From Microscilla marina ATCC 23134 (GTDB lineage Bacteria > Bacteroidota > Bacteroidia > Cytophagales > Microscillaceae), in contig NZ_AAWS01000003.1 in the NCBI RefSeq assembly GCF_000169175.1, forward strand, positions 186,001 through 250,000: a DNA stretch of 64,000 nt, in the 5' to 3' direction. Under the pieces are notes generated by a model, which worked only from the letters and a program-made list of their open reading frames with translations, had not been told where the DNA came from and ran no database searches. The position numbers and the translations under genes are program-made. Shown here one piece after another: positions 1 to 64,000 of this stretch (positions are counted from its first letter, which is position 1; every line of letters starts with the position of its first letter).

Positions 1-711
1 AGGTTTGCTATAAGTGATGTACATGGGTGTTTGCAAACCCTAGAAGCGTTGGTGTGGCAACATATCAAACTGCAACCCGAAGATCAGTTGTTTTTTTTGG
101 GTGATTATATAGATCGGGGACCTGCCAGTGCCGGAGTAATGGATTTTATTATGGCTTTGCAAGCCAAGGGATACCCAGTATATGCCTTGCGGGGCAATCA
201 CGAACAAACCTTGCTGAATGACTACGAAATGCATGACAAAGAACGGCTTAAAGTAGTAATGACCAAGTTTAAGAAAACCCCTGACTTGCTCAACGAAATG
301 GGCGAGATGAATTTGCGTTACCTCGACTTTATCAAAGGTTTACCTTATTATATAGACACTGAAGGTTTTTATTTGGTGCACGCTGGGTTTGATTTTGGTG
401 AGGAGGAGCCTTTCGAGGAATGGGAGGCAATGCTTTGGATCAGACAGTTTCCGCCCAGATTGTCAGATTTGCAAATATTGGCTATGCTAGACCAACCCAA
501 ACGTATAGTACATGGGCATACCCCCAATAGCATTGAAGACATTGTGTCCAAAGCTAAAAGCAAGGCATTGGTGCTGCCCATAGACAATGGCTGTGTGTTT
601 GGGGGAGCTTCTAGGGGCAAGTTTTCGGATAATGATTTAGGCAGGTTGTGTGCGCTCAATCTTGATACTTTTGAGGTGTTGATACAAGAGCGATTAGAAG
701 ACATGGCTTAA
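1..711 (+). CDS. PPP-family metallophosphoesterase (serine/threonine phosphatase-like), 5' partial
   Basis: The reading frame is open from base 1, so the gene begins outside the window. A TTG at 31 lies inside the gene and is not the start. The phosphoprotein-phosphatase metal motifs appear in order: S-D-V-H-G-C at residues 5-10 of the visible part, G-D-Y-I-D-R-G at 34-40, G-N-H-E at 65-68, then H-A-G and H-G-H-T further on. These residues bind the two catalytic metals in the PPP family, which hydrolyses phosphoester bonds in proteins or small molecules. The length fits the small bacterial PrpA/ApaH-like phosphatases. The substrate cannot be told from sequence. It stands alone, followed by a convergent yaaA gene on the other strand. 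Only about the first residues of the protein seem to be missing. Confidence 0.9.
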   Translation, partial: RFAISDVHGCLQTLEALVWQHIKLQPEDQLFFLGDYIDRGPASAGVMDFIMALQAKGYPVYALRGNHEQTLLNDYEMHDKERLKVVMTKFKKTPDLLNEMGEMNLRYLDFIKGLPYYIDTEGFYLVHAGFDFGEEEPFEEWEAMLWIRQFPPRLSDLQILAMLDQPKRIVHGHTPNSIEDIVSKAKSKALVLPIDNGCVFGGASRGKFSDNDLGRLCALNLDTFEVLIQERLEDMA

Positions 712-720
712 CAAAAAATA

Positions 721-760
721 AGCCCCGGGAAGTTATAATCAAGATAACCACCGGGACTCA
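721..760. terminator. Possible bidirectional terminator between convergent genes
   Basis: A CCCGG...GTTAT / ATAAC...CCGGG hairpin with small internal bulges lies between the convergent phosphatase and yaaA genes. Read on the minus strand it is followed by CTTATTTTTTG, so it fits yaaA better. The stem is imperfect. Confidence 0.35.
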
Positions 761-975
761 CCATTTAGGATAAGCACAAATCGGTAACTTTTGGTTGATG
801 AAAAATGTTTTCAAGTTTTCTAAAAAACTTTGCATCTGAAAGCTTAAATACAAAGTTTTGAGTAAAAGCGACCTTAAATAACTGCAAAGGCGACTATTTG
901 CCCTGGTGAAAAAATAGTTTTTTACCCTGAACTCACCTGCAGTACTGACCTGAGGTATTTTAAAACAGGCTAAAA

Positions 976-1737
976 TTACCTCACAAAAACCAATTCATTT
1001 GATTTGGTGCTATGTTGTTCGCTAAAGCCATAACCATCGTAATTGAACCCTTTCAAATCTTCGATGGTTTCTGCATCTGTGTCTACAATGTAACGCACCA
1101 TCATTCCTCTGGCTTTTTTGGCAAAAAAGCTAATCGTTTTGAGTTGATCATTTTTCCAGTCTTTAAACTGTGGCGTAACTATAGGTACTTTGAGTGCTTT
1201 TTTGTCTATTGCCTTAAAATATTCATTACTGGCAAGGTTTACAAATAGTTCTCCTTTGCTTAGTTCATTGTTGAGTTGTTTGGTGATTGACTTTTTCCAA
1301 AACTCGTACAGGTTGGCTTTACTGCCGACTTTAAGTTTGGTACCCATTTCCAGTCTGTAGGGCTGCATCAAATCCAATGGTTTAAGTATGCCATAAAGCC
1401 CCGATAGTATTCTGAGTTTATCTTCTAGTGCCGCCAGTTTTTCTTCGGGAATAGTATATGCGTCTAAGCCTGTATACACATCACCGTTGAACGCATACAC
1501 GGCTTGACGGGCGTTTTCAGAGGCAAACGGGAGTGCCCAGTCTTGGTTGCGTTGCCAGTTGAGTTGCGCCAGGTTTTCGCTGATGCCCATTAGTTCAGTG
1601 AGCTTAGCCGGCGATTTTTTCTTGAGTACAGTGTTCAGTTTTTTGGCTTGAGCCAAAAAAGCCGCCTGGGTGTATTTTTGGGTGGGCAGTGCCGTTTCAA
1701 AATCCAATGATTTGGCAGGAGATACAACTATTTTCAT
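976..1737 (-). CDS. yaaA: YaaA/UPF0246 family peroxide-stress protein
   Basis: The protein starts M-K-I-V-V-S-P-A-K-S-L-D-F, the hallmark N-terminus of the YaaA (DUF328/UPF0246) family, and is about 253 residues, the usual family size. An upstream in-frame start at 1812 would add 25 residues that resemble nothing in the family, so the ATG at 1737 was chosen. In E. coli YaaA lowers free iron during hydrogen peroxide stress and binds DNA; that role is family knowledge and is not shown by this sequence. The family motifs near the middle (L-S-G-L-Y-G-I-L-K-P-L-D and Y-R-L-E-M-G-T) and near the end (F-N-Y-D-G-Y) are all present. Monocistronic by context. Confidence 0.93.
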   Translation of the reverse strand: MKIVVSPAKSLDFETALPTQKYTQAAFLAQAKKLNTVLKKKSPAKLTELMGISENLAQLNWQRNQDWALPFASENARQAVYAFNGDVYTGLDAYTIPEEKLAALEDKLRILSGLYGILKPLDLMQPYRLEMGTKLKVGSKANLYEFWKKSITKQLNNELSKGELFVNLASNEYFKAIDKKALKVPIVTPQFKDWKNDQLKTISFFAKKARGMMVRYIVDTDAETIEDLKGFNYDGYGFSEQHSTKSNELVFVR

Positions 1738-1935
1738 ACAGGTTTTATTACTTTTTTTCAAAAATAGAGTAGCCCATTGACAAAAAAAATAAAGCTTTAT
1801 ATTTCTTATCAATCAGCAGATTGGTAAACTCTATGTAACCCAAATTGTTTGACTGCTAATGCCAGCTTATGTTTTTAATCCAAACTCCACTATATTGCAG
1901 GTGATAGACAGCAATAATTTTAGAAAAAAAACAAA

Positions 1936-2526
1936 ATGAATCAGCCTGTAAAAAAAAGAGCATACGTGTTTCTGTTTGATGGATTTTCTGACTGGGAAAT
2001 TGCCTATCTTACCCCGGAAATCAATAAAAGCAAAGCCTGTGAACTCTTGTACTTTTCAGCCCAGGGGCAAACTGTACATTCGATGGGAGGGATGAAGGTA
2101 GTTCCTGATATTGCGCTTGAGCAAATGAATACAAACGAGGTTGATCTTTTAATTTTGCCCGGGGGCACTGCCTGGGAAAAGGGGGAGAACAACGTGCTGG
2201 ATCAATTAGTCAGGCTGCTTTTTGAACAAGGCAAAACCATTGCTGCCATTTGTGCGGCATCGGCTTATTTGGGGCAAAAAGGATTTTTAGATAGATTGCA
2301 GCATACCAGCAATGACTTACAATACCTCAAGGGAGTTGCTCCACAATATTTGGGTGAAAAAAACTATCTGAATACTTTGGCGGTAGCTGACCAAAACATT
2401 GTAACTGCTAATGGCATAGCCCCCATTGAGTTTGCAAGAGAGGTATTTAAAAAACTGAACTTGTATAGCGATGTTGAGACTGAGCAGTGGTATCAATTAT
2501 TTAAAAATGGTGTCTGGCAGGAGTAA
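1936..2526 (+). CDS. DJ-1/PfpI-family protein (class I glutamine amidotransferase-like)
   Basis: A 196-residue single-domain protein with the DJ-1/PfpI fold signature. An N-terminal strand V-F-L-F-D-G-F-S-D-W-E supplies the conserved Glu near residue 21. L-L-I-L-P-G-G follows near residues 71-77, and the nucleophile elbow A-A-I-C-A-A-S puts the reactive Cys at about residue 106. Members act as proteases, deglycases, chaperones or regulators; the sequence does not say which. It lacks a C-terminal AraC HTH, so it is not a transcriptional regulator of that class. The start ATG is preceded by an AT-rich leader without a clear Shine-Dalgarno, usual for Bacteroidetes. Divergent from yaaA, whose start lies about 200 bp away. 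Confidence 0.88.
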   Translation: MNQPVKKRAYVFLFDGFSDWEIAYLTPEINKSKACELLYFSAQGQTVHSMGGMKVVPDIALEQMNTNEVDLLILPGGTAWEKGENNVLDQLVRLLFEQGKTIAAICAASAYLGQKGFLDRLQHTSNDLQYLKGVAPQYLGEKNYLNTLAVADQNIVTANGIAPIEFAREVFKKLNLYSDVETEQWYQLFKNGVWQE

Positions 2527-2722
2527 AGTAAGGTGATGGAAACAGGTTGAGTTTTTATCTGAAAGTTGAATTAAAAATACAAAAATGTCCGTCGCTTTGA
2601 GTCAAACAAGTACTACCATATATAACCCATTACTTCAATAATTAACCAATCTTCTTCAACTTCATCCATAAACTATTGCCAGTAATATGTGATTAAATTT
2701 TTGATAAAAAATAATAATTAGG

Positions 2723-3043
2723 ATGGACAAAAAAGACAATAGCGTTCAAACTGCTCAGGCATATCAGCAAATGATGATCAAATTAATGAACACTGCTGAA
2801 CAAATGTACGATGAAGGACAATTCAAGCAAGCCATTCAGTACTACGACCAAGTGTTAACCCAACGAGATAACCTTTCTAAGGCCGATTTGACTTATATGC
2901 TTTATATGAGGGGGAGTACACAAAAAGAATTAGGCAACCTGGAGCAAGCCAGGCAAGATTTTTTAGAGGCGCAAAGGTTGGGTTTTGAACACCCTCTGGG
3001 AGTAGACTTGATTGCCGAAGCACTGGCTTCGATAGGTATTTGA
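2723..3043 (+). CDS. Small tetratricopeptide-repeat protein
   Basis: A 106-residue soluble protein without a signal peptide. Residues about 18-95 form roughly two TPR-type helical hairpins, with the typical pattern A-E-Q-M-Y-D-E-G-Q-F-K-Q-A-I-Q-Y-Y-D-Q-V and R-G-S-T-Q-K-E-L-G-N-L-E-Q-A-R-Q-D-F. TPRs mediate protein contacts; no partner can be named. It is followed by a strong hairpin terminator and then by smc on the same strand with its own promoter-like box, so it is probably a single-gene unit. Confidence 0.75.
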   Translation: MDKKDNSVQTAQAYQQMMIKLMNTAEQMYDEGQFKQAIQYYDQVLTQRDNLSKADLTYMLYMRGSTQKELGNLEQARQDFLEAQRLGFEHPLGVDLIAEALASIGI

Positions 3044-3071
3044 CAAACATTACTTGATTGTGTATGTCTCC

Positions 3072-3106
3072 AAACCTGGTACAGATGCGTGTGTCAGGTT
3101 TTTGTT
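3072..3106 (+). terminator. Rho-independent terminator after the TPR gene
   Basis: AAACCTG and CAGGTTT arms, with an inner ACA/TGT pairing, form a hairpin directly followed by TTTTGTTTT. It lies about 30 bp after the stop codon at 3043. Confidence 0.75.
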
Positions 3107-3205
3107 TTGCCTTATTTCAATTATTTTTACCAAAAAAAATTACCCCAAACAAGAAATTTTAAACAAGCTCTTAAAAACATCTCATCAAAAAAACGAATTA
3201 ATCTT

Positions 3206-3213
3206 TATATTTG
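3206..3213 (+). promoter_or_regulatory. Bacteroidetes -7 box (TATATTTG) upstream of smc
   Basis: TATATTTG fits the TAnnTTTG -7 consensus of Bacteroidetes sigma-70 promoters and lies about 50 bp before the chosen smc ATG. No clear TTG -33 element is seen at the usual distance. Confidence 0.4.
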
Positions 3214-3261
3214 CTGTTCTCTAAAAAAGCAAAAAGGCACTTACAAGGCGGAATAATAGCA

Positions 3262-6200
3262 ATGTTATTAAAAAAACTGGAAATAAAGGGGTTCAAGAGT
3301 TTTGGCGATAAAGTTCATATAGACTTTACCACGGGGGTGACCGGAATCGTAGGTCCCAACGGTTGTGGTAAGTCTAATGTGGTAGATGCCATTCGCTGGG
3401 TATTGGGGGAGCAACGCACCAAAAACCTGCGCTCAGATAAAATGAGCAATGTGATTTTTAATGGTACCCGTGCCCGTGGACAAGGACGTACTGCGGAGGT
3501 TTCGCTTACCTTTGACAACAACAAACATATTTTGCCTCCTGAATATTCGCAAGTAACCATTACCCGCCGTTATCACCGCAGTGGCGACAGTGAGTACATG
3601 ATCAACTTTGTACCTTGTCGTTTGAAAGATATTCAGGATTTGTTTTTAGATACTGGAATTGGTTCTGATAGTTATGCCATTATAGAGCTAAAGAAGGTAG
3701 ACGAAATACTCAACGATAAAGAAAATGCCCGTCGTAGTTTGTTTGAAAAAGCAGCAGGGGTATCGAAGTATAAAAACCGTAAAAAACAAGCCCTGAGCCG
3801 TTTGGACGGGGTAGACAAAGACCTTCATCGGGTAAATGACTTGTTGGCAGAAATAGAGAAAAATCTTAATTCGCTGGAGCGACAAGCCAAACAAGCTGAG
3901 CGTTTTTTTAGGCTCAAAGAACAATACAAAAAAGCCAGTATTTCGTATGCTTCTACACGCATCAAGCGAGAAAGAGATGCTTTTTTGTTGCTGAATGACA
4001 AACTGGAAACCGAGACGACCAAAAAAGACGAAATTCAACGAGCTTTGGCTACCAAAGAGCATACTTTGGAGCAAAAAAAGCAAGAAGTACTCGAATATGA
4101 ACAACACTATTCGGCAAAACAAAAAAAGCTTAATAACCATTTGGGGCAGTTGCGCCACCTCGAAAACGAGAAAAAACTGAAAGATGAAAGGTTAAGTTTC
4201 TCCACCGAAAAAACAACCACGCTCAAAGACCAGATTGCCCAGGATACCGAAAACAAAGATACAGTGTACCAAAGTTTGCTACAGTTGGAAGCCCAGCGGG
4301 GTTCTGCCGAAAAAATGTGGCAAGAGCTCGAAATGGAGCTGCAAAACTACAAGGAAGGCCTGGATGAGCAAAAAGAAAAAACTGCTGAAGTGCAACAACT
4401 TGCCACGAACAAAGAAGCCTTCTTTAAGCAGAAGGAGCAAGAGGCCTTTCAACTGAATAAAGATTATGAAATTAAGCAAAGTCAACTTTCATCGGCAAAG
4501 CAAGCGCTTGAAAAAGTAGCCAATGCCGATAGCCAGCAAAATGAAGAGCTGCAGCGCTATGAACTGGAGTTGACTCAAATAGAAAAAGATTTGGCAGAAG
4601 TAAGGCAGCGCCTTGCCAACTGGCAACAAAAAGAAGAGCAACGACGGGCAGAAGTGAGCACATTGGAAGAAAATGTAGAGGGTATTCGGGTGAAGTTATC
4701 AGCCAAAAACCGAGCACTGGATGCCAAACAAAACGAGTACAAGCTTACCAAGTCGTTGATTGACAACATGGAAGGGTTTCCGGAGGCGTTGAAGTTTTTG
4801 AAAAAAAACAGCGCCCAATGGACCAACGATACGCCTTATTTGTTATCTGACATTATCACTACCCATGACCCTCGGTACCTGGTAGCTATAGAAAATTACC
4901 TAGAGCCATTTCTTAACTATTACATTGTACAAAATGCGGTGGAAGCTTATGAGGCAATCAGGTTGTTAAGCGAAAGCGAAAAAGGAAAAGCCAACTTTTT
5001 TATACTTGATCATCTGTTGCCCCAAGCTACAAAAGCAACACAGCCCACCAGTTTGACAAATGCGGTGGGTGCCTTGGACATTGCAGAGTTTGACACCCGT
5101 TTTCGTCCTTTGTTTGAGCACTTATTAGCCAATGTATGGATTGTAGAGAACGAGGTGCTTTTGCCCACGACTGATCAACCATTGCCTGCGGTATTGAATG
5201 ATGTTACCCTGAATGCAAATCTGGTATCGTTAAATGGAGAAGTAGTAAGGCGCCATCCTGCGGCGGCAGGTGGGTCGGTGGGAGCTTTTGAGGGCAAGCG
5301 CATTGGGCGAGTCAAAAACCTTGAAAAGCTGGCTTTAGAGATAGAATCGCTGCAGCAAGAAGTAGAAGACATTGGCGCGCAGCTCTCTTTTCAGCAAAAT
5401 GACCTGCAGCAGCGCAAGCAAGACCAAACTTTTAGAAACGCCATCAAAGAGAGCCAAAAAGAAACAAACCACAGCGAAGGAATGGTGATTTCGCTGCGTA
5501 CCAAGCGCGAGCAGTTGACCAACTTGCTAGAGAAAAACAGGCAGGCTCAAGAAGAAATTACCGAAAAGGTGGCACTCCTTCAGGAAGAAATAGGGGAACT
5601 ATTGCCTCAAACCAATCATCAAAAAACGGTGTTGGAAGACCTCACTTATGAGGTAGAAAATCTCAAGGAGCAATTGCTTACCGAAAACGAGGGCTTGCAA
5701 CTTAAGTCGTCGCGTTATAACCAGCAAAACATTGCTTTTCATCAACAACAAAACAAACTTGCCACCATTGACCAAGAGATTGGTTATAAACAACAAACCT
5801 TGAGTACCCTAGAGAACCGTCTGGTAAAATACCGTCAGGAGTTGGTACAAGTAGAGGTAGAAGCGGGGCAGTTGTTAGACAGCCAGGAGTCGCAAGATGC
5901 ATTGATTGAAGAGCTTCAGGAAAAAACAGCGCCCTATAGCGAAGAGGTAAAAGCTGCCGAAAAAGAATACTATGACATTCGCAAGTTGGTCAATGACCTA
6001 GACAAAGAGTTACGCGAATTGCAGCGTCGCAAAGAGTCGTTAAGTGTGATTTTGAACGAGTTGCAGAATAAAATTCACGAAACCAAAATTAATCTTACCA
6101 GTATAAGCGAACGCCTTTCGGCAGAGTTTCAGGTAGATATAGACCAGTTGATGTTGGCTACTGACGAAGATGAACCCCAAGAAGAAAAAGAAGGAGAACA

Positions 6201-6864
6201 GCTGAGCGAAGTAGAGCTACAGGCTGAGGTAGAAACGATTAAGCGCAAGCTTGAAAAAATTGGTACCATTAACCCTATGGCAATGGACCAGTACCAGGAG
6301 TCTAAAGAAAGACGCGATTTTATTGTAGAGCAAAAAGAAGATTTGCTCAAGTCCAAAGAGTCGTTGTTGCAAACCATTGCCGAAACCGAAGAATACGCTA
6401 AAAATGCTTTTATGGAGGCATTTGACAAAATCAGGTCTAACTTTTTGACGGTGTTTCGTTCTTTGTTTTCGGAAGAAGACACGGCTGACTTGATTTTAAC
6501 TGACCCCGAAAACCCCCTAGAGTCAAAAATAGACATTATTGCCAAGCCTAAAGGTAAGCGCCCACTGACGATCAACCAATTGTCAGGAGGAGAAAAAACG
6601 TTGACTGCCACGTCGTTGTTGTTTGCGTTGTACTTGCTCAAGCCAGCGCCTTTTTGTATTTTCGATGAGGTAGACGCCCCACTGGATGACGCCAATACCG
6701 AGAAATTTAACCAAATCATCAAGACCTTTTCCAAAGACTCTCAGTTTATCATTGTTACCCACAACAAGCGCACGATGGCAAGCACCGACCTAATGTATGG
6801 AGTGACCATGCGCGAGCAAGGGGTTTCTACTGTTGTACCGGTAGATTTGCGTGGGTTGGATTAG
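3262..6864 (+). CDS. smc: Chromosome segregation protein SMC
   Basis: The 1200-residue protein has the full SMC layout. The N-terminal ATPase half has Walker A G-P-N-G-C-G-K-S at 31-38. A long coiled coil follows, then a hinge at roughly 500-665 and a second coiled coil. The C-terminal half carries the ABC signature L-S-G-G-E-K near 1108 and Walker B F-C-I-F-D-E-V-D near 1131-1138. SMC dimers with ScpAB load on DNA and organise and resolve the chromosome. The ATG at 3262 gives the canonical M-L-L-K-K-L-E-I-K-G-F-K-S-F start; an upstream TTG at 3211 was rejected. The last 55 codons occur a second time at 16867-17031 with almost only synonymous differences. Confidence 0.97.
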   Translation: MLLKKLEIKGFKSFGDKVHIDFTTGVTGIVGPNGCGKSNVVDAIRWVLGEQRTKNLRSDKMSNVIFNGTRARGQGRTAEVSLTFDNNKHILPPEYSQVTITRRYHRSGDSEYMINFVPCRLKDIQDLFLDTGIGSDSYAIIELKKVDEILNDKENARRSLFEKAAGVSKYKNRKKQALSRLDGVDKDLHRVNDLLAEIEKNLNSLERQAKQAERFFRLKEQYKKASISYASTRIKRERDAFLLLNDKLETETTKKDEIQRALATKEHTLEQKKQEVLEYEQHYSAKQKKLNNHLGQLRHLENEKKLKDERLSFSTEKTTTLKDQIAQDTENKDTVYQSLLQLEAQRGSAEKMWQELEMELQNYKEGLDEQKEKTAEVQQLATNKEAFFKQKEQEAFQLNKDYEIKQSQLSSAKQALEKVANADSQQNEELQRYELELTQIEKDLAEVRQRLANWQQKEEQRRAEVSTLEENVEGIRVKLSAKNRALDAKQNEYKLTKSLIDNMEGFPEALKFLKKNSAQWTNDTPYLLSDIITTHDPRYLVAIENYLEPFLNYYIVQNAVEAYEAIRLLSESEKGKANFFILDHLLPQATKATQPTSLTNAVGALDIAEFDTRFRPLFEHLLANVWIVENEVLLPTTDQPLPAVLNDVTLNANLVSLNGEVVRRHPAAAGGSVGAFEGKRIGRVKNLEKLALEIESLQQEVEDIGAQLSFQQNDLQQRKQDQTFRNAIKESQKETNHSEGMVISLRTKREQLTNLLEKNRQAQEEITEKVALLQEEIGELLPQTNHQKTVLEDLTYEVENLKEQLLTENEGLQLKSSRYNQQNIAFHQQQNKLATIDQEIGYKQQTLSTLENRLVKYRQELVQVEVEAGQLLDSQESQDALIEELQEKTAPYSEEVKAAEKEYYDIRKLVNDLDKELRELQRRKESLSVILNELQNKIHETKINLTSISERLSAEFQVDIDQLMLATDEDEPQEEKEGEQLSEVELQAEVETIKRKLEKIGTINPMAMDQYQESKERRDFIVEQKEDLLKSKESLLQTIAETEEYAKNAFMEAFDKIRSNFLTVFRSLFSEEDTADLILTDPENPLESKIDIIAKPKGKRPLTINQLSGGEKTLTATSLLFALYLLKPAPFCIFDEVDAPLDDANTEKFNQIIKTFSKDSQFIIVTHNKRTMASTDLMYGVTMREQGVSTVVPVDLRGLD

Positions 6865-6867
6865 TAA
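6700..6867 (+). repeat. smc 3' end: upstream copy of a 165-bp direct repeat
   Basis: This segment is repeated at 16867-17031 plus a few bases, in the same orientation. I count 13 base differences over 165, falling in 12 codons, 11 of them synonymous. The longest perfect run is about 62 bp, from the TCC codon after position 6729 onward. It could be an attachment or recombination site left by acquisition of the 10-kb segment between the copies. Confidence 0.8.
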
Positions 6868-7112
6868 AATCACTCCAGCTGTCTTGCTTTTTACTCGTTT
6901 AGAGCTTGTTTGGCTTCGCAGAGTGGGGGTAAGCCTTCTAAGGGGGGTATGATTGGTGTAAGCCCGACTTATAGCTTTCAACTAATGCCTAAAATACTTC
7001 GCCGTTTTATGTATCAGACCTTGCTTTTGAGCAATGTAGCAAAGGAAGTAAGCTACTGTATCACTCGGTCAATGAAGCTAATACAATCATTTTACTTGCC
7101 TCTCATTCTAGA
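6868..7112. other. Intergenic stretch after smc
   Basis: No credible gene. A GAGCTTGTTTGG stretch at 6901 resembles one end of the GAGCTTGTTTAAA inverted-repeat elements found elsewhere in the window, but no matching second end was found. Otherwise nothing recognised up to the terminator at 7113. Confidence 0.5.
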
Positions 7113-7157
7113 AGAAAAAAGAACCTGCCAACCTAAGTTTCCTTTGTTGACAGGCTC
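7113..7157 (-). terminator. Rho-independent terminator, probably for the subtilase gene
   Basis: GAACCTGCCAAC (7121-7132) pairs with GTTGACAGGCTC (7146-7157) with two wobble pairs. On the minus strand the stem is followed by a run of six T. It lies about 190 bp beyond the stop of the minus-strand subtilase. Confidence 0.6.
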
Positions 7158-7348
7158 TCTCTGAAATTTATTTTAACTACTCAAATTATCAAGTACAAAC
7201 CTTTCTTGAAAAATTATCTGTAAATGAATAGTTACTCTACTTTGCCCACTGATTTCACTTGCAAAACTTTATATAACGTGGGCAATGTACTATTGAGAAA
7301 GCTATCCATTAGTTAAAACTGGTCTATAAACTATTTAAACCTAACTGT

Positions 7349-10156
7349 TTACCTAAGCACAATTACCCTTTTAACCTGTTGACTACCATTCACCTGAACT
7401 ACCAACAAGTACATCCCTGGTTGGTACTGGCTTACGTCAAAGGTATGACTAATACTTTTGCTCTTAGCTTTTGCCTCCACTGATTTTGTCTGTAAAGCTA
7501 TTCCATTGCTATTCATCAATACAAAAGATGCTTTTGTGTTAGCCTTTACTTGTACAGTTACTTGAGTGCTGGCAGGGTTGGGAGATATTCTGATATCTTC
7601 CGTTAGTGGCTGAACCTCTTGTCTGATAGATGCTGCTGCTGCATTGTTATTGGCTGCTTCTATAATATTTACTTCGTAATCTTCTACCTCTCCATACAGG
7701 AATTCACCACAGGCAAGGGGTACTTGGTTATAACGCATGGCTACCCTCATAATCGTTTTTCCAGTAGCGGCAGTTGCTGGAATGGTAATTTCTCCCGTAA
7801 CTGGAGTATTGATGGTAGGATCTTGTGAAAATAGTGCTTCACCTGGATCATTAAAGTCTCCATCTCGATTCAAATCTATCCATACGCGATAGCCCTCTTG
7901 ATAGGAACGGTTGGTCCAGCTAGGAGTAATTGTAATTCTGGTAGTAATTCCTTTGCGTAAAGTGGTGGTTATTTGTCTGGAAAACTTTTTATAACCATCA
8001 TTGTTTCCAGAAGTATTATCAATAGCTCCAAATTGTACCCGATTGATGTATTCATCAGGAGTGGTCCCTTTAACAGCACAATACCCCTCTGGGAGGCTTG
8101 TTGTGGTAAAACTTACTGTTTCAGCATAATTGCTTATACCGCCTTCACAACGGCTCCTTACTTGAAATTCATAGGTATTGTTGGATATCAATCTGGGTAA
8201 ATTAACTGTAGTATCCTCTATGCTGTTTATTTGAGTCCAAACGTCAGACCCTTGTACATGGTAGCGTACATCGTAAGAAGCTGCGCCATTTACCTGACCC
8301 CAAACTAACTTGGCTGTAGTATCAGCTATATTGGTTGCTCGAGCTCTCACAGGTACTCCACAGGCTTGACTAATCGCTTCTACTCTTATCCCTGTTACAA
8401 TCATAGAAAAAGCTTGGTTCGCGTTATTGTGTAAGGCACCTTTGTGAGTAACTGTAATAGTATAGGTACCTGCTACTGGATTAGCGATAAAGATTTTTTC
8501 TACATTGTCGCGACTATTATCTCCTCGGGTGGCTGCATTTGCTGGATTAGCCGGGTCAAGTATCCATGGAAGATGAGTAGTCACTACCCCTGCCTCATTT
8601 CGGTGCGTAATGAGAATATCCAAGTCGTTTACCAGCATGCGATTAGCTGGATCAAGCGCTGGAGCTACTGGCGTACCTGGAACGTCAGTCCATACAATTG
8701 TAGCTGATAAAGGTTCGCCTCCTACAGCATTGACATTAGTAGTGTAGCGTCCGTTATTATTCAAAGTTTGCTCTTGAATCAAGGCAGATATATTGCGATT
8801 GGTAATCACGTCAGCAGCCTTTTTGGCGTTCATTAATCCCCAACCATTCTGGTAATCTGGTCCATTGGCTGGACCAGCTTCATCTGTAGTGTGAATTGCC
8901 AAAGCCTTTAACGTAGCCGAACGCATATAAGTGTTGTTGTTGCGTTGGTGGTAATAGCGTTGTAACAATCCCAATGATCCGGTTACGGTAGGTGTAGCCA
9001 TAGAAGTACCGCTCTTGTTAATGTATTCATTGTTTATATCACGTGCAGTTACATTAGAAGAATATACTGCCATCCCATTGGCCACAAGGTCAGGCTTGAT
9101 GCGACCATCATCGGTAGGACCCCAACTGCTAAAACTTGTTTGTACTACGTCAGCAGATGTTTTATAGCCTCCTGCCACATCGTTTACTGCCCCCACAGTT
9201 AATACATTTTTAGCTGTACCTTGCGAGCCTATACAGTCGTATCCATTATTACCATCTACATTGCGGCGTTGTCGAGAAAACACCCACCTCCCATTAACAT
9301 TGATATGACCTGTTCTTTGAACATTACGTGTACCTTCATTGCGATCATTTCCTGCTGCCCAGCAAATCAAATAGTTAGGTGCACCTGCTGCTATCCTATC
9401 AAGAGCTTGAGCCTTATCAGTATAAAAACCAAAGTTATAATCTTCTACTTCACTGATCTGTGGTGCTCCGTACCATTGCCATCTTCTTTCGCGACCATTA
9501 TATGACCAGCCATGGACCCAGCCATAGGAATGATTCGATAGCAATAAACCTCTGGCTGCTTCAGCTGTCATTTCTGCCAGATCGTTGGTCCAGTCATAAG
9601 CATTTAAGCGTGCCATAGGAGCTACTCCTTTCGCTCTGGGCTGTACTCCAGAGGCCACCAGAGTGCCTGCCACATGGGTTGCGTGTGAACGCCCTATCAG
9701 ATTACCTACTCCGCCATCTTCTTGAGTTACTCGGCTAAGGCCATTCACTGCAAACTCTTGGTGGGTTACTTTTACTGCACCACCATCCCAGATTCCCAGG
9801 GTTAAGCCAGCTCCAGTTAATTCTAATTCGTTATGTAGTCTATCTGTAGAAATAGATTGCGTAGCAATGTCATTGGTGGTAATATTGTATATAGGTGTAC
9901 CAAATTGAGAAAACCCTTGTAGCTCCATAAAACGACCATTAGATACAAGCCTAATAGGTATATTTAGCCGTTTGGCTTTTTGGTAAACTATCTTCCTTTC
10001 TCGTTGGTATTCTTGGGAGAAAGTTTGGCTAAGCCTATTAAGCTGTTGAGTTGTACGTTTGTCATAACGTTGTTGACCTTGAACAGACACGGCAGACGTG
10101 ATAGATAATCCCAGCAATAAAAAAAGCCAGGTCATCTGTTTTCTTAGATTTAACAT
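7349..10156 (-). CDS. Secreted subtilisin-like (S8) protease with FN3, GEVED and T9SS sorting domains
   Basis: A 935-residue secreted protein. The signal peptide occupies about residues 1-28. The peptidase S8 domain spans about 115-450 with the triad Asp124 (G-I-W-D-G-G), His158 (S-H-A-T-H-V-A-G-T) and Ser385 (S-G-T-S-M-A-T-P); A-A-G-N supplies the oxyanion Asn. A jelly-roll-like part follows, then one fibronectin III domain. A GEVED domain follows, including D-L-N-R-D-G-D-F-N-D and the name-giving G-E-V-E-D-Y. The protein ends in a Por-type sorting domain of about 80 residues (I-S-P-N-P-A-S ... V-I-V-L-R). Such proteins are exported by Sec and then by the type IX system to the surface or medium. 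The ATG at 10156 was preferred over a TTG two codons upstream. It lies inside the segment bounded by the two smc 3' ends. Confidence 0.95.
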   Translation of the reverse strand: MLNLRKQMTWLFLLLGLSITSAVSVQGQQRYDKRTTQQLNRLSQTFSQEYQRERKIVYQKAKRLNIPIRLVSNGRFMELQGFSQFGTPIYNITTNDIATQSISTDRLHNELELTGAGLTLGIWDGGAVKVTHQEFAVNGLSRVTQEDGGVGNLIGRSHATHVAGTLVASGVQPRAKGVAPMARLNAYDWTNDLAEMTAEAARGLLLSNHSYGWVHGWSYNGRERRWQWYGAPQISEVEDYNFGFYTDKAQALDRIAAGAPNYLICWAAGNDRNEGTRNVQRTGHINVNGRWVFSRQRRNVDGNNGYDCIGSQGTAKNVLTVGAVNDVAGGYKTSADVVQTSFSSWGPTDDGRIKPDLVANGMAVYSSNVTARDINNEYINKSGTSMATPTVTGSLGLLQRYYHQRNNNTYMRSATLKALAIHTTDEAGPANGPDYQNGWGLMNAKKAADVITNRNISALIQEQTLNNNGRYTTNVNAVGGEPLSATIVWTDVPGTPVAPALDPANRMLVNDLDILITHRNEAGVVTTHLPWILDPANPANAATRGDNSRDNVEKIFIANPVAGTYTITVTHKGALHNNANQAFSMIVTGIRVEAISQACGVPVRARATNIADTTAKLVWGQVNGAASYDVRYHVQGSDVWTQINSIEDTTVNLPRLISNNTYEFQVRSRCEGGISNYAETVSFTTTSLPEGYCAVKGTTPDEYINRVQFGAIDNTSGNNDGYKKFSRQITTTLRKGITTRITITPSWTNRSYQEGYRVWIDLNRDGDFNDPGEALFSQDPTINTPVTGEITIPATAATGKTIMRVAMRYNQVPLACGEFLYGEVEDYEVNIIEAANNNAAAASIRQEVQPLTEDIRISPNPASTQVTVQVKANTKASFVLMNSNGIALQTKSVEAKAKSKSISHTFDVSQYQPGMYLLVVQVNGSQQVKRVIVLR

Positions 10157-10787
10157 AAACAATAATATTTATTTAATGTGATTAATTTTAGAAGTTTTTA
10201 GGTTGGTAATAACTTCTGGAACTAATGTAGGTGGGCAATAAAGAGGCAGCAAATTTGAGTACTTAACAAATGATTAGCTGGTATATGTAAGGTGTTTAGT
10301 ACAGGTATACATTATAATAGGTTTAGAACTTTATTCTTAAAAATGCTATAGTTGGCAAATAAAATATAACAAGTTTATTGTCAGGCATATAAAAGAAGTT
10401 GGTTAAGTAGTTGTTAGGGGTGTTTTTTTAGAAAAACACAGTATACATAAGGAGTTTAAAAACTTTGAGATCATTCAAAAAAACATGTAAAAAATTAAGG
10501 TGTTGCCCCTTAGTTTGGGTAACTATCCAGATAAAAATAGGGTGAAGGCAGCCAAACAATCAAATTATAGCTCTAAAGTACCACGTTTTAGGCAGCTTAT
10601 TTCGGGGTTTAAATCATCATGAAACCTCACAACAATAAATAAATGTGGTATATTATTCAACCTGTCTGGTCTTTTTACAACAAAGCCCCTGCCCTGTTTT
10701 GTAAAGCCTAAATTTAACGTTTAGAGCCGCCATTTTTTCTAATAATAGGAAGCAAGGCTTACTTATGGTGTTATCTTTAGACAAAAC
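10157..10787. other. Intergenic stretch upstream of the subtilase
   Basis: AT-rich sequence with frequent stops in all frames. It should hold the subtilase promoter, but no convincing TTG/TAnnTTTG pair was found. Nothing else recognised. Confidence 0.5.
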
Positions 10788-10951
10788 AGTGCATTGGGAA
10801 CTAAGTAGTTTATACAATATTTCGAGTTTATTTTGGTGGCTGTCAAACCTCCAAAAAACGAGCATAGCCTAAGCTACGTGAGTTTTTTTAAGTAAAGTCA
10901 GCGAGCTAAAGACTCCAAATAATGTAGTATGAATTTAGTTCCCAATGCACT
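10788..10951. mobile_element. MITE-like element, AGTGCA family (copy A)
   Basis: The ends are perfect 17-bp inverted repeats: AGTGCATTGGGAACTAA at 10788-10804 and its exact complement at 10935-10951. The inner part shares TTTTTTAAGTAAAGTCAGCG and the following GCTAAAGACTCC with copy B at 13715-13976. No coding capacity, so it would depend on a transposase encoded elsewhere. Confidence 0.8.
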
Positions 10952-11073
10952 AGTGCTTTGGGAGAAAAAGTAAGTGTAACCAAAGAATGCCTGAATGTAA
11001 GCTATTACTAGAGTAGCTGGGTGTTGAGGGGCGTGGTTTGTATTAAAAACGCTTAAACCTTTATGTTTTGCAA

Positions 11074-11213
11074 GGTTTTCTTATAAAAAGCTATTTAGGA
11101 GAATATGCCCCCCGAAAAACCACATTATCGCCTCGGGCAGTGCCTCCGCGCCCGATCGAAACTTCGTACTTTGCAAACTTCAGAGAGGTTTCTCATTTTT
11201 TATAAGAAAGCCC
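11074..11213. mobile_element. MITE with ISAs1-like ends
   Basis: Ends GGTTTTCTTATAAAAAG and TTTTTATAAGAAAGCCC match the terminal repeats of the broken ISAs1-like element at 31212-32636. The inside (about 105 bp, with CGATCGAAAC and CCTCGGGCAGTG) recurs in opposite orientation at 19731-19815. This looks like a non-autonomous relative of that IS. No target duplication is visible. Confidence 0.65.
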
Positions 11214-11931
11214 TATTATGTTTTGAGTCTATAGTAAGTACGCTTGGTGAGCACCAACCCACCTTGTACGAAGGAAAAATGTGCTGTCTTTGTTCGTTTT
11301 GCCTAAATTCAAAAGTTGAGCTTTTGATTAGTGAATGGTTTAAAATGCACACCTTTATAGACCTTCATTCTTTTTTCAAATATATGCCTTAGCAAGGGTC
11401 AAACACTGATAAATGTTTCTATAAAGGATTTATTGTTGCTCAATTATAGTTTATGATGCCTTTATGGTTTAATAATTCATAACTTTTCATGTTAACTTCG
11501 TGTTTTTCTGAAAACTTAACACAACAATCAATGAGTTGTGTTTTCACCTGCTTGATAGTGAGTTTGTTATATTACTCCAAAGCTAAGTGAAGTTCTCCTG
11601 ACAACCAAGCCCTCAAATCGAAATGTATACTTGTTCGAATGCCATTATTTACACCAGCTAAGTATTTGTTAAGTACTTAAATTTGTTCCCTTCCTTTTTA
11701 CTGCTTTATATTACTTGCAGAAGTTGTTATTAGCTCAAAATTTTTAAAGTATTATACTAAACTGTAATAAATAAAATAGCTTGTTATACTTTTCTTAACC
11801 TATTGTTAACGCTTAACAAGGAGCTTTTACTTGGGCTCAATTACTTTAGAAGATACTCCAAATACGATGAGAAAGTAACAACTGGGTTGTATGGATCAAT
11901 TGTTAAACAGGGAAAATCTTCTTGTCCTTAA
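11214..11931. other. Non-coding stretch
   Basis: AT-rich, with short meaningless frames only. A small ORF at 11105-11392 runs out of the neighbouring MITE and is not credible. Nothing recognised. Confidence 0.5.
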
Positions 11932-12089
11932 GTGATCTTTCATAAATAATTTGAGCCATTAAAGTGTATCTACTGCCCTCATTCTTCTCAAAAAAAAGTT
12001 TCATAGCTTTGGCTATGCACCATTTTTTTTGAACCGTCTGAGAACAATATATTTTCTTGAATTGGCACATCTTATTTTTTCCAGATCAC
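11932..12089. mobile_element. MITE, GTGATCT family (158 bp)
   Basis: The ends GTGATCT and AGATCAC are flanked by TAA on both sides (11929-11931 and 12090-12092), a 3-bp target duplication. The element is the reverse complement of a copy of identical length at 41144-41301. The inside has a hairpin around the sequence CATAGCTTTGGCTATG. The right-hand TAA also serves as the left-hand TAA of the next element. Confidence 0.82.
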
Positions 12090-12092
12090 TAA

Positions 12093-12371
12093 GGAACGTG
12101 ATCGCCCCGTAAACGGGATTTCGGGCGTAGCCCTCAACAATAACCCCGATAAGAAATCGGGACTTTGAAGCTGTCCGGTTTAGAACAAATTAGCTTCGCA
12201 GAGCTTGAACTTCGTTCTGCGGTTCTCTTTACTGACTTTCGTTACTTTTAGCCTTTGGCAGAGCTCGGCGCAGCAGGGCTGCAGCCATCGGTTTTCGCCG
12301 TAGCTATAAAAGTGCCTCAGTCAGTCTTGAATATATGCCCTCAATCTCGACACTTATTTTGAACATGTTCC
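12093..12371. mobile_element. MITE, GGAAC-type (279 bp), abutting the previous element
   Basis: Ends GGAACGTG and CATGTTCC, flanked by TAA on both sides (12090-12092, 12372-12374). Nearly identical over its length to 46275-46560; the main difference is about 10 bp around the GTAGCTAT hairpin. It contains the GAGCTC-centred module (12251-12293) that recurs in other MITE families. Confidence 0.82.
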
Positions 12372-12540
12372 TAAACAAGTAATGATTTTTGCAAACATTC
12401 AAAAAGTCGAAACAAGTTCACGTTCAAACTGTGAGTGGAAAATAATTATTTTTATTAAAAACATAAAGTATGTAAGTTGTGTACAGAATTTTATATCTGA
12501 TAACCACTTGTTTAATAAGGTCAATAGTTTGTTTTGTGTA

Positions 12541-13077
12541 ATGAATAAAATAATTGCCTATATATTAATCGCTGCTACTAATATACATTTGTTAGGAGGG
12601 TTATGGTTTTACGTTGAAATTCAATGGCAATGTAAAACCAGGCATGCATTTTTTTTGCGAAATAAACCACGACAAAAAGATTTGACTATACTTGATTTAT
12701 CAAATGAGCAGCAGCAAAGCAACAATTTTGAGTGGATAAACTCTTGGGAGATCAAGTATAAAGGAGAGTTGTATGACGTTATAAAAACTGTACAGTATGG
12801 GCAAATCACCCGTTTTATATGTGTATGGGATCAATATGAAAAATCGTTGCACCAAGCGTTAAAAAAACACGTAAACCAGCAGTTACCCACCTCTGGTGTA
12901 CCCGATACTGTGGTGCATCAAATATTTAAACAGCATTGGATACACCAACCATTTTTTGCACCAGAATTATCATTTTTTTTATCAATAGAAGCTTACATTA
13001 AAGCTCATTATACCAATTACTTTACTTCGTATCAAGTCGAAGTTGATGTTCCTCCCCCCCAATTAACCTATAGATAG
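12541..13077 (+). CDS. Small membrane-anchored hypothetical protein
   Basis: With the ATG at 12541 the product is 178 residues. Residues 1-24 form one hydrophobic helix that could be a signal anchor. A soluble region follows with W-E-I-K-Y-K-G-E-L-Y-D-V-I and then F-I-C-V-W-D-Q-Y-E. This pattern resembles short Bacteroidetes proteins often seen beside heavy-metal transport genes, but no such genes are present here. An in-frame start at 12382 would add 53 residues of poor quality and was rejected. Function unknown. It is flanked on both sides by MITEs and non-coding DNA, and it lies within the segment bounded by the smc 3' repeats. Confidence 0.6.
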   Translation: MNKIIAYILIAATNIHLLGGLWFYVEIQWQCKTRHAFFLRNKPRQKDLTILDLSNEQQQSNNFEWINSWEIKYKGELYDVIKTVQYGQITRFICVWDQYEKSLHQALKKHVNQQLPTSGVPDTVVHQIFKQHWIHQPFFAPELSFFLSIEAYIKAHYTNYFTSYQVEVDVPPPQLTYR

Positions 13078-13714
13078 TTGAATGTTAAGACCATCGAAAT
13101 CGAGCCAGTCTTGCCAGATTTTTCTAGACAATCTGGCAGGTCTAAATGCTTGATTTACAGTTCATCTTAGGGCATTAAAATCATCTGTAAAACTAATGAA
13201 AACTTTTGGCCCAAGGTGTAATGTATATTGTAAACCAAGTTGTTTGGTTTGGGTTTATTTTGTTGGCTGACAATTTTTAGAATAGGAAACTAATACTCCC
13301 GGCATTAGATAACTTTTGCTCGTAAAATTCCTTTTTATCAAAAGCATTTTAGGTTAAACTCAATGAAGGTACTCCGTTGAGTTCCTCACAGCAAGCTGTC
13401 TTGACGAATCGAGATTTAGCAATTAACAAGTTGGTAAACTTCTGATTATTAAGTGTTTTATGATTTTTATTGTTAGAATAAGCTAATGCTTAACCAAGTG
13501 TTGGAGATAAGATTTATTGGCCTGGTAAAGTAGCTTAAGGGGCCAAGCCTGAGCGAAGTTTGCTTTCTGAATTTCGCTATGTATTGGAACCTTAGCCACA
13601 TGAGTTTTTTGCAATGAAGAAGAACAGTGTTACTCCAATAATATATCTCTAAACTTGTGGGTTAGGTGGTTTTACTCTCAGAGGAATAATAGTCTAGAGC
13701 TCTAACAAGGCTCT
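13078..13714. other. Non-coding stretch
   Basis: About 640 bp with stops in every frame. A short imperfect inverted repeat, TTGCCAGATTTTTCTAG / CTAGACAATCTGGCAGG, just after the gene end (13110-13140) may act as a terminator for the 12541 gene. Nothing else recognised. Confidence 0.4.
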
Positions 13715-13976
13715 AGTGCACTGGGGATTAAATAAATGCGCTATTTATTCGAGGGTATTTTGTTTGCTGACGCACTTCAAAAAGTGCACAGAGTTAGTTT
13801 ACAATTCCGATGTATATCGGAACCGGAGCTACGCAAACTTTTTTAAGTAAAGTCAGCGGGCTAAAGACTCCGAATAACCGAGCCTATTTCTAAATCCCGA
13901 TTCATTTCATCGGGGCAGCTCTGCTGTGGCGAGCTCTGCGAAGCTAATGTAGTAGGAATTTAGTTTCCAGTGCACT
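13715..13976. mobile_element. MITE-like element, AGTGCA family (copy B)
   Basis: Ends AGTGCACTGGGGATTAAAT and ATTTAGTTTCCAGTGCACT are inverted repeats with a few mismatches. The element sits between TA dinucleotides (CTA|GTGCAC ... GTGCAC|TAG). It shares its inner core with copy A but carries about 70 extra bases, including GGGGCAGCTCTGCTGTGG and GAGCTC, a module also present in other MITEs. An inner palindrome, TTCCGATGTATATCGGAA, is present. Confidence 0.75.
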
Positions 13977-14012
13977 AGGCTCTAGGTGCAAGGTACACCC
14001 TGTTCCCTAAGC

Positions 14013-14065
14013 AACTACACTTTTTATATCACGTTGATTTTTAGTAACTTATAAAAAGCGTAGTT
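14013..14065. repeat. Stem / 21-nt loop / stem repeat (H4)
   Basis: Arms AACTACACTTTTTATA (14013-14028) and TATAAAAAGCGTAGTT (14050-14065) pair with one G-T type mismatch around a 21-nt loop. In reverse orientation the loop reads AGTTACTAAAAATCAACGTGA, matching the loops at 23500-23520, 23656-23676, 23790-23810 and 61980-62000. Confidence 0.75.
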
Positions 14066-14192
14066 AGAAGTGAACAGTTTTTTATTTTTGGCTCTGAAGG
14101 CAAAGTTTAATCGTAGAAGCGGATAATTGGTGTAATGGCCGGATGTTTCTATTCTTAATGTCTATTTACCTTTGACAACACCTACCAACTAA

Positions 14193-14567
14193 GGGCTTGT
14201 TTAAAATTAGCCAAAAGGCAGAGCCCCGAAGACAAGTTCGGGATTTAGAAACTCGCCTGCGGCTCGGTTCATTGATTAGGTCCCCGAATCAAGTTCGGGA
14301 CTGTGAGCTTTTACGCGACTTTCCTGATTATATATTGTCAAACCGAACCTACAGCTGCGCTGTGGTGAGCTCAACGAAGTTAATTTAGCTAAAGCGGAGC
14401 TCGGCAGAGCATAGCTCTAGCCATCGGTTCTTCAAGATTAGTTTAAATACTAATTTTCAAAGGTGAAACAGAGCTCCGAATTTAGAAACTCGCTAAAGCT
14501 CGGTTTGACGCATCTAATCCGAAAACTCATCATAAAATCTCCTATGACTGAAAATTTAAACAAGCTC
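14193..14567. mobile_element. MITE, GAGCTTGTTTAAA family, 375 bp
   Basis: Ends GGGCTTGTTTAAAAT and ATTTAAACAAGCTC are flanked by TAA on both sides (14190-14192 and 14568-14570). The right-hand 65 bp match the left end of the 54172 copy in reverse. The middle holds several GAGCTC-containing blocks and CCCGAATCAAGTTCGGG palindromes, as if other repeats had nested in it. The short ORF inside it is not a gene. Confidence 0.78.
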
Positions 14568-14626
14568 TAATATCACACGCAAGTGTAAACTACTATGCTA
14601 CATCAAATATATAAAGAAGTTACATC

Positions 14627-16654
14627 ATGATTTTACAATATTTTAACATAAACAGGGGAGTTTACAGCCTCATTTTAATGTTTTTTTGGAGTTTAAGCCT
14701 AGCCCAAAACTCAACTGTAAAGGATATAAACCAGGTATTAGAAGGCGAAACTTCTACTTTGAAAAAAGTGAAAATACTTAACAAGTGGGCAAAATCATTA
14801 TTATTAAAGCATCCTGATCAAGCATTGATATATGCAAGTAAGGCACTGAAGTTGGCACAAGAAAACAACTATAGCTGGGAAAAAGCGGCGTCTTGTGAAC
14901 ACTTAGGGTTTGTATATTCAAGGAAACATAAGTTTGATAAGGCCATAAGCTATTACAGACAGGCGTTAGATATATTTCAGGCAAAGCAACGGTTAAAAAA
15001 AGTGGGGGAATGCTTGTACCAAATTAGTAGAGCGTATTATTACCAGGAAAAATATAAACAAGCCAAAAAATATTGCTTAAAAGGAATAGAGGTAGGCGAA
15101 AAAAGTAATGACAGCTTAACTATTGGGCGCTTGGTCAATATATCGGGGTTAATCTATGGGGCGGAAGGCAAATCAGACAAAGCCATTGCTGAATATAAGA
15201 AAGCGCTGGATTGGAAAAAAGGGGGAAAGGATACGATTGGAATAGGGCATGTATACAATAATATAGGGATAGAGTATTATAATCAAGGGCGTTATGGTAA
15301 GGCTGTAAAACTTTATGAAAAAGCGTTAAAATTTTATAGTACAAGTAAAGATAAGTCCTATGTCATTAATTTATTAACTAACCTGGGAGCATTGAGTTTA
15401 AGGCAAGGTCAAAATAAACAAGCGATAAAACGTTTTCAGGAAGTATTGGATTATTACCGTGCGAATGATATAAAAAAGAGGGCTTATCCATTGATGAATA
15501 TTGGAGCGGCTTATTTAGAAGAAAAAGAATATACAAAATCTCTTCAATACTTTAAGAAGGCACTAGCAATAGAAACAAAGGCAAATAATAAAAATGGGAT
15601 AATAGATATATTGCATAATATCGGAGTTGTTTATGGGAAGCAAGAGAAGTATGAACAAGCCCTGATAAAATATAAAAAAGTGTTGAGTATGTGTGGCAAT
15701 AGCAAGCAGAAAGATCGAGCTTTGGCATTGATTGAGGTTGGGGATATACTCAGGATTAAAGCTTGTTATAAAGCAGCCTTTGATACTTTGCAGGTGGCTT
15801 TGCGAATTACGAAAAAATTACGGATGAGAGATGCCCAAGCACAAAGTTATAGCGCCTTGGCTAAGTTAGATTCTACTCAGGGAAACTTTAAGCGAGGTTG
15901 GGAATTTTATAAGAAGCTTATTCGGGTGAATGATTCTCTATTTAGTGAAGAAAAAAACAAACAACTACTAGAAGTACAGACTCGTTATGAAGCCCAAAAG
16001 AAAGAGCAAGCCATCAAGATCAAAAATAAGCAGATTTCTTTGTTAAAGAAGGAAAAAGAGCATGAGCGCTTGCTCAAGCGTAGGTTCATTGAGTCATTGG
16101 TAAGTACATGTGTTGTTGGCATTCTAATTATCATATTGTTGTACTCAAAAATTAAGAGCAAAAAACGCTTAATCGAGTATAATAAACAGTTGCATAAGAT
16201 TGAAAATAAAAACCTGCAAAGAGAGTTGAATTTAAAACAACAACAGTTAACATCTAAGGCTTTACATATTGTTCAAAAAAACGGCATGCTGGAAAAGATT
16301 CGTAAAAATTTGCAACAAATGAATGAAAATAAAGAAAGTCCAAACCAAGAGTTAATAAAGTTGTTGCGTATGGTAAGTTCCAGTCTGAAAGCTGATCGGG
16401 AATGGGATAATTTTTTTAGTTTCTTTTCAGAGGTTCACCAAGACTTTTTTCAACAACTGAAAATAAAAAGTGAAAAATTAAGTAATTCAGAATTACGTTT
16501 GTGTGCGTTGATTAAATTGAAATTCACGTCTAAAGAAATCTCCTCTATTTTGGGCATTACTTATGGGAGCATTTCTGTGGCTCGTCATAGAGTTCGTAAA
16601 AAACTTGCGCTGTCGAAAGAGCGTAAGCTATCAGATTTTCTTGCAGATTTATAG
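14627..16654 (+). CDS. TPR sensor/regulator with transmembrane helix, coiled coil and C-terminal LuxR-like HTH
   Basis: A 675-residue protein. It has an N-terminal hydrophobic signal or anchor (to about residue 27), then about ten TPR motifs between residues 45 and 440 (repeated G-x-x-Y-x-x-x-x-x-Y-x-x-A). One transmembrane helix lies near 487-508 (L-V-S-T-C-V-V-G-I-L-I-I-I-L-L-Y), followed by a coiled coil to about 590. The C-terminal LuxR/GerE-like helix-turn-helix starts near 619, with S-N-S-E-L-R-L-C-A-L-I and T-S-K-E-I-S-S-I-L-G. This layout is common in Bacteroidetes, where outer TPRs are thought to sense a signal and the cytoplasmic HTH to control transcription. No kinase or receiver domain is present. 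It is isolated and the target genes are not evident. It is the last intact gene before the second smc 3' end. Confidence 0.88.
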   Translation: MILQYFNINRGVYSLILMFFWSLSLAQNSTVKDINQVLEGETSTLKKVKILNKWAKSLLLKHPDQALIYASKALKLAQENNYSWEKAASCEHLGFVYSRKHKFDKAISYYRQALDIFQAKQRLKKVGECLYQISRAYYYQEKYKQAKKYCLKGIEVGEKSNDSLTIGRLVNISGLIYGAEGKSDKAIAEYKKALDWKKGGKDTIGIGHVYNNIGIEYYNQGRYGKAVKLYEKALKFYSTSKDKSYVINLLTNLGALSLRQGQNKQAIKRFQEVLDYYRANDIKKRAYPLMNIGAAYLEEKEYTKSLQYFKKALAIETKANNKNGIIDILHNIGVVYGKQEKYEQALIKYKKVLSMCGNSKQKDRALALIEVGDILRIKACYKAAFDTLQVALRITKKLRMRDAQAQSYSALAKLDSTQGNFKRGWEFYKKLIRVNDSLFSEEKNKQLLEVQTRYEAQKKEQAIKIKNKQISLLKKEKEHERLLKRRFIESLVSTCVVGILIIILLYSKIKSKKRLIEYNKQLHKIENKNLQRELNLKQQQLTSKALHIVQKNGMLEKIRKNLQQMNENKESPNQELIKLLRMVSSSLKADREWDNFFSFFSEVHQDFFQQLKIKSEKLSNSELRLCALIKLKFTSKEISSILGITYGSISVARHRVRKKLALSKERKLSDFLADL

Positions 16655-16866
16655 AGCTACTCACAAAATTGCGTCAATGAATTTATTAAACGTAAAGGTT
16701 GTTTTACTCAATGTTACCCCTTGGTTTATGTAATGAAAAAATAGTCTGAGAGTAGTTTCTTGGTAACCATTTTCTTTGAAGAAGTAAGGAGGCAAAATGA
16801 TGTTGTAAGTAAGAAAAGCAAATAAAATTGTTTGCCTCTTCAATATATCTGATAAAAGCTTTGTTT

Positions 16867-17031
16867 GAGAAGTTTAACCAAATCATCAAGACCTTCTCCA
16901 AAGACTCTCAGTTTATCATTGTTACCCACAACAAGCGCACGATGGCAAGCACCGACCTGATGTATGGTGTGACCATGCGCGAGCAGGGAGTGTCTATGGT
17001 AGTGCCGGTAGACTTACGTGGGTTGGATTAG
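16867..17031 (+). pseudogene. Displaced smc 3' end (55 codons), second copy of the direct repeat
   Basis: In frame from GAG at 16867 to TAG at 17029-17031, it encodes the last 54 residues of SMC with one change (Thr to Met near the end). Bases upstream bear no relation to smc, so the fragment lacks the ATPase core and cannot work alone. Of 12 codons that differ from the complete gene, 11 are synonymous. This shows the copy diverged while it was part of a functional smc; a recent copy would not show that pattern. An ATG at 16828 gives a 67-codon frame, which I do not regard as a gene. Confidence 0.85.
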
Positions 17032-17118
17032 TAAAGCATATCCCGTTTTTTTTCTCAACCTGTCTCCCTTTTTTCTCGTTTATGTGGTTATCTAAGTATC
17101 AAACCAAGACTACAACAG

Positions 17119-17856
17119 ATGAAGCATGCTGAATTAAACGATCAGGCAAATCGCTTATGGCAAAGCTACTGGCAAAAAGCCCAAGCAGGTTTGCCCCTTT
17201 CCAACACTTTTGAAGCACAGTTTTGGGCAACTTACAAACCCTTGATTCAACAAAGACAAGTGGTGAGTGTTCAAAACAAAAACATACCAAATACTCAAAA
17301 AATATCTCGTACTACACAAGCTGAGTTGATGACAATATTTTATAAATATTGGGACAGGGCTTTTGAGCATGAAAAGGTTTTTTATGCCAAAAAAGCTGAT
17401 AATATGGGTGAAGTAGTACTGGGGGGATGTGTAGCCTATGTGTTGATGGGAGGTTTGTTTGTAGCCTCTTTGGTGGTGGCTTTTGCTGGGCTTTATTCAG
17501 CATTGGTGTATACCCTGTTTGCCCTGTTGGTAGTTTGGGGGGTACAGCAGTTGATCAAACCCAATGATACCAATGTGATAGACCCATACCAACCTCCTGA
17601 AAAAAGGGTGATTGTTTCTTTAAATCATGATGCTTTGAAAGTGGCAGAATTGAATTCAGCGAGTAGGCAAGTAGTAAAAGTTTTGAAGTACGAAAACATT
17701 GATACTATGTGGAAGGTAGCAGACGGTTTTTTAGTATCGGGCAGAGATCAAGGGCAACTTATAGAGTTAAAAGTACCTTCGGGGGTGAGCATTTTTAACA
17801 AAATGTTGTTCTTTATCAGCGAGGTAGTGTCATATAACTATTTGCGCAAGCAATAA
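17119..17856 (+). CDS. Two-TM array protein 1 (lineage-specific paralogue family)
   Basis: A 245-residue protein. The N-terminal soluble part has L-W-Q-S-Y-W and Q-F-W-A-T-Y-K-P-L-I, the family motif WQ-Y...FW-x-Y-x-x-L. Two hydrophobic helices lie at about 96-122 and 124-145 (V-V-L-G-G-C-V-A-Y-V-L-M and L-V-Y-T-L-F-A-L-L-V-V-W). A C-terminal beta-rich region ends in I-S-E-V-V-S-Y-N-Y. This N-cap/2TM/beta order is reminiscent of YcxB-like or bacterial PH-domain membrane proteins, an inference without a clear motif match. It is the first of seven related genes, in tandem and nearly head to tail, with 9 bp to the next. It begins 87 bp after the duplicated smc end. Function unknown. Confidence 0.75.
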   Translation: MKHAELNDQANRLWQSYWQKAQAGLPLSNTFEAQFWATYKPLIQQRQVVSVQNKNIPNTQKISRTTQAELMTIFYKYWDRAFEHEKVFYAKKADNMGEVVLGGCVAYVLMGGLFVASLVVAFAGLYSALVYTLFALLVVWGVQQLIKPNDTNVIDPYQPPEKRVIVSLNHDALKVAELNSASRQVVKVLKYENIDTMWKVADGFLVSGRDQGQLIELKVPSGVSIFNKMLFFISEVVSYNYLRKQ

Positions 17857-17865
17857 AACAAGCAG

Positions 17866-18687
17866 ATGGAAAACATACACCAGAATCAACTAGAGCACCA
17901 AGCCGCGCAAAAGTGGCAAGAGTACGCTCAAGGGGTGGCAAAGCTTCACTCAACCCAGAAAAAACACAGTGTACAAGTGTTTTGGGCAAGTTATGAGCAA
18001 CTATTGGCAAAAGCCCACCAAAGGCAATTAAAGCAACAACAAATACAAGCAACTCCACCTGTAGCCGTAGTACAAACCCAGCAAACAGCCGTAATTACTA
18101 CCGCCGAACATGCGTATTTGCCTTGGGTAAAGCTCATGGTACCCTATTGGGACAAACTGCCTTTGAAGTTACAATACAGCGAGCAAATGGTGACCCCATT
18201 ACAGGCAGAGCAAGAAGGTTGTGTCAATGTGACAAAATGGTTAGGACTCTTTTTAATCAGTTTAGCGGCTGTAATTACATTTTTCTTTGCTTACTACTTA
18301 GTGTCAATAGTTTGTGTGGCTATTTTGATCACTATTTTTAGTGTCAAAGACCCTGGTACTACCCGCCGAGTAGTGCCTACCCTCTACCATAGTTATGAGT
18401 TTTCGCCCGATTATATCACTTATGAGAAAAAAGCAGTATATCAAAACAGCCAATTAAAACCACGGGTAAGGCAGTTACAAATTCCTTACAAAACCATTGG
18501 TTATATATACACTGAAGAACAAGGGGTGCGCATTCAGCCAAAAAGTGGGACGAAATGGGTAGACAGCGACCGTAAGTCTCATTCTCACCTGATGATTGAC
18601 CAACGCATAGTGGCTTTCAATCAAGTGGCGTCTTTTATAAGAGATGTGATCAATGCCAATTATGCAAACTGGATGAAACAACCATAA
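17866..18687 (+). CDS. Two-TM array protein 2
   Basis: A 273-residue paralogue of the preceding protein. The N-terminal family motif reads K-W-Q-E-Y ... V-F-W-A-S-Y-E-Q-L-L-A-K-A, followed by a Gln-rich linker. V-P-Y-W-D-K-L-P comes before two adjacent hydrophobic helices (about 125-165). The beta-rich C-terminus has L-Q-I-P-Y-K-T-I-G-Y-I and ends in F-I-R-D-V-I-N-A-N-Y. It is 9 bp after protein 1, so the genes are probably co-transcribed and translationally coupled. Intact. Function unknown. Confidence 0.75.
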   Translation: MENIHQNQLEHQAAQKWQEYAQGVAKLHSTQKKHSVQVFWASYEQLLAKAHQRQLKQQQIQATPPVAVVQTQQTAVITTAEHAYLPWVKLMVPYWDKLPLKLQYSEQMVTPLQAEQEGCVNVTKWLGLFLISLAAVITFFFAYYLVSIVCVAILITIFSVKDPGTTRRVVPTLYHSYEFSPDYITYEKKAVYQNSQLKPRVRQLQIPYKTIGYIYTEEQGVRIQPKSGTKWVDSDRKSHSHLMIDQRIVAFNQVASFIRDVINANYANWMKQP

Positions 18688-18699
18688 AATAAAACCATC

Positions 18700-19391
18700 T
18701 TGAAAGATATAGATCAAAAAGATATAGGTCAACTAGAAGAGAAAGCAGCTGGTATGTGGCAAGCATACAGAAACCAAATACCGGATTTTTGGGCAGATTA
18801 TGAAAGCATACTGGCAAAGGCAAAACAAAACCAACAGGCGTTGATGCAAGCACCTGCTTTGCCCCTGATTTGGTTTGGACAGATTTGATAAGGCATTACC
18901 TGCCCAACCAGCAGAGTTTTACCTGTATGACAGAAAAACGGGTAAGTGGTTGTTTTACTTTGCTAAAGATCATGTTGTTTGTTGGTGTCTTATTATTTAG
19001 CCTGATCTTCCTGTTATTACAGGCGTTTTTGATTACGTTATTTGGGGGAGTATTGGCAGTGTTCATTGGGAGGAGTTTTGAGAGCAGAAAGCATACTGTG
19101 TATTACCGTTTTGATTTTGCTCCTAATGGTTTGACGTGTACCAAGCGAGTAGCATATAGCCAAAGCAAGCAATATGTAATTGCCGTACAAGTGCCTTATG
19201 CTACGGTGATAAATGTACGAAGAAATCAGGGGCAAACCATACAACTGGCAAGTCCACAAGGGCAGGTTTGGTACGATGCTTCCAGCAGAACCTATAACAA
19301 AGTGGTTATTCCGGCTGGTGTAGCCCAACACCCACCTATATATGATTTCTTATCGGCAGTAGCAAAATATAACCGTCAGTTAAACCCCTAA
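18700..19391 (+). pseudogene. Two-TM array protein 3, frameshifted
   Basis: The first 62 codons (to 18888) hold the family motif M-W-Q-A-Y ... D-F-W-A-D-Y-E-S-I-L-A-K-A. The frame then shifts around 18860-18880, and the rest (two TM helices, Y-R-F-D-F-A-P-N-G-L-T and I-Q-V-P-Y-like A-V-Q-V-P-Y-A-T-V, then F-L-S-A-V-A-K-Y-N) continues in another frame to 19391. The start aligned with the ATG of paralogue 5 is TTG. Either a broken gene or, less likely, a sequencing error; the change of start codon favours decay. Confidence 0.7.
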
Positions 19392-19454
19392 GCGAGCATG
19401 TTGTTAGGAAAGGTACTTGTTTTTTAATACTGGTCGAGTAACAATGGTTGCGTC

Positions 19455-19636
19455 AGCTGGACTCAGCCTTATTTTGTTGGCGTTAAGAAATTTGAGCAAT
19501 GAAGCCGTAAAAACAGATCACTGTTTGAGCGAAGCGAGTTTGAGCTGTTTCGGCGGAATGAAACAAATTTTAGCAACAACAAAATACAGCTGCGGGGTTT
19601 TTGGTTACTTTTTGACCTGGAGCAAAAAGTAACGGC
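19455..19636. repeat. Dispersed repeat with GGTTACTTTTTG hairpin (copy 1)
   Basis: About 180 bp similar to 38045-38275. Shared landmarks are TTGTTGGCGTTAA/TTGTTAGCGTTAA, GCAATGAAGCCGT, TCACTG, TTTGAGCTGTTT and GCGGGGTTT, followed by a hairpin. Here the hairpin stem is GGTTACTTTTTG/CAAAAAGTAAC; in the other copy it is GGTTCCTTTTG/CAAAAGGAAC, so the stem change is compensated. It lies where most of a fourth array gene is missing. Confidence 0.65.
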
Positions 19637-19730
19637 TCACAGATATTCGAATTATTGATTTTATAATAGTGCCTGCTGATTCGTATTCATTTGATAGGTT
19701 ATGAATTGTTAGCTGTCGCTCCTACTGGTA

Positions 19731-19815
19731 GGTTTTTCTTATAAAAAATGAGCAACTTCGCTGAGGATTGCGAAACTTGAGGTTTCGATCGGGCGTGTGG
19801 ACACTGCCCGAGGCG
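19731..19815. mobile_element. ISAs1-ended MITE fragment
   Basis: The left end GGTTTTTCTTATAAAAAATGAG matches the IS end, followed by about 60 bp similar to 11105-11195 in reverse (TTTCGATCGGGCG, CACTGCCCGAGGCG). The second end is not found, so it is partial. It directly precedes the truncated array gene 4. Confidence 0.55.
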
Positions 19816-19827
19816 GAGAGCAACAAG

Positions 19828-19982
19828 GAATGACCATTTGGTGTGATAATGATACACCATGGTATGACAATCACCATGAACCCTACTTTCATTTGACTAT
19901 TCGTCAGGAGGTGGCTTGCTTTGATGAGGTAAAACACTTTATACAAGATGTGTTGAAGGTTAATCAGGCAAGTAGCCCATAA
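19828..19982 (+). pseudogene. Two-TM array protein 4, C-terminal remnant
   Basis: About 51 codons resembling the end of array protein 2: D-N-D-T-P-W-Y-D-N, L-T-I-R-Q-E-V-A-C-F-D-E-V, F-I-Q-D-V-L-K-V-N. The N-terminal motif and both membrane helices are absent, replaced by the repeats at 19455-19815. Only 10 bp separate it from the next paralogue, as between the intact members. Confidence 0.7.
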
Positions 19983-19992
19983 AATAAATGGC

Positions 19993-20701
19993 ATGAAAAA
20001 AATAGATCCACACGAGTTAGAAAACAAGGCAACTGGTATGTGGCAAATATACAGAAACCAAATGCCGGATTTTTGGGCAGATTACGAGGCGTTAATTGGA
20101 CAGTCAAGGATGTTGTTTCGAAAGAAACCTATAATTGCCCCTGTGCCTATAAACCATACTGCCAAAAGGCTTATTGCCAAATATTGGGTGAAGAAGTTGC
20201 CCGAATTACATTATGTAAACATACGTCAGAGCACAATGCGGGGTGTAGCATTTCTTTGAGTTTAATTATATCATTGTTTGCGTTATCGCTGGGAGCAATT
20301 GCTTTATTCACAGGTGTTTGGAGCTTGCCATTGGGTGCATGGTGGTGGCAATGGTGGCTATCTTGATGAAAATGCTAAATTTTGCGGGCAACAAGCCAGA
20401 CCAAAAGATAACCTTGGAAGTAAAAATTGTCATTGAACCACATCAGTTGGTATATCATTTCAGAGATGATCAGGCAAAGGTCTATAATACCGTCAAGATA
20501 CGTTATGATTGGATAGCAGGGTTGCAAGAAGAAGGAGAAGTGGTAAGAATAGTAGGGCATAAAAAGCAAGAAACCTGGCAAGGCAACATCAAAGGGGTGT
20601 TTCATCCCGTGTTTCTATACCAAGACATGCACGAGTTTAACCATATAAAGTTCTTTTTGCAAGAGCTGGCGAGGCATCATCATCAACAGAGAATCCGTTA
20701 A
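19993..20701 (+). pseudogene. Two-TM array protein 5, two frameshifts
   Basis: The frame starting at 19993 gives M-W-Q-I-Y-R-N-Q-M-P-D-F-W-A-D-Y-E-A and Y-W-V-K-K-L-P, ending at 20259. The membrane part (S-L-I-I-S-L-F-A-L-S-L-G) is in a second frame up to about 20330. The C-terminal beta part (L-V-Y-H-F-R-D, F-F-L-Q-E-L-A-R) is in a third, ending at 20701. Each segment matches the paralogues, so this is a recently decayed gene. Confidence 0.7.
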
Positions 20702-20756
20702 AAAAAACAGGTGATGATGATAAAAACAATAAGTAGATCAAAAAAAATAATATACA

Positions 20757-21470
20757 ATGAACAACCCAATAGAACGACCAAGCAATGCCTTGTGGCAGCA
20801 ACAGTGGCAGTGTCAAAACGCCCCACGTTTTGATGAGAATTTTTGGAAGGCTTATGAGAGACTCATTAGAAGGGCAAAAGCGGTACAAAATGAGCCTAAA
20901 GATTCCACGCTCATAAAACCCGAAGATAAAATAACCCAGTTACTCACCAAGTATTGGACAAAAGTACCTAAATTTGATTATGCAGAAAGTGGCACCAGAC
21001 AAGATGAACCCTTCACTGCTTTGGTTGTAATTTTTGGTATAATGGCAACGACTACTATAGTGTTGTTGCTAGGCAACTTTCATCGAATGTTGATAGAGAT
21101 GACATTAGCCATTGGGCTCATTTTCATTAGTTTCCTTCCTGACAAAAATTCACTAGAAGGAGAAAATGAAAGGGACAGTCAGGTAAGGCTTGAAACGCAG
21201 CACTTGGTATATCGTTCACAATACTGTTATGGCATTAAGGAAACTACTGTATATGTACCTTATAGCCAGATAGAAACCTTGCAGCAACACAAGAAAGGAA
21301 TAAAATTAGTAGGGCGAAGGGGAGAGGAAAAGTGGGCAGATGCGGGTAAAGTAGGTGTGCCTGAGATAATATTACCCTCAGCGATGGAAGGCTATGCCAC
21401 TTTGTGTTTGTTTCTCAATGAGGTGGCAACTTATAACTACCAACAAAGAAAACACCTATTGTATCATTAA
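20757..21470 (+). CDS. Two-TM array protein 6
   Basis: An intact 237-residue paralogue. It has L-W-Q-Q-Q-W ... N-F-W-K-A-Y-E-R-L-I-R-R-A-K at the N-terminus and K-Y-W-T-K-V-P-K-F-D-Y before the membrane part. Two hydrophobic helices (about 88-130) are followed by L-V-Y-R-S-Q-Y, V-Y-V-P-Y-S-Q-I-E, and the ending F-L-N-E-V-A-T-Y-N-Y. The strand order Q-H-L-V-Y...V-P-Y-x-x-I...G-I-K-L recurs in all members and resembles a small PH-like barrel, an inference. Unknown function. An AT-rich 55-bp leader precedes it. Confidence 0.75.
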   Translation: MNNPIERPSNALWQQQWQCQNAPRFDENFWKAYERLIRRAKAVQNEPKDSTLIKPEDKITQLLTKYWTKVPKFDYAESGTRQDEPFTALVVIFGIMATTTIVLLLGNFHRMLIEMTLAIGLIFISFLPDKNSLEGENERDSQVRLETQHLVYRSQYCYGIKETTVYVPYSQIETLQQHKKGIKLVGRRGEEKWADAGKVGVPEIILPSAMEGYATLCLFLNEVATYNYQQRKHLLYH

Positions 21471-21546
21471 TAAATTGCGCCTCGCCACAAACACTTACAG
21501 GTTTGGCATCGTTGCATATAAAAGAATACACCCAACAACACTCAAT

Positions 21547-22794
21547 ATGGAAGAGGCTTCTTTAAATCAATTATCTGCTATTGAGAGCAACCTGACACAA
21601 AAGGGAGATGAATTGTGGCAACAATACCCTGTGGCTAACGACGACCTTGACGCTGAAAGTTCCAGCGAAACCCCTCATTTTTGGAAGCATTACGACCGCC
21701 TGATAGACGAAGCCCGTCAGCGTCAACTGACCAAAAGTGTAGACAAAGCATTGGCATTGGCAGAAGACGTGTTTTTATCAAACCAACAACAATTCAAGTC
21801 TGTACCGATTCCTTTGGGCAAATACTTTTACAAGCCCCAGGGCTTACACCCTAAAGCCAAATTTTATGTAGGTTTGGGTGGGGTTTGGATCGTTAATTTT
21901 TTTGCGTTGGGTTCAGGATTGATCCCTACAGGAGTGCAGGGTTGGCTTACCCTTTTTCAGTTGGGCTTTGGGGTGTATATTATTATGAAGCTGGTAAACC
22001 TGTTTGCTGGCAAAACCACCAACGACATTGCCATTGAATCTAGCTATATCAGAGACAAAGCCCATCAATTGATGTTGGCACTCAAAGACATTACTGCAAT
22101 AGAAGAAACCTCCCGAGGTCTGTTGGTCAAAAGTACCCACTCGGCAGGCAACCAGCAAGGGCAATTGCTTGTTCCCAAAAACACCGAAGAGTATGGCAAC
22201 ATTGTCCAGTTTGTGAAGCAAGTAGTAGCAGTAAACGAGCACCAGCCCAATATCTACCCCGACTTGCCCTCTATCAAAGCACATCATTGGGCAAACCCTA
22301 TTGCCGAAATTAAGCATGAACGTCGTTTTATTGTACCCAAAACCGGGATGAAAGGAATAGGAGCCATGCCTTTAGAATGGACAGGGGCAATGGTAGGCGT
22401 GATAGGGGCAAGTGTTGGAGCCATTTCGTTTTTTGGTATTCCTATGTTTGGGATGGCAGGAATCTTAGGCATGATCTATTCCTTAGACCTTTTTTTCAAA
22501 AACAAACAACGTTTTGCCCTGCATCACATCCACATTACCCAAGAACACCTCGTGTATACCTTTAGCTATAACCATCGATTGCGCAACATCCACATCCCCC
22601 TCAAAGAAATATATGGTTTAAAAAGAACCCGTCGAGGCATAAAAATATTGAACCAACAAGGCAAACCGTATTGGACAACCTTGGAGTATCCACACAAAAA
22701 ATACGAACCCATCATTCCCAAGAAAAACCCTCAGGCATTGCACATTCAAGTGTTTTTAGAAGAAGTAGTGGCCCACAACCGAGGGCTGGGTTAG
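21547..22794 (+). CDS. Two-TM array protein 7, double-module form
   Basis: The ATG at 21547 gives 415 residues; the longer frame from 21394 overlaps gene 6 and was rejected. The N-terminus carries the family motif E-L-W-Q-Q-Y ... H-F-W-K-H-Y-D-R-L-I-D-E-A. A first membrane pair (about 105-155) and soluble part follow, ending in F-V-K-Q-V-V-A-V-N. A second membrane pair (about 275-320) comes with a second soluble part (H-L-V-Y-T-F-S-Y, I-P-L-K-E-I-Y-G-L) ending in F-L-E-E-V-V-A-H-N. It therefore looks like an internal duplication or fusion of two family modules. Its stop overlaps the convergent maf stop by 3 bp. Confidence 0.75.
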   Translation: MEEASLNQLSAIESNLTQKGDELWQQYPVANDDLDAESSSETPHFWKHYDRLIDEARQRQLTKSVDKALALAEDVFLSNQQQFKSVPIPLGKYFYKPQGLHPKAKFYVGLGGVWIVNFFALGSGLIPTGVQGWLTLFQLGFGVYIIMKLVNLFAGKTTNDIAIESSYIRDKAHQLMLALKDITAIEETSRGLLVKSTHSAGNQQGQLLVPKNTEEYGNIVQFVKQVVAVNEHQPNIYPDLPSIKAHHWANPIAEIKHERRFIVPKTGMKGIGAMPLEWTGAMVGVIGASVGAISFFGIPMFGMAGILGMIYSLDLFFKNKQRFALHHIHITQEHLVYTFSYNHRLRNIHIPLKEIYGLKRTRRGIKILNQQGKPYWTTLEYPHKKYEPIIPKKNPQALHIQVFLEEVVAHNRGLG

Positions 22795-23369
22795 CCCCAT
22801 ATCTCAGGGGCTATTGCTTTGAGTCTGGTGTATACCTTTTGCAAAGGCAAACCCACCACATTATAATAGTCCCCTTCGATGCGCTCAATGCCCACCATTC
22901 CAATCCACTCCTGAATACCATACGCCCCCGCCTTGTCAAACGGTTGATAATGTTCAATATAATAATTGACCTCTTGTGTAGTAAGCGATTTAAACACCAC
23001 CTGAGTAGTTTCGGCAAAAACTTCGTACTTATGTTGGTAATAAATACAAACCCCTGTTACCACCTCATGCGTGTTGCCAGAAAGCGCCAGCAACATTTGT
23101 TGGGCATGCGCCTTGTTCTGAGGTTTGCCCAATATTTTATGGTCATGAATTACCACCGTATCGGCAGTAATGATCAACTCATGCGGTTGGACATCTTTCT
23201 CAAAAGCTTGAGCCTTAAGGCGCGCAAGGTATTGAGCGGCCTCATGTGGTGGTTGAGCATCGCCCACCGACTCATCTATAGGTTTGGTACGTACCTCAAA
23301 GTCAACCCCCAACGACGCAAGTAACTCTTTGCGGCGAGGCGAACCAGAAGCTAAAGTGATTTTTATCAT
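22791..23369 (-). CDS. maf: Maf-like nucleoside triphosphate pyrophosphatase
   Basis: The 192-residue protein starts I-T-L-A-S-G-S-P-R-R-K-E-L-L, the Maf substrate-binding signature. It has I-T-A-D-T-V-V near residues 66-72, the catalytic/metal Asp region, and Q-P-F-D-K-A-G-A-Y-G-I-Q near the end, all family landmarks. Maf proteins hydrolyse dTTP/UTP or modified nucleotides to monophosphates and can slow septation when overexpressed. The stop codon overlaps the end of the convergent array gene 7. Probably its own transcription unit. Confidence 0.95.
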   Translation of the reverse strand: MIKITLASGSPRRKELLASLGVDFEVRTKPIDESVGDAQPPHEAAQYLARLKAQAFEKDVQPHELIITADTVVIHDHKILGKPQNKAHAQQMLLALSGNTHEVVTGVCIYYQHKYEVFAETTQVVFKSLTTQEVNYYIEHYQPFDKAGAYGIQEWIGMVGIERIEGDYYNVVGLPLQKVYTRLKAIAPEIWG

Positions 23370-23486
23370 ATTTGTGAGTTAGTCGATAGTTGTTAGTCCG
23401 GAGTCGGTAGCACCTACCTGGTTTCGTTATTGGTGTTTAGCCCTTAGGCTAAAAGCTTGAAGCTGTAAACTCTCCCGACTTCCATC

Positions 23487-23533
23487 TACCGATTTTATAA
23501 ACCGCTAAAAATCAACGTTCTATAAAATCGGTA
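23487..23533. repeat. Stem / 21-nt loop / stem repeat (H1)
   Basis: TACCGATTTTATA (23487-23499) pairs perfectly with TATAAAATCGGTA (23521-23533). The loop is AACCGCTAAAAATCAACGTTC. The stem is a different sequence from H2-H5, yet it is fully complementary. Confidence 0.8.
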
Positions 23534-23639
23534 AGTTGCTTGTAGAGCAGCGTCAAACTTGAAGCTTGTCGCTAAAAGCACCGATATTCATCAGTATCTA
23601 AGGACTTGAAGCTGTAAACTCTCCCGACTCCCAATTTTT

Positions 23640-23692
23640 AACTAACAAATTCATAAGCCACTGAAAGTAAGCATACTATGAATTTGTTAGTT
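23640..23692. repeat. Stem / 21-nt loop / stem repeat (H2)
   Basis: AACTAACAAATTCATA (23640-23655) pairs perfectly over 16 bp with TATGAATTTGTTAGTT (23677-23692). The loop is AGCCACTGAAAGTAAGCATAC. Same arm class as H5 at 61964. Confidence 0.8.
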
Positions 23693-23773
23693 GCCGATGG
23701 AACAGGGTGTAGCACCGATATTCATCAGTATCTAAGGGCTCGGAGCTGTAAACTCTCCCGACTCCCAATTTTT

Positions 23774-23827
23774 AACTACGCTTTTTATAAGTTGCTAAAA
23801 ATCAGCGTGATATAAAAAAGTGGTTAC
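23774..23827. repeat. Stem / 21-nt loop / stem repeat (H3)
   Basis: AACTACGCTTTTTATA (23774-23789) pairs with TATAAAAAAGTGGTTA (23811-23826) with a bulge and mismatches. The loop is AGTTGCTAAAAATCAGCGTGA. Same arm class as H4 at 14013, but the right arm is drifting. Confidence 0.7.
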
Positions 23828-23924
23828 CTGTGGAACAGGGTATAGCACCGATATTCATCAGTATCTAAGGGCTCGGAGCTGTAAACTCTCCCGACTCCCG
23901 ACTATGGACTCCCAACTAACTAAT

Positions 23925-24737
23925 CTACTTCTTATTAAACTTTCGTAACTTAATTTCAGTCAGCTTACGCTTGGTATCCAAAGCAAAATCGCCCTTCATC
24001 ATCCAGTCATAATAACCGTGTTCACGCTCCAGCACCCACTCTACAGGCTTGCCCTTAAACTTACCAAAGTTAAATACCTCTTGCCCCTTGTCGTTAAACA
24101 CCATACGCCCGGCAAAGTCTACAATCTTGTCGTTAACCAACTCATGCAGCTTGTTTACATCATTGTGTACAGGCACAAAAGAATTGCCCTCCTTGTCTTT
24201 GATCTCTACCCCTTCGTAATGGTGAATTTGGGCGTTGAGCACCTCAAGTGTAGCCACTGTATCAGCCTCGGCAGTGTGGGCATCTTCTAGGCTCTTGTTG
24301 CAATAAAACTTATAAGCCGCCGTAAGCGTGCGAGGCTCCATCATAAAGAAAATCTTTTGGGCATCTACCAGTTTGCGGTTATTCACCGAAAAGTCAACCC
24401 CTACCCGCAAAAATTCTTCTACCAACACAGGCACATCAAAACGCACAATGTTGTAGCCGGCTAAGTCGCAACCCTCTAAAAACTTCACCAAATTTTTGGC
24501 AATGCTCTTAAAAGTAGGTGCATCCTTTACGTGTTCGTCATAAATGCCATGTACCAAACTAGATTCAATCGGAATAGGCATTTCAGGGTTAATCTTCTTT
24601 ACATCTTTTTCAATTTCACCATTAGGCAGTGCTTTTATAAAAGCCCACTCTACTATACGGTCTTTGGCGATATTGGTACCAGTTGTTTCTAAGTCGAAAA
24701 AAACCAAAGGGTTTTTAAGGTTGAGTGTATGTTGCAT
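23925..24737 (-). CDS. DnaQ-like 3'-5' exonuclease (DEDD family)
   Basis: A 270-residue protein with the exonuclease I motif F-F-D-L-E-T-T-G-T-N near residues 14-23. The Exo II region G-Y-N-I-V-R-F-D-V-P lies near 95-104, with H-T-A-E-A-D-T-V-A-T near 155 as Exo III. The acidic residues D, E, D and D bind two metals. A C-terminal extension of about 80 residues contains a motif V-F-N-F-G-K-F-K-G-K-P-V, seen in other Bacteroidetes homologues annotated as polymerase III epsilon-like. It may act in DNA proofreading or repair or be an RNase T-like enzyme; the alpha-subunit gene is not nearby, so replication use is not shown. A MITE sits 66 bp upstream of its start. Confidence 0.88.
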   Translation of the reverse strand: MQHTLNLKNPLVFFDLETTGTNIAKDRIVEWAFIKALPNGEIEKDVKKINPEMPIPIESSLVHGIYDEHVKDAPTFKSIAKNLVKFLEGCDLAGYNIVRFDVPVLVEEFLRVGVDFSVNNRKLVDAQKIFFMMEPRTLTAAYKFYCNKSLEDAHTAEADTVATLEVLNAQIHHYEGVEIKDKEGNSFVPVHNDVNKLHELVNDKIVDFAGRMVFNDKGQEVFNFGKFKGKPVEWVLEREHGYYDWMMKGDFALDTKRKLTEIKLRKFNKK

Positions 24738-24803
24738 AAATTTATAGCTTCACCTGATTTGTTTGCTTCAGGTTGATTTTTATTTAATTCTATTTTTATC
24801 TTA

Positions 24804-25004
24804 GTAATGGACAAAAAATAATCTTTCGATTTGGGAAATGACCTTTACTACTGATACTTCGTTATTTTTATTGCTCGTAGCGCTGCTACGAACGCAAAAA
24901 CCGATAGCTGCAGCTTGCTGCGCTGAGCTCTGCCAAAGGCTAAATGCCTCGCCTCAGTGGTAAATCTCTATCTCCAAATGGATACCTTATTTTTCAACCA
25001 TTAC
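24804..25004. mobile_element. MITE, G(T/G)AATGG family (201 bp)
   Basis: Ends GTAATGGACAAAAAATAA and TTATTTTTCAACCATTAC, flanked by TTA on both sides (24801-24803, 25005-25007). Very similar to 50004-50218 except for the central GAGCTC module (24899-24942), which that copy has replaced. It lies in the promoter region of the DnaQ-like gene and may influence it. Confidence 0.85.
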
Positions 25005-25105
25005 TTAGCGACAAGCAACCAGCTGTAGGCAACAAGCTTTGCCTTCAACTGTTTATCAACTTGCTGATTACTTGTAGCTTATCGCTTGCCACCTGTAGCT
25101 TATCG

Positions 25106-26485
25106 CTAGTTACTCACAATCTCCTCTGCCAGCAGCTTAAGGTCTAAATTATCAAAATTGCCCGAACTCATCATGAGCAAGTTGGTAGCATCCCAGGACT
25201 GAGCGTGCAGAAAGTCAACCAATTGAGTTGACTGATCAAACACCGTCAGATTGCTTTGCCCAAAGGCTGCCTTGATGTCATCGGCATTAATAGTCTCTAG
25301 TTTCTTAAGCGCAATTGCCTCAGGGTTAAAAAACACCACTGCTGTATCAGCTTTTTGCAAAGCGTTGTGGTATTGTCCCAAAAAATCTTTATTCAAACTA
25401 CTAAAAGTATGTAGCTCCAGACAAGCCACCAGATTCCGGTCGGCATATTGCTTTTTCAACGCCTGAGTAGTGGCCGTTACCTTAGAAGGCGCGTGGGCAA
25501 AATCTTTGAACACCGCCTTGTCATTGTTTTCCGCAATCTTTTCCATTCGGCGCGAAGCCCCCGTAAAAGATGGAATCGCCTCATAAAATTGAGCTTCACT
25601 CAGGTTCAACTGCAGGCACATTGCCTTGGCTACTGCCAAATTTTGCATGTTATGGTTGCCAAACAGTTTTACCTTTACCTCTCCGTGTTGTTCGGTCAGT
25701 AGCACCGTTTGGTTGTCTACTATTTTATGGGGATGCTCTTGGTAAGGTGTCTGGGTGATGCCTTTTCTAGGTTCACGGCAGATGGCAGCTACTCGAGGGT
25801 CTTGGGTATTAAAAAACAGCTTGCCTCCGTCTACAAATGTATCAGCAAACTGAGCAAACACCTGAGTGTAGGCTTCAAAAGTCTTAAAAATATTGATATG
25901 ATCCCAGGCAATGCCCGTGATACAACCTATATGTGGGCGGTAATGCAAAAACTTAGACGTACGGTCTATGGGTGATGACAAGTACTCGTCGCCCTCTATA
26001 ATTGCCACTGGAGCATCAGCCGTTATTTTTACCGTAGAGTTATACCCCGCCAGTTGTGCCCCCACTATGTAGTCGCAAGGCAAGCCATGGTATTTAAACA
26101 CGTGCAAAAGCATCGCTGTAATGGTGGTTTTGCCGTGGCTTCCGCCTACTACTACCCTTTGCTTATCAGCAAAACTCTGGTAGATGTACTCAGGGTAAGA
26201 GTAGATTTTGATACCCATGTTCTGGGCTTTTTTTAGTTCAGGATTATCAGGACGGGCATGCATGCCCAAAATCACAAAATCGGTTTGATCGGTGATTTTT
26301 TCCGGAAACCAGCCAAACTCATCAGGCAACAAACCATGTTGGGCAAGCTTGCCCTTCGAAGGGTCAAAAATATAGTCATCCGAACCACTTACCTGGTGTC
26401 CCCTTTGGTGCAACGCAATTGCCAGATTATGCATGACGCTTCCACCAATGGCAATAAAATGTATCTTATTTACTGTTTTGCTCAT
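25106..26485 (-). CDS. mpl: Mur-ligase family protein, Mpl-like (UDP-MurNAc:tripeptide ligase)
   Basis: A 459-residue Mur ligase. The N-terminal Rossmann-like part has H-F-I-A-I-G-G-S-V-M-H-N near residue 9. The ATP-binding P-loop V-V-G-G-S-H-G-K-T-T-I-T is near 112. I-I-E-G-D-E-Y and a G-I-A-W-D-H-I-N metal/ATP region follow, with a C-terminal substrate domain containing D-F-A-H-A-P-S-K-V. The G-G-S-V-M-H-N-L-A start and F-A-H-A-P signature fit Mpl, the enzyme that recycles the murein tripeptide by joining it to UDP-MurNAc, better than MurC. A cytoplasmic cell-wall recycling role is inferred from the family. Single gene with a promoter-like box just upstream. Confidence 0.9.
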   Translation of the reverse strand: MSKTVNKIHFIAIGGSVMHNLAIALHQRGHQVSGSDDYIFDPSKGKLAQHGLLPDEFGWFPEKITDQTDFVILGMHARPDNPELKKAQNMGIKIYSYPEYIYQSFADKQRVVVGGSHGKTTITAMLLHVFKYHGLPCDYIVGAQLAGYNSTVKITADAPVAIIEGDEYLSSPIDRTSKFLHYRPHIGCITGIAWDHINIFKTFEAYTQVFAQFADTFVDGGKLFFNTQDPRVAAICREPRKGITQTPYQEHPHKIVDNQTVLLTEQHGEVKVKLFGNHNMQNLAVAKAMCLQLNLSEAQFYEAIPSFTGASRRMEKIAENNDKAVFKDFAHAPSKVTATTQALKKQYADRNLVACLELHTFSSLNKDFLGQYHNALQKADTAVVFFNPEAIALKKLETINADDIKAAFGQSNLTVFDQSTQLVDFLHAQSWDATNLLMMSSGNFDNLDLKLLAEEIVSN

Positions 26486-26504
26486 GTGCCATAAGAATGA
26501 AATT

Positions 26505-26512
26505 CAAATATA
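26505..26512 (-). promoter_or_regulatory. -7 box (TATATTTG) upstream of mpl
   Basis: On the minus strand, TATATTTG lies 19 bp before the mpl ATG. It fits the TAnnTTTG consensus; no TTG -33 partner is seen at the right spacing. Confidence 0.4.
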
Positions 26513-26655
26513 AGAATTTTTTGTTTGCACTATAGACGAGCGGTTTTAAAATAAATGAGGCGGGTGACAATGCGGGAGTTTGTGATACCCTCATTGTTTT
26601 AGCTGTTCCGAAGGGCACTCGAAACCCCTAAAAATAAGTAGGGCTTTCTTATAAC

Positions 26656-26873
26656 AATAGTCCATAGCATTTAGTCCGTAGTCCATAGCTGATTCGAGTA
26701 AATGTTTACCTTGTGAACACTTGAAAACCTGTAGTTTATGATAAACCTGTATACTCGTCTTATTTTTAAGTGGGTTTCAGTTTTACACCTACACACGCAT
26801 TTAAAGAGTTTTTAAATTCATAAGCACCTGATCGTTAGTAATCAACTTTGACTAAAATCACTGCGGAGTATTG
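26656..26873. repeat. Dispersed 200-bp repeat, GATTCGAGTAAATG family (copy 1)
   Basis: It runs from TAGTCCATAGCTGATTCGAG through AAATGTTTACCTTG to TTTGACTAAAATCACTGCGG. The same blocks occur at 62023-62227 (same strand) and 43510-43730 (reverse). The ends CTGATTCGAGTAAA and TTTGACTAAAATCAC are weak inverted repeats. It fills much of the gene-free stretch 26486-27110; a GGGCTTTCTTATAA end at 26641 is a lone ISAs1-type terminus. The remainder to 27110 is non-coding. Confidence 0.7.
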
Positions 26874-27110
26874 ATTTCCAAAACTTGATTTTTAATCAAA
26901 ATTCTGAAAATGCAACCCTAAAGTCAAAGATTAAATTAGAAAAAATCCGGATACAGTTCTGCTTACAGCTCCGAGCTTGTACTCGGAGGATTTAGAAACT
27001 CGGTTTTCGAAAACACACGCGCTTTAGTTTTTAAGCGCAGCACAGCAATTGAACAAAAACAACAAACAGCTACGCCTCGCGCCATTCGTAATTAAATAAG
27101 GTTCGTAATT

Positions 27111-28088
27111 CTAAAGCTCTTCTTTTGCCTCCTCCAATATTTTGCTGATGGCTTTTGCGATGTCAATCACTTGCTGTTTGTAGTCATTTTCATTGACTAA
27201 GCCTTTATGATGATTGAGCTTTAGGCTGTGATAACTTCCAGAAGTGATAATCACTTGTTGCTCGTAGGCTTGATCATACAAGTTATGTTTTACCAACAAC
27301 TCTTGAGTCATCGTCAGGGCTTTCTTCAACTTAGCTTTGTCGAGGCACTTTTTTATCTTGATTTCTTCTGCCAAAAATGCTTGTTGCTCGGCAGATGGTT
27401 GTCCATTTGCTTGGTGGTTGGGTGCTTGAACCAACCTAAAATTTAGCGCTTGTTCGTCAAGAAAATAGAGTCCCCAATCAAACCCTTCGTCTTCGAGCTT
27501 TGCGTGAGGTGAGTCCTCAACCTTGCTCCATCGCTTGGGGGCTTCTGCCAATCGTGTTTTTTTGCTTACCTCTTCAGCCGCTTCAATAAAGTTTTGAGCA
27601 CTGGCAAAGGCTTCCTGTATGGAAGCTCCCTTCGCTAGGTTTTTATAAAAGTATTGGGCAAATTTTGCCGCTTTTGCATCACTTATATTCACCTTTGCCG
27701 CAATCACCACCTTTAGCCCCAAATCAAACAATGCGTTTACATGGGCATAGGTAGAACAACCATTCAAAAAGATTAACTTGAGCGACGTTGGATTTTTTTG
27801 GCTTAACTCGTTTGCCAAGGGGTAAAAAAAAGCCGCTTTGTCTTGCAACCTCAACCCTTGCCAGTTGGCGTGCCCTCCAAAGTGAAAGATAGTTACTTGG
27901 TTTTTCAAGTTTTGCAGGTATTCAAAATAAGCAGGTAAGTCTAGCCCTGACCGACTAAAGTGCCTGAGTACTCCTCGAGTCTCCAAGGAGGCTAACTCGT
28001 CTTGCATGGCGTTTTTTTCTTTGTTGAGGCTTGGCAGATTTTCGTGTGGATCGGCAAAAGCGGAAAAAATAACGGTGTTTTTGTTCAT
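27111..28088 (-). CDS. CHAT-domain (caspase-like) protease with C-terminal EAD11-like domain
   Basis: A 325-residue protein. Residues about 5-225 form a CHAT domain of the caspase/separase clan. The catalytic dyad is visible as His73 in I-F-H-F-G-G-H-A-N and Cys111 in L-I-F-L-N-G-C-S-T. The C-terminal part (about 238-325) reads I-K-K-C-L-D-K-A-K-L-K-K-A-L, then I-T-S-G-S-Y-H-S-L-K, G-L-V-N-E-N-D-Y and I-A-K-A-I-S-K-I-L-E-E. This is the helical pattern of the effector-associated EAD11 type and parallels the small protein encoded just upstream. No signal peptide, so cytoplasmic. It is the last gene of a three-gene minus-strand set, 74 bp after the adaptor gene. Family CHAT proteases cleave partner proteins in immunity or cell death; that role here is inferred. 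Confidence 0.88.
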   Translation of the reverse strand: MNKNTVIFSAFADPHENLPSLNKEKNAMQDELASLETRGVLRHFSRSGLDLPAYFEYLQNLKNQVTIFHFGGHANWQGLRLQDKAAFFYPLANELSQKNPTSLKLIFLNGCSTYAHVNALFDLGLKVVIAAKVNISDAKAAKFAQYFYKNLAKGASIQEAFASAQNFIEAAEEVSKKTRLAEAPKRWSKVEDSPHAKLEDEGFDWGLYFLDEQALNFRLVQAPNHQANGQPSAEQQAFLAEEIKIKKCLDKAKLKKALTMTQELLVKHNLYDQAYEQQVIITSGSYHSLKLNHHKGLVNENDYKQQVIDIAKAISKILEEAKEEL

Positions 28089-28162
28089 TTGGGTGGTGGT
28101 TTAAGGGCTTATTAAAACTTGCGTAAATGATCACGCAAGTTTTAAATTGTTTTCTAGAAGGG

Positions 28163-28552
28163 TTATTTATGATTATTCACGTTTCCTTTCACGCTCCCAA
28201 AAACCATGTTGCTGTCTCCAGTTACTTGTATATTGTTTTCGGTTTTGCCTGCCTCGTGGTTTTTATTTTTAGCCTCTTCGGGCAATTTCAAGTCTTCTTC
28301 TTCCATTATATCTACCAAACCCAAAATAGCCTCCATGATGTTTACATGGGTAATACTGGCATCGTTCCAATCTATAGTTCCCTCCCTTAGTTGCTTTTGT
28401 AACAAGGTAAGCCTGCCCGATTGTAGGATGGCTTCGTTGAGCATATCGTGCGCCAACAATAGCTCTTTTAACGCACCAATGGCGGTATCTAAACGCCCTT
28501 GCCCTACCAAACGTTTGATTCTTTCGAGTGGTTCTTTCATGTCCTTCATCAT
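28163..28552 (-). CDS. EAD11-like adaptor with glycine/asparagine-rich tail
   Basis: A 129-residue protein. Residues 7-85 form an EAD11-like helical domain: I-K-R-L-V-G-Q-G-R-L-D-T-A-I, I-L-Q-S-G-R-L-T-L-L-Q-K-Q, E-G-T-I-D-W-N-D and I-M-E-A-I-L-G-L-V-D. A charged linker leads to a tail at 107-127, N-I-Q-V-T-G-D-S-N-M-V-F-G-S-V-K-G-N-V. The ATG at 28552 shares one base with the TAA of the preceding gene (TAATG), a classic coupled start; longer starts were rejected. EADs in related conflict systems make homotypic contacts. The domain also occurs in the CHAT protein and the tail motif in the large protein, so this is probably the bridge between them. Confidence 0.85.
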   Translation of the reverse strand: MMKDMKEPLERIKRLVGQGRLDTAIGALKELLLAHDMLNEAILQSGRLTLLQKQLREGTIDWNDASITHVNIMEAILGLVDIMEEEDLKLPEEAKNKNHEAGKTENNIQVTGDSNMVFGSVKGNVNNHK

Positions 28553-30840
28553 TACATTCCAGTGAGTTTTGCGAATAAACCAACCAATGGGAAGCAACCT
28601 TTTTTTGAGGTAAGGCTTACACCCGCCAACTTGCTAAACCGCCCTTTTAAATCTCGCAAATTTTCTTGCTTTGTCAGAATCTCTTGCCTTTGCTGTTTTC
28701 GTTTTTTCTTGTCGTGCCTATCCAAGTTTCTAATTTGGACGCTATAGTCTTGTATTTGCTTTTCCCACCCCTCGATGAGGGCAAGTTTTTGCTCCCGATT
28801 GGCATATTGCACAAACAACTCTACATACTTTTGGCTGGCGGGCTTGTTCCCCTTTACTGGTTCTTGTGGTGTTTCTAGCGAGGTGAGTTTTCTAAACCAA
28901 ACTTCTGTCAGAATAGCACGGGCTTTGTCAATCACTCGACAAATATTTTTTTGATCAACACTCAATACATTTCCCTGCTTGCTGCCATCGTGTTTGATGT
29001 CTCTCAGGGGCAAATATTTAGATCGGTTGTGGTAGCCTATTTCTAACCTGGAGTTAAACAGCCAACTTGCCAAGAGGTGAGGGTTGACGTGGGCGAGCAG
29101 GTTAAACTCATCGAGCTTATAAAAACCCCAATAATCAACAATGAAGGAAAGAGAATAGCTCTCGATGCTGGTTTGTGCCTCTTTTTGTTCCCACGGGGTT
29201 GTTTTTTCGCTTTTGGGCAACCACTCGCCTATGCCTTCCTCAAGAAAGTCGTACAAGTCTTGGGCATTTTCTTGGTAACTGTCCGCCAACCGCAACAAGA
29301 GATAATATGCTATGTTTTTTGTCTCTTTTTTGCCCAATCCCATCATCAGTTCAATCCAACGGTACTTGTCAAAGCCTTCCATTGCCTTCAGCTCAAAAGT
29401 AATGTCTGCCAACAAGTTGCGCGGGGTTTTATTGATCTCATAGCGGTAGTCGAGGTGTTCGAACAAGAAAAACTCTATGCGTTCGGTCAACAGCATATTG
29501 TCTAGCTTGAGCATGGCATAAGTAAGCTCCACCAAAAACAGGCGAAGGGTAGAGACTATGTCGGTTGGGGAGTCTTCATTGGTAGCAAAAGACTTGAAAA
29601 GACTTGATACTTTGTGCAGTAGTTTGGTGCCGTAAAAATGGGGATCGTTTTTGGCAAGTTCGCAAGAAATCTGGATAAAATACTCAATGGTTTGGTCGGA
29701 GGTATCGGGGGCAAAAGGCAACCCAGAATTTACCAAATTGTCGAACTGTTCGAGCAAGAAAAAAGGCATTTTACTTTTGAAATAATGTTTGTAAGCCTCC
29801 CTATCTCTAGCATCGACAAAATCTACCTTTTGCAAATCGTTCTCTTGCTCTATGGCAAGCCCACACGCTTCGAAAAAATCGTCGGTTTGTTGCTCCCACA
29901 AATAAAGCAGGCTTCGGGTCCTGAGGGCTTCCGTGCGCTTGAGTATTTCGTCCTTGTCGCTCATTTCGCGGGTAGCATCCGTCAATATTTCGTCCTTTTT
30001 TTCAGACAACAACACATCTACTATTTTTTTAAACTCTTTGGGGCTGGTGCGAGGAAAAAACGTAGCTACATACAATATATATTTAAATACAGAGTGGTTC
30101 TTGTCGTATAGCTTTGAGTAGTCAAAGGCTGATATAAACTCTTGAATGGTGTTGATAGGGGGCGAAGTATCCCAAAAATGAAAACTAAAATTGCCCTTTT
30201 TTTGGTTGGTAAGCGTTTGTACTTGTCGTGTGTCGTTGAAATAGCAGATAATGGTCAAGTTTTTTGCCCTTAAGGTATTTCTTATCTCAATGGCGCCTTG
30301 TTCGGGCATTTCTACTATAGATTTGAGAAAGGTATCCGACGCTTTGTTTTTGGTAATGTCAATGGCTACCAAGGCATTTTGGGGAAAGGCTTCTTCTGTC
30401 ACCGAATCGAGGTAAATGTTGCGTTGGGCGTTGTTTTTACCCCAAAACGATAACCAACGATGTTCTTGAGGAGCATCAGGCTCATATTTTTTTATAATGT
30501 TGTGCAATGTTGCCACCACATTGCTACCCGACTTGCCTCCCAAAAAAATAATTCTTTCTTGATACATCTCGGCAAGGGTTTGCTGCAAAGCCTCCTCGTT
30601 CATATACAAAGGTTGCACGTTTTCTTGCAGGGTAAAATTTTCGGTAGGGTCTTTAAAAACTTCTTTTTCTTGAGGCATTCCAGCGGCATAAATGGTTACA
30701 TCGCCGCCCACTTCGCCAAAACTGGTGTTTTCATTGCCAGTTGCCGACACATTGTTTTGCTGATGGGGAGTGTTGTTTGTGATTACTTGGTTGAGGACTT
30801 CCTTTGCCTCATTTTTTTGAAGATTTTTAACTAAGTTCAT
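28552..30840 (-). CDS. Large conflict-system protein with degenerate P-loop (STAND-like) and tail motif
   Basis: A 762-residue cytoplasmic protein. Residues 29-50, N-N-V-S-A-T-G-N-E-N-T-S-F-G-E-V-G-G-D-V, repeat the tail motif of the adaptor encoded next. Then R-I-I-F-L-G-G-K-S-G-S-N-V at 96-108 looks like a strand followed by an altered Walker A; A-L-V-A-I-D-I-T near 155 and L-T-I-I-C-Y-F-N-D near 200 could be the following core strands. This would make it an inactive or atypical STAND-like NTPase, an inference. The rest is mostly helical, with a basic coiled coil near 710-740. It ends in a hydrophobic stretch (C-F-P-L-V-G-L-F-A). First gene of the set, its stop overlapping the adaptor start. 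No named family recognised for the C-terminal two thirds. Confidence 0.75.
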   Translation of the reverse strand: MNLVKNLQKNEAKEVLNQVITNNTPHQQNNVSATGNENTSFGEVGGDVTIYAAGMPQEKEVFKDPTENFTLQENVQPLYMNEEALQQTLAEMYQERIIFLGGKSGSNVVATLHNIIKKYEPDAPQEHRWLSFWGKNNAQRNIYLDSVTEEAFPQNALVAIDITKNKASDTFLKSIVEMPEQGAIEIRNTLRAKNLTIICYFNDTRQVQTLTNQKKGNFSFHFWDTSPPINTIQEFISAFDYSKLYDKNHSVFKYILYVATFFPRTSPKEFKKIVDVLLSEKKDEILTDATREMSDKDEILKRTEALRTRSLLYLWEQQTDDFFEACGLAIEQENDLQKVDFVDARDREAYKHYFKSKMPFFLLEQFDNLVNSGLPFAPDTSDQTIEYFIQISCELAKNDPHFYGTKLLHKVSSLFKSFATNEDSPTDIVSTLRLFLVELTYAMLKLDNMLLTERIEFFLFEHLDYRYEINKTPRNLLADITFELKAMEGFDKYRWIELMMGLGKKETKNIAYYLLLRLADSYQENAQDLYDFLEEGIGEWLPKSEKTTPWEQKEAQTSIESYSLSFIVDYWGFYKLDEFNLLAHVNPHLLASWLFNSRLEIGYHNRSKYLPLRDIKHDGSKQGNVLSVDQKNICRVIDKARAILTEVWFRKLTSLETPQEPVKGNKPASQKYVELFVQYANREQKLALIEGWEKQIQDYSVQIRNLDRHDKKKRKQQRQEILTKQENLRDLKGRFSKLAGVSLTSKKGCFPLVGLFAKLTGM

Positions 30841-30977
30841 TCAATAATAGGTTAAGTGATGTATTGTAATATTGATGAACAAATGTATCGTCTTTGGGCA
30901 AAGGGTTTGCCCTCAATACTGAGGGTTTTTGCCTCCTCAAAACTAAGGAGGCGAAGGGGTGGTTATCTGCTGGTGAC

Positions 30978-31211
30978 CTAATTAAAATACTTCTCAAACG
31001 TTTGCTTCAACCGTTCATTACCTAACACTATCCAACGTTTGAAAGAAGTAAAGGCTGAACCCTTGTCTAAGTGTTGGCGAATTTTTCTATCATAATAAGC
31101 CATATCTTCAGCATTGTTAACATCATTGAAATACTCAACAAGTAAGGTCTGAAATTTTATTATTTCTTCAAGCAAACATTCCCTCAAGTTATCTGACTCA
31201 ATGCTTTTAAA
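30978..31211 (-). pseudogene. C-terminal part of a small gene split by an IS element
   Basis: An open frame without a usable ATG runs out of the IS end and encodes about 77 residues (S-I-E-S-D-N-L-R-E-C-L-L-E-E, Y-Y-D-R-K-I-R-Q-H-L, ending F-E-K-Y-F-N). The N-terminal part is most likely at 32637-32804 on the other side of the IS. The product would have been about 130 residues and helical. It lies 138 bp upstream of the large conflict gene on the same strand. Function not recognised. Confidence 0.55.
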
Positions 31212-31228
31212 GGGCTTTCTTATAAAAA

Positions 31229-32549
31229 TCTAATGCTCTTCAACCAGTTCAATAATGCGTTAAAATCATCCTGAAAAACCTCTATTTGTTCAATATAGTT
31301 TTTCACCGTTTTCTTCTTTAATAATTTGATAGTCAGTGTTCTAAGTTCGGTAAAAAGCATTTGGATAGTTTTTTCTTTGACCTTAGTTGATCTTCTTTGA
31401 GAGTTACATCTCTAAGGAATGGTGAGAAATTAAATTACCATTCTTGAGGTAGAGGTTTTGTTTTGAGACGAGGCTATTTTTTGCGCCTATAGCAGCGCTA
31501 CGGGCAATAACCGATGGCTACAGCTACGCTGTGCCGAGCTCTGCCAACGGCTAAAAATAACGAAGTATCAAGGCGAAAAATCACCTCTCAGAGTGTAAAT
31601 TTATTTTTGAACAATTCCTAAGGTGGTTATTCACCTCGACACTCCAATGATTTCTTACTGCATCAAATATACCTTCCTTTTCTGTTTCATTAGATATATA
31701 ATAACTTACTTCGCTACTTATTTTTGCATTTTTTTGATTGATACGGGTTCTTTGAACTTTTACTAGGCTTTTAAAGGCTGTCTCATCCCAACGTGGATCA
31801 AAATCTTGCTTAATTATGTCATATAACCAATATTTTCTTTGCTCAACTCTCCCATGATTGAAGTCAAAAGTTGTTTTTTGATCTATTGCTGGAAACTCTT
31901 TGGCGTAATCAGTCATATCAGCGAGCAATATTGATTGTTTTTTTTAAGTCCAATTAAAAAGATTCCTCCTGCCTTAGTGATGGTTTTGGTAGTATCAGGA
32001 CAAAGCTGTAAAGCATCCAAAGTAATTTTTTGACTTGCAAGATCATTTTTAGAAAGTAAAGTACATAAAGCAGGTATTTCACTTTCTTTTTGCCCATCAT
32101 AGTAATTTTGGGCGATCACTTCTCCTGAATGATGGTTAACAATTTGAACTACCGCCTATCCTCGTTTTTTACCTGATTCAATACTTCCGCGTAACTCTTT
32201 ACCATCACCACTAAACCATTGCTTTTCCGCAGGGTCTAAACGAAAGTTATAATGCGTAAATAACAGGTAGTCAAATACTTCCATATCTACTTTTTGTAGT
32301 AAAATAGGTAGATGAGAACGAGAAACTACTGGGGGTTCTGGTATACCCAAAAAAGTACATAAAGCAGAATGGGTGTTGACCATAACTACGATGAATACTT
32401 GAAAGAACTCCATCTCTTTTGCGAAGTATACCTAATAATACGCCTAGCAAAACAAAAGCTAGGTTATGTACTTTGCCACGAGTATCTCTAAGATCTAAAG
32501 CTGGACAATTTTGCATTTCTTCATAAAAACTTTTTCCTTTGGCTAACAT
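31229..32549 (-). pseudogene. ISAs1-family DDE transposase remnant
   Basis: Pieces occur in order on the minus strand but in shifting frames. They are L-D-L-R-D-T-R-G-K-V-H-N-L-A-F (start near 32549); W-F-S-G-D-G-K-E-L-R-G with the first catalytic Asp; I-T-L-D-A-L-Q-L-C-P-D-T-T with the second; G-R-V-E-Q-R-K-Y-W; and R-N-H-W-S-V-E-V-N-N-H-L-R. Then, beyond the MITE, D-V-T-L-K-E-D-Q-L-R supplies the third acidic residue. At least three frameshifts plus the MITE insertion make it inactive. Assignment to the ISAs1 (H-repeat-like) group rests on the D-G-K-x-L-R, I-x-x-D-A and D-V-x-x-x-E-D motifs. Confidence 0.8.
31416..31618. mobile_element. MITE, G(T/G)AATGG family, inside the transposase (203 bp)
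   Basis: Ends GGAATGGTGAGAAATTAAAT and ATTTATTTTTGAACAATTCC are flanked by TAA on both sides (31413-31415, 31619-31621). Deleting the element and one TAA rejoins the transposase reading frame as N-H-L-R-D-V-T-L, which shows the true boundaries and a 3-bp duplication. Confidence 0.9.
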
Positions 32550-32636
32550 GAGAGTAAGGGTTGGTTGTAATTGAGGTTGTGTCGTAACTCCAATTTTACA
32601 ACTTTTTCCTTACTCTCATTTTTTATAAGAAAGCCC

Positions 32637-32804
32637 TTTATTTTCAGGTTGGGTCATCCGCTGATTATAAGCTTGCACTGCCTGAGTAGCAGATGATAAA
32701 TGGGGCGATGATAGTTTGGCAGCAGAAGTTGGCACCTGATGGCGGATGTTATTACCTTTAGAAATAACCCCTTCAGTACTTGTTTTTTCGGAGGATTTTG
32801 ACAT
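32637..32804 (-). pseudogene. N-terminal part of the small gene split by the IS
   Basis: The ATG at 32804 opens a frame of 56 codons (M-S-K-S-S-E-K-T-S-T-E-G ... Y-N-Q-R-M-T-Q-P-E-N-K) that runs straight into the IS end. The polar, Ser-rich start suggests a cytoplasmic protein. Together with 30978-31211 it would make one protein of about 130 residues in the same strand and order. No family recognised. Confidence 0.5.
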
Positions 32805-33169
32805 AGATCGTAGCTTTTGATAGTATGCCTAAAAATAAGAAAAAACGAAGGTTTTTCCTGTTTTGCCAAATAATTTATCTATAAATAAAATAATAGTCTA
32901 AAATGCCCAAGCATTACTTTTATTTGGCGAAGATTGTATGTTATACTGTTTGGCTAGGTTGAGCTACCAAAGTGAAAAGCGTTGGAGCACTGAAAAATAA
33001 ATTTCACAAAAATATTTAGAGAGGGTATCAAATGACTTCTTGTTATCTGGGGTGGTGGCAGTAAGCCCACAAAGTATAGCATTGATCGCTCAAACAGGCA
33101 ACCATGTTAAGCACTCGTTTCTTATATTTGCAATGAAGCGAATGACTAATCAGGTTTGTCTGATGATAA
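32805..33169. other. Non-coding stretch
   Basis: No credible gene. It is expected to hold the promoter of the split gene; no clear motif found. Confidence 0.4.
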
Positions 33170-33371
33170 GTAAAACGGAAAAAATAAAATGAGCCAAACC
33201 GATGGCTACAGCTTTGCTGTGCCGAGCTCTGCCAACGGCTAATTTGGTGCAATATTTTAGTTTTAGGCGATTGAAAAAAAAATTGCATAGCCAAAGCTAT
33301 GGACATATTTTTTCAAGAAGTCTGGGGCTACAAGATTAGTCAAATGGCTCAGGTTATTTTAGTAGTTTTAC
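33170..33371. mobile_element. Divergent MITE of the GTGATCT group, with GTAAAAC ends
   Basis: It starts GTAAAACGGAAAAAATAA and ends GTTTTAC, so both ends changed together relative to the GTGATCT copies. Inside, CGATT(G/C)AAAAAAA, GCATAGCCAAAGCTATGG and AATGGCTCA(G/A)(G/A)TTATTT match 41144-41301. It carries an extra block (33198-33240) with the GAGCTC module. No clear target duplication. Confidence 0.6.
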
Positions 33372-33403
33372 TTAAGGGGAGGTTTGTGTGTCTATCAAAT
33401 AAA

Positions 33404-33436
33404 AAACCACTTCAATATAGAAGTGGTTTTCCTATG
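33404..33436 (-). terminator. Rho-independent terminator of the PDH E2 gene
   Basis: AAAACCACTTC and GAAGTGGTTTT form a perfect 11-bp stem around a six-base loop. On the minus strand it is followed by TTATTTG with a T run. It lies about 255 bp beyond the E2 stop codon at 33691. Confidence 0.75.
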
Positions 33437-33690
33437 AAACACTATGAAAAAAACTAAACTCATTATTTATCAGTAATAACTAACTTATGGGTGCCTGCAT
33501 TGTGTTTGGAAACACAAATAGCAGGTAGACAAATATACACGATTTTTTTTGTTATCCAAAAGTTAGCCCATGAAGTTGATCAGCCCAACTTGTAGCTTAT
33601 AAGTATTAGAACAAAAGTAGGTTTGGACTAACAAATTCAGTAAATACATTGATTGTTAGACCTTTACAACTACTTGTTGCTAATGGCTGC

Positions 33691-35334
33691 TTATACCAAC
33701 ATCATATAAGGGTTTTCAATCATTTGTTTCAATGTTTTGAGAAACGAAGCTGCCAAAGCCCCATCTACCACGCGGTGGTCAGACGATAGCGTAACTTTCA
33801 TGATATTTCCTACCTCTATTTGCCCTTCATCGTTTACTACCGGAGTTTGTTTGATTCCCCCTACTGCCAATATACAAGAGTCGGGTGGGTTAATGATAGC
33901 CGTAAAATCTTCTACGCCAAACATGCCCAAGTTACTTACCGAGAAAGTACTCCCTTCCCAATCGGCAGGTTGTAGCTTTTTGTCTTTAGCTTTGCTTACC
34001 AAGTCTTTGGTGGTAGTAGCTACTTGCGAGAAAGTGAGGTTATCGGCAAAACGAACCACTGGCACAAACAAACCATCTTTTACTGCTACTGCCATCCCTA
34101 CGTGGATATGGTTGTTGTAACGAATCTTGTCTTCTAACCAGTAGGCATTGATTTTTGGGTGCTTTCGAATCGCCAAAGCCGATGCTTTGATAATAATATC
34201 GTTGAACGATACCTTTACTGGAGATACTGCGTTGATCTGCTTGCGGGCTTTCATAATGGCATCCATTCTTATTTCCATGGTTACATAGAAATGAGGCGCC
34301 GTAAATTTGCTTGATGCTAAGCGTTTCGCAATGGTTTTGCGCATTTGCGATACATTGATCTCTTCGTAGCTTTCGGTGCCCACTGGAGCAGTTGCCACTG
34401 CCGAGTCCTGAGCGGCAGGTTGAGCAGCTGGAGTAAAGTTTTCAATATCCCTTTTAATGATTCTGCCATGATCGCCGCTGCCTTGAATCTGACCAATGTC
34501 GTAACCCTTTTCGTTGGCAAGTTTACGCGCCAAAGGCGAAATCTTGATACGTCCGTTGCTGTTGGCGTTGTTGCTGGCATGTGCAGCTGCTTTATTAGGA
34601 GGGGTAGGTGTTTTAGGTGCCGAGCCATTGTTTGAGGTAGCAGGCTTAGGAACCGATGCAGAAGTAGTAGGTTTGGCCTCTTCCTGAGCATTTCCGCCCG
34701 CCTTAAACTGGTCGACCAATGCCTGATAGTTGGCTCCTTCTTCGCCTACTACGGCAATCAAACCATCTACTTTTACACTGCCACCTTCTTCTACTGCCAC
34801 ATACAACAAGGTTCCCTCGTCATAAGCTTCCAGTTCCATTGTTGCTTTGTCAGTTTCTACCTCGGCAATAATGTCACCTTCCTGAATGTTGTCGCCTACC
34901 TTTTTGAGCCAGCTTACAATCACCCCCTCTTCCATGGTGTCACTCATTTTAGGCATGGTTACCACAGTAGCATTGTCTACAGTTACTTCAGTAGTTGTTG
35001 GAGCACTGGTAGTTTCATCAGCAGGAGCAGATTCAGTTGCAGACGAACTTGCCTGCCCGTTTCCGTTTTCTTCCAACAAAGGCTTATAGTCTTCGCCAGG
35101 TGCTCCCAATATAGCCAATAAGCCATCTACAGGAACAACGCCTCCGTCTTCTACAGCAACGTACAACAAAGTACCCTCGTCGTAAGACTCAAGTTCCATT
35201 GTAGCTTTGTCAGTTTCTACCTCGGCAATGATGTCGCCTTCTTGTATAGTGTCTCCCACTTTCTTTAACCATTTGGCGATAACCCCTTCTTCCATGGTAT
35301 CGCTCATTTTAGGCATGTGGATGATTTGAGCCAT
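33691..35334 (-). CDS. Pyruvate dehydrogenase complex E2 (dihydrolipoamide acetyltransferase), two lipoyl domains
   Basis: A 547-residue E2. Lipoyl domain 1 (residues 1-80) has the lipoylated Lys43 in E-T-D-K-A-T-M-E, and lipoyl domain 2 (about 122-203) has Lys163 in the same motif. Ala/Pro/Thr-rich linkers follow, then a peripheral-subunit-binding domain with I-S-P-L-A-R-K-L-A. The catalytic acyltransferase domain ends with S-S-D-H-R-V-V-D-G-A, the CoA-transfer His/Asp motif. The M-P-K-M-S-D-T-M-E-E-G start is typical of the pyruvate complex, as opposed to oxoglutarate. It transfers acetyl groups to CoA in the cytoplasm. The E1 and E3 genes are not adjacent here, so they must lie elsewhere. 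A good promoter sits about 70 bp upstream. Confidence 0.95.
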   Translation of the reverse strand: MAQIIHMPKMSDTMEEGVIAKWLKKVGDTIQEGDIIAEVETDKATMELESYDEGTLLYVAVEDGGVVPVDGLLAILGAPGEDYKPLLEENGNGQASSSATESAPADETTSAPTTTEVTVDNATVVTMPKMSDTMEEGVIVSWLKKVGDNIQEGDIIAEVETDKATMELEAYDEGTLLYVAVEEGGSVKVDGLIAVVGEEGANYQALVDQFKAGGNAQEEAKPTTSASVPKPATSNNGSAPKTPTPPNKAAAHASNNANSNGRIKISPLARKLANEKGYDIGQIQGSGDHGRIIKRDIENFTPAAQPAAQDSAVATAPVGTESYEEINVSQMRKTIAKRLASSKFTAPHFYVTMEIRMDAIMKARKQINAVSPVKVSFNDIIIKASALAIRKHPKINAYWLEDKIRYNNHIHVGMAVAVKDGLFVPVVRFADNLTFSQVATTTKDLVSKAKDKKLQPADWEGSTFSVSNLGMFGVEDFTAIINPPDSCILAVGGIKQTPVVNDEGQIEVGNIMKVTLSSDHRVVDGALAASFLKTLKQMIENPYMMLV

Positions 35335-35400
35335 ATTATTTTATTTGATTTATAACCAGGCACCTGGTGTTGATTGTGTAGATATTTTTGTTATTTAAGT

Positions 35401-35431
35401 CAAAAATAAACGTATTATTCACATAATCAAA
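35401..35431 (-). promoter_or_regulatory. Bacteroidetes promoter of the PDH E2 gene
   Basis: On the minus strand, TTTG (35431-35428), 19 bp, then TATTTTTG (35408-35401). This matches the TTTG-N19-TAnnTTTG consensus. It is about 67 bp upstream of the ATG and is the clearest promoter in the window. The rest of the 35335-35711 gap is AT-rich and holds the start region of the divergent aminotransferase gene. Confidence 0.65.
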
Positions 35432-35711
35432 ATTAATTTGGAGCAGGGCAACGCTTTGGGCAGATTCAAGAGAATCAAACCAGTTAAAATAAAATAATAT
35501 AAAGAGCCAGTAGTGCTATTTTTCTTTTTTAAATTCAATTTGTAGTATTTTTGATAAATTGCTTACCTTCATTTGCCCAAAAAGGGGGATGAGTGCCACT
35601 AATATTCTGTCAACTTACTTGGGTCAATTTTGTACCATATTGAGTTATAAATGTTTTACCTGACTCAAACTATTCAATTATATGTTGATTACACCATAAC
35701 AATCATTACTT

Positions 35712-36902
35712 ATGAAAAACCTTACGTGTCAAAAACATTTGTTTTCGTTACCCAACGAGATAAGTTACTTCAACAATGCGTATATGGCACCTTCGCTCAA
35801 GGCGGTAAGTGCCGCCGGAATAGCCGGAGTTGAACAAAAAAACCGACCTTATGAAGTATTACCTACTCATTTTTTTGAAGACACTGAAGCACTGCGTGCC
35901 GAATATGCCCGGTTGATCAATGTGACCGACCCTCAACGTATTGTAACCATTCCATCGGTTTCGTATGGCATAGCCAATGCCGCCCGTAATATTGATTTTG
36001 AGCCAGGCGACGAAATCTTATTGATAGACGAGCAGTTCCCCAGCAATGTGTATGTATGGCAAAGATTGGCCAAAGAGCAAGCGTTGTCTATAAGAGTAGT
36101 GGCACCACCTGAAACCAGCGAACATAGGGGAAAAGCCTGGAATGAACGCATCTTAGCTGCCATTAGTCCTCAAACCAAAGTAGTAGCAATGGCACAGGTA
36201 CATTGGGCAGATGGTACCCTGTTTGACCTTGAGGCCATCCGTCGGCGTACCCACGAAACCAAGTCGTTGTTGATTATAGACGGTACCCAATCGGTAGGGG
36301 CTTTGCCTTTCAACGTGGCCACTATTCAGCCCGATGCCCTGGTGTGTGCCGGATACAAATGGTTGATGGGAGGGTACTCGTTGGGGTTGGCTTATTACGG
36401 CGAATACTTTGATCAAGGTACCCCTATAGAAGAAAACTGGATGAATCGTCACGAGAGCGAGAACTTTGCGGGCTTGGTCAATTATCAGGAAAAATACCAG
36501 GAAGGAGCGTTACGCTACGAAGTAGGCGAACATAGCAATTTTATTCTTATTCCTATGCTCAAAGCCGCCATTACTCAAATCAACGAGTGGGGGGTAGCAA
36601 ATATACAGGCGTACACCCAAGCACTTACGCAAGCCATGGTGACCAGGTTAAGGGTAAAAGGCTGCTGGATAGAGGACGAAAACCACCGTGCAGCCCATAT
36701 CATAGGTGTACATTTGCCCAACGGAGTAGATGTAGCGCACGTCAAAGACCTCTTGACGAGTCAACAAGTGTATGTGTCGGTGAGGGGCCACTCTATTAGA
36801 ATATCAAGCCATGTGTACAACAACGAAGAAGACATTCAAAAACTATTGACTTGTTTTGAGCAGGTGCTTGACTCAAAAGCAGCAACAAGCACTGAGCGAT
36901 AA
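35712..36902 (+). CDS. Class V aminotransferase / isopenicillin N epimerase-like PLP enzyme
   Basis: A 396-residue fold-type I PLP enzyme. Landmarks are Y-F-N-N-A-Y-M-A-P near the N-terminus, S-V-S-Y-G-I-A-N-A for phosphate binding, and V-H-W-A-D-G-T near 172. L-I-I-D-G-T-Q-S-V-G-A gives the cofactor Asp and Gln. C-A-G-Y-K-W-L-M-G-G holds the Schiff-base Lys near residue 215. The shape fits the SufS/CsdA/epimerase superfamily, but the C-terminal Cys loop of cysteine desulfurases is not evident, so a desulfurase role is not supported. The substrate is unknown. Single gene, divergent from the PDH E2 gene. Confidence 0.88.
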   Translation: MKNLTCQKHLFSLPNEISYFNNAYMAPSLKAVSAAGIAGVEQKNRPYEVLPTHFFEDTEALRAEYARLINVTDPQRIVTIPSVSYGIANAARNIDFEPGDEILLIDEQFPSNVYVWQRLAKEQALSIRVVAPPETSEHRGKAWNERILAAISPQTKVVAMAQVHWADGTLFDLEAIRRRTHETKSLLIIDGTQSVGALPFNVATIQPDALVCAGYKWLMGGYSLGLAYYGEYFDQGTPIEENWMNRHESENFAGLVNYQEKYQEGALRYEVGEHSNFILIPMLKAAITQINEWGVANIQAYTQALTQAMVTRLRVKGCWIEDENHRAAHIIGVHLPNGVDVAHVKDLLTSQQVYVSVRGHSIRISSHVYNNEEDIQKLLTCFEQVLDSKAATSTER

Positions 36903-37051
36903 GCCGCAAGTGAACTTAAATTGTAGCAACTGTTGCGTGTATACCCTTGTTCCAATGAGGCGAAGAATGTCTTAAAGTGGCTTACTTTTGATTCAAAACA
37001 TTGTGTATCACGCCTCAACAGCAAAGCCATATAAATCATAACCATAAGACC

Positions 37052-37300
37052 ATGTTTGGAAAATTTTTTAAAAAGAAAAAAACGAAAAAGAAAGAGTCGC
37101 CACCGTTGGTAGACCTTGAGCAACGCCCTTTGCAGGAAGGAGATATTGTAGAAGCATTGCGTTATGATTTGGGTGAAGCCAAAATAATCATTGCCGAAGA
37201 CAACCTGTATTATGAATCACTGGCTACTGGCAAAAGGGTAATATGGGTAAAAATGATAGATGCTGCCACCCAATTTCAAAAAGTAAGAAAGCTAGGATAA
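37052..37300 (+). CDS. Small basic-N-terminus hypothetical protein
   Basis: With the ATG at 37052 the product is 82 residues: a Lys-rich start (M-F-G-K-F-F-K-K-K-K-T-K-K-K) and then a compact beta-like region, L-Q-E-G-D-I-V-E-A-L-R-Y-D-L-G-E and W-V-K-M-I-D-A-A-T. An upstream TTG/ATG-like start at 37001 was rejected. Short proteins with a G-D-x-V...L-G-x-(A/C) pattern are often found in Bacteroidetes, but I recognise no family. It follows the aminotransferase by 150 bp on the same strand. Confidence 0.6.
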   Translation: MFGKFFKKKKTKKKESPPLVDLEQRPLQEGDIVEALRYDLGEAKIIIAEDNLYYESLATGKRVIWVKMIDAATQFQKVRKLG

Positions 37301-37501
37301 ATAGCTCCGCTGGTGAAATTCGACAGACTCCGGGTCAAGTTCGACTCATGGCTCCGAGCTTGCGCCCAGCGGAGTAAATTCAAGGTTATCTATTTGTTTT
37401 TTGCAAAAACAGGAAGTTTATAAATACCAATAGACGCTTACGCCATTATGAAGAGAAGTGGAACATCTCCGCTCTAAAACCATAGCGTCCTCCAACTATG
37501 G

Positions 37502-37765
37502 CTATTTTCCCATTTTGCGCTTTAGGTTACTCAAGTCACTTTCTATATCCAGTTTTCGAAACTCTTCGTTGAGCGCTATTTCCTCCTCATCTATATCATA
37601 CTCCAACATCAAGCGAATAATTTCAGTTTCAGCCACTTCTATGTTTTGCATTTGGGCTATTTCGGTAATTTTAGCTGCCAGTTCGCTCCCCACTATAGAG
37701 GCAATCTCATAACCTTGTTTTACCATAGCTACCAAAGTATTAAGTATTGTGCGTTGGTCTGCCAT
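37502..37765 (-). CDS. Small acidic hypothetical protein
   Basis: An 87-residue helical protein starting M-A-D-Q-R-T-I-L-N-T-L-V-A-M, with a strongly acidic middle (D-I-D-E-E-E-I-A-L-N-E-E-F) and a basic end (L-K-R-K-M-G-K). No membrane segment, no recognised family. The ATG and length are plausible, and codon use looks like that of the neighbours. Convergent with the preceding small gene. Confidence 0.55.
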   Translation of the reverse strand: MADQRTILNTLVAMVKQGYEIASIVGSELAAKITEIAQMQNIEVAETEIIRLMLEYDIDEEEIALNEEFRKLDIESDLSNLKRKMGK

Positions 37766-38044
37766 TGCATATATCGTTTTTTGTTGATCAAATAGGTTGT
37801 TGAGTGAAGTTAGGCAAATTCTGTCATTCTTTGCACTTTTGGGGCTAAAATTTGGGTGTTTCTTATGATTGAATAGTTCAGTTGAGAATCACCAAGTTTG
37901 AAAAAAGTGTTGTGGCAAAAGTAAATCTTAAAATTGTATATTTTGAGAACTTGGTAAAACTATCGTAAGCATTTGATAATCAATACATTTTTAGTATGTT
38001 AGTTTATTTTGTTAACTCTAAAAGTGCTTGAATACCAGCGTCTT
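37766..38044. other. Non-coding stretch before the repeat
   Basis: AT-rich, no gene. It should contain the promoter of the acidic small gene; none was identified with confidence. Confidence 0.4.
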
Positions 38045-38275
38045 TCTTTCCGCCTTAGTTTGTTAGCGTTAATAAGTTTATGCAATGAAGCCGTTAAAAA
38101 CATATCACTGACCGAGGTTACGAGGGAACGTTTGAGCTGTTTAGGCGTAATGGAGTAAATTTTAGCGGTCAAACTCCAGCGGCGGGGTTTAGCCGAAAAG
38201 GCAGAGCTTGCCCAAAAAGGGCTTCGGTTTGGTTCCTTTTGACCTGAAGCAAAAGGAACGGCTGTTGAGGCTCAC
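38045..38275. repeat. Dispersed repeat with GGTTCCTTTTG hairpin (copy 2)
   Basis: Counterpart of 19455-19636 (shared GCAATGAAGCCGTTAAAA, ATCACTG, TTTGAGCTGTTT, GCGGGGTTT). Its terminal hairpin GGTTCCTTTTG / CAAAAGGAAC differs from the other copy in a compensated way. It carries an extra block of about 40 bp before the hairpin. Confidence 0.65.
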
Positions 38276-38575
38276 CAAACTTAGTTTTATTCCAAAATAT
38301 TGCTGATTATGTGGTAAAAATGACTTTTGCCAAGTTTTCAATATATTTATCATGGGGCAAATGACATGTCTTTGCTTGATCCAATAGACCAGGTTATTTT
38401 CTTACCTCTAAGGAATATCAATATTACACATACTCGTTTTTCCAATTATTTATTGGGTAAAATTAAGTAAAACCTGATGAATTATCCTTAGGTGAACGAT
38501 TTTTTCCGTTTTTTTAATTTTCTTTGAAACTATCCTACATTAGCAGGCACTTTAGTTGTGGGTGTTATAAGTATT

Positions 38576-38591
38576 CACTCACCAGTGAGTG
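38576..38591. promoter_or_regulatory. Perfect inverted repeat upstream of PAS kinase gene (candidate operator)
   Basis: CACTCAC-CA-GTGAGTG, two perfect 7-bp arms, about 70 bp before the kinase ATG. Position and symmetry suit a dimeric regulator; no regulator is identified. Confidence 0.4.
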
Positions 38592-38660
38592 TAATTAATA
38601 TACAATGAATGAGCGCTATTTATCTACAAAAATATTATTGAATAAAAGACCCCTGGCAAT

Positions 38661-40550
38661 ATGAAATCAAGCTTACAAGAAGGAGAAAATGATGGTCGTT
38701 TGATCTATCGCTTGCTTGCAGACAATTCAAACGACCTTATTTCGCGTCATACCATCACTGGAGAGTGTTCTTATGTATCTCCCCGTTGTTTTCATTTGCT
38801 GGGGTATCGCCCCGAAGAAATGGTAGGTAAAATGCCGTGCGACCTGGTTCACCCAGATGATTTACCTTCGTTGAAAACCAAATTTGATATTGCGCACCAA
38901 AACGAAGGCTATACTACTTTTGTATACCGGATACGTCGCAAAGACCATGAATTTATTTGGTTCAAAACCTTGAATAAGGTAATCAGAGACGCCAAAAACC
39001 ATGAGATTAAAGAGATACTCTGTGTGTCGAAAGATATTTCGAAAAACAAGAAGTATGAGACTGATATTATAGAAAGCGAAGCCCGGTTTCGGCGAGCTTT
39101 TGAGTTTGCCCCCATTGGTATGGCCTTGGTAGATATCCACGGTAGGCTCATTAGAGTCAATCGGTCTTTGTGTAAAATGCTGAATGCCAACGAAGACGAG
39201 TTAATAGAAGAAATGTTGTATAACTTTGTGCACCCCAAAGAGGGGCACTTGAGCTTTGCCGCCATTCAGCAGCATATAGAGCAATCGGAGCAAGAGCACT
39301 ACCAAACCGAGCTACGTTTGCTTACTCAAAAACAGGGCGTAGTATCAGCTATATTGAGCATGTCGTTGGTGAAAAACCGCGAAAATGCTCCTTTACACTA
39401 TATATGCCATCTGCAAAATATCACCAAACGCAAACAAACCGAAGAGGCGCTACTCAACAGTGAGCGTTTATACAGGGCCATTGTGCAAACCGAAACCGAA
39501 CTGGTTTGCCGATTTACCACCGATGGGCAACTCACCTTTGTAAACGATGCCTATTGCCATTATTTCAAAAAAACGTGTGACGAGTTGGTAGGCACTACTT
39601 TGCTTCCCCCCATTCCCGAAGAAGACCGCAACAAAATTGAGAAGGCGATTAAATCTATTACGCCCGAAAACGAGATAGTTAACCTTGACTTTAGAATAGT
39701 ACTCAACCAGGAAATACATTGGCACAACTGGAGTTTTTGTGGTATTTTTGATCAAAACTCTGGTCAGTTGATGAGTTATCAGGCGGTGGGGCGCGACATT
39801 ACCCGCAATAAACGCAATGAGCAACAGCTTATAAAGAAAACCCAAGAGCTGGAGACAGCCAACAAAGAAATGGAGTCGTTTTCTTATTCGGTGTCACACG
39901 ACCTAAGGGCTCCTTTACGCTCTATTGATGGTTTTTCGAAAATACTGGCCGAAGATTACGCCGAAGTGCTTGATGAAGAGGGCAAACGTTTGCTGGGCAT
40001 TATCTCTGACAATAGTAAACAAATGGCAGAGCTGATTGATGATTTGCTGGCTTTTTCGCGGGTAAGCCGGAAAGAAGTGAAAAAAAATACTTTTGATATG
40101 AGCGAACTGGTCAAAGAGATTATACATGATTTTACGCGCCTGGGTGAACATACTGAGAGTCAAATTACTGTTTATCCGCTCAACCACATCAAAAGCGATA
40201 TGGCTATGCTAAAGCAGCTATGGATAAACCTTATATCAAATGCCTTGAAGTTTAGCAAAAACAGTTGTCCACCAATGATTGAAATAGGGCAAAAGTACAT
40301 CAATGGTACTTGTGCTTATTATATCAAAGACAATGGGGTAGGCTTCGACATGCGCTATGCCCATAAAGTGTTTGGGGTGTTTCAGCGTTTGCACCGTAAA
40401 GAGGAGTTTGCCGGTACTGGGGTAGGTTTGGCAATTGTACATAGGATTGTGACCAAAAACAAGGGTAAAATATGGGTAGAAAGTGTGCCAAATAAGGGTA
40501 CACAGTTTTATTTTACCCTGCCCCCCGAAAGCATAGTAAAGCAGGTGTAG
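38661..40550 (+). CDS. PAS-domain sensor histidine kinase (three PAS, HisKA, HATPase)
   Basis: A 629-residue soluble kinase without membrane helices. Three PAS domains lie at about 12-130, 135-260 and 265-390, with the PAC-type ends I-L-C-V-S-K-D-I-S and Q-A-V-G-R-D-I-T. A short coiled coil precedes HisKA with S-H-D-L-R-A-P-L-R-S-I-D-G-F (phospho-His near 413). The ATPase domain has N-A-L-K-F-S-K, D-N-G-V-G-F-D and G-T-G-V-G-L-A-I-V. The H-D-L-R-A-P form is common in bacteriophytochrome-like kinases. It should autophosphorylate and pass phosphate to a response regulator, most likely the one encoded next, 135 bp downstream. A cytoplasmic signal is likely; the ligand is unknown. Confidence 0.93.
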   Translation: MKSSLQEGENDGRLIYRLLADNSNDLISRHTITGECSYVSPRCFHLLGYRPEEMVGKMPCDLVHPDDLPSLKTKFDIAHQNEGYTTFVYRIRRKDHEFIWFKTLNKVIRDAKNHEIKEILCVSKDISKNKKYETDIIESEARFRRAFEFAPIGMALVDIHGRLIRVNRSLCKMLNANEDELIEEMLYNFVHPKEGHLSFAAIQQHIEQSEQEHYQTELRLLTQKQGVVSAILSMSLVKNRENAPLHYICHLQNITKRKQTEEALLNSERLYRAIVQTETELVCRFTTDGQLTFVNDAYCHYFKKTCDELVGTTLLPPIPEEDRNKIEKAIKSITPENEIVNLDFRIVLNQEIHWHNWSFCGIFDQNSGQLMSYQAVGRDITRNKRNEQQLIKKTQELETANKEMESFSYSVSHDLRAPLRSIDGFSKILAEDYAEVLDEEGKRLLGIISDNSKQMAELIDDLLAFSRVSRKEVKKNTFDMSELVKEIIHDFTRLGEHTESQITVYPLNHIKSDMAMLKQLWINLISNALKFSKNSCPPMIEIGQKYINGTCAYYIKDNGVGFDMRYAHKVFGVFQRLHRKEEFAGTGVGLAIVHRIVTKNKGKIWVESVPNKGTQFYFTLPPESIVKQV

Positions 40551-40685
40551 TGTTGTTTGCTTTTTCAAGAATTTCACCCTGTAAGAGAAGATAATATTTG
40601 ACCTTGATGCATCCTAGCGATTTTTAAATAACGTTGATTATCAGATGGTTATGCAAGTTTACTTATTTATTATTTGAACGAACCA

Positions 40686-41123
40686 ATGAACACAGGAACA
40701 GATATACTGTTGGTAGAGGACAGTATAAACGATGCAGAGCTCACCATAAGAGCGCTCAAACGCAAAAATGTTTGCAACAAAATTCATCATGTGCTGGATG
40801 GCGAAGAAGCGCTTGACTTTATTTTTTCGCGGGGTACATACATTGATCAGCCTTTTCCGGCAAGCCTTAAGTTGATTTTGTTAGACATAAAGCTACCTAA
40901 AATAGATGGGTTGGAGGTATTAAAGGTGCTCAAGGCACATGAAAAAACCAAGTTAATTCCTGTGGTAATGCTTACTTCCTCAAACCAGGAACCTGACATT
41001 GCCGAAAGCTATAAATCAGGGGCAAATAGCTATATTGTAAAACCCGTAGCTTTCGACAAATTTGTAGAAGCAGTGGTAGACGTAGGCATGTATTGGGTGA
41101 TTCGCAATCAGCCCACCCAGTAA
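40686..41123 (+). CDS. Single-domain response regulator (Rcp1-like)
   Basis: A 145-residue REC domain: acidic pair E11-D12 in L-L-V-E-D-S, phospho-Asp67 in L-L-D-I-K-L-P, Thr/Ser in M-L-T-S-S, and Lys near 118 in Y-I-V-K-P-V. No output domain. The extended alpha4 region and downstream tail match the Rcp1 group that pairs with phytochrome/PAS kinases. The ATG at 40686 was chosen over a TTG four codons upstream. Context: between a PAS kinase and a REC-PAS kinase, so it may relay phosphate between them. Confidence 0.92.
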   Translation: MNTGTDILLVEDSINDAELTIRALKRKNVCNKIHHVLDGEEALDFIFSRGTYIDQPFPASLKLILLDIKLPKIDGLEVLKVLKAHEKTKLIPVVMLTSSNQEPDIAESYKSGANSYIVKPVAFDKFVEAVVDVGMYWVIRNQPTQ

Positions 41124-41143
41124 AACCGATGTCGCATTGCTGA

Positions 41144-41301
41144 GTGATCTGGAAAAAATAAGATGTGCCAATTTAAGAAAATATATTGTTCTCAGACGAT
41201 TCAAAAAAAACGGTGCATAGCCAAAGCTATGGGGCTTTTTTTTGAGAAGAATGAGGGCAATAGATACACTTTAATGGCTCAAATTATTTATGAAAGATCA
41301 C
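41144..41301. mobile_element. MITE, GTGATCT family (158 bp), reverse copy
   Basis: Ends GTGATCT and AGATCAC, flanked by TGA on both sides (41141-41143, 41302-41304). Same length as 11932-12089, of which it is the reverse complement. It begins 20 bp after the response regulator stop and ends 60 bp before the next gene. Confidence 0.85.
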
Positions 41302-41360
41302 TGAAAATACAGCCGTAAACTCATGTTTAAACATATTATCCTCACTGAACTTAACCCGAC

Positions 41361-42776
41361 ATGGATCAAGCCCTTCATATTCTATTACTGGAAGACAATG
41401 TATACGATGCTGAACTCATAGAGCGAGAGTTACACAAGGCAAAGCTACACTTTGTGGCAAAACGGGCAGATACTCGGACAGAGTTGATTACCCATATTTC
41501 GGAGTTTGCACCCGACATTATTATTTCAGATTTTAGTATGCCTCAGCTCAATGCTATAGAAGCCCTGGAGCTATTGGCAGAACAAGAGCATAAAATTCCT
41601 TTTATATTGGTGACAGGGTCGCAAACCGAAGAGGTAGCCGTAGACTGCATAAGAAAAGGTGCCAATGATTATATCCTAAAGCATAGCTTGACCCGTTTGC
41701 CTTCGGCAATAAAAAATGCCTTGAAAAACCAAGAGGTAGAGCGTGAAAAGCAACTGGCCGAAGAGCAACTCAAGCACAGCGAAGAGCGTTACAGGTTTGT
41801 GGTAGAAAATATCGGAGAAGTCATTTTTCAGACCAATGAAGATGGGGAATTTACTTTTTTAAACTCTGCCTGGGAAACTATCACCGGATATACCAACCTT
41901 GAAAGTCTGCAGAAGCCTTTTACTCATTTTTTACATCCCGACGACCGCGCAGTGGTATTTACTCTTTATCAGAAAATATGGCACAACGAAAACATTGGTA
42001 AAACCTATGAGGTACGCTTTAAGGCAAAAGACGACCGCGAGCTATGGTTTGAGATCAATCCCCAGATTTTGTACGACGAGCGCAACAACATTATAGGCAC
42101 CTTTGGTTCTTTACGCGACATCACCAACCAAAAACTGTCAGAGCAGCAGTTGAAGGCCTCTTTGGAGGAGAAAGATATTTTGCTGAAAGAAGTGTATCAC
42201 CGGGTAAAAAATAACTTGCAGGTAATAGCCAGCATGTTGAGCATTCAGGCGATGTATCTGGACGATGACCAGATGAAAAAAATATTGGAAGATAGCCAAA
42301 ACCGAATCTTCTCTATAGCTTTGGTACACCAAAAACTGTATGCCTCTAACGACTTAAGCAGTATCGCAGTAGACGATTATTTCAAAGACCTGGTAGGACA
42401 AATTTCGGGCTTGTATGGAGGATACGAGGTAATGATAGACCTGGACATAGAAAACATCAAACTTGACATTGATACGATTATGCCTATGGGCTTGATCACC
42501 AATGAGGTAATGACCAACTCGTTTAAATATGCTTTTGCCGGGGTAGAAGGTGGTCGCATTAATGTAAACATTAATAAAAACTCCCGCAATCAGGTGGTGT
42601 TCAAAATCAGTGACAACGGCAAGGGTTTTCAGGAAATCCCAGACCTCAAACGCCCAAAATCTTTGGGAATGCAACTTATTAATTTACTGGCAAGTCAGTT
42701 AAATGCCGAACTTACACTAGAGAACAAAAATGGGGTGACTTATACTTTAGTTTTTACTGCAAAATCTTTAAATTAA
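41361..42776 (+). CDS. Hybrid receiver-PAS-HisKA_2 sensor kinase
   Basis: A 471-residue protein. The receiver domain at 1-125 has E11-D12, phospho-Asp57 in I-I-I-S-D-F-S-M-P and K in Y-I-L-K-H-S. A PAS domain sits near 140-260. The dimerisation and phosphoacceptor region of the HisKA_2 type reads K-E-V-Y-H-R-V-K-N-N-L-Q (His near 279), and the HATPase domain has N-E-V-M-T-N-S-F-K-Y-A-F and D-N-G-K-G-F. A receiver at the N-terminus implies that its kinase is controlled by an upstream kinase, possibly the PAS kinase at 38661 through the small regulator between. No DNA-binding output is present in the cluster. Confidence 0.92.
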   Translation: MDQALHILLLEDNVYDAELIERELHKAKLHFVAKRADTRTELITHISEFAPDIIISDFSMPQLNAIEALELLAEQEHKIPFILVTGSQTEEVAVDCIRKGANDYILKHSLTRLPSAIKNALKNQEVEREKQLAEEQLKHSEERYRFVVENIGEVIFQTNEDGEFTFLNSAWETITGYTNLESLQKPFTHFLHPDDRAVVFTLYQKIWHNENIGKTYEVRFKAKDDRELWFEINPQILYDERNNIIGTFGSLRDITNQKLSEQQLKASLEEKDILLKEVYHRVKNNLQVIASMLSIQAMYLDDDQMKKILEDSQNRIFSIALVHQKLYASNDLSSIAVDDYFKDLVGQISGLYGGYEVMIDLDIENIKLDIDTIMPMGLITNEVMTNSFKYAFAGVEGGRINVNINKNSRNQVVFKISDNGKGFQEIPDLKRPKSLGMQLINLLASQLNAELTLENKNGVTYTLVFTAKSLN

Positions 42777-42983
42777 TTTGTAGTTTCGCTTTCGTTTTGG
42801 ACAAGGTATTTAATAAATTTCTAATTTAGGAGTGGTTTAAAAATAAGTGATTTATTCGCAATAGAGGCTTCTTTCTGAGATGAGCCGCTTAAAGGCAATA
42901 CTCAGCAAAGCTCATTAGGATTGAAAAGTTGCCTTTAAAACGAAAAGTTATTTTTTGTCCGTTCCTTATAACAATCAAAAATA

Positions 42984-43394
42984 ATGAAAAACGTATTAAA
43001 AGGTCTTTTAATGTTTACTTTGGTCGTTTTGATGGCTTCATGTGCAGACAAAAACAAGCTCATTGCCAAAGCCTGGGTAATTGACCTGAACGCAGGTAAA
43101 GCTGAGGCCGAAAATAAAGAGAAGTCGGTATTAGACAAGATAGGTGATATAGGCAAAGGCCTAGCTGAGAACCTGGTACTTTTTGAGTTTAAACCCGACG
43201 GCACCTTTAGAGCAGGTGGAAAAATGATTGGAGCAGATGCCGGAAAGTGGAAAATTGAAGGCAACCAAGTGAAAATACTAGATGGAGAAGGCAAAGAAGT
43301 AAGCGCAATGAACATTGTAAAGCTCACCGAAGAACAACTGGTATTGTCAAAAGAAGGGGAAGAAAAAAAAATATACCTGAAGCCCAAAAAGTAA
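42984..43394 (+). CDS. Small lipoprotein 1 of six-member array (lipocalin-like)
   Basis: A 136-residue lipoprotein: signal with lipobox L-M-A-S-C (Cys near 20), then A-D-K-N-K-L-I-A-K-A-W-V-I-D. A beta-rich body has F-E-F-K-P-D-G-T-F, G-K-W-K-I-E-G and the closing I-V-K-L-T-E-E-Q-L-V-L. The W...F-x-x-D/G-G-x-F...G-x-W...L-T-x-x-x-L layout is that of small lipocalin-like stress or heme-type lipoproteins of Bacteroidetes, a fold-level inference. It should sit on the inner leaflet of the outer membrane or on the surface. First of a tandem array on one strand. Function unknown. Confidence 0.78.
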   Translation: MKNVLKGLLMFTLVVLMASCADKNKLIAKAWVIDLNAGKAEAENKEKSVLDKIGDIGKGLAENLVLFEFKPDGTFRAGGKMIGADAGKWKIEGNQVKILDGEGKEVSAMNIVKLTEEQLVLSKEGEEKKIYLKPKK

Positions 43395-43509
43395 ACTCAA
43401 GGGCAGTATTTGTATCAAAACTTATGTACCCTTTAGTACCCAAACCATCTGACAACACTGTTGGGTGGTTTTTGCGTTTTAAGCCAAATTTAAGCATTAT
43501 TGTTAAACA

Positions 43510-43730
43510 CAATGCTCCGCAGTGATTTTAGTCAAAGTTGTTTGCTGTTTATCAGTTATTTATGAATTTAAAAACTATTTAATTGGGTGTTTAGGCATAC
43601 AACCGAAACACTTTTAAAGATAAAGTGAGTACACAATCTTAATGTTAAATACTGGTTTACAGCATTTAACAAGGTGAACATTTACTTGAATCAGCTATGG
43701 ACTATCGACTAAATACTATGGACTATTGTA
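43510..43730. repeat. Dispersed 200-bp repeat, GATTCGAGTAAATG family (reverse copy)
   Basis: Reverse complement of 62023-62227 over CCGCAGTGATTTTAGTCAAAG ... TGAACATTTACTTGAATCAGC. It separates lipoprotein genes 1 and 2 and explains most of their unusually wide gap. Confidence 0.75.
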
Positions 43731-43763
43731 AACAATGTTACACCATAAAAAACAATAAACCTT

Positions 43764-44171
43764 ATGAAATATATCTATAAAGGTGCCTGCGTGCTTACCT
43801 TGCTGCTACTGGTAGTGGCTTGCGCCGATAAAAGTGAACTGATTGCCCGAAGCTGGACAATAGACCTGGACGCTATACAAGCCAATGCCAAGCTAAAAAA
43901 CGAAGCTGATCGTGCCAAGCTTGCCGAATCGACCAAAGCCATGAAAAACCTGATAGGCGAGCAGGTTACCTACAAGTTTGAAGCCGACGGTACTATGACT
44001 GCAGCCTCTAGTCCTGATTTGGTAAGGTGGAAAGTAGCAGATGGCAAACTGTTGCTCATGACTAAAGATGGAGGTTTTGTAAAAAGGGTCACCATTAAAA
44101 AACTGACAAAAAACCAATTGGTACTTGACTTTAAAGACGGTAAACCCATGTACCTGAAAGCAAAAAAATAA
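43764..44171 (+). CDS. Small lipoprotein 2 of array
   Basis: A 135-residue paralogue of lipoprotein 1: lipobox L-V-V-A-C, then A-D-K-S-E-L-I-A-R-S-W-T-I-D, closely matching number 1. It has an inserted charged helix (A-K-L-K-N-E-A-D-R-A-K-L-A-E), F-E-A-D-G-T-M and I-K-K-L-T-K-N-Q-L-V-L-D-F. Followed by a good terminator, so genes 1-2 and 3-6 may be separate units. Function unknown. Confidence 0.78.
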   Translation: MKYIYKGACVLTLLLLVVACADKSELIARSWTIDLDAIQANAKLKNEADRAKLAESTKAMKNLIGEQVTYKFEADGTMTAASSPDLVRWKVADGKLLLMTKDGGFVKRVTIKKLTKNQLVLDFKDGKPMYLKAKK

Positions 44172-44201
44172 AAGGGGGATATGCCCTTTAAATACTGTTT
44201 G

Positions 44202-44245
44202 CAAAAACCATTGAGCGATTGTTTCAAATGGTTTTTGTATTTTTG
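44202..44245 (+). terminator. Rho-independent terminator after lipoprotein 2
   Basis: CAAAAACCATT (44202-44212) pairs perfectly with AATGGTTTTTG (44227-44237), followed by TATTTTTG. Confidence 0.75.
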
Positions 44246-44311
44246 TACACGCACCTGTTTAAATTTTCGTTGTTGTGATTTTTTACCCAGTGTGAAAAAC
44301 CCAAGTAAACT

Positions 44312-44749
44312 ATGCCGTATTTTTACAAAATTAAGATGATATGTATGATTGCACTTGTGGGATGGCTACAAAGCTGTGCAGGAGGAAACGAGCAAGAGAG
44401 AACTACTGTAGTGGGGGAATGGAAAATTTCGCACCAGGCACAGGTAGAGGCAATGTCTGCCGAAGAGCGACAGTTTTACGATAATTTATCCGACGACAAA
44501 AAAGAAGAGATTCGCGAAGCTACCCAAATAGAGTATTATTTTCATACAGACGGACGGTTTGAGAAAATACACAAAAACAGGACAGATACGGGCAAGTGGC
44601 AGCTAAGTGCCGATAGAAAGCTACTGACGATTACTTATGACGACGGCAAAGAACTCAAGTTGGTGGTGAAAAAGCTCACCAATGAGCAATTAAGGGTAGG
44701 AACCGACTATGGGATGCGCAGAACTGACATTGTGCTTGAGCCTTATTAA
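44312..44749 (+). CDS. Small lipoprotein 3 of array
   Basis: A 145-residue paralogue: hydrophobic signal, lipobox W-L-Q-S-C, then V-V-G-E-W-K-I, F-H-T-D-G-R-F, G-K-W-Q-L-S and V-K-K-L-T-N-E-Q-L-R-V. More acidic in the middle helix (S-A-E-E-R-Q, D-D-K-K-E-E-I). Intact; function unknown. Confidence 0.75.
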   Translation: MPYFYKIKMICMIALVGWLQSCAGGNEQERTTVVGEWKISHQAQVEAMSAEERQFYDNLSDDKKEEIREATQIEYYFHTDGRFEKIHKNRTDTGKWQLSADRKLLTITYDDGKELKLVVKKLTNEQLRVGTDYGMRRTDIVLEPY

Positions 44750-44841
44750 ATTTAAGTTCAAGAGATAAACCTGTCAGGGGTTGTTTTTTTGCACGACTTC
44801 TGTCAACTTTGGGATGAAACGAAAACCTCAATAATACACCA

Positions 44842-45330
44842 ATGAAAATTACTTCAATTATTGTATTTACTATCAACATGTGTTTGCTACTGGGTTGTGG
44901 CAATGCAGGTAAGCCTGCCAATGATGCCACCCAGACTGACAACGACCGCAAGACTGAGACGAAAAAAACGCCTAAAGACAACCAAAAGGCAACTCCTGAG
45001 CAAGTGATTGCTAAAAAATGGAAAGAGTCGTTTGACGAAATGTATACCCCAGCGCAGCAAAAAAAACTGGATGAATTTGAGCTTAAAGAAATGAAAAACG
45101 CGGCTAACAACTCGTTTTATGAGTTCAATGCAGATAAGACTTACACCATTACCAAACCCGATGAAGTGCCCGGTAAAGGAAAGTGGGAAATGAGCAGCGA
45201 TGCTAAGAAACTGATCCTACACTCGGCACAAGGGCAAAAAGACGAGTTGAGCATAGAAATACTTACTCCTGGCAAAGTAAAGTTAAAGATAAAAGACGCA
45301 GAGGATGTACTGGTACTGATACCTGCCTGA
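44842..45330 (+). CDS. Small lipoprotein 4 of array
   Basis: A 162-residue paralogue and the longest of the set: lipobox L-L-G-C, then a Thr/Lys/Asp-rich linker of about 35 residues. The body follows with A-K-K-W-K-E-S-F-D, F-Y-E-F-N-A-D-K-T-Y, G-K-W-E-M-S and I-L-T-P-G-K-V-K-L. The linker may lift the domain from the membrane. Function unknown. Confidence 0.75.
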   Translation: MKITSIIVFTINMCLLLGCGNAGKPANDATQTDNDRKTETKKTPKDNQKATPEQVIAKKWKESFDEMYTPAQQKKLDEFELKEMKNAANNSFYEFNADKTYTITKPDEVPGKGKWEMSSDAKKLILHSAQGQKDELSIEILTPGKVKLKIKDAEDVLVLIPA

Positions 45331-45367
45331 TTTACTATTGTTTGTTCATTCCCTAAATCATTAAATT

Positions 45368-45811
45368 ATGTCTCTAAGCATCAAAAGTATTTTGGGTATC
45401 CTACTGGTATCCTGGTTGCCTTTTTGCGAACGCAACAACACTAAAAAATTGTTGGTCAATAAATGGCAGTTTGCCTCCATCAACGAAATAAAAAAAGCGT
45501 CGCAGCTAGACCCCAAAGACCTCGAAAAAAATACAAAAGAAGAGCAAGAAGAACTTGATAAAATGTTGCAAGACATTTACAGCAAGTCATATTATGAGTT
45601 TACCAAAGATAAAAAATACATTATCAACAAAACACAATCGCGCGAAAAAGGCTCTTGGGAGTTTGCCGAAGATGGTAAAAGGTTGTTGCTGACCGATAGC
45701 AAAGGAGGGAGCACTATTTTGTACATCAAGGAGCTCACCAATGCCAAGCTTACACTGGCCATAGGCAGTGACTCGCTGGGCAAAGCTATGACGCTCATCC
45801 CTTTTAAATAA
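45368..45811 (+). CDS. Small lipoprotein-like protein 5 of array
   Basis: A 147-residue paralogue with N-K-W-Q-F-A-S-I, Y-Y-E-F-T-K-D-K-K-Y, G-S-W-E-F-A-E-D-G and I-K-E-L-T-N-A-K-L-T-L. Its signal ends S-W-L-P-F-C, which is a poor lipobox because the residue before Cys is Phe, so lipidation is doubtful. It is 37 bp after gene 4 and 23 bp before gene 6, consistent with an operon. Confidence 0.72.
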   Translation: MSLSIKSILGILLVSWLPFCERNNTKKLLVNKWQFASINEIKKASQLDPKDLEKNTKEEQEELDKMLQDIYSKSYYEFTKDKKYIINKTQSREKGSWEFAEDGKRLLLTDSKGGSTILYIKELTNAKLTLAIGSDSLGKAMTLIPFK

Positions 45812-45834
45812 AACCTGAATTATTAGACAACGAG

Positions 45835-46275
45835 ATGAAAAGAAAGAATGTGTGGAAGGCATGCCTGATGGTATGCTTCAATTTGTTATTGTTAAGCTGT
45901 GGTCCCAGTCAATACGAAAATACCCTTGCCAAAAAGTGGAAACCCTCGTTTGACCCTGAAACCGAAATAAAAAAACGGGCAAAACAGCATTACGCCAAAA
46001 TGGGCAAAAAACATATAGATAAACTTAAGCAAGGCATTGTCCAAAAAGCAGCCCAAATGGTGTATGAGTTTAAGCCAGATGGCAAATACCGTATAGTGTT
46101 TGAAAAAGACGGCGAGCCCGAAGTAGGTACCTGGAAAGTGATAGAAGACGGTAAAGTTCTTTTTATCAAATCTGACCGAGGCAAACAGCAAAAAATTGCC
46201 ATCAAAAGCCTTACCGCAAAAAAAGTGGTACTAAGCATTGACGAAAACACCGAATTGGTGCTATTACCAGCTTAG
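45835..46275 (+). CDS. Small lipoprotein 6 of array
   Basis: A 146-residue paralogue: lipobox L-L-L-S-C-G, A-K-K-W-K-P-S-F-D-P (close to gene 4), Y-E-F-K-P-D-G-K-Y, G-T-W-K-V-I-E-D-G and I-K-S-L-T-A-K-K-V-V-L. The last residues L-L-P-A are followed by TAG, whose final G is the first base of a MITE. Before that insertion the stop would have been TAA, so the protein is unchanged. Last of the array. Confidence 0.77.
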   Translation: MKRKNVWKACLMVCFNLLLLSCGPSQYENTLAKKWKPSFDPETEIKKRAKQHYAKMGKKHIDKLKQGIVQKAAQMVYEFKPDGKYRIVFEKDGEPEVGTWKVIEDGKVLFIKSDRGKQQKIAIKSLTAKKVVLSIDENTELVLLPA

Positions 46276-46560
46276 GAACGTGATCGCCCCGTAAACGGGA
46301 TTTCGGGCATAGCCCTCAACAATAACCCCGATAAGAAATCGGGACTTTGAAGCTGTCCGGTTTAGAACATATTAGCTTCGCAGAGCTTGAACTTCGTTCT
46401 GCGGTTCTCTTTACTGACTTTCGTTACTTTTAGCCTTTGGCAGAGCTCGGCGCAGCAGGGCTGCAGCCATCGGTTTTCGCCGTAGCTATGGCTACGACTG
46501 CAAAAAGTGCCTCAGTCGAGTATACGCCCTCAATCTCGACACTTATTTTGAACATGTTCC
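46275..46560. mobile_element. MITE, GGAAC-type (286 bp), inserted on a stop codon
   Basis: Ends GGAACGTG and CATGTTCC, flanked by TTA on both sides (46272-46274, 46561-46563). Near-identical to 12093-12371. The left TTA contributes the TA of the lipoprotein 6 stop codon. Confidence 0.88.
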
Positions 46561-46659
46561 TTAAAAACAGTAGACACAAAAATCCTCAAGCCTTGGCATC
46601 CCGTCAGGGCTTTTGTATGTTTCGCCAGTGCTACAACAAACTCAAAAAAACATTGAACT

Positions 46660-47868
46660 ATGCGCTACTTTATTTTTGTATGGATCATGGGCTGCTGTGG
46701 AGCAAGCTGTACACCCAAAGCGTTTCGTATGATTCGCAAAGCCAAAGTACAAACAAGTGATTTTACCCAGCAACTGCCCTATGTAAACACCAAACGCATG
46801 ATAGTGGTAAAAGCCACCCTCAACAATCAACGTACTTACCGGTTTATTTGGGACACAGGGGCAGGCGTAACCGTGTTGTCGCGTAAGGTGGTACAAGAGC
46901 TTGGGCTAAAACCGCGTGCTAAAATGAAAGTTGGCGATTCGCGCAAGCGGCGAAAAACCCTTGAACTGGTGAACATTCAAAACTTTACCTTGGGAGGGGT
47001 AAAGTTTAAAAACATAGCGGGGCTGGTAGTAGACTATGACAGTACCTCTGTTTTGCCCTGTATTGCCGAAGGAGGCATTATAGGCACCAATATCATAGCC
47101 CGTTGCAACTGGACCATTGACTATGCCCAGCAAACATTAATTTTTACCAATCAGCCCTATTACCTGCAAAACAACCCTAAATCTTTTGCTTTTAAAACCG
47201 GAAGTACTGGAAGAATCTATTTTGATATGCAAATCAAGGGCAAAACCATTCGAAATGTATTGTTTGACTCCGGCTCATCAGGAGGGCTAGACTTAAGGGT
47301 AAGCGATGGGCTCAAAGCCGGGTGGCTCAAGCGTATGCCTTCTACCAAATTGCTTGACGGCACCACACAAGGTTTGTATGGTACCCGGCTCGACACTACC
47401 TATGTGCTTACGCTTGACTCGGTAAAGGTGGGTAGTTTACCTCCATTGAAGGTTCCGGTGGAGCTTGGACGCTATGTAAACAAAAAAATAGGCAACCGTA
47501 TTATGCAAAGCTTTCAAGTAAAAATAGATTACCCTCATAAGCGCCTGCTTTGGATTCCTACGGCTCCTATAGCACTTTGGCCATCAGTTGTGGGAGCCCT
47601 GTTTAAGCGTTCTAAAGGTAAACTTACTGTAGGATCGTTGTACTTGCCCTCCGATGCCTCAGCAAAGGGAGTAAAACTCAACGATGAAGTAGTACAAATC
47701 AATGACCAACCTCTGACTAATTTCTTTACTGACAACTGTAGTTTTTATCAATGGTTTTTTGACGTTTACAACATCAAGGTATTAAAAATTACATTGAAAA
47801 ATGGCAAAAAAATAAGCTTACACAAAAAGCCGCTTGGCGCAAAGCTTTGGTGGCAAAAACAAAAGTAA
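46660..47868 (+). CDS. Two-lobe retropepsin-like aspartic protease with PDZ-like C-terminus
   Basis: A 402-residue protein. It has a short hydrophobic N-terminus with clustered Cys (possible lipoprotein signal). Lobe one has the active-site F-I-W-D-T-G-A-G (Asp65) and the flap-side G-G-I-I-G-T-N-I. Lobe two has V-L-F-D-S-G-S-S-G (Asp near 203) and I-G-N-R-I-M-Q. Residues about 320-375 look like a PDZ domain (V-K-L-N-D-E-V-V-Q-I-N-D-Q-P-L). Two D-[TS]-G motifs in one chain give a self-contained active site, as in other Bacteroidetes 'aspartyl protease family' proteins. Envelope location is inferred. It begins about 100 bp after a MITE. Confidence 0.85.
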   Translation: MRYFIFVWIMGCCGASCTPKAFRMIRKAKVQTSDFTQQLPYVNTKRMIVVKATLNNQRTYRFIWDTGAGVTVLSRKVVQELGLKPRAKMKVGDSRKRRKTLELVNIQNFTLGGVKFKNIAGLVVDYDSTSVLPCIAEGGIIGTNIIARCNWTIDYAQQTLIFTNQPYYLQNNPKSFAFKTGSTGRIYFDMQIKGKTIRNVLFDSGSSGGLDLRVSDGLKAGWLKRMPSTKLLDGTTQGLYGTRLDTTYVLTLDSVKVGSLPPLKVPVELGRYVNKKIGNRIMQSFQVKIDYPHKRLLWIPTAPIALWPSVVGALFKRSKGKLTVGSLYLPSDASAKGVKLNDEVVQINDQPLTNFFTDNCSFYQWFFDVYNIKVLKITLKNGKKISLHKKPLGAKLWWQKQK

Positions 47869-47924
47869 GCCTTGTCTAAGGTCAGATTATACAGCCTTTG
47901 TTCACTATTGATAATTCTTTTTCC

Positions 47925-47932
47925 TACTTTTG
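47925..47932 (+). promoter_or_regulatory. -7 box (TACTTTTG) upstream of the epimerase-like gene
   Basis: TACTTTTG fits TAnnTTTG, 50 bp before the ATG at 47983. TTTG elements lie upstream, but at 24 bp rather than the usual 19-21. Confidence 0.4.
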
Positions 47933-47982
47933 CCCCCTGAAAATTTCTGAGAAAATTCAGCAGAGGTATTTTATTTAGAAAT

Positions 47983-48996
47983 ATGAATATATTTATGACA
48001 GGGGCTACTGGCTACATAGGCAGGTTGTTGGCCCAAAAACTCGCCGAACAAGGACACACCATCCATGCGCTTTGTCGCTCTTCTTCTCAAACCGGGGATT
48101 TGCAACACCCCAACATTAAATTTTTTGAGGGTGATTTGCTGGACAGCAATAGTATAGATCGCGCTATGGCGTCTTGCCAACAAGCCTATCACCTGGCGGC
48201 TTTCGCCAAAGTGTTTACCAAACAGCCAGAGCTACACGACCATATCAATGTAGACGGGACGATGAATGTATTGGCCGCCGCCCAAAAAGCGGGCGTACAA
48301 CGTACCGTATTTACCTCTACCGGAGGCGTGTTTGGTTTTTCTACCCCTGACCAACCTGTAGATGAAGCTACCCCCCGTAACATTGAGTTTTTTAACCATT
48401 ATGAGCGTACCAAAACCGAAGCTGAAGAAAAAATCAGAGAATTGGCTGCCCAGGGACAAGACATTGTCATTGTAAACCCCACCCGTGTATATGGTCCGGG
48501 TTTATTGAGCGAAAGCAACGCGGCTACTCGCCTGATGCAATTGTATTACCAGGGTAAATGGAAAATGAGCCCTGGCGATGGCACCAAATTAGGCAACTAT
48601 GTGTATGTAAATGACGTAGTAAACGGGCATATACTGGCGATGGAAAAAGGAAGGGCAGGTGAGCGTTACATCATAGGTGGTATCAATGCCTCTTACAAGC
48701 AGTTGTTTGACACATTGGGCAAGCATGCCCCAAAAAAGCTCAAATTGATGAATGCCCCGGTATGGTTGATGATGATTGTGTCAAATTTTGAATTGGCAAA
48801 AGCCAAGCTTTTTAACATGAAGCCGCTTATTACACCAAAATATGCTAAAAAATACACCTATCACTGGGGGCTGAGTAGTGCCAAAGCCGAAAAAGAACTG
48901 GGGTATGAAATTACCTCATTGGACGAAGGCATCCGGCAAACAATGGAATGGTTGGCCGCCCTGGAAAACAACAATGCTCAAGCACAAAATGCTTAA
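47983..48996 (+). CDS. NAD(P)-dependent epimerase/dehydratase (extended SDR, dihydroflavonol reductase-like)
   Basis: A 337-residue extended SDR. The Rossmann glycine motif T-G-A-T-G-Y-I-G is at residues 6-13, followed by the acidic/NAD region and the adenine pocket G-D-L-L-D. The catalytic Tyr-Lys is in H-Y-E-R-T-K near 144-149, and N-P-T-R-V-Y-G-P-G follows. It resembles the dihydroflavonol-4-reductase-like group that acts on varied alcohols, ketones or sugar nucleotides; the substrate cannot be assigned. It has its own promoter-like box and is followed by another SDR gene after 157 bp. Confidence 0.88.
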   Translation: MNIFMTGATGYIGRLLAQKLAEQGHTIHALCRSSSQTGDLQHPNIKFFEGDLLDSNSIDRAMASCQQAYHLAAFAKVFTKQPELHDHINVDGTMNVLAAAQKAGVQRTVFTSTGGVFGFSTPDQPVDEATPRNIEFFNHYERTKTEAEEKIRELAAQGQDIVIVNPTRVYGPGLLSESNAATRLMQLYYQGKWKMSPGDGTKLGNYVYVNDVVNGHILAMEKGRAGERYIIGGINASYKQLFDTLGKHAPKKLKLMNAPVWLMMIVSNFELAKAKLFNMKPLITPKYAKKYTYHWGLSSAKAEKELGYEITSLDEGIRQTMEWLAALENNNAQAQNA

Positions 48997-49153
48997 GTGG
49001 TAGACATCCAACAATCATGTGCTGTATTTTAAGTGCTTAGTCATACTTAAAACACCACTAATAAACACTTGTAATTGCGCGCTAACAAGTAACTTACGTC
49101 ATACTTGTAGCTGATAGCTAATTACTTGCTACTATTTACAGTCTTGAATAAAC

Positions 49154-49993
49154 ATGCAAAACGAAACTTATACCCTCATTACCGGAGGCAGCGAAGGCAT
49201 AGGGCGAGCCCTTGCCGAAGATTGTGCCAAACGAGGGATGAATATACTATTGGTGGCATTGCCCGCCCCACAACTTGAAAAAACCGCCCAACACATTCGT
49301 GATACCTATCATGTAAAAACCGAATATCTGGGGATAGATCTTACTCAAGAAAATGCCCCTTATGAGGTGCACGAGTGGACACAGCAAAAAGGATACGCAG
49401 TAGACATACTCATCAATAATGCCGGGTTTGGTTATGCAGGCGCTTTTGCCGACTATGCCAGCCCCGAGTTTTTTGACAAACTTATGCAGCTCAATATGCG
49501 GGCGTTGGTGTTGCTCAACCGTTTGTTTATTCCTGAGCTACAAAAACACCCCAAAGCCTATTTGATGAACCTGGGCAGTATGTCTTCGTTTCAGCCAGTA
49601 CCTTATCAGGCGGTATATGGGGCTTCAAAGGCGTTTATTTATAACTTTACCCGTGCCCTCAGAACCGAGCTTGCCGATTCCAACATTTCGGTAACAGTGA
49701 TGTGTCCTGGTGGCACCAATACCAACTCTATTAACAAAGCCCGTAATGGGGACTTGAAAGGGTTGGCAAAAAAATCTATCCTCAATCCCGAAGACATAGC
49801 CCCCAAAGCTATAGAGGCAATGCTAAAAGGCAAAGCGCAAGTAGTAACTGGACGAATAAACCGACTCATATTGGCAATCAGTAAACTGATTCCTTTGGGT
49901 ACTCGTCTAAAAATTGCGGCTAAAAATCTTAAGCCCAAGCAAGAGTTTAACAAAACTCAAGACGCTTCGCACAAGGCCGACGTAACGGTGTAG
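49154..49993 (+). CDS. Short-chain dehydrogenase/reductase (classical SDR)
   Basis: A 279-residue classical SDR: T-G-G-S-E-G-I-G-R at 9-17 for NADP(H), I-N-N-A-G-F-G near 95, Ser in N-L-G-S-M-S-S, and catalytic Y-G-A-S-K near 156-160. The motif set is close to the DltE/YqjQ-like SDR group. Substrate unknown. A MITE begins 10 bp past its stop codon. Confidence 0.9.
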   Translation: MQNETYTLITGGSEGIGRALAEDCAKRGMNILLVALPAPQLEKTAQHIRDTYHVKTEYLGIDLTQENAPYEVHEWTQQKGYAVDILINNAGFGYAGAFADYASPEFFDKLMQLNMRALVLLNRLFIPELQKHPKAYLMNLGSMSSFQPVPYQAVYGASKAFIYNFTRALRTELADSNISVTVMCPGGTNTNSINKARNGDLKGLAKKSILNPEDIAPKAIEAMLKGKAQVVTGRINRLILAISKLIPLGTRLKIAAKNLKPKQEFNKTQDASHKADVTV

Positions 49994-50003
49994 TTTTAAC
50001 TAA

Positions 50004-50218
50004 GTAATGGACAAAAAATAATCCCCGATTCATCGGGACTGTAAGCTTTCGATTTAGGAAATGACCTTTACTACTGACACTTCGTTATTTTTATTGCTCG
50101 TAGCGCTGCTACGAACGCAACCGTCGCGCAAGCTGGCTCAACATCCACAGGATGTTGCCATCTTGCCTCAGTGGTAAATCTCTATCTCCAAATGGATACC
50201 TTATTTTTCAACCATTAC
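50004..50218. mobile_element. MITE, G(T/G)AATGG family (215 bp)
   Basis: Ends GTAATGGACAAAAAATAAT and TTATTTTTCAACCATTAC, flanked by TAA on both sides (50001-50003, 50219-50221). Very similar to 24804-25004, but the central GAGCTC module is replaced by CATCCACAGGATG and neighbouring bases. Confidence 0.85.
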
Positions 50219-50295
50219 TAAAATATAAATCTAAGTTGCAATTGATAACCTTCAGGTGTTTGTTGATAAGACGCTTAAGGTTGGTGATAGTAACT

Positions 50296-50489
50296 AGTGC
50301 ATCAGGCACTAAGTTACTCACATATTGTTTGGCGACTTTTGCCCCCTGACTTCCTCGTAAAAAAGTTAGATAGCTAAGGTTCCGATATGCATCGGAATTC
50401 AAAAAGCGAACTATCCGCCATTTTCACGACTCGTCAGAAAACAAAATTCATCCAAATTAATAAGCAACTTATTTAATCCCTAATGCACT
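50296..50489. mobile_element. MITE-like element, AGTGCA family (copy C)
   Basis: Ends AGTGCATCAGGCACTAA and TTAATCCCTAATGCACT are inverted repeats (14 of 17). They are flanked by CTA/TAG, so a TA duplication is likely. The inner palindrome TTCCGATATGCATCGGAA parallels that of copy B. The rest of the interior differs. Confidence 0.65.
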
Positions 50490-50568
50490 AGTGGGGTATG
50501 TTGTTCAATGAGCAAATACATGCTCACACAAGCGCAATATTGTAACTTATTAACTTGATAGATATACA

Positions 50569-51207
50569 ATGGATAAACTCCCTGTAATTATTTTTGGCGC
50601 AGGTGGATTGGGTGCCGCTGCCTTAGATGCTTTTCAAAGCAATGGCGTAGTAGTGTATGGTTTTCTGGATGAAGAAGAAGAATTACACGGTACCGAAATA
50701 AATTATGTGAGTGTGTTGGGTAACCCCGACGATGATGGCTTTTTAAAACTAATTGGTAAAAAATGCGCAGCTTTTGTGGCGTCTGACGACAACGACTACC
50801 GCGAGTCGATCGTTGAAATGCTCAACGACCGTCGCAAGGTCATGCCCTCCAATGCAGTACACGCACAGTCAATGATTGCAGCTACAGCTGAGATCGGTCA
50901 TGGCAATTTTGTACACATGGGAGCCGTAGTCAATAGTCAAGCGGTATTGGGCAATCACTGTTTGATACAACCCAATGCTGTGGTAAACTATAAGGCACAG
51001 TTGGGTGACTTTGTACAAGTAGGTGCAGGTAGCAATATAGGCGCAAGTGTGCAAATAGGTGAGCGTGCCTTTATTGGCTCAGGCGTGACTGTAGTAAGTG
51101 GTGTAAAAATAGGCAAAAATGCCCGTATAGGTGCTGGCTCGGTAGTTATAAAAGATGTAGCCGAAGGCGAAACCGTATTTGGTAACCCTGCACAGGTTGT
51201 GAAGTAA
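50569..51207 (+). CDS. NeuD-family sugar O-acyltransferase
   Basis: A 212-residue protein. An N-terminal Rossmann-like part (V-I-I-F-G-A-G-G-L-G near 5-14) is followed by a left-handed beta-helix of hexapeptide repeats from about 100. These include I-G-H-G-N-F, V-L-G-N-H-C, L-G-D-F-V-Q-V-G, I-G-E-R-A-F-I-G-S-G and I-G-A-G-S-V-V, ending at the typical F-G-N-P-A-Q-V. Members acetylate sialic acid or other surface sugars with acetyl-CoA. No polysaccharide cluster surrounds it here, so the acceptor is unknown. Confidence 0.9.
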   Translation: MDKLPVIIFGAGGLGAAALDAFQSNGVVVYGFLDEEEELHGTEINYVSVLGNPDDDGFLKLIGKKCAAFVASDDNDYRESIVEMLNDRRKVMPSNAVHAQSMIAATAEIGHGNFVHMGAVVNSQAVLGNHCLIQPNAVVNYKAQLGDFVQVGAGSNIGASVQIGERAFIGSGVTVVSGVKIGKNARIGAGSVVIKDVAEGETVFGNPAQVVK

Positions 51208-51223
51208 TGAATGGCCTTTTTGA

Positions 51224-51252
51224 TTGATTTTAGAATAAAAATTGTAGATTTG
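51224..51252 (+). promoter_or_regulatory. Promoter of the coiled-coil membrane protein gene
   Basis: TTG (51224-51226), 18 bp, then TAGATTTG (51245-51252), close to the Bacteroidetes consensus. It lies 75 bp before the ATG at 51327. Confidence 0.5.
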
Positions 51253-51326
51253 TGCACTTATTTTTACAGGCACATTTATTTGGACATAAACCTAACCTGA
51301 GTTAGTAGAAAAAACTTTTAAGCTTT

Positions 51327-52256
51327 ATGACTACTGAACAAAAACAAGATAAAAGACGCGTAATTGTAATAGGTTTTATTTTGGTATTGGTACTGTTAAA
51401 TGTGGTTCTCATTTATATGATTATCCAGAATAAAAACTCTGAAATAGATAAGCAAAAAACGCTGAGAGCTCAACAAAAAGAAAGCTACGAAACCAACCTG
51501 AATAATCTTTCCCGTCGTTTGAAGCAGGAAATTGCCCGCTCTAAACAAGATGGTGAAGAAAATCAAAAATACCAGGATTCATTGCTCAAAGTGTTGAAAG
51601 AGGTAGAAGGAGAAAGAGACAATCTGAAGGCTTCTAAAACCTTTACCCAAAAGCAAATGCAATATTATAAACTCAAAATTGCCGCTTACGAAGAGTTATT
51701 GATCCGAAAAGATTCGTTGATGCGCAAATTTAAGGCTACTATTGCCCGGCAAAGTGAACAGATGACCGATTTGCGCAAGAAAAACAATGAAGTATTAGAA
51801 CAGGTAGGCAAAACCAAAGAGGAGATTAGCCAATATAAAAAACGCTTTGCTAAAGCGGGCGTGCTCAAAGCCGAAAACATTACGATTAACCGGGTAAACC
51901 GGAGAGGCAAAGAAAAAGGAGGAGGAAGCTACAGAGAGCGTAACATTGATAAGTTGAAAATATATTTTACCCTTGCCGACAACAAGGCAGCCAAGATAGG
52001 GCAAAAGTCTATTATGATGCTGTTAAAAGACGATACCGGGCAAACATTGGTACCCTCGGTAGGTGGTGGGCGTTTCAAACTGAATGGAACCGCCACTTCT
52101 TACACAGCTGCTCAAAGCTTTTTGTTTGATAACTCACAACAAACCCTGGTGTTTAATTATATAAATACCAACAAAGACTTAGGCAAAGGTAAATTTACTA
52201 TAGAATTATACTCAGAAGGAGAAAGAATAGGTACTGGTTCGTTTACTATACGATAA
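51327..52256 (+). CDS. Membrane-anchored coiled-coil protein
   Basis: A 309-residue protein. A short basic N-terminus precedes one transmembrane helix at about 12-33 (V-I-V-I-G-F-I-L-V-L-V-L-L-N-V-V). A long coiled coil spans about 36-180, and a C-terminal beta-rich domain spans about 190-309 (L-K-I-Y-F-T-L-A-D-N, I-Y-T-... and a final G-S-F-T-I-R). The N-in orientation puts the coil and globular end outside the cytoplasm. Similar one-helix coiled-coil proteins are widespread in Cytophagales without known role. Single gene with its own promoter and terminator. Confidence 0.75.
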   Translation: MTTEQKQDKRRVIVIGFILVLVLLNVVLIYMIIQNKNSEIDKQKTLRAQQKESYETNLNNLSRRLKQEIARSKQDGEENQKYQDSLLKVLKEVEGERDNLKASKTFTQKQMQYYKLKIAAYEELLIRKDSLMRKFKATIARQSEQMTDLRKKNNEVLEQVGKTKEEISQYKKRFAKAGVLKAENITINRVNRRGKEKGGGSYRERNIDKLKIYFTLADNKAAKIGQKSIMMLLKDDTGQTLVPSVGGGRFKLNGTATSYTAAQSFLFDNSQQTLVFNYINTNKDLGKGKFTIELYSEGERIGTGSFTIR

Positions 52257-52284
52257 CTCTTACTTATATACTTTGCTTCTATTA

Positions 52285-52330
52285 AAAAGGCAGGTTTTGC
52301 ATAAGGCAAAATCTGCCTTTTGTATTTTTA
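52285..52330 (+). terminator. Rho-independent terminator
   Basis: AAAAGGCAG-TTTTGC pairs with GCAAAA-CTGCCTTTT (one unpaired base each side), followed by GTATTTTT. About 30 bp after the coiled-coil gene stop. Confidence 0.8.
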
Positions 52331-52822
52331 AGTGATTTTTTACAGAGTAAAAAAATATTAGCTCGATGGCTATGGTGTTTTCACCAATTGATAAATCCCA
52401 CCATTCGGGGGCGATCGAAACCCTAAAATAAGTCATTTTTTGGGTTTCGATATACATCGATATCTAAGGACTCGTAAGTTCGGTTGTGAGGACACAAATC
52501 AGGGCGAAAAATAGCAGGGTAGAGTACCCACACCCCACAAGTTAATATTTCTGGAATCTTATTATCTTTGTAGATTATATTTTTTTAACATAACACTCGT
52601 CTCTGTTTTTTGAATGTTTGCGAAAATGATTGCTTTTGTTGCGCGACAACAAGAAACATAGCAACACTATGGTGATAACCGAATCTATTTATAAATCCGA
52701 TTCATCGGGTCAGTTTTGTTGTGAATAGTTCTGTTTTAGCTAAAAAACCTTGAAGTTAATGGGCAAAACGAATGATTTTCCGCTCATTATTAAAAACCGA
52801 GATGAGTTCATAATTTATAATC
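52331..52822. other. Intergenic stretch with candidate promoter of the M16 genes
   Basis: No gene. TATCTTTG at 52563-52570 fits the -7 consensus but lies 250 bp before the first M16 ATG and lacks a -33 partner. A palindrome CGATATACATCGATATC near 52448 belongs to the dispersed CGATRTATATCGG-type motifs. Nothing else recognised. Confidence 0.4.
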
Positions 52823-54151
52823 ATGAAAAAAATCTTATGGCTTAGTTGTTTGCTCTTGTTGGCTCCCCTGGCACAGGCACAAACCAAAGTAGAAGATGTA
52901 AAAACATTGACGCTTAACAATGGGATGAAGGTCATTGTGTTAGAAGACCATTCTATACCCAACGCCAACATGTATCTGTTTTGGAAGGTAGGCTCACGCA
53001 ATGAGCGCCCTGGCATTACCGGTTTGTCCCATTTTTTTGAACACATGATGTTCAATGGCGCCAAAAAATATGGGCCTAAAATGTTTGATCGGGTAATGGA
53101 AGCCAACGGTGGTTCTAACAATGCCTATACTACCGAAGATGTAACCGTATATACCGACTGGTTTCCGAGCAGCTCGATAGAGGTCATGTTTGACCTGGAA
53201 GCAGACCGTATTGGTGCTTTAAACATTTCGTCAAAAATGCTGGAAAGCGAGCGAGGGGTAGTATTGTCGGAGCGCAGTACTGGGCTGGAAAACAGCAACT
53301 TTCAGTCTTTGCAGGCACAGTTAAAGTCTACCGCTTTCTTTGCACACGCTTATCGTTGGCCTGTCATAGGGTATGAGTCTGACATTAAGCAGTGGGCCAA
53401 AAAAGATTTAGAGGACTATTTTAAAACCTATTATGCACCCAACAATTGTGTGGTAGTAATAGTGGGTGATGTAACCTTGGCTCAAGTTAAAAAACTGTCT
53501 GCCAAATATTTTGAGCCTATTCCTGGCAATACCCCTCCGGCAAAAGTGAGAACGGTAGAACCTCCGCAAAATGGTGAAAAAAGAGTAGTAGTACACAAAA
53601 AAATCTCGTCACCCAATGTTGCGTTGGCGTACCATGTACCCTCTACCAGTAGCCAAGACTATTATGCGCTCGATATGCTCAGCAGTATCTTGTCATCAGG
53701 TAACTCTTCGCGTTTGCGTAAATCTCTGATTTTTGACCAACAAGTAGCTTCCGCAATATTTACTTACATGCCACAAAGCTTTGATCCTAACTTGTTTTAT
53801 CTATATGGAGTAGCGGCACGCAACATTACCCCAGAAAAATTGGAAGCAGCGATGCTTGCCGAAATTGAGAAAATTAAGGAAAAAGGAGTAACCGATTTTG
53901 AGTTGCAGAAAACCAAAAACCAAAAGTTAATGAGGTTTTACCAGCAAATGGAAACCATTAATGGCAAAGCAAACTCAATAGGAACCTATGAATTGTTTTT
54001 TGGCAGTTATACAAAACTGTTCAATGCCCCAAAACTTTATGAAAATGTAACCAAGGAAGATATTCAGCGAGTGGCAAAAAAGTATTTTATCAAAACTAAC
54101 CGCACGGTGGGTTATTTACTATCGCCAGAAAAGAAGGGAAAGAGTAAATAG
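52823..54151 (+). CDS. M16 family zinc peptidase, catalytic subunit
   Basis: A 442-residue protein with a signal peptide (about 1-19). The inverted zinc motif H-F-F-E-H lies at 70-74 in G-L-S-H-F-F-E-H-M-M-F-N-G, with the downstream metal Glu in F-D-L-E-A-D-R. The second half has the inactive repeat lobe of the family. Periplasmic or outer-membrane location is inferred from the signal. The next gene encodes a homologue without the zinc motif, so the two probably form a heterodimeric clamp-like peptidase that degrades peptides or processes secreted proteins. A 161-bp MITE lies between the two genes. Confidence 0.93.
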   Translation: MKKILWLSCLLLLAPLAQAQTKVEDVKTLTLNNGMKVIVLEDHSIPNANMYLFWKVGSRNERPGITGLSHFFEHMMFNGAKKYGPKMFDRVMEANGGSNNAYTTEDVTVYTDWFPSSSIEVMFDLEADRIGALNISSKMLESERGVVLSERSTGLENSNFQSLQAQLKSTAFFAHAYRWPVIGYESDIKQWAKKDLEDYFKTYYAPNNCVVVIVGDVTLAQVKKLSAKYFEPIPGNTPPAKVRTVEPPQNGEKRVVVHKKISSPNVALAYHVPSTSSQDYYALDMLSSILSSGNSSRLRKSLIFDQQVASAIFTYMPQSFDPNLFYLYGVAARNITPEKLEAAMLAEIEKIKEKGVTDFELQKTKNQKLMRFYQQMETINGKANSIGTYELFFGSYTKLFNAPKLYENVTKEDIQRVAKKYFIKTNRTVGYLLSPEKKGKSK

Positions 54152-54171
54152 TTTGTTTGGTGAAAATATAA

Positions 54172-54332
54172 GAGCTTGTTTAAAGCGGTCGTTTTTGGAG
54201 TGTTTTCCGATGAGTTTTCGGTTCAGATGCGTTAAACTTTGAGTGAATAGCAGTGCTATTGACGATAAGTTTAACAATATATGAGTAGAAAAATCGCGTA
54301 AAACGCCTAATTAATGAACTTTATACACGCTC
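54172..54332. mobile_element. MITE, GAGCTTGTTTAAA family (161 bp)
   Basis: Ends GAGCTTGTTTAAAG and TTTATACACGCTC, flanked by TAA on both sides (54169-54171, 54333-54335). It sits between two co-directional peptidase genes and could affect their co-expression. Confidence 0.82.
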
Positions 54333-54353
54333 TAACTTTAAAAGATTTTAAAA

Positions 54354-55745
54354 ATGAAATTTAACTATAAAATATGGATGCTTGCGTTGCTGCTATTGGC
54401 AGGTACCCAGGCAAGCAAGGGCCAAGGCGTGTTTAAATTGCCCAAATACGATAAGTTTAAGCTAAGCAATGGGCTTACCGTGTACCTGATGGAGCAAAAA
54501 GAGGTGCCATTGATTCAAGCTTCAATAGTATTTAATGCGGGAGCCGTTCATGATGGTAATAAACCAGGCTTGGCCAACTTTACTGCACAGGCTTTATTGT
54601 TTGGTACCAAAACAATGACCAAAACACAAATAGAACAGCAAACCGATTTTGTGGGTGCTAGTCTTAGTTCGGCTGCTGCATTAGAGTATGCCAGGGTTGG
54701 GTTGTCTTTTGCCAAAAAAGACCAAGATAAAATGTTGGCTATTTTAAAGGAAGTGTTGACTCATCCTGTATTTGACGCCAAAGAGTTTGAGAAAAGCAAA
54801 AAACGCAAGTTACTTCGGCTTGATCAGGTCAAAGAAAGCCCTCGCAATGTAATTGGCAGCTACTACAATAAGTTGTTGTATGGCAACCACCCTTATGGCA
54901 ACCCGGTGGCAGGAACTAAAGAGGGGATAAATGCCATTACCCTGGATGATATCAAGGCGTTTTACAAAAAACAATATACCTGTGATAAAGCCGCCATTGC
55001 CATTGTAGGTGATTTTGACAAGCGCAAAATGAAAGCCAATATCAAGAAGTTGTTGAAGGGTTGGAAAACCAAAAAGTCGACCAGTAAAGCGCTGGTAAAG
55101 CCTGATATGAACTACTCAAAAAGCCAAGTGCTACTGGTAGATAAAGATGATGCCAATGAAACTACTTTTTATATAGGAGGTCAAGGGGTAGCACGCAGCA
55201 ACCCAGACTTGATTGCTGTTCAGGTGGTCAATACTATTTTAGGGGGGAGGTTTACTTCCTGGCTCAACGATGCCTTGCGTGTAAACTCTGGGCTTACCTA
55301 TGGGGCTCGCAGTAATTTTGTGACTGGCAAGCTTTCCGGGTCTTTTTATATCTATAGTTTTACCAAAACTGCAACTGCTATACAGGCAATAGATATGGCT
55401 ATAGGTGTGTTAGATAGTTTGCACACTACCGGGGTGAACAAAGAAATACTGGAATCGGCAAAAAACTATGTGAAAGGAAGTTTTCCTACCCGGTATGAGC
55501 GCAATAGTAGCTTAGCCCAACTACTCACCTCTATGTTTGTGTATGGCTACAATGAGTCGTTTATCAACAATTTTACAAAAAATGTAGATAACCTGACAGT
55601 AGCAAAAGTAAAGCAAGTGATTGCAAAGTATTTTCCGAAAAAGAACCTACAGTTTGTATTGGTGGGCAAGGCGTCTGCCATTCGCGACAAGGTGAAAAAA
55701 TACGGCAAAGTCACCGAAAAGAAAATTACAAGCCAGGGATTTTAG
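54354..55745 (+). CDS. M16 family peptidase homologue, non-catalytic (R/Y) subunit
   Basis: A 463-residue protein with a signal peptide (about 1-22). At the place of the zinc motif it reads G-L-A-N-F-T-A-Q-A-L-L, so the H-x-x-E-H ligands are gone. It keeps R-F-T-S-W-L-N-D-A-L-R and S-G-L-T-Y-G-A near 300-320, the Arg/Tyr substrate-holding pair typical of the second subunit in two-chain M16B peptidases. The preceding gene supplies the zinc site. Division of labour is therefore read directly from motif loss and retention; the substrate is unknown. Confidence 0.92.
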   Translation: MKFNYKIWMLALLLLAGTQASKGQGVFKLPKYDKFKLSNGLTVYLMEQKEVPLIQASIVFNAGAVHDGNKPGLANFTAQALLFGTKTMTKTQIEQQTDFVGASLSSAAALEYARVGLSFAKKDQDKMLAILKEVLTHPVFDAKEFEKSKKRKLLRLDQVKESPRNVIGSYYNKLLYGNHPYGNPVAGTKEGINAITLDDIKAFYKKQYTCDKAAIAIVGDFDKRKMKANIKKLLKGWKTKKSTSKALVKPDMNYSKSQVLLVDKDDANETTFYIGGQGVARSNPDLIAVQVVNTILGGRFTSWLNDALRVNSGLTYGARSNFVTGKLSGSFYIYSFTKTATAIQAIDMAIGVLDSLHTTGVNKEILESAKNYVKGSFPTRYERNSSLAQLLTSMFVYGYNESFINNFTKNVDNLTVAKVKQVIAKYFPKKNLQFVLVGKASAIRDKVKKYGKVTEKKITSQGF

Positions 55746-55865
55746 AGGTTGCTGTGAACGAGTAACTAATGACTATCAATGGTAGGCGATTAGCCGCAAA
55801 CCAATGGATGTTTATAAGTCAAGCGTTATTGTTTTACTGCACATGGATTCTTGAGATAAGCTAAA

Positions 55866-55906
55866 ATAAACCCCGCTGCCAACAACAGTGGGGTTTATGT
55901 TTTTTA
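55866..55906 (+). terminator. Rho-independent terminator after the M16 pair
   Basis: ATAAACCCCGCTG pairs with CAGTGGGGTTTAT (one G-T), followed by GTTTTTT. About 120 bp past the stop. Confidence 0.85.
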
Positions 55907-56092
55907 ACTTAATATTTTTGAGGGTAGTATCATAACTCAAGTTACGCAGATTTACTTTGTTGTTTTAATTTCTATTGTGAAACGGTTGTATTGCTACATT
56001 AGTTATGCAAGGCATCGCGCAACCATAAAACAATAAAGCCATAGAACAATATAAATAAGCAGACTTGGAATTTACTGCGTAACATCACCTTG

Positions 56093-57406
56093 TCAGCGAG
56101 TATTGACTGCTTGCCCCTCTACTACTTGTATGCTTGCCCTACATGTTCGCCGCAAGGGATCATTGACTGCCCCATCGGTTACCCCAGGTGGCAGTGTTTC
56201 GCCCAGCCCCTGGGTGCTCAGCGCTACCTTAATAGATTGTGATTTGAGGTATTTTTGTAAAAACTGACCAATGGTGCGAGCTCTCCACTCCGACAAACGC
56301 TTGTTTTGTGCTTGCCTTTGGGCTATAGGTTGGTTATAGTAAAATCCTTGTTTATCGGCGTAGCCGCGCACATCCAGCTGTATTACCATAGGTTTGTTGT
56401 CATTGTTGCGTCGATAAATAGCCACTTTTTCTTTAATTTCCTTAATCAATTGTTGCAGGTATTGGTAATCTTGTGGTTTGGGTGTGTGCCAGCCCGTATG
56501 AAATTGTACCGATGCGTTGGTGTTGGCGTATACCACGTTACCTCCTTTGACCACGGCAATTGCGCCAGCAGAGGTTTTTGGGGTAGGTTTAGTAGCTTTT
56601 GGAGTAACCACCTTGTTTTTGTTGTTACTATTATTAGGCAGTACCGGATTAGTAATGGTAGGGTTGCTCGCGGTTAATTTACCTCCAGCATGGTATTTAG
56701 TAGTGGTTTTTTGGGGTAGGTGCAATGCAAGGTATTGGTGTTTGGGTTCTACCAAAGTGGGCACAAATTTTTTGTGGTGATCTATGGCAATAATAGCAGG
56801 TTTACGAGACGCAAAAGAGTCTACAGGTACACTATAGGCCAGTACGGTTACTATACACATGCGGCGTTGAGGATCTTCGGGCTCGTCAGATGTATAATAA
56901 GGAGGTAATTCTTCCCCTTTTATCACCAAGGCTTGCTCTATACCGTGTACCAACGGATACAATCCTTTTTTGACAGAATTGCTTATATAGTAAGTACGTT
57001 TTTTGGCGAGGTAATCATTCAGGGTTTGACGCTCCTCAGGCGATTGGTTGGGGTAAAACGGTTTGGCGTCAGAGTAACCCTTTATTTTCAGGCTAAGCAC
57101 AATCTTGTCTTGAGGATACAAGTGTTTGTACTTGGCAATGTCTTTTTTTAGCCCTGAAATAATAAAGTCTAAGTGTTCTTTACCTATTTTGTTGGGGGTA
57201 TTTTGTCCTCCGTTAAATAGCACCCTGGTTTCTATTTGTTCATGAAACTCGTGTTTCTCTACTTCTATGTGCTCTTTATTTTTACCACTCAAAGGTTTAT
57301 GGGGCGCACGGGTAGTGTCGTTGGTTTGTGCGTTTGAAATTTGGCAAAATAATACCATTACATACCCTACGAGTATGCATACCGAAGTTTTTAGTTTTGA
57401 TGTCAT
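56093..57406 (-). CDS. Secreted protein with two OmpA-like domains
   Basis: A 437-residue protein with a signal peptide (about 1-26). Two OmpA-C-like segments are separated by a Lys/Pro/Asn-rich linker. The first (about 55-195) has K-I-K-G-Y-S-D-A-K-P-F, then N-D-Y-L-A-K-K-R-T-Y-Y-I-S and D-P-Q-R-R-M-C. The second (about 295-430) has L-D-V-R-G-Y-A-D-K-Q-G, S-E-W-R-A-R-T-I-G-Q-F-L, G-L-G-E-T-L-P and D-P-L-R-R-T-C-R-A-S-I. The G-[YF]-[AS]-D...N...L-S-x-x-R-A pattern is the peptidoglycan-binding OmpA signature, though diverged in the first copy. Likely periplasmic. A GCATGCA palindrome lies 84 bp upstream. Confidence 0.78.
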   Translation of the reverse strand: MTSKLKTSVCILVGYVMVLFCQISNAQTNDTTRAPHKPLSGKNKEHIEVEKHEFHEQIETRVLFNGGQNTPNKIGKEHLDFIISGLKKDIAKYKHLYPQDKIVLSLKIKGYSDAKPFYPNQSPEERQTLNDYLAKKRTYYISNSVKKGLYPLVHGIEQALVIKGEELPPYYTSDEPEDPQRRMCIVTVLAYSVPVDSFASRKPAIIAIDHHKKFVPTLVEPKHQYLALHLPQKTTTKYHAGGKLTASNPTITNPVLPNNSNNKNKVVTPKATKPTPKTSAGAIAVVKGGNVVYANTNASVQFHTGWHTPKPQDYQYLQQLIKEIKEKVAIYRRNNDNKPMVIQLDVRGYADKQGFYYNQPIAQRQAQNKRLSEWRARTIGQFLQKYLKSQSIKVALSTQGLGETLPPGVTDGAVNDPLRRTCRASIQVVEGQAVNTR

Positions 57407-57489
57407 GATACTTTTGTTTAAAAATTGCCCGCTTCATTGCAAGCAGGTATTGCTACTAATAATTAAGTTAAAATGATTGATTATTCTGC

Positions 57490-57504
57490 GCATGCAGTGC
57501 ATGC
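57490..57504. promoter_or_regulatory. Perfect palindrome (candidate operator) upstream of the OmpA-like gene
   Basis: GCATGCA-G-TGCATGC, two 7-bp arms around one base, 84 bp before the minus-strand start at 57406. It may be a regulator site; no partner identified. Confidence 0.35.
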
Positions 57505-58546
57505 CAAACAATCGTGCGATTTAAATACACTGCTATTGACTAGTGGATGTTGCTATTAATTTTTTATGTGATAAAATCAAAGAAAAAAATAGGTACGAAT
57601 AGTCCTGCAGGCACTTATATAAATAAGTAGTGGTTTGTTTGCAGGGTTAGAACCTAACGCTCGATTGATAAAACACCCATGAGGGCTTGAAAGCGCGCAA
57701 TGAGAAGTAGTTTGCCGGAATTATATGGTTATTTTTATGCAAATAATTACCCAAGCAAAAATAAAGGTAGTGGGTTGAAAATCAGGAGAATGTAGAATTA
57801 TGCTTGTGGTGATGCGTAATAATAACTATTAGGTAAACTCTACAACTTCATGGCCGTTATTGAGTCAGCGCAAAGCTACTTGTGCTGTGTTGCCTTCAAC
57901 AAAGTAATACCAATGAAATGTGTATGGTAATTGGTATCTTATCAAGTCATTTTTCCTTTTTTTATCCTTTTACAAATAAGGTTTTTTGTATTTGCTAATA
58001 CAACGATGATTTTGCTAATTAGTGCTATGCTCAGACGAAATTTTAGTCTATAACAAGTAAAAAATATGCTCTTCCTTTATTATAAAAAACCACTGTTTTT
58101 TGGTGGAAACTCAGGTTGAGTTTTAGGCTTTTGTATAGCATTGGTGCTGTGGGCACCACATTCCTATTGCTTTACTTGAGGCTTTTATCTCCTGACTTAC
58201 GCTTCAAAAATAGCCACAATTTAAGCTGAATAAGTTTTGAGAATGTAGCACAAGTAACGAAAGCTGTTGAAAGTGTATGAAAGAATAGTGTTTTTAACGC
58301 TCTATAGCGTAAATATGTATTATAATTTGGGTTATTCAAAGCAAAGGCGTTCCCAATACTTATAAAAGTGGCGGGTGAAATAAGGTATAAACACACATTT
58401 TTTTTGAAAAGACCTGTATATAATCTTTTGAAGAAAACATTGTATGTATTATTTTATATAATATTTTTGAATGACTGGTTTTTACTATTACCTTGTTAAT
58501 TATTGCCAAAAAATGATTTGATTCGTATAAAACTATTTGGCATCTA
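57505..58546. other. Long non-coding stretch
   Basis: About 1 kb with no credible frame; small frames such as 58172-58396 lack coding character. It must hold upstream sequences for the OmpA-like gene. No RNA structure was recognised. Confidence 0.45.
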
Positions 58547-58602
58547 AGAGCTTGTTTAAATTTTCGTGTTTAGAGTGATTTTCGATGAATTTTAAACAAG
58601 CT
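58547..58602. mobile_element. Minimal GAGCTTGTTTAAA element (about 55 bp)
   Basis: GAGCTTGTTTAAA and TTTTAAACAAGC are the two ends with almost no interior. TAA precedes the left end (58544-58546); the right end reads AAGCTGAAA in place of the expected AAGCTC-TAA, so it is damaged. It forms a near-complete hairpin about 200 bp upstream of the next gene. Confidence 0.6.
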
Positions 58603-58799
58603 GAAAACTAGTCAAAAGCATAGGAAAGGTTTAAAGATAAATGGTTTTGTAGGGGCAAGGTGATGAGGCAAAACAAAGCACTTTTTTTATTTAAAAGCTT
58701 TGGCTATGAGTAAAAAAGCCCACCACTGAACTTAAAAATTGTTTTTACCATTCTTAAAGCATAAAAATTTATGGTATTCAAGCCAAGAGCAAAGGCATT

Positions 58800-60581
58800 A
58801 TGAGTAAAGTAAATCGTTTTTTTGGTTTTTTTTGGGTGTTCGCTTTGTGGTGTACCCATACTGCTATAGCTCAAGACAACCTTGTGATTGTTGGAACTTA
58901 TGAAGATGCCCCTTTAATTTTTAAGGATACTGATAACGAGCTAAAAGGGGTGTATAAGGACGTACTGGAGCATATAGCGCTCAAGTATAAGTGGAAGCCC
59001 GAATACGTACACGGTTCTTTTTCTGAAAACCAGAAAAAACTCGAAAAAGGCGATATAGATATACTGTGTGCTATTGGGCACTCTGAAAAGCGAGAAAAAA
59101 GATTCGATTTTTCCGAAACCACTGTAGTATCCAATTGGGGTGAAATTTATATCCCTATGGACTCAAAAATACGCTCCATACTCGATCTCAAAAACAAAAA
59201 AGTAGCAGTACTTGCCGGAGACATTTACTACGAAGGCAGCCACGGGCTCAAACATACCTCCTCTCAGTTTAAACTACCCATAGAATTTATCGAGTGTGGA
59301 TCGTATGACGATGTACTGGAAAAAATAAGCAAGGGAGAAGCTGACGCTGGGCTGGTAGCGGTATTGCACGGAGCCACTAACGGAAAAAAATACAACGTGC
59401 ACGGCAGCCCTATTGTGTTTCACCCGATAGAACTAAGGTTTGCTTTTACTAAAAATACCGAAAAGACTAAAAAACTAAAGAAGATCATAGACAAGGAAAT
59501 GCGGAGTATGATTGATGACCGCAGCTCTGTTTATTATCAGTCTTTGTCGCGTTGGTTGGGCAAAGAGGCAGGAGGTGAATACCTTAAGTATTTTAAGTGG
59601 GGCTTAATTATTGCCGCCGGAGTCGCGCTTTTATTTGTTACTATCAGTTTGTTTTTGCGACGTCAGGTAAACAAACGTACCGCACAATTATACAAGAAAA
59701 CACAAGAGGTACAAGAGCTCAATGAGCACCTCGAAGACAAAGTAAAAGCAAGAACCGCAGAGGTGAGCCGCCAACGCGATGAATTGGAACAGCAAAAAGG
59801 TAAACTAGAGCGCGTGAACAAAGAAATGCGCGATAGTATCAACTATGCCCGTAATATTCAGGAGGCAATGCTGCCAGGTGAAGACAATATGTCGTTATTT
59901 TTACGCAATAATTATTTCAAGGTGTTTATGCCTCGCGACGTGGTAAGTGGTGACTTTCACTGGCTTGCTTACAAAGACGAGAAGGTATTGTTGGCGGTGG
60001 CCGATTGTACCGGGCACGGAGTTCCTGGTGCTTTTATGTCTATGTTGGGCAAGTCTTCGTTAGACGCGATTGTTAACGAGAAAAATATTTACGAGCCTGG
60101 CAATATCTTAACCGAACTTCAAAATTCTATTTACTTATCTTTGGGTACCAACGCCGCTGACGGCATGGATGTGGCTTTGTGTAGTTTTGACTTCAAAAAT
60201 CGCAAGGTTGTATTTGCCGGAGCCCAACGCCCATTTTATTTTGTGCGTGATGGCGAAGTGAATGTAATCAAAGGAGACAAAAAACCCATTGGTGGAAGTG
60301 TAAGACATTACAAAGAAAAACGCGAATACCGTGACCATGAGGTAGACATGTTGCCTGGCGATATGTTCTATATGACGTCTGATGGCTATCCCGATCAGTT
60401 TGGTGGTCCCGAAGGACGCAAGTTTACCACGCGTCGTTTCAAATCTATGATCTCTGAAATATACACCTTACCCATCAAAGAGCAAGGCGAAAAAGTGAAG
60501 TCATCTTTTTTAGATTGGAAAGGAGACGAACGTCAAATTGACGATATACTTGTGATAGGAGTAAAAATGGAAGCAGATTAA
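58800..60581 (+). CDS. Receptor phosphatase: SBP_bac_3 sensor, TM helix, coiled coil, SpoIIE/PP2C-like phosphatase
   Basis: A 593-residue protein with a signal peptide (about 1-24). An extracytoplasmic solute-binding family 3 domain spans about 28-255, with E-D-A-P-L-I-F, G-D-I-D-I-L-C-A-I-G and R-F-D-F-S-E-T. A TM helix lies at about 270-290, followed by a coiled coil to about 355. The SpoIIE/RsbU phosphatase domain has M-P-R-D-V-V-S-G-D-F-H-W, V-A-D-C-T-G-H-G-V-P-G, F-Y-M-T-S-D-G-Y and Q-I-D-D-I-L-V, the metal-binding Asp residues. Binding of an amino acid or similar ligand should control dephosphorylation of an anti-sigma-factor antagonist-like protein, a role known for RsbU-type domains. 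No such partner gene is adjacent. A sensor-to-phosphatase fusion of this type is much rarer than the kinase version. Confidence 0.9.
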   Translation: MSKVNRFFGFFWVFALWCTHTAIAQDNLVIVGTYEDAPLIFKDTDNELKGVYKDVLEHIALKYKWKPEYVHGSFSENQKKLEKGDIDILCAIGHSEKREKRFDFSETTVVSNWGEIYIPMDSKIRSILDLKNKKVAVLAGDIYYEGSHGLKHTSSQFKLPIEFIECGSYDDVLEKISKGEADAGLVAVLHGATNGKKYNVHGSPIVFHPIELRFAFTKNTEKTKKLKKIIDKEMRSMIDDRSSVYYQSLSRWLGKEAGGEYLKYFKWGLIIAAGVALLFVTISLFLRRQVNKRTAQLYKKTQEVQELNEHLEDKVKARTAEVSRQRDELEQQKGKLERVNKEMRDSINYARNIQEAMLPGEDNMSLFLRNNYFKVFMPRDVVSGDFHWLAYKDEKVLLAVADCTGHGVPGAFMSMLGKSSLDAIVNEKNIYEPGNILTELQNSIYLSLGTNAADGMDVALCSFDFKNRKVVFAGAQRPFYFVRDGEVNVIKGDKKPIGGSVRHYKEKREYRDHEVDMLPGDMFYMTSDGYPDQFGGPEGRKFTTRRFKSMISEIYTLPIKEQGEKVKSSFLDWKGDERQIDDILVIGVKMEAD

Positions 60582-60626
60582 TGCTGCAACCTAACTAAAA
60601 AGCGATGGGTTGCAGCAATGCCCTGT
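60582..60626 (+). terminator. Terminator hairpin after the receptor phosphatase
   Basis: TGCTGCAACC (60582-60591) pairs perfectly with GGTTGCAGCA (60608-60617), followed by ATGCCCTGTTTT. It lies between convergent genes and overlaps neither. The T tract is short. Confidence 0.6.
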
Positions 60627-60631
60627 TTTGG

Positions 60632-61828
60632 TTACTTTGGGTTGGCGAGTTTACCCATAAACAAGATACTACCTGTAGTATTGTCCTTAATCATAAATAT
60701 AAAAGGATGATCTGCCCTAAAAACCTTAGGTTTTACCGGGCGGTGGGCGCTGGCTGATTTTGTTCTCACAACAACCGCCGTAGCCGCCGCAGCTTCGGTT
60801 CCTTTTTCGCTTACCTCTACAAACGCCTTATGTACTACCTCTGAAATTTTCAGCGATTTGTTGCCTGTCATTCCACTAAAATCTGCGGTGTTACCAAAGG
60901 CCTGTTGCATCCCCATTGTTTTCAAAACATTCTTGAGTTTTACGTTTAAGGTCATCTTAAACTTAGGTAAACTTAGCTTTACCTGGGTATAAAATAGCCT
61001 ATCCATCAGTTTTTGATAACTTTCTGCCGTAAGCGAAGCCTCCAATTTGGCTATACCATTTATATCTTTAGGCAACAAAACCACCATACTCACCTTTTGG
61101 GAAGCATAAGGCAGCTCAATCACCTGTAAGCTTTCAGTTTCAGCGTATTTAAACTTGCGTTGCATTTGCATAAACTTAACATCACTTATTTTTTGCTTGC
61201 CAGCGATAAAATCCATTTTGCGGGTTTGGCTTTTTTTGAATTTGTATTTCCACTGGCCTTTAAAGTAAATAGCATTGGTGAGCACTAAACGAGTGGTTTG
61301 ATTGATGATCCCTTTAGGAATCAAGTTTTTGATCTTACGCTGGGTTTTGTCCTCTACCCATTTGTTAATGATCAACCTCGATTTTTCAGGTTGTTGTTTA
61401 AAGTCAAGGCGTTTAACCTTTGCTCGATAACAGCTTTGGGTAAGCCCCAAATATGCTTTTAAAAATTTCTGACTTTTTTCGCTCCAAAGTGCATTGGCTA
61501 CTGATAGCTGTAAGCCTTTGGTGTTGAGTTGGTTAAGGTGAGTGTTGAGGTTTTTAAAGTCTTGGTGTACCGAGTTTTTGGGAAGGTGCAGCGCATTGGC
61601 TATTTCTTGGGCTGTACTACCTTTTGCCCCTGCATAGGTCATAGCCAGTGCCGACGAAATGCTATAAGGCGATACAAACACGTTTTTTTGAGGATTGCTA
61701 CTCAGTTTTTTATAAAGCTCCAGGGCAAACTGGTTGCTGCCCTTGACTGTGGGGCTATTTTGTGAGTTTTGGGCTTGGGTATTAAACGCCAAGAGCCCTA
61801 GTAGCATTATTAATATTCGGGAATTCAT
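60632..61828 (-). CDS. Secreted serpin 1 (serine protease inhibitor)
   Basis: A 398-residue serpin with a signal peptide (about 1-19). Family landmarks are N-V-F-V-S-P-Y-S-I-S-S-A-L-A-M near 49, L-T-N-A-I-Y-F-K-G-Q-W, the breach and hinge V-S-E-K-G-T-E-A-A-A-A-T-A, and the C-terminal F-R-A-D-H-P-F-I-F-M-I. The small-residue hinge means the loop can insert, so it should be inhibitory. Counting 17 residues from the hinge Glu places Lys at P1 and Ser at P1', which predicts inhibition of trypsin-like proteases. It probably acts in the periplasm or outside and is one of two adjacent serpin genes on this strand, the other starting at 63695. Confidence 0.93.
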   Translation of the reverse strand: MNSRILIMLLGLLAFNTQAQNSQNSPTVKGSNQFALELYKKLSSNPQKNVFVSPYSISSALAMTYAGAKGSTAQEIANALHLPKNSVHQDFKNLNTHLNQLNTKGLQLSVANALWSEKSQKFLKAYLGLTQSCYRAKVKRLDFKQQPEKSRLIINKWVEDKTQRKIKNLIPKGIINQTTRLVLTNAIYFKGQWKYKFKKSQTRKMDFIAGKQKISDVKFMQMQRKFKYAETESLQVIELPYASQKVSMVVLLPKDINGIAKLEASLTAESYQKLMDRLFYTQVKLSLPKFKMTLNVKLKNVLKTMGMQQAFGNTADFSGMTGNKSLKISEVVHKAFVEVSEKGTEAAAATAVVVRTKSASAHRPVKPKVFRADHPFIFMIKDNTTGSILFMGKLANPK

Positions 61829-61963
61829 TGATTTTTAAGTTAAGTTGAAAAAATAGAAATGATATTACAATAGTCCATAGCACCGACAGGAGCAAGCTTT
61901 AAGCAACAAGTCCTTAGATACCGATGTATATCGGTGCTTCAAGTTGCCTCCTGTTCCAGAGAC

Positions 61964-62016
61964 AACTAACAAAATCATAGTATACTTATTTTCAGTGGTT
62001 TATGAATTTGTTAGTT
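61964..62016. repeat. Stem / 21-nt loop / stem repeat (H5)
   Basis: AACTAACAAAATCATA (61964-61979) pairs with TATGAATTTGTTAGTT (62001-62016) with one mismatch. In reverse the loop is AACCACTGAAAATAAGTATAC. Flanked by CCTGTTCC as in the other copies. Confidence 0.75.
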
Positions 62017-62022
62017 AAAAGT

Positions 62023-62227
62023 ATTTAGTCGATAGTCCATAGCTGATTCGAGTAAATGTTCACCTTGTTAAATGCTGTAAACCAGTATCTTATATTAAGG
62101 TTGTGTACTCGCTTTATTTTTAAAAGAGTTTCGGTTTTACGCCTAAATACCCAATTAAATAGTTTTTAAATTCATCAATAACTGATAACCAGCAAACAAC
62201 TTTGACTAAAATCACTGCGGAGTATTG
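62023..62227. repeat. Dispersed 200-bp repeat, GATTCGAGTAAATG family (copy 3)
   Basis: It runs from TTTAGTCGATAGTCCATAGC to CACTGCGGAGTATTG. Same-strand relative of 26656-26873 and reverse relative of 43510-43730. Placed between a hairpin repeat and a MITE in the gap between the serpins. Confidence 0.72.
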
Positions 62228-62233
62228 TATTAA

Positions 62234-62460
62234 GGAACAGAAAAAAAATAACCCCCGAATCAAGTTCGGGGCTGTAAGTTTTCAGTTTGGAGGTGCTCTT
62301 TCACCCTGATACTTCGTTACTTTTAGCCTTTGGCAGAGCTCGGCGCAGCAGGGCTGCAGCCATCGGTTTTAGCCGTAGCTATGGCTACGCCTGCAAAAAG
62401 TGCCTCGTCTCAGAATAAAATCCCTACCTCAAAATCGGTAATTTATTTTTTCACCATTCC
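62234..62460. mobile_element. MITE, GGAAC/GGAATGG type (227 bp), inserted on a stop codon
   Basis: Ends GGAACAGAAAAAAAATAA and TTATTTTTTCACCATTCC, flanked by TAA on both sides (62231-62233, 62461-62463). The serpin 2 stop, read on the minus strand, is TAG formed by the target TA and the element's first base. Confidence 0.88.
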
Positions 62461-63695
62461 TAAATGGCTTGTTTGGGGGTAATAAGTCTGCCAATAAATA
62501 AAATACTACCCGTGGTGTTGTCTTTAATGATAAACATAAATGGATGATCTGCCTTAAATATTTTAGGAGGAATAGGTTGTTCAGGATTGTAGGAGGTAGA
62601 CCTGGGTCTTGACATAATAACGGCAGTAGCCGCCGCAGCTTCGGTTCCTTTTTCGCTCACCTCTATAAACGCCTTATGTACCACCTCTGATATTACCAAA
62701 GATTCACTCTGCATGATTTTGCTAAAATCGGCCTGTTTGGTGAAAGGTATTCTCATTCCCAAGGCTTTTAAAGCATTTTTGAGTGGAACATTTTTGGTCA
62801 TTTTAAACTTGGGTAAGTGTAAGATAACTTTTGTGTGAAACAAGCTTGTTGTAAGCGCTTGATAGGTCTTTGACGTAAGCCATTGTTCCACCTGATAGAG
62901 CCCGTTTTTATGTTTGGGCAACAATACCACCGTACTCACTTTGTCTCCTGCATAAGGTAACTCTATTGCCTGTAAAATCGCATTTTCAGTATATTTAATT
63001 GAGTTAGTAATGTGCATAAACTTTATATCAGGGTAAGTGATCTTATGGGCGATAAAGTTCATCTTACGGGTATTGCTTTTATCAAATCTGAGTTTCCATT
63101 TCCCTTGAAAGTAAATGGCATTGGTAAGCACCATACGAGTGTTGCCACTGATCATACCAGAGGGAATAAGGTTTTTGATTTTATCCTGAGTTTTTTTGGC
63201 TACCCATTGATTGATCACTATTCTTGATTTTTTTGGCTGATTTTTAAAATCCAATTTGCCCAGTTTAGCCTGATAATAGGTGTGATTTAATTTGAGAAAT
63301 GAAGGTTGAAACTTTTTACTTTTTTCGCCCCAGATCGCATTGACTATCGAGAGCTGTAAACCTTTGCTGTTGAGGTGGTTGAAATGATGATTCAAAAATT
63401 GATAATCTTTATCTAACGATTTGGGGCTAAAATGAAGTGTATGCGCCATTTGCTGCGCGGTACTGCCTTTTGCCCCAGCGTAAGTCATGGCCAATGCCGA
63501 TGAAATGCTGTAGGGAGATACAAATACATTATTATCTTGGGTCTGGTGAGAGGCTTTTGATAATTGCTTGTAAAGTTGCAAAGCAAAGCGAGTGTTGCCT
63601 TGTACAGTAGGGTTATTGGGCAAAAGTTGGGCTTGTAAACTAACACACAGCAGGCATAGCAGTAGGGTCATAAGAAAAGAGGTACGGTGTATCAT
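62460..63695 (-). CDS. Secreted serpin 2
   Basis: A 411-residue paralogue of serpin 1 with a signal peptide (about 1-22). It keeps V-F-V-S-P-Y-S-I-S-S-A-L-A-M, L-T-N-A-I-Y-F-Q-G-K-W and the inhibitory hinge V-S-E-K-G-T-E-A-A-A-A-T-A. The reactive loop continues V-I-M-S-R-P-R-S-T, so the canonical P1 position falls on Pro with Arg on either side. Either the scissile bond is shifted by one to an Arg, or specificity is altered; both differ from serpin 1. The C-terminal F-K-A-D-H-P-F-M-F-I-I is normal. The stop codon is formed at a MITE boundary (see that element). Confidence 0.93.
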   Translation of the reverse strand: MIHRTSFLMTLLLCLLCVSLQAQLLPNNPTVQGNTRFALQLYKQLSKASHQTQDNNVFVSPYSISSALAMTYAGAKGSTAQQMAHTLHFSPKSLDKDYQFLNHHFNHLNSKGLQLSIVNAIWGEKSKKFQPSFLKLNHTYYQAKLGKLDFKNQPKKSRIVINQWVAKKTQDKIKNLIPSGMISGNTRMVLTNAIYFQGKWKLRFDKSNTRKMNFIAHKITYPDIKFMHITNSIKYTENAILQAIELPYAGDKVSTVVLLPKHKNGLYQVEQWLTSKTYQALTTSLFHTKVILHLPKFKMTKNVPLKNALKALGMRIPFTKQADFSKIMQSESLVISEVVHKAFIEVSEKGTEAAAATAVIMSRPRSTSYNPEQPIPPKIFKADHPFMFIIKDNTTGSILFIGRLITPKQAI

Positions 63696-63767
63696 AGTTA
63701 TGGTAAATAATAAAAGAAGTAAACATTTATTACCAAGACATCTCTATGAACAAAAAGAAGTAGAAAA

Positions 63768-63793
63768 GGGGTGTTTTTAGTTAAAAACACCCC
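63768..63793 (-). terminator. Terminator overlapping the end of the last gene
   Basis: GGGGTGTTTTT and AAAAACACCCC make a perfect 11-bp stem with a 4-base loop. On the minus strand it is followed by TTTTC. The stem begins inside the last codons of the minus-strand gene at 63781, so stop codon and terminator are fused. Confidence 0.75.
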
Positions 63794-64000
63794 AGGGCAA
63801 GCGCCATTTCTTCTGATACAGGATAAAGCCGTTCTTCGGGGGTTTCAGGCAATGGAGGGTTACGTCGCTTTTGCAAACTCCCGATGGCATGCGCCAGCTC
63901 TGTGACATCTTCTATACCCAAAATCCATTCGTTCACGTAACGCAACGATAACTCTTCGCTCCGAACGCCCACTTGAATAGCCGCTCTGTCCAGTTTTTTG
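63781..64000 (-). CDS. C-terminal part of an unrecognised protein (gene runs off the window)
   Basis: The frame is open to base 64000, giving about 72 residues: K-L-D-R-A-A-I-Q-V-G-V-R-S-E-E-L at the edge, then W-I-L-G-I-E-D-V-T-E-L-A-H-A-I, R-R-N-P-P-L-P-E-T-P-E-E-R-L-Y and the end M-A-L-A-L-G-C-F. A GTG inside could be mistaken for a start, but the frame clearly continues. I do not recognise the family. Same strand as the serpins, about 80 bp upstream of serpin 2. Confidence 0.6.
   Translation of the reverse strand, partial: KKLDRAAIQVGVRSEELSLRYVNEWILGIEDVTELAHAIGSLQKRRNPPLPETPEERLYPVSEEMALALGCF

Follow-up and report, generated by a model that had tools for sequence, protein, structure and literature searches.

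The minus strand of the DNA analysed here, a stretch of 64,000 nucleotides from Microscilla marina ATCC 23134 (hereafter the window), carries three genes in succession that encode a large protein, a small adaptor and a CHAT protease, and the question that this locus raises is what joins their products. The large protein (762 aa; 28552..30840, minus strand) has no recognised domain and is considered a putative sensor by virtue of its position. The adaptor (129 aa; 28163..28552, minus strand) is composed of an EAD11 domain (28301..28528, minus strand), identified by Pfam match (PF19964, E 3.4e-19), genome search and a helical AlphaFold model, and a C-terminal tag; its ATG overlaps the stop codon of the large-protein gene by one base (TAATG). 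The third protein (325 aa; 27111..28088, minus strand) contains, according to Pfam, a CHAT domain (27525..27953, minus strand; PF12770, E 2e-10) and a C-terminal EAD11 (27129..27359, minus strand; PF19964, E 1e-6). A near-perfect hairpin lies between the adaptor and CHAT genes (28112..28145; RNA fold -18.4 kcal/mol, z-score -8.3) and is terminator-like on the plus strand, and CHAT may be expressed separately from the adaptor, at a lower level or in attenuated form. Upstream of the operon (31581-32549, minus strand) several short overlapping ORFs have by eye the look of a broken transposase; the two that were compared with Pfam matched no family.

A connection between the first two products is suggested by a short motif that they share. 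The C-terminal tag of the adaptor (residues 106-129, NNIQVTGDSNMVFGSVKGNVNNHK; 28166..28237, minus strand) aligns without gaps to an N-terminal segment of the large protein (residues 29-52, NNVSATGNENTSFGEVGGDVTIYA; 30685..30756, minus strand) with 10 of 24 residues identical. A preliminary description of this DNA had pointed to such a motif in the two neighbouring proteins, at the C-terminus of one and near the N-terminus of the other; the motif is real and so is its placement, with residue numbering right to within one residue. The local alignment score of 57 is reached by four of 20,000 tail shuffles (Gumbel p ~5e-4; shuffle p ~2e-4 to 5e-4), and none of approximately 2,000 terminal segments from the genes of other loci equals it. 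When the tail alone is compared by phmmer with a six-frame translation of the window, the large protein comes first after the self match (E 0.19; the next hit has 3.7). A motif profile search of the 9.77-Mb genome recovered only the two tags of the window and no third copy, the profile itself containing both tags, which deprives its E-values of independence. A second Microscilla genome has both tags without any change, the three genes being otherwise 98-99% identical. Residues 96-129 of the adaptor are unstructured in the AlphaFold monomer (pLDDT <50), as expected for a tail that would become ordered only upon assembly. Taken on its own the window pair is suggestive rather than overwhelming, and a sceptical reading would be a chance similarity of two Asn/Gly-rich termini, for which the biased composition and the modest single-sequence phmmer value speak. 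Both the shuffles and the failure of any other gene end to score as high stand against this reading, as do the comparative data from other loci, because of which the window pair becomes convincing.

These loci were gathered by a Pfam search of genome samples and one profile scan of genome contigs, which together yielded 125 EAD11 ORFs in 114 loci. Each segment next to an EAD11 domain was set against the ends of the genes neighbouring it on the same strand, and tails were compared with whole neighbours as well, the comparison that disclosed the motif shared in L144 and L148. Paired tags are present in seven of the 114 loci, with strong pairs in the window, L053, L055, L068 and L094 and further pairs in L144 and L148. 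In L053 the EAD11 tail NQVEVEGDGNIVIQGVTGSTINI matches both NQAEVQGNQNIVIQEVSESSITI in the next gene and NITKIRGDKNINIQDIGTGVTINI in the previous one, in L055 IQITDSKNVNTGNVNTGGGNFRIGD matches MDIQSSKNIIAGSSVNTVGGNVHLGD, and in L068 it is the linker between EAD11 and CHAT (RDPIGRDKIERQINIGQGNYIENQTIH) that matches the N-terminus of an NB-ARC-TPR protein. The tag partners are mostly NLR/STAND or TPR proteins, those identified being NB-ARC-TPR proteins (L068 and L144), a TPR protein (L055) and a protein preceding nSTAND1 (L053), and the tag sequence usually differs from one locus to another. The tails of L144 and L148 have AxKIYNIxxIDxAxF in common with the next gene. This motif ends the EAD11 adaptors of L144, L146 and L148, lies inside a fused protein in L150, and recurs inside the neighbour, between NNH5 and NB-ARC of the NLR in L144 and in the partner protein of L148; the similar tail of L146 precedes an apparent broken TPR gene. 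Among nine standalone EAD11 proteins whose tails measure 39-71 aa, five have, on a strict count, the tail motif in the adjacent gene too, which leaves the chance reading very improbable.

When the tags of five loci are scored against one another, the within-locus score is the highest in each row (55, 65, 58, 109 and 61), the cross scores being 12-44, and an HMM built from the window pair misses the tags of the other loci (L053 scores E 33). The tags therefore behave as locus-specific codes rather than as one sequence family, with L144 and L148 using one code. A control set of 856 ordered pairs of non-EAD11 neighbours contained no such tag between unrelated proteins, and a reading of the alignments by eye assigned its high scorers to tandem paralogues, spurious ORFs or pieces of a single domain. 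The preliminary description had inferred a docking or oligomerisation tag within one operon, and had proposed to build an HMM of the segment and to ask whether its hits cluster in adjacent genes and next to EAD, CHAT, TIR or STAND domains. What recurs is the position of a linking tag beside EAD11, CHAT and STAND proteins; the sequence does not recur, and a single HMM fails because each locus carries its own matched pair. The motif profile of the genome search (A2) also included hand-picked tags of L053 and L078, which makes its E-values circular, and these were not used as evidence of homology.

The strongest argument for a linking role comes from relatives in which the same parts are fused. 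The 455 aa partner of L053 shares 45-53% identity with the C-terminal portions of the EAD11 fusions in L150, L145 and L149, of which the first retains a motif between EAD11 and the partner part and the other two have none; in L148 EAD11 and partner are again split. The partner in L053 is then followed by an nSTAND1 NTPase gene, and in relatives of L053 the following genes begin alike (FKFLD.Y...D.DIFFGR). L078 encodes EAD11, motif and NB-ARC-TPR as a single chain. Split genes with a tag on both partners thus have fused relatives, and since matched tags are found where the covalent link is missing, the tags would serve to hold the parts together. The same observations could be explained if the paired tags were functionless leftovers of gene fission, the linker of a fused ancestor having been duplicated at the break, as the single motif of L150 and its split counterpart in L053 might indicate. 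However, the tags persist in several split loci despite sequence divergence, the fusions of L145 and L149 manage without a motif, in L068 one protein carries the tag at its centre and the other at its end, and the tag of L053 is present on a third, unrelated protein as well. In the window, moreover, the matching residues survive although only 38 of the 72 bases encoding the tags are identical, and four of the ten identical residues are encoded by different codons. A fission remnant is therefore improbable. The base and codon differences also mean that there was no recent exchange of DNA between the two tag copies, which argues against a recent recombination joint of the kind that the preliminary description had considered possible. 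In a looser sense the motif does mark points at which modules have been fused or separated, as the L053 relatives illustrate, in which EAD11 and partner are fused with the motif between them or absent.

The second connection, between adaptor and CHAT protein, would be provided by EAD11 itself, which both the adaptor and the effector-bearing (CHAT) protein of this operon contain, as is expected of an EAD adaptor system. The adaptor EAD11 is helical in the AlphaFold model (pLDDT mostly 74-87), and a search of the PDB with this fold gave no significant match. Among the 125 EAD11 domains, the nearest to that of the CHAT protein belongs to the adaptor encoded in the same operon, the similarity being weak (24% identity, E 2.7e-5). 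Reading of the sequence shows that the CHAT protein retains the His in FHFGGHA and the Cys in FLNGCS. A core component (VMAP, iSTAND, GAP1 or Ubl) with an EAD fused to it is absent, the adaptor consisting of EAD11 and tag, and Pfam and domain searches recognised no core component of EAD systems in the window operon. Elsewhere in the same genome EAD11 is found on NB-ARC-TPR, LRR-Roc-COR and protein kinase proteins (L013, L015 and L018), which are possible further targets of the adaptor. A genome of another family (G139; e.g. L050, L064, L076 and L077) has 33 EAD11 matches, far above its relatives, and three matches lie close together on one of its contigs (C92).

The large protein offers less to go on. 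It has no match among Pfam, NCBIfam, PADLOC or PDB sequences, a search of 57 related genomes, 395 genomes of the class and plasmids found no homologue outside Microscilla, and profile comparison showed no similarity to NB-ARC, nSTAND1 or the L053 partner. Its AlphaFold model has a mean pLDDT of 42. Because no NTPase, STAND or repeat domain is recognised in it, the large protein is not a demonstrated NLR, and its designation as a putative sensor derives from its position.

The reading that we consider moderately probable is a three-gene chain in which the tag is a homotypic motif of the amyloid-signalling type (BASS-like). A trigger would activate the large protein and bring its N-terminal tags together; the clustered tags would adopt a beta structure and act as a template on which the matching adaptor tails are converted; the converted tails would gather the EAD11 domains of the adaptors, and these would in turn draw the EAD11 domains of CHAT proteins into the cluster, so that CHAT becomes activated by proximity. 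Such a chain presupposes that the tags bind physically and adopt an amyloid form, and its signal would run from the large protein, as the presumed sensor, towards CHAT, with defence or regulated cell death as the probable outcome. Counted against it are the strong hairpin between the adaptor and CHAT genes, which may uncouple their expression, the fact that loci with paired tags are a minority, the modest phmmer value of the window tags and the lack of any recognised NTPase or repeat domain in the large protein. More tentatively, and with rather less confidence than in the chain itself, it is proposed that Bacteroidota possess a two-tier signalosome combining amyloid-type tags with death-domain-like EAD adaptors. 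The tags would be exchangeable plugs that replace a fusion of sensor and EAD11, and EAD11 would fan out the signal to CHAT and to the genome's other EAD11 proteins (NB-ARC-TPR, LRR-Roc-COR and protein kinase).

An alternative is a finite, beta-structured docking of the tags into a heterodimer or small oligomer, with neither templating nor amyloid, the logic of the operon being otherwise unchanged. All the sequence evidence for pairing fits this equally well. The RHIM core is [IV]Q[IV]GxxNx[ML], and the absence of this core from the window tag also suits finite docking: IQVTGDSNMV has G-x-x-N but differs in register, with one extra residue before the G. The L068 tag INIGQGNYI, present on the EAD11-CHAT and NB-ARC-TPR proteins, comes near the RHIM core, which counts in favour of the amyloid-type reading, and invites comparison with RHIM, PP and BASS3, in the sense of working alike only. 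Finite docking is nevertheless less likely, since the arrangement seen here, homotypic pairs whose members occupy opposite ends of proteins from adjacent genes, with NLRs and a Bell-like protein nearby, is accepted as a hallmark of amyloid signalling motifs (PMC9815663). The sharing of a motif by neighbouring genes is the criterion by which such motifs are found (PMC9815663), and generic amyloid predictors are reported to discriminate BASS motifs poorly (PMC8086366).

Among known systems, the closest to the templated chain are the bacterial amyloid signalling sequences BASS1-10, which occur in pairs of Bell and NLR genes (Dyrka et al. 2020, according to PMC7889193 and PMC8086366). As in those descriptions, a short Gly/Asn-rich motif is located C-terminally in one protein and N-terminally in its neighbour, the genes are adjacent or overlapping, and NLR partners, CHAT and a Bell-like protein (L053) are found at other EAD11 loci. 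Unlike the BASS pairs described there, the carrier in the window is a non-catalytic EAD11 adaptor rather than Bell or another effector, and its partner is not a recognised NLR, such partners being present in L068 and L144; furthermore, BASS was reported mainly from Actinomycetes, Cyanobacteria and Archaea, whereas the present loci belong to Bacteroidota. The Bell-like protein of L053 is a 138-aa protein that terminates in the tag and whose assignment follows from gene layout and weak similarity. Its only plasmid match is in Arthrobacter (33% over 69%, E 3e-3), where the relative overlaps a NACHT-WD40 gene with an N-terminal GDVGxL-like motif, a match that is weak alone and is reached by 15 of 2,000 shuffles. 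On that plasmid (pA58H2; L195, 4890-7254) the Bell-like gene is unannotated, and the two overlapping genes have weakly similar GDVG motifs at their facing ends, which corresponds to the way Bell and NLR genes are arranged in bacterial amyloid signalosomes (PMC7889193).

The second tier resembles the EAD networks (Kaur et al. 2020, PMC7159879; 2021, PMC8195603) in that one EAD type is present on adaptor and effector of the same operon, the effector is caspase-like, homotypic coupling is predicted and more EAD11 proteins are encoded elsewhere in the genome. It differs from them in that an EAD copy is there fused to a core component, whereas the window uses a short matched tag to reach the neighbouring protein; such tags are not described in the texts searched. 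Amyloid motifs (PMC7889193, PMC8086366, PMC9815663, PMC12261475) and EAD networks (PMC7159879, PMC8195603) are known separately, and in the literature searched, with the primary BASS paper outside its scope, no paper joins them, and the single paper in which both terms occur has amyloid only in the title of a cited reference. The small size of the proteins and peptides would allow a direct test of whether amyloid templating drives a caspase-like protease, and of the insulation between cognate tags. If the proposed chain is true, it would unite EAD adaptor and amyloid mechanisms, with matched-tag assembly similar to that of fungal prion-type alarm systems and a logic comparable to that of the animal systems which combine the death fold with RHIM amyloids.

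Follow-up and report, generated by a model that had tools for sequence, protein, structure and literature searches.

Stop codons are probably tolerated landing sites, not special targets, of TWA-duplicating MITEs in Microscilla marina

In a 64,000-nucleotide stretch of DNA from Microscilla marina ATCC 23134 (hereafter the window), a short non-autonomous element (MITE) lies exactly on the stop codon of an open reading frame (ORF). Comparison with a same-genus genome confirms that the insertion turned TAA into TAG and left the protein unaltered, which makes this a case, resolved to the base and proven by an empty site, in which a mobile element swaps one stop codon for another. We show herein how often related elements land on stop codons, a frequency for which there is now a counted answer. 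Stop codons probably mark the margin of a permissive 3' zone in which landing is tolerated, and are not a special target; an apparent stop-codon preference can arise from a target motif together with selection.

Results

The affected ORF, called lipoprotein gene 6 in a preliminary description of this DNA, reads CCA GCT TAG at its 3' end, and the last G is both base 1 of the 286-bp element and base 3 of the stop codon (Table 1). The terminal inverted repeats of the element are alike at 9 of 11 positions, as in a MITE. In-silico excision of 46275-46560 together with one target-site duplication (TSD) yields GCT TAA AAA. The same bases, preceded by CCA and free of any element, form a natural empty site, CCAGCTTAAAAACAG, in the one same-genus genome searched for this comparison (G001, contig C8, locus L311), where the flanks are 95% and 94% identical to those in the window. 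The protein has a 96% identical counterpart in that genome and showed no match to Pfam. The preliminary description had placed a MITE exactly on this stop codon and had assigned the T and A to the duplicated target and the G to the element; direct reading shows this to be correct to the base, for an element with a 3-bp TSD and a G at its start. Its further claims, that removing the element restores TAA and that the protein is unchanged, agree with the natural empty site, the former also with the joined sequence.

Table 1. Positions of the elements, duplications and genes discussed. Plain numbers are window positions; other entries carry genome (G), contig (C) and locus (L) labels.
Feature	Position	Strand	Remarks
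Family A copy	12093..12371	+	TSD TAA; intergenic
Related element, GTAATGG ends	24804..25004	+	TSD TTA
Family B element	31416..31618	+	GGAATGGTGAG / GGAATTGTTC; TSD TAA
Lipoprotein gene 6 ORF	45835..46275	+	146 aa; ends in TAG now
Left TSD, TTA	46272..46274	+	TA = stop bases 1-2
Present stop codon, TAG	46273..46275	+	T46273 and A46274 from target, G46275 from element; TAA in empty site
Family A non-autonomous element (MITE), 286 bp	46275..46560	+	Imperfect terminal inverted repeats GGAACGTGATC / GGAACATGTTC (second end reversed)
Right TSD, TTA	46561..46563	+	Directly after element end 46560
GTAATGG-type element	50004..50218	+	TSD TAA; starts about 10 bp past stop of ORF 49154-49993
Adjacent serpin gene	60632..61828	-	
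Left TSD, TAA	62231..62233	+	
Second element, 227 bp	62234..62460	+	Ends GGAACAGAAAA / GGAATGGTGAAAA
Serpin gene, 411 aa	62460..63695	-	Stop TAG (62462-62460) takes in the element's first base
Right TSD, TAA	62461..62463	+	
Family A copy, about 1.03 kb	G000:C27:116187-117223 (L139 4143-4777)		
Family A copy, about 1.03 kb	C17:53710-54746		
Family A copy, about 1.03 kb	C65:40298-41327		
Family A copy with IS110-type gene	C56:43841-45580 (L145 5516-6565)		
Family A copy with IS110-type gene	C15:121177-122823		
Family A copy with IS110-type gene	C2:157285-159090		Decayed
12-base palindrome	G000:C2:49408 (L175)		
12-base palindrome	G000:C31:39778 (L194)		

Two adjacent serpin genes lie on the minus strand of the window, and the one at 62460-63695 bears a stop-codon element of its own. 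This gene now ends in ATT TAG; joining the flanks gives ATT TAA. Since the serpin relatives found are distant (36-44% identity), this empty site, in place of a natural one, is deduced from the duplication, and the former stop would have been TAA; the C-termini of these relatives end within a few residues of that of the window protein. The two stop-site elements share a 94-base stretch that is 98% identical (46420-46513 and 62313-62406). By our criteria the window contains six such elements. If 18 in 174, as sampled below, is taken as the rate, simple arithmetic gives a probability of about 0.12 that at least two of six fall on stops; the serpin case, cited earlier as a sign that the first was not chance, therefore has the same structure but is weak evidence on its own.

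Several related MITE families, with ends of the form G(G/T)AA(C/T), are present in high numbers in the genome (9.77 Mb in 135 contigs). The pattern TNAGGAACRTGNTC matched the genome 119 times, compared with once for the reversed pattern; a second pattern, for other GGAAT-ended families, matched 120 times, the family A left end 53 times and the GTAATGG end type 64 times. The 178 copies have a median length of 192 bp and, as expected of MITEs, are short, numerous and devoid of a transposase gene of their own. Among 37 genomes searched (its own and 36 relatives), family A was present only in its own and the same-genus genome, and most of the seven family A loci examined in the sister species have TWA flanks. 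The examined stretches of the genome and the window together yielded at least five end types with TWA duplications and G(G/T)AA(C/T) starts. Elements with differing ends have inner modules in common, a pattern which suggests that modules have been traded between families and that one missing transposase may stand behind them.

Equal flanking triplets were found in 161 of 181 strict-end pairs, and unequal ones in 20. The equal triplets comprised 86 TTA, 72 TAA, 2 TAT and 1 AAA, such that 158 of 161 are TTA or TAA, in keeping with the TSD of constant length typical of a MITE; neither TGA nor TCA occurred once among the 161. A site logo of 147 insertions shows C at position -1 in 67% (background, 19%) and G at position +3 in 56% (background, 15%), and CTTAG accounts for 52 of 174 insertions, compared with 704 of 25,757 non-coding sites. 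The target is therefore C-TWA-G and not, as had been proposed, TNA.

To count copies on stop codons, 198 stretches around copies were combined with the window (1.95 Mb of the 9.77-Mb genome), each element and one TSD were removed by script, and a hexamer model was used to call genes in what remained. These calls, which come from our own caller without annotation, served to class insertions and all TTA/TAA sites alike, and distances refer to called genes only; lowering the hexamer threshold from 8 to 5 altered the results little. Left out before counting were 27 end pairs with unknown ends, a pair at C10:97651 that contains an ordinary gene, the 20 strict-end pairs with unequal flanks, the 3 with TAT or AAA, and 4 of the 178 copies that lay 1500 bp or less from the end of an examined stretch. 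The usable copies numbered 174.

Coding sequence received only 10 of the 174 insertions despite holding 34,243 of 60,000 TTA/TAA sites; 146 insertions and 24,925 sites were non-coding, and 18 insertions and 832 sites fell on stop codons. Compared with all non-coding TTA/TAA sites, 5.3 stop hits would be expected of 164 without weighting (P = 7e-6) and 7.64 of 164 when sites are weighted by the -1/+3 motif (P = 0.0007), although the coding fraction is only 0.645 and missed genes among far non-coding sites inflate both of these comparisons. When the motif-weighted comparison is confined to sites downstream of genes, the excess dwindles: the ratio is 1.59 for 2-200 bp (P = 0.058, borderline), 14.3 hits of 68 are expected for 2-100 bp (P = 0.17), and 17.4 are expected for 2-40 bp (ratio, 1.06; P = 0.48). 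Insertions per 1000 weighted sites number 15.0 on stops, 20.0 at 2-20 bp downstream, 9.1 at 21-40 bp and 3.9 beyond 500 bp. Density on stops is thus no higher than at 2-40 bp downstream, and stops are therefore tolerated sites rather than a special target. A held-out set, rich in the GTAATGG end type, had 2 of its 31 copies on stops (expected, 0.9 naively and 1.3 with the motif), which is consistent with the main set and adds no strength to it.

In 12 of the 18 stop cases the TAA stop served as the duplicated target and was kept intact, and the element then contributes no base to the stop. TAA became TAG in three (both window cases and C26:94670), and in the remaining three the stop had been TAG beforehand. 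The preliminary description held that an element starting with G turns TAA into TAG, which makes stop codons harmless landing sites, and that this reading would fail unless copies fell on stops more often than expected from all TNA sites. The conversion is mechanically true but covers only 3 cases out of 18; stops do carry more copies in the 174-copy sample than TNA-type sites as a whole would predict, but this excess mostly disappears once the motif and the position at gene 3' ends are taken into account. As a whole, that interpretation is partly supported.

Discussion

Insertion driven by the motif, followed by selection, is the most economical account of these data, and we consider it likely to be right. 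The MITE families with G(G/T)AA(C/T) ends and a TTA or TAA TSD would be moved by a putative transposase that cuts C-TWA-G-like sites. Insertion would occur wherever such a motif is present, and selection would then purge most copies in coding sequence; the region just past the last sense codon would be the first place where insertion is free of cost. Two features place stops within this permissive zone: TAA is one of the target triplets, and a TTA is included in T-TAR. Insertion at TAA would leave TAA in place, and insertion into a TTA that overlaps a stop should always rebuild TA+G, or TAG, because both element ends start with G. The richness of the 3' zone probably reflects selection and not insertion choice.

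The density around stops also bears on a different possibility, namely that transposition is actively directed to gene 3' ends or stops, for instance by RNA polymerase that has stalled or by ribosomes at termination. Density peaks in the interval from -1 to +20 bp relative to the stop, where 37 insertions correspond to 15-20 per 1000 weighted sites, compared with 4-12 farther away, and convergent-gene intervals hold 18 copies against 17.8 expected, although tolerance alone might produce an enrichment there. This lack of a convergent-gene excess is unlike what pure tolerance predicts and leaves slight room for active 3' targeting. Similarly, in view of the motif-weighted excess over all non-coding sites and the borderline result for 2-200 bp, stops or the first 20 bp may be preferred to some additional degree. 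However, the peak lies off the stop itself, as the near-unity ratio to 2-40 bp indicates, and about 10 insertions per 1000 are also found 11-100 bp upstream of starts, as survival outside coding sequence would produce. We thus regard active targeting as unlikely, and slightly more doubtful still is a version in which the transposase would steer to the first 20 bp around or after stops through a transcription or translation termination cue plus C-TWA-G, a safe-site strategy in which the leading G ensures a stop.

Elements might also be retained at gene ends for their usefulness as a terminator, an mRNA-stabilizing hairpin or a stop-codon donor. Folding of the RNA from the window copy is better than that of shuffled sequences (z = -3.61), and BOX repeats of pneumococcus form 3' extensions of operons (PMC3049150). 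An Rfam scan of the window gave zero matches. Nonetheless, neither end of family A preferentially faces the gene (left 5 and right 4 on stops; 8 and 9, respectively, within 60 bp), and a terminator or hairpin role was judged unlikely because this orientation bias is absent. Moreover, no stop base is donated in the 12 cases of intact TAA, and the sister species manages without the window copy, all of which renders retention for usefulness improbable. That both window cases are random insertions is scarcely credible given the 18 stop hits against 5.3 expected on non-coding sites, even though the two-of-six probability and the held-out set would accommodate it; chance fares better only under a null limited to gene-proximal, motif-matched sites.

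Presumably a single missing transposase serves all the families. A profile search of the genome for PF13359 (DDE_Tnp_4), which we take to be the PIF/Harbinger-type transposase domain, gave 0 matches, where the control matched in 1 of 14. PF01609 (DDE_Tnp_1) identified 22 loci, none of them flanked by TTA or TAA plus a G(G/T)AA(C/T) end pair; the PF13340 (DUF4096) search gave one decayed match below threshold and none over the cut-off. Consequently no autonomous relative with matching ends was present among the PF01609, PF13359 and PF13340 matches. Long pairs of terminal inverted repeats with open frames were considered as autonomous candidates and rejected, as they looked nested or fortuitous; proteins from two of them had no match in Pfam. 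The TWA triplets and G(G/T)AA(C/T) ends common to several families offer a lead toward this transposase.

Tourist is the name given to MITEs of the PIF-Harbinger type. The TWA target duplication described for PIF/Harbinger-type elements (PMC4482050) is found here as well, but those elements are eukaryotic, and the PF13359 protein is absent from this genome. The IS1031 group of the IS5 family has a TNA target with a 3-bp repeat (PMC12016507), and a 3-bp T-N-A duplication is shared with it; here, however, only TTA and TAA with C and G flanks are used, and matching DUF4096 and DDE_Tnp_1 loci are lacking as noted above. The absence of TGA and TCA, which an element accepting any middle base should show, speaks against derivation from the IS1031 group. 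Membership is established for neither PIF/Harbinger nor the IS1031-type IS5 elements.

Short repeats that supply stop codons are already known, and the BOX element of Streptococcus pneumoniae, likewise non-autonomous, is the closest precedent we found. According to PMC3049150, the repeat overlaps coding sequence in 58 cases and in 36 of them encodes the stop at the very 3' end, truncation is not clearly evident in these 36, and tolerance at the 3' end is offered as a reason for the placement of such repeats. In the present case, unlike for BOX, the route is documented base by base (TSD plus one G), as is a natural empty site. Correia/NEMIS, RUP, ERIC and RPE are small repeats, most with terminal inverted repeats, that adjoin or are fused with genes (PMC2229807); they differ from the present families in having mostly TA termini and are set apart by family name and host. 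Our literature search, mostly without subscription papers, found none that names these families or counts stop hits of TWA-MITEs genome-wide. In sequence and structure, BOX and the present MITEs are not known to be related.

Family A copies longer than 1 kb contain nested insertions. Three copies of about 1.03 kb (1030-1037 bp) have the same insert in common, which Rfam identifies in the scanned C27 copy as a group II intron (RF01999 and RF00029); open frames in these copies do not exceed 79 residues, and a reverse-transcriptase frame is apparently absent. Three other copies carry an IS110-type transposase gene inside, one of them decayed, and PF01548 and PF02371 were identified in the gene of the C56 copy. 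At two further loci, a perfect duplication, TAA..TAA or TTA..TTA, encloses a 12-base palindrome, GGAACATGTTCC, and the reversed-sequence control gave zero TWA-flanked palindromes of this kind. Each may be either a footprint or an element of which nothing but the two ends is left.
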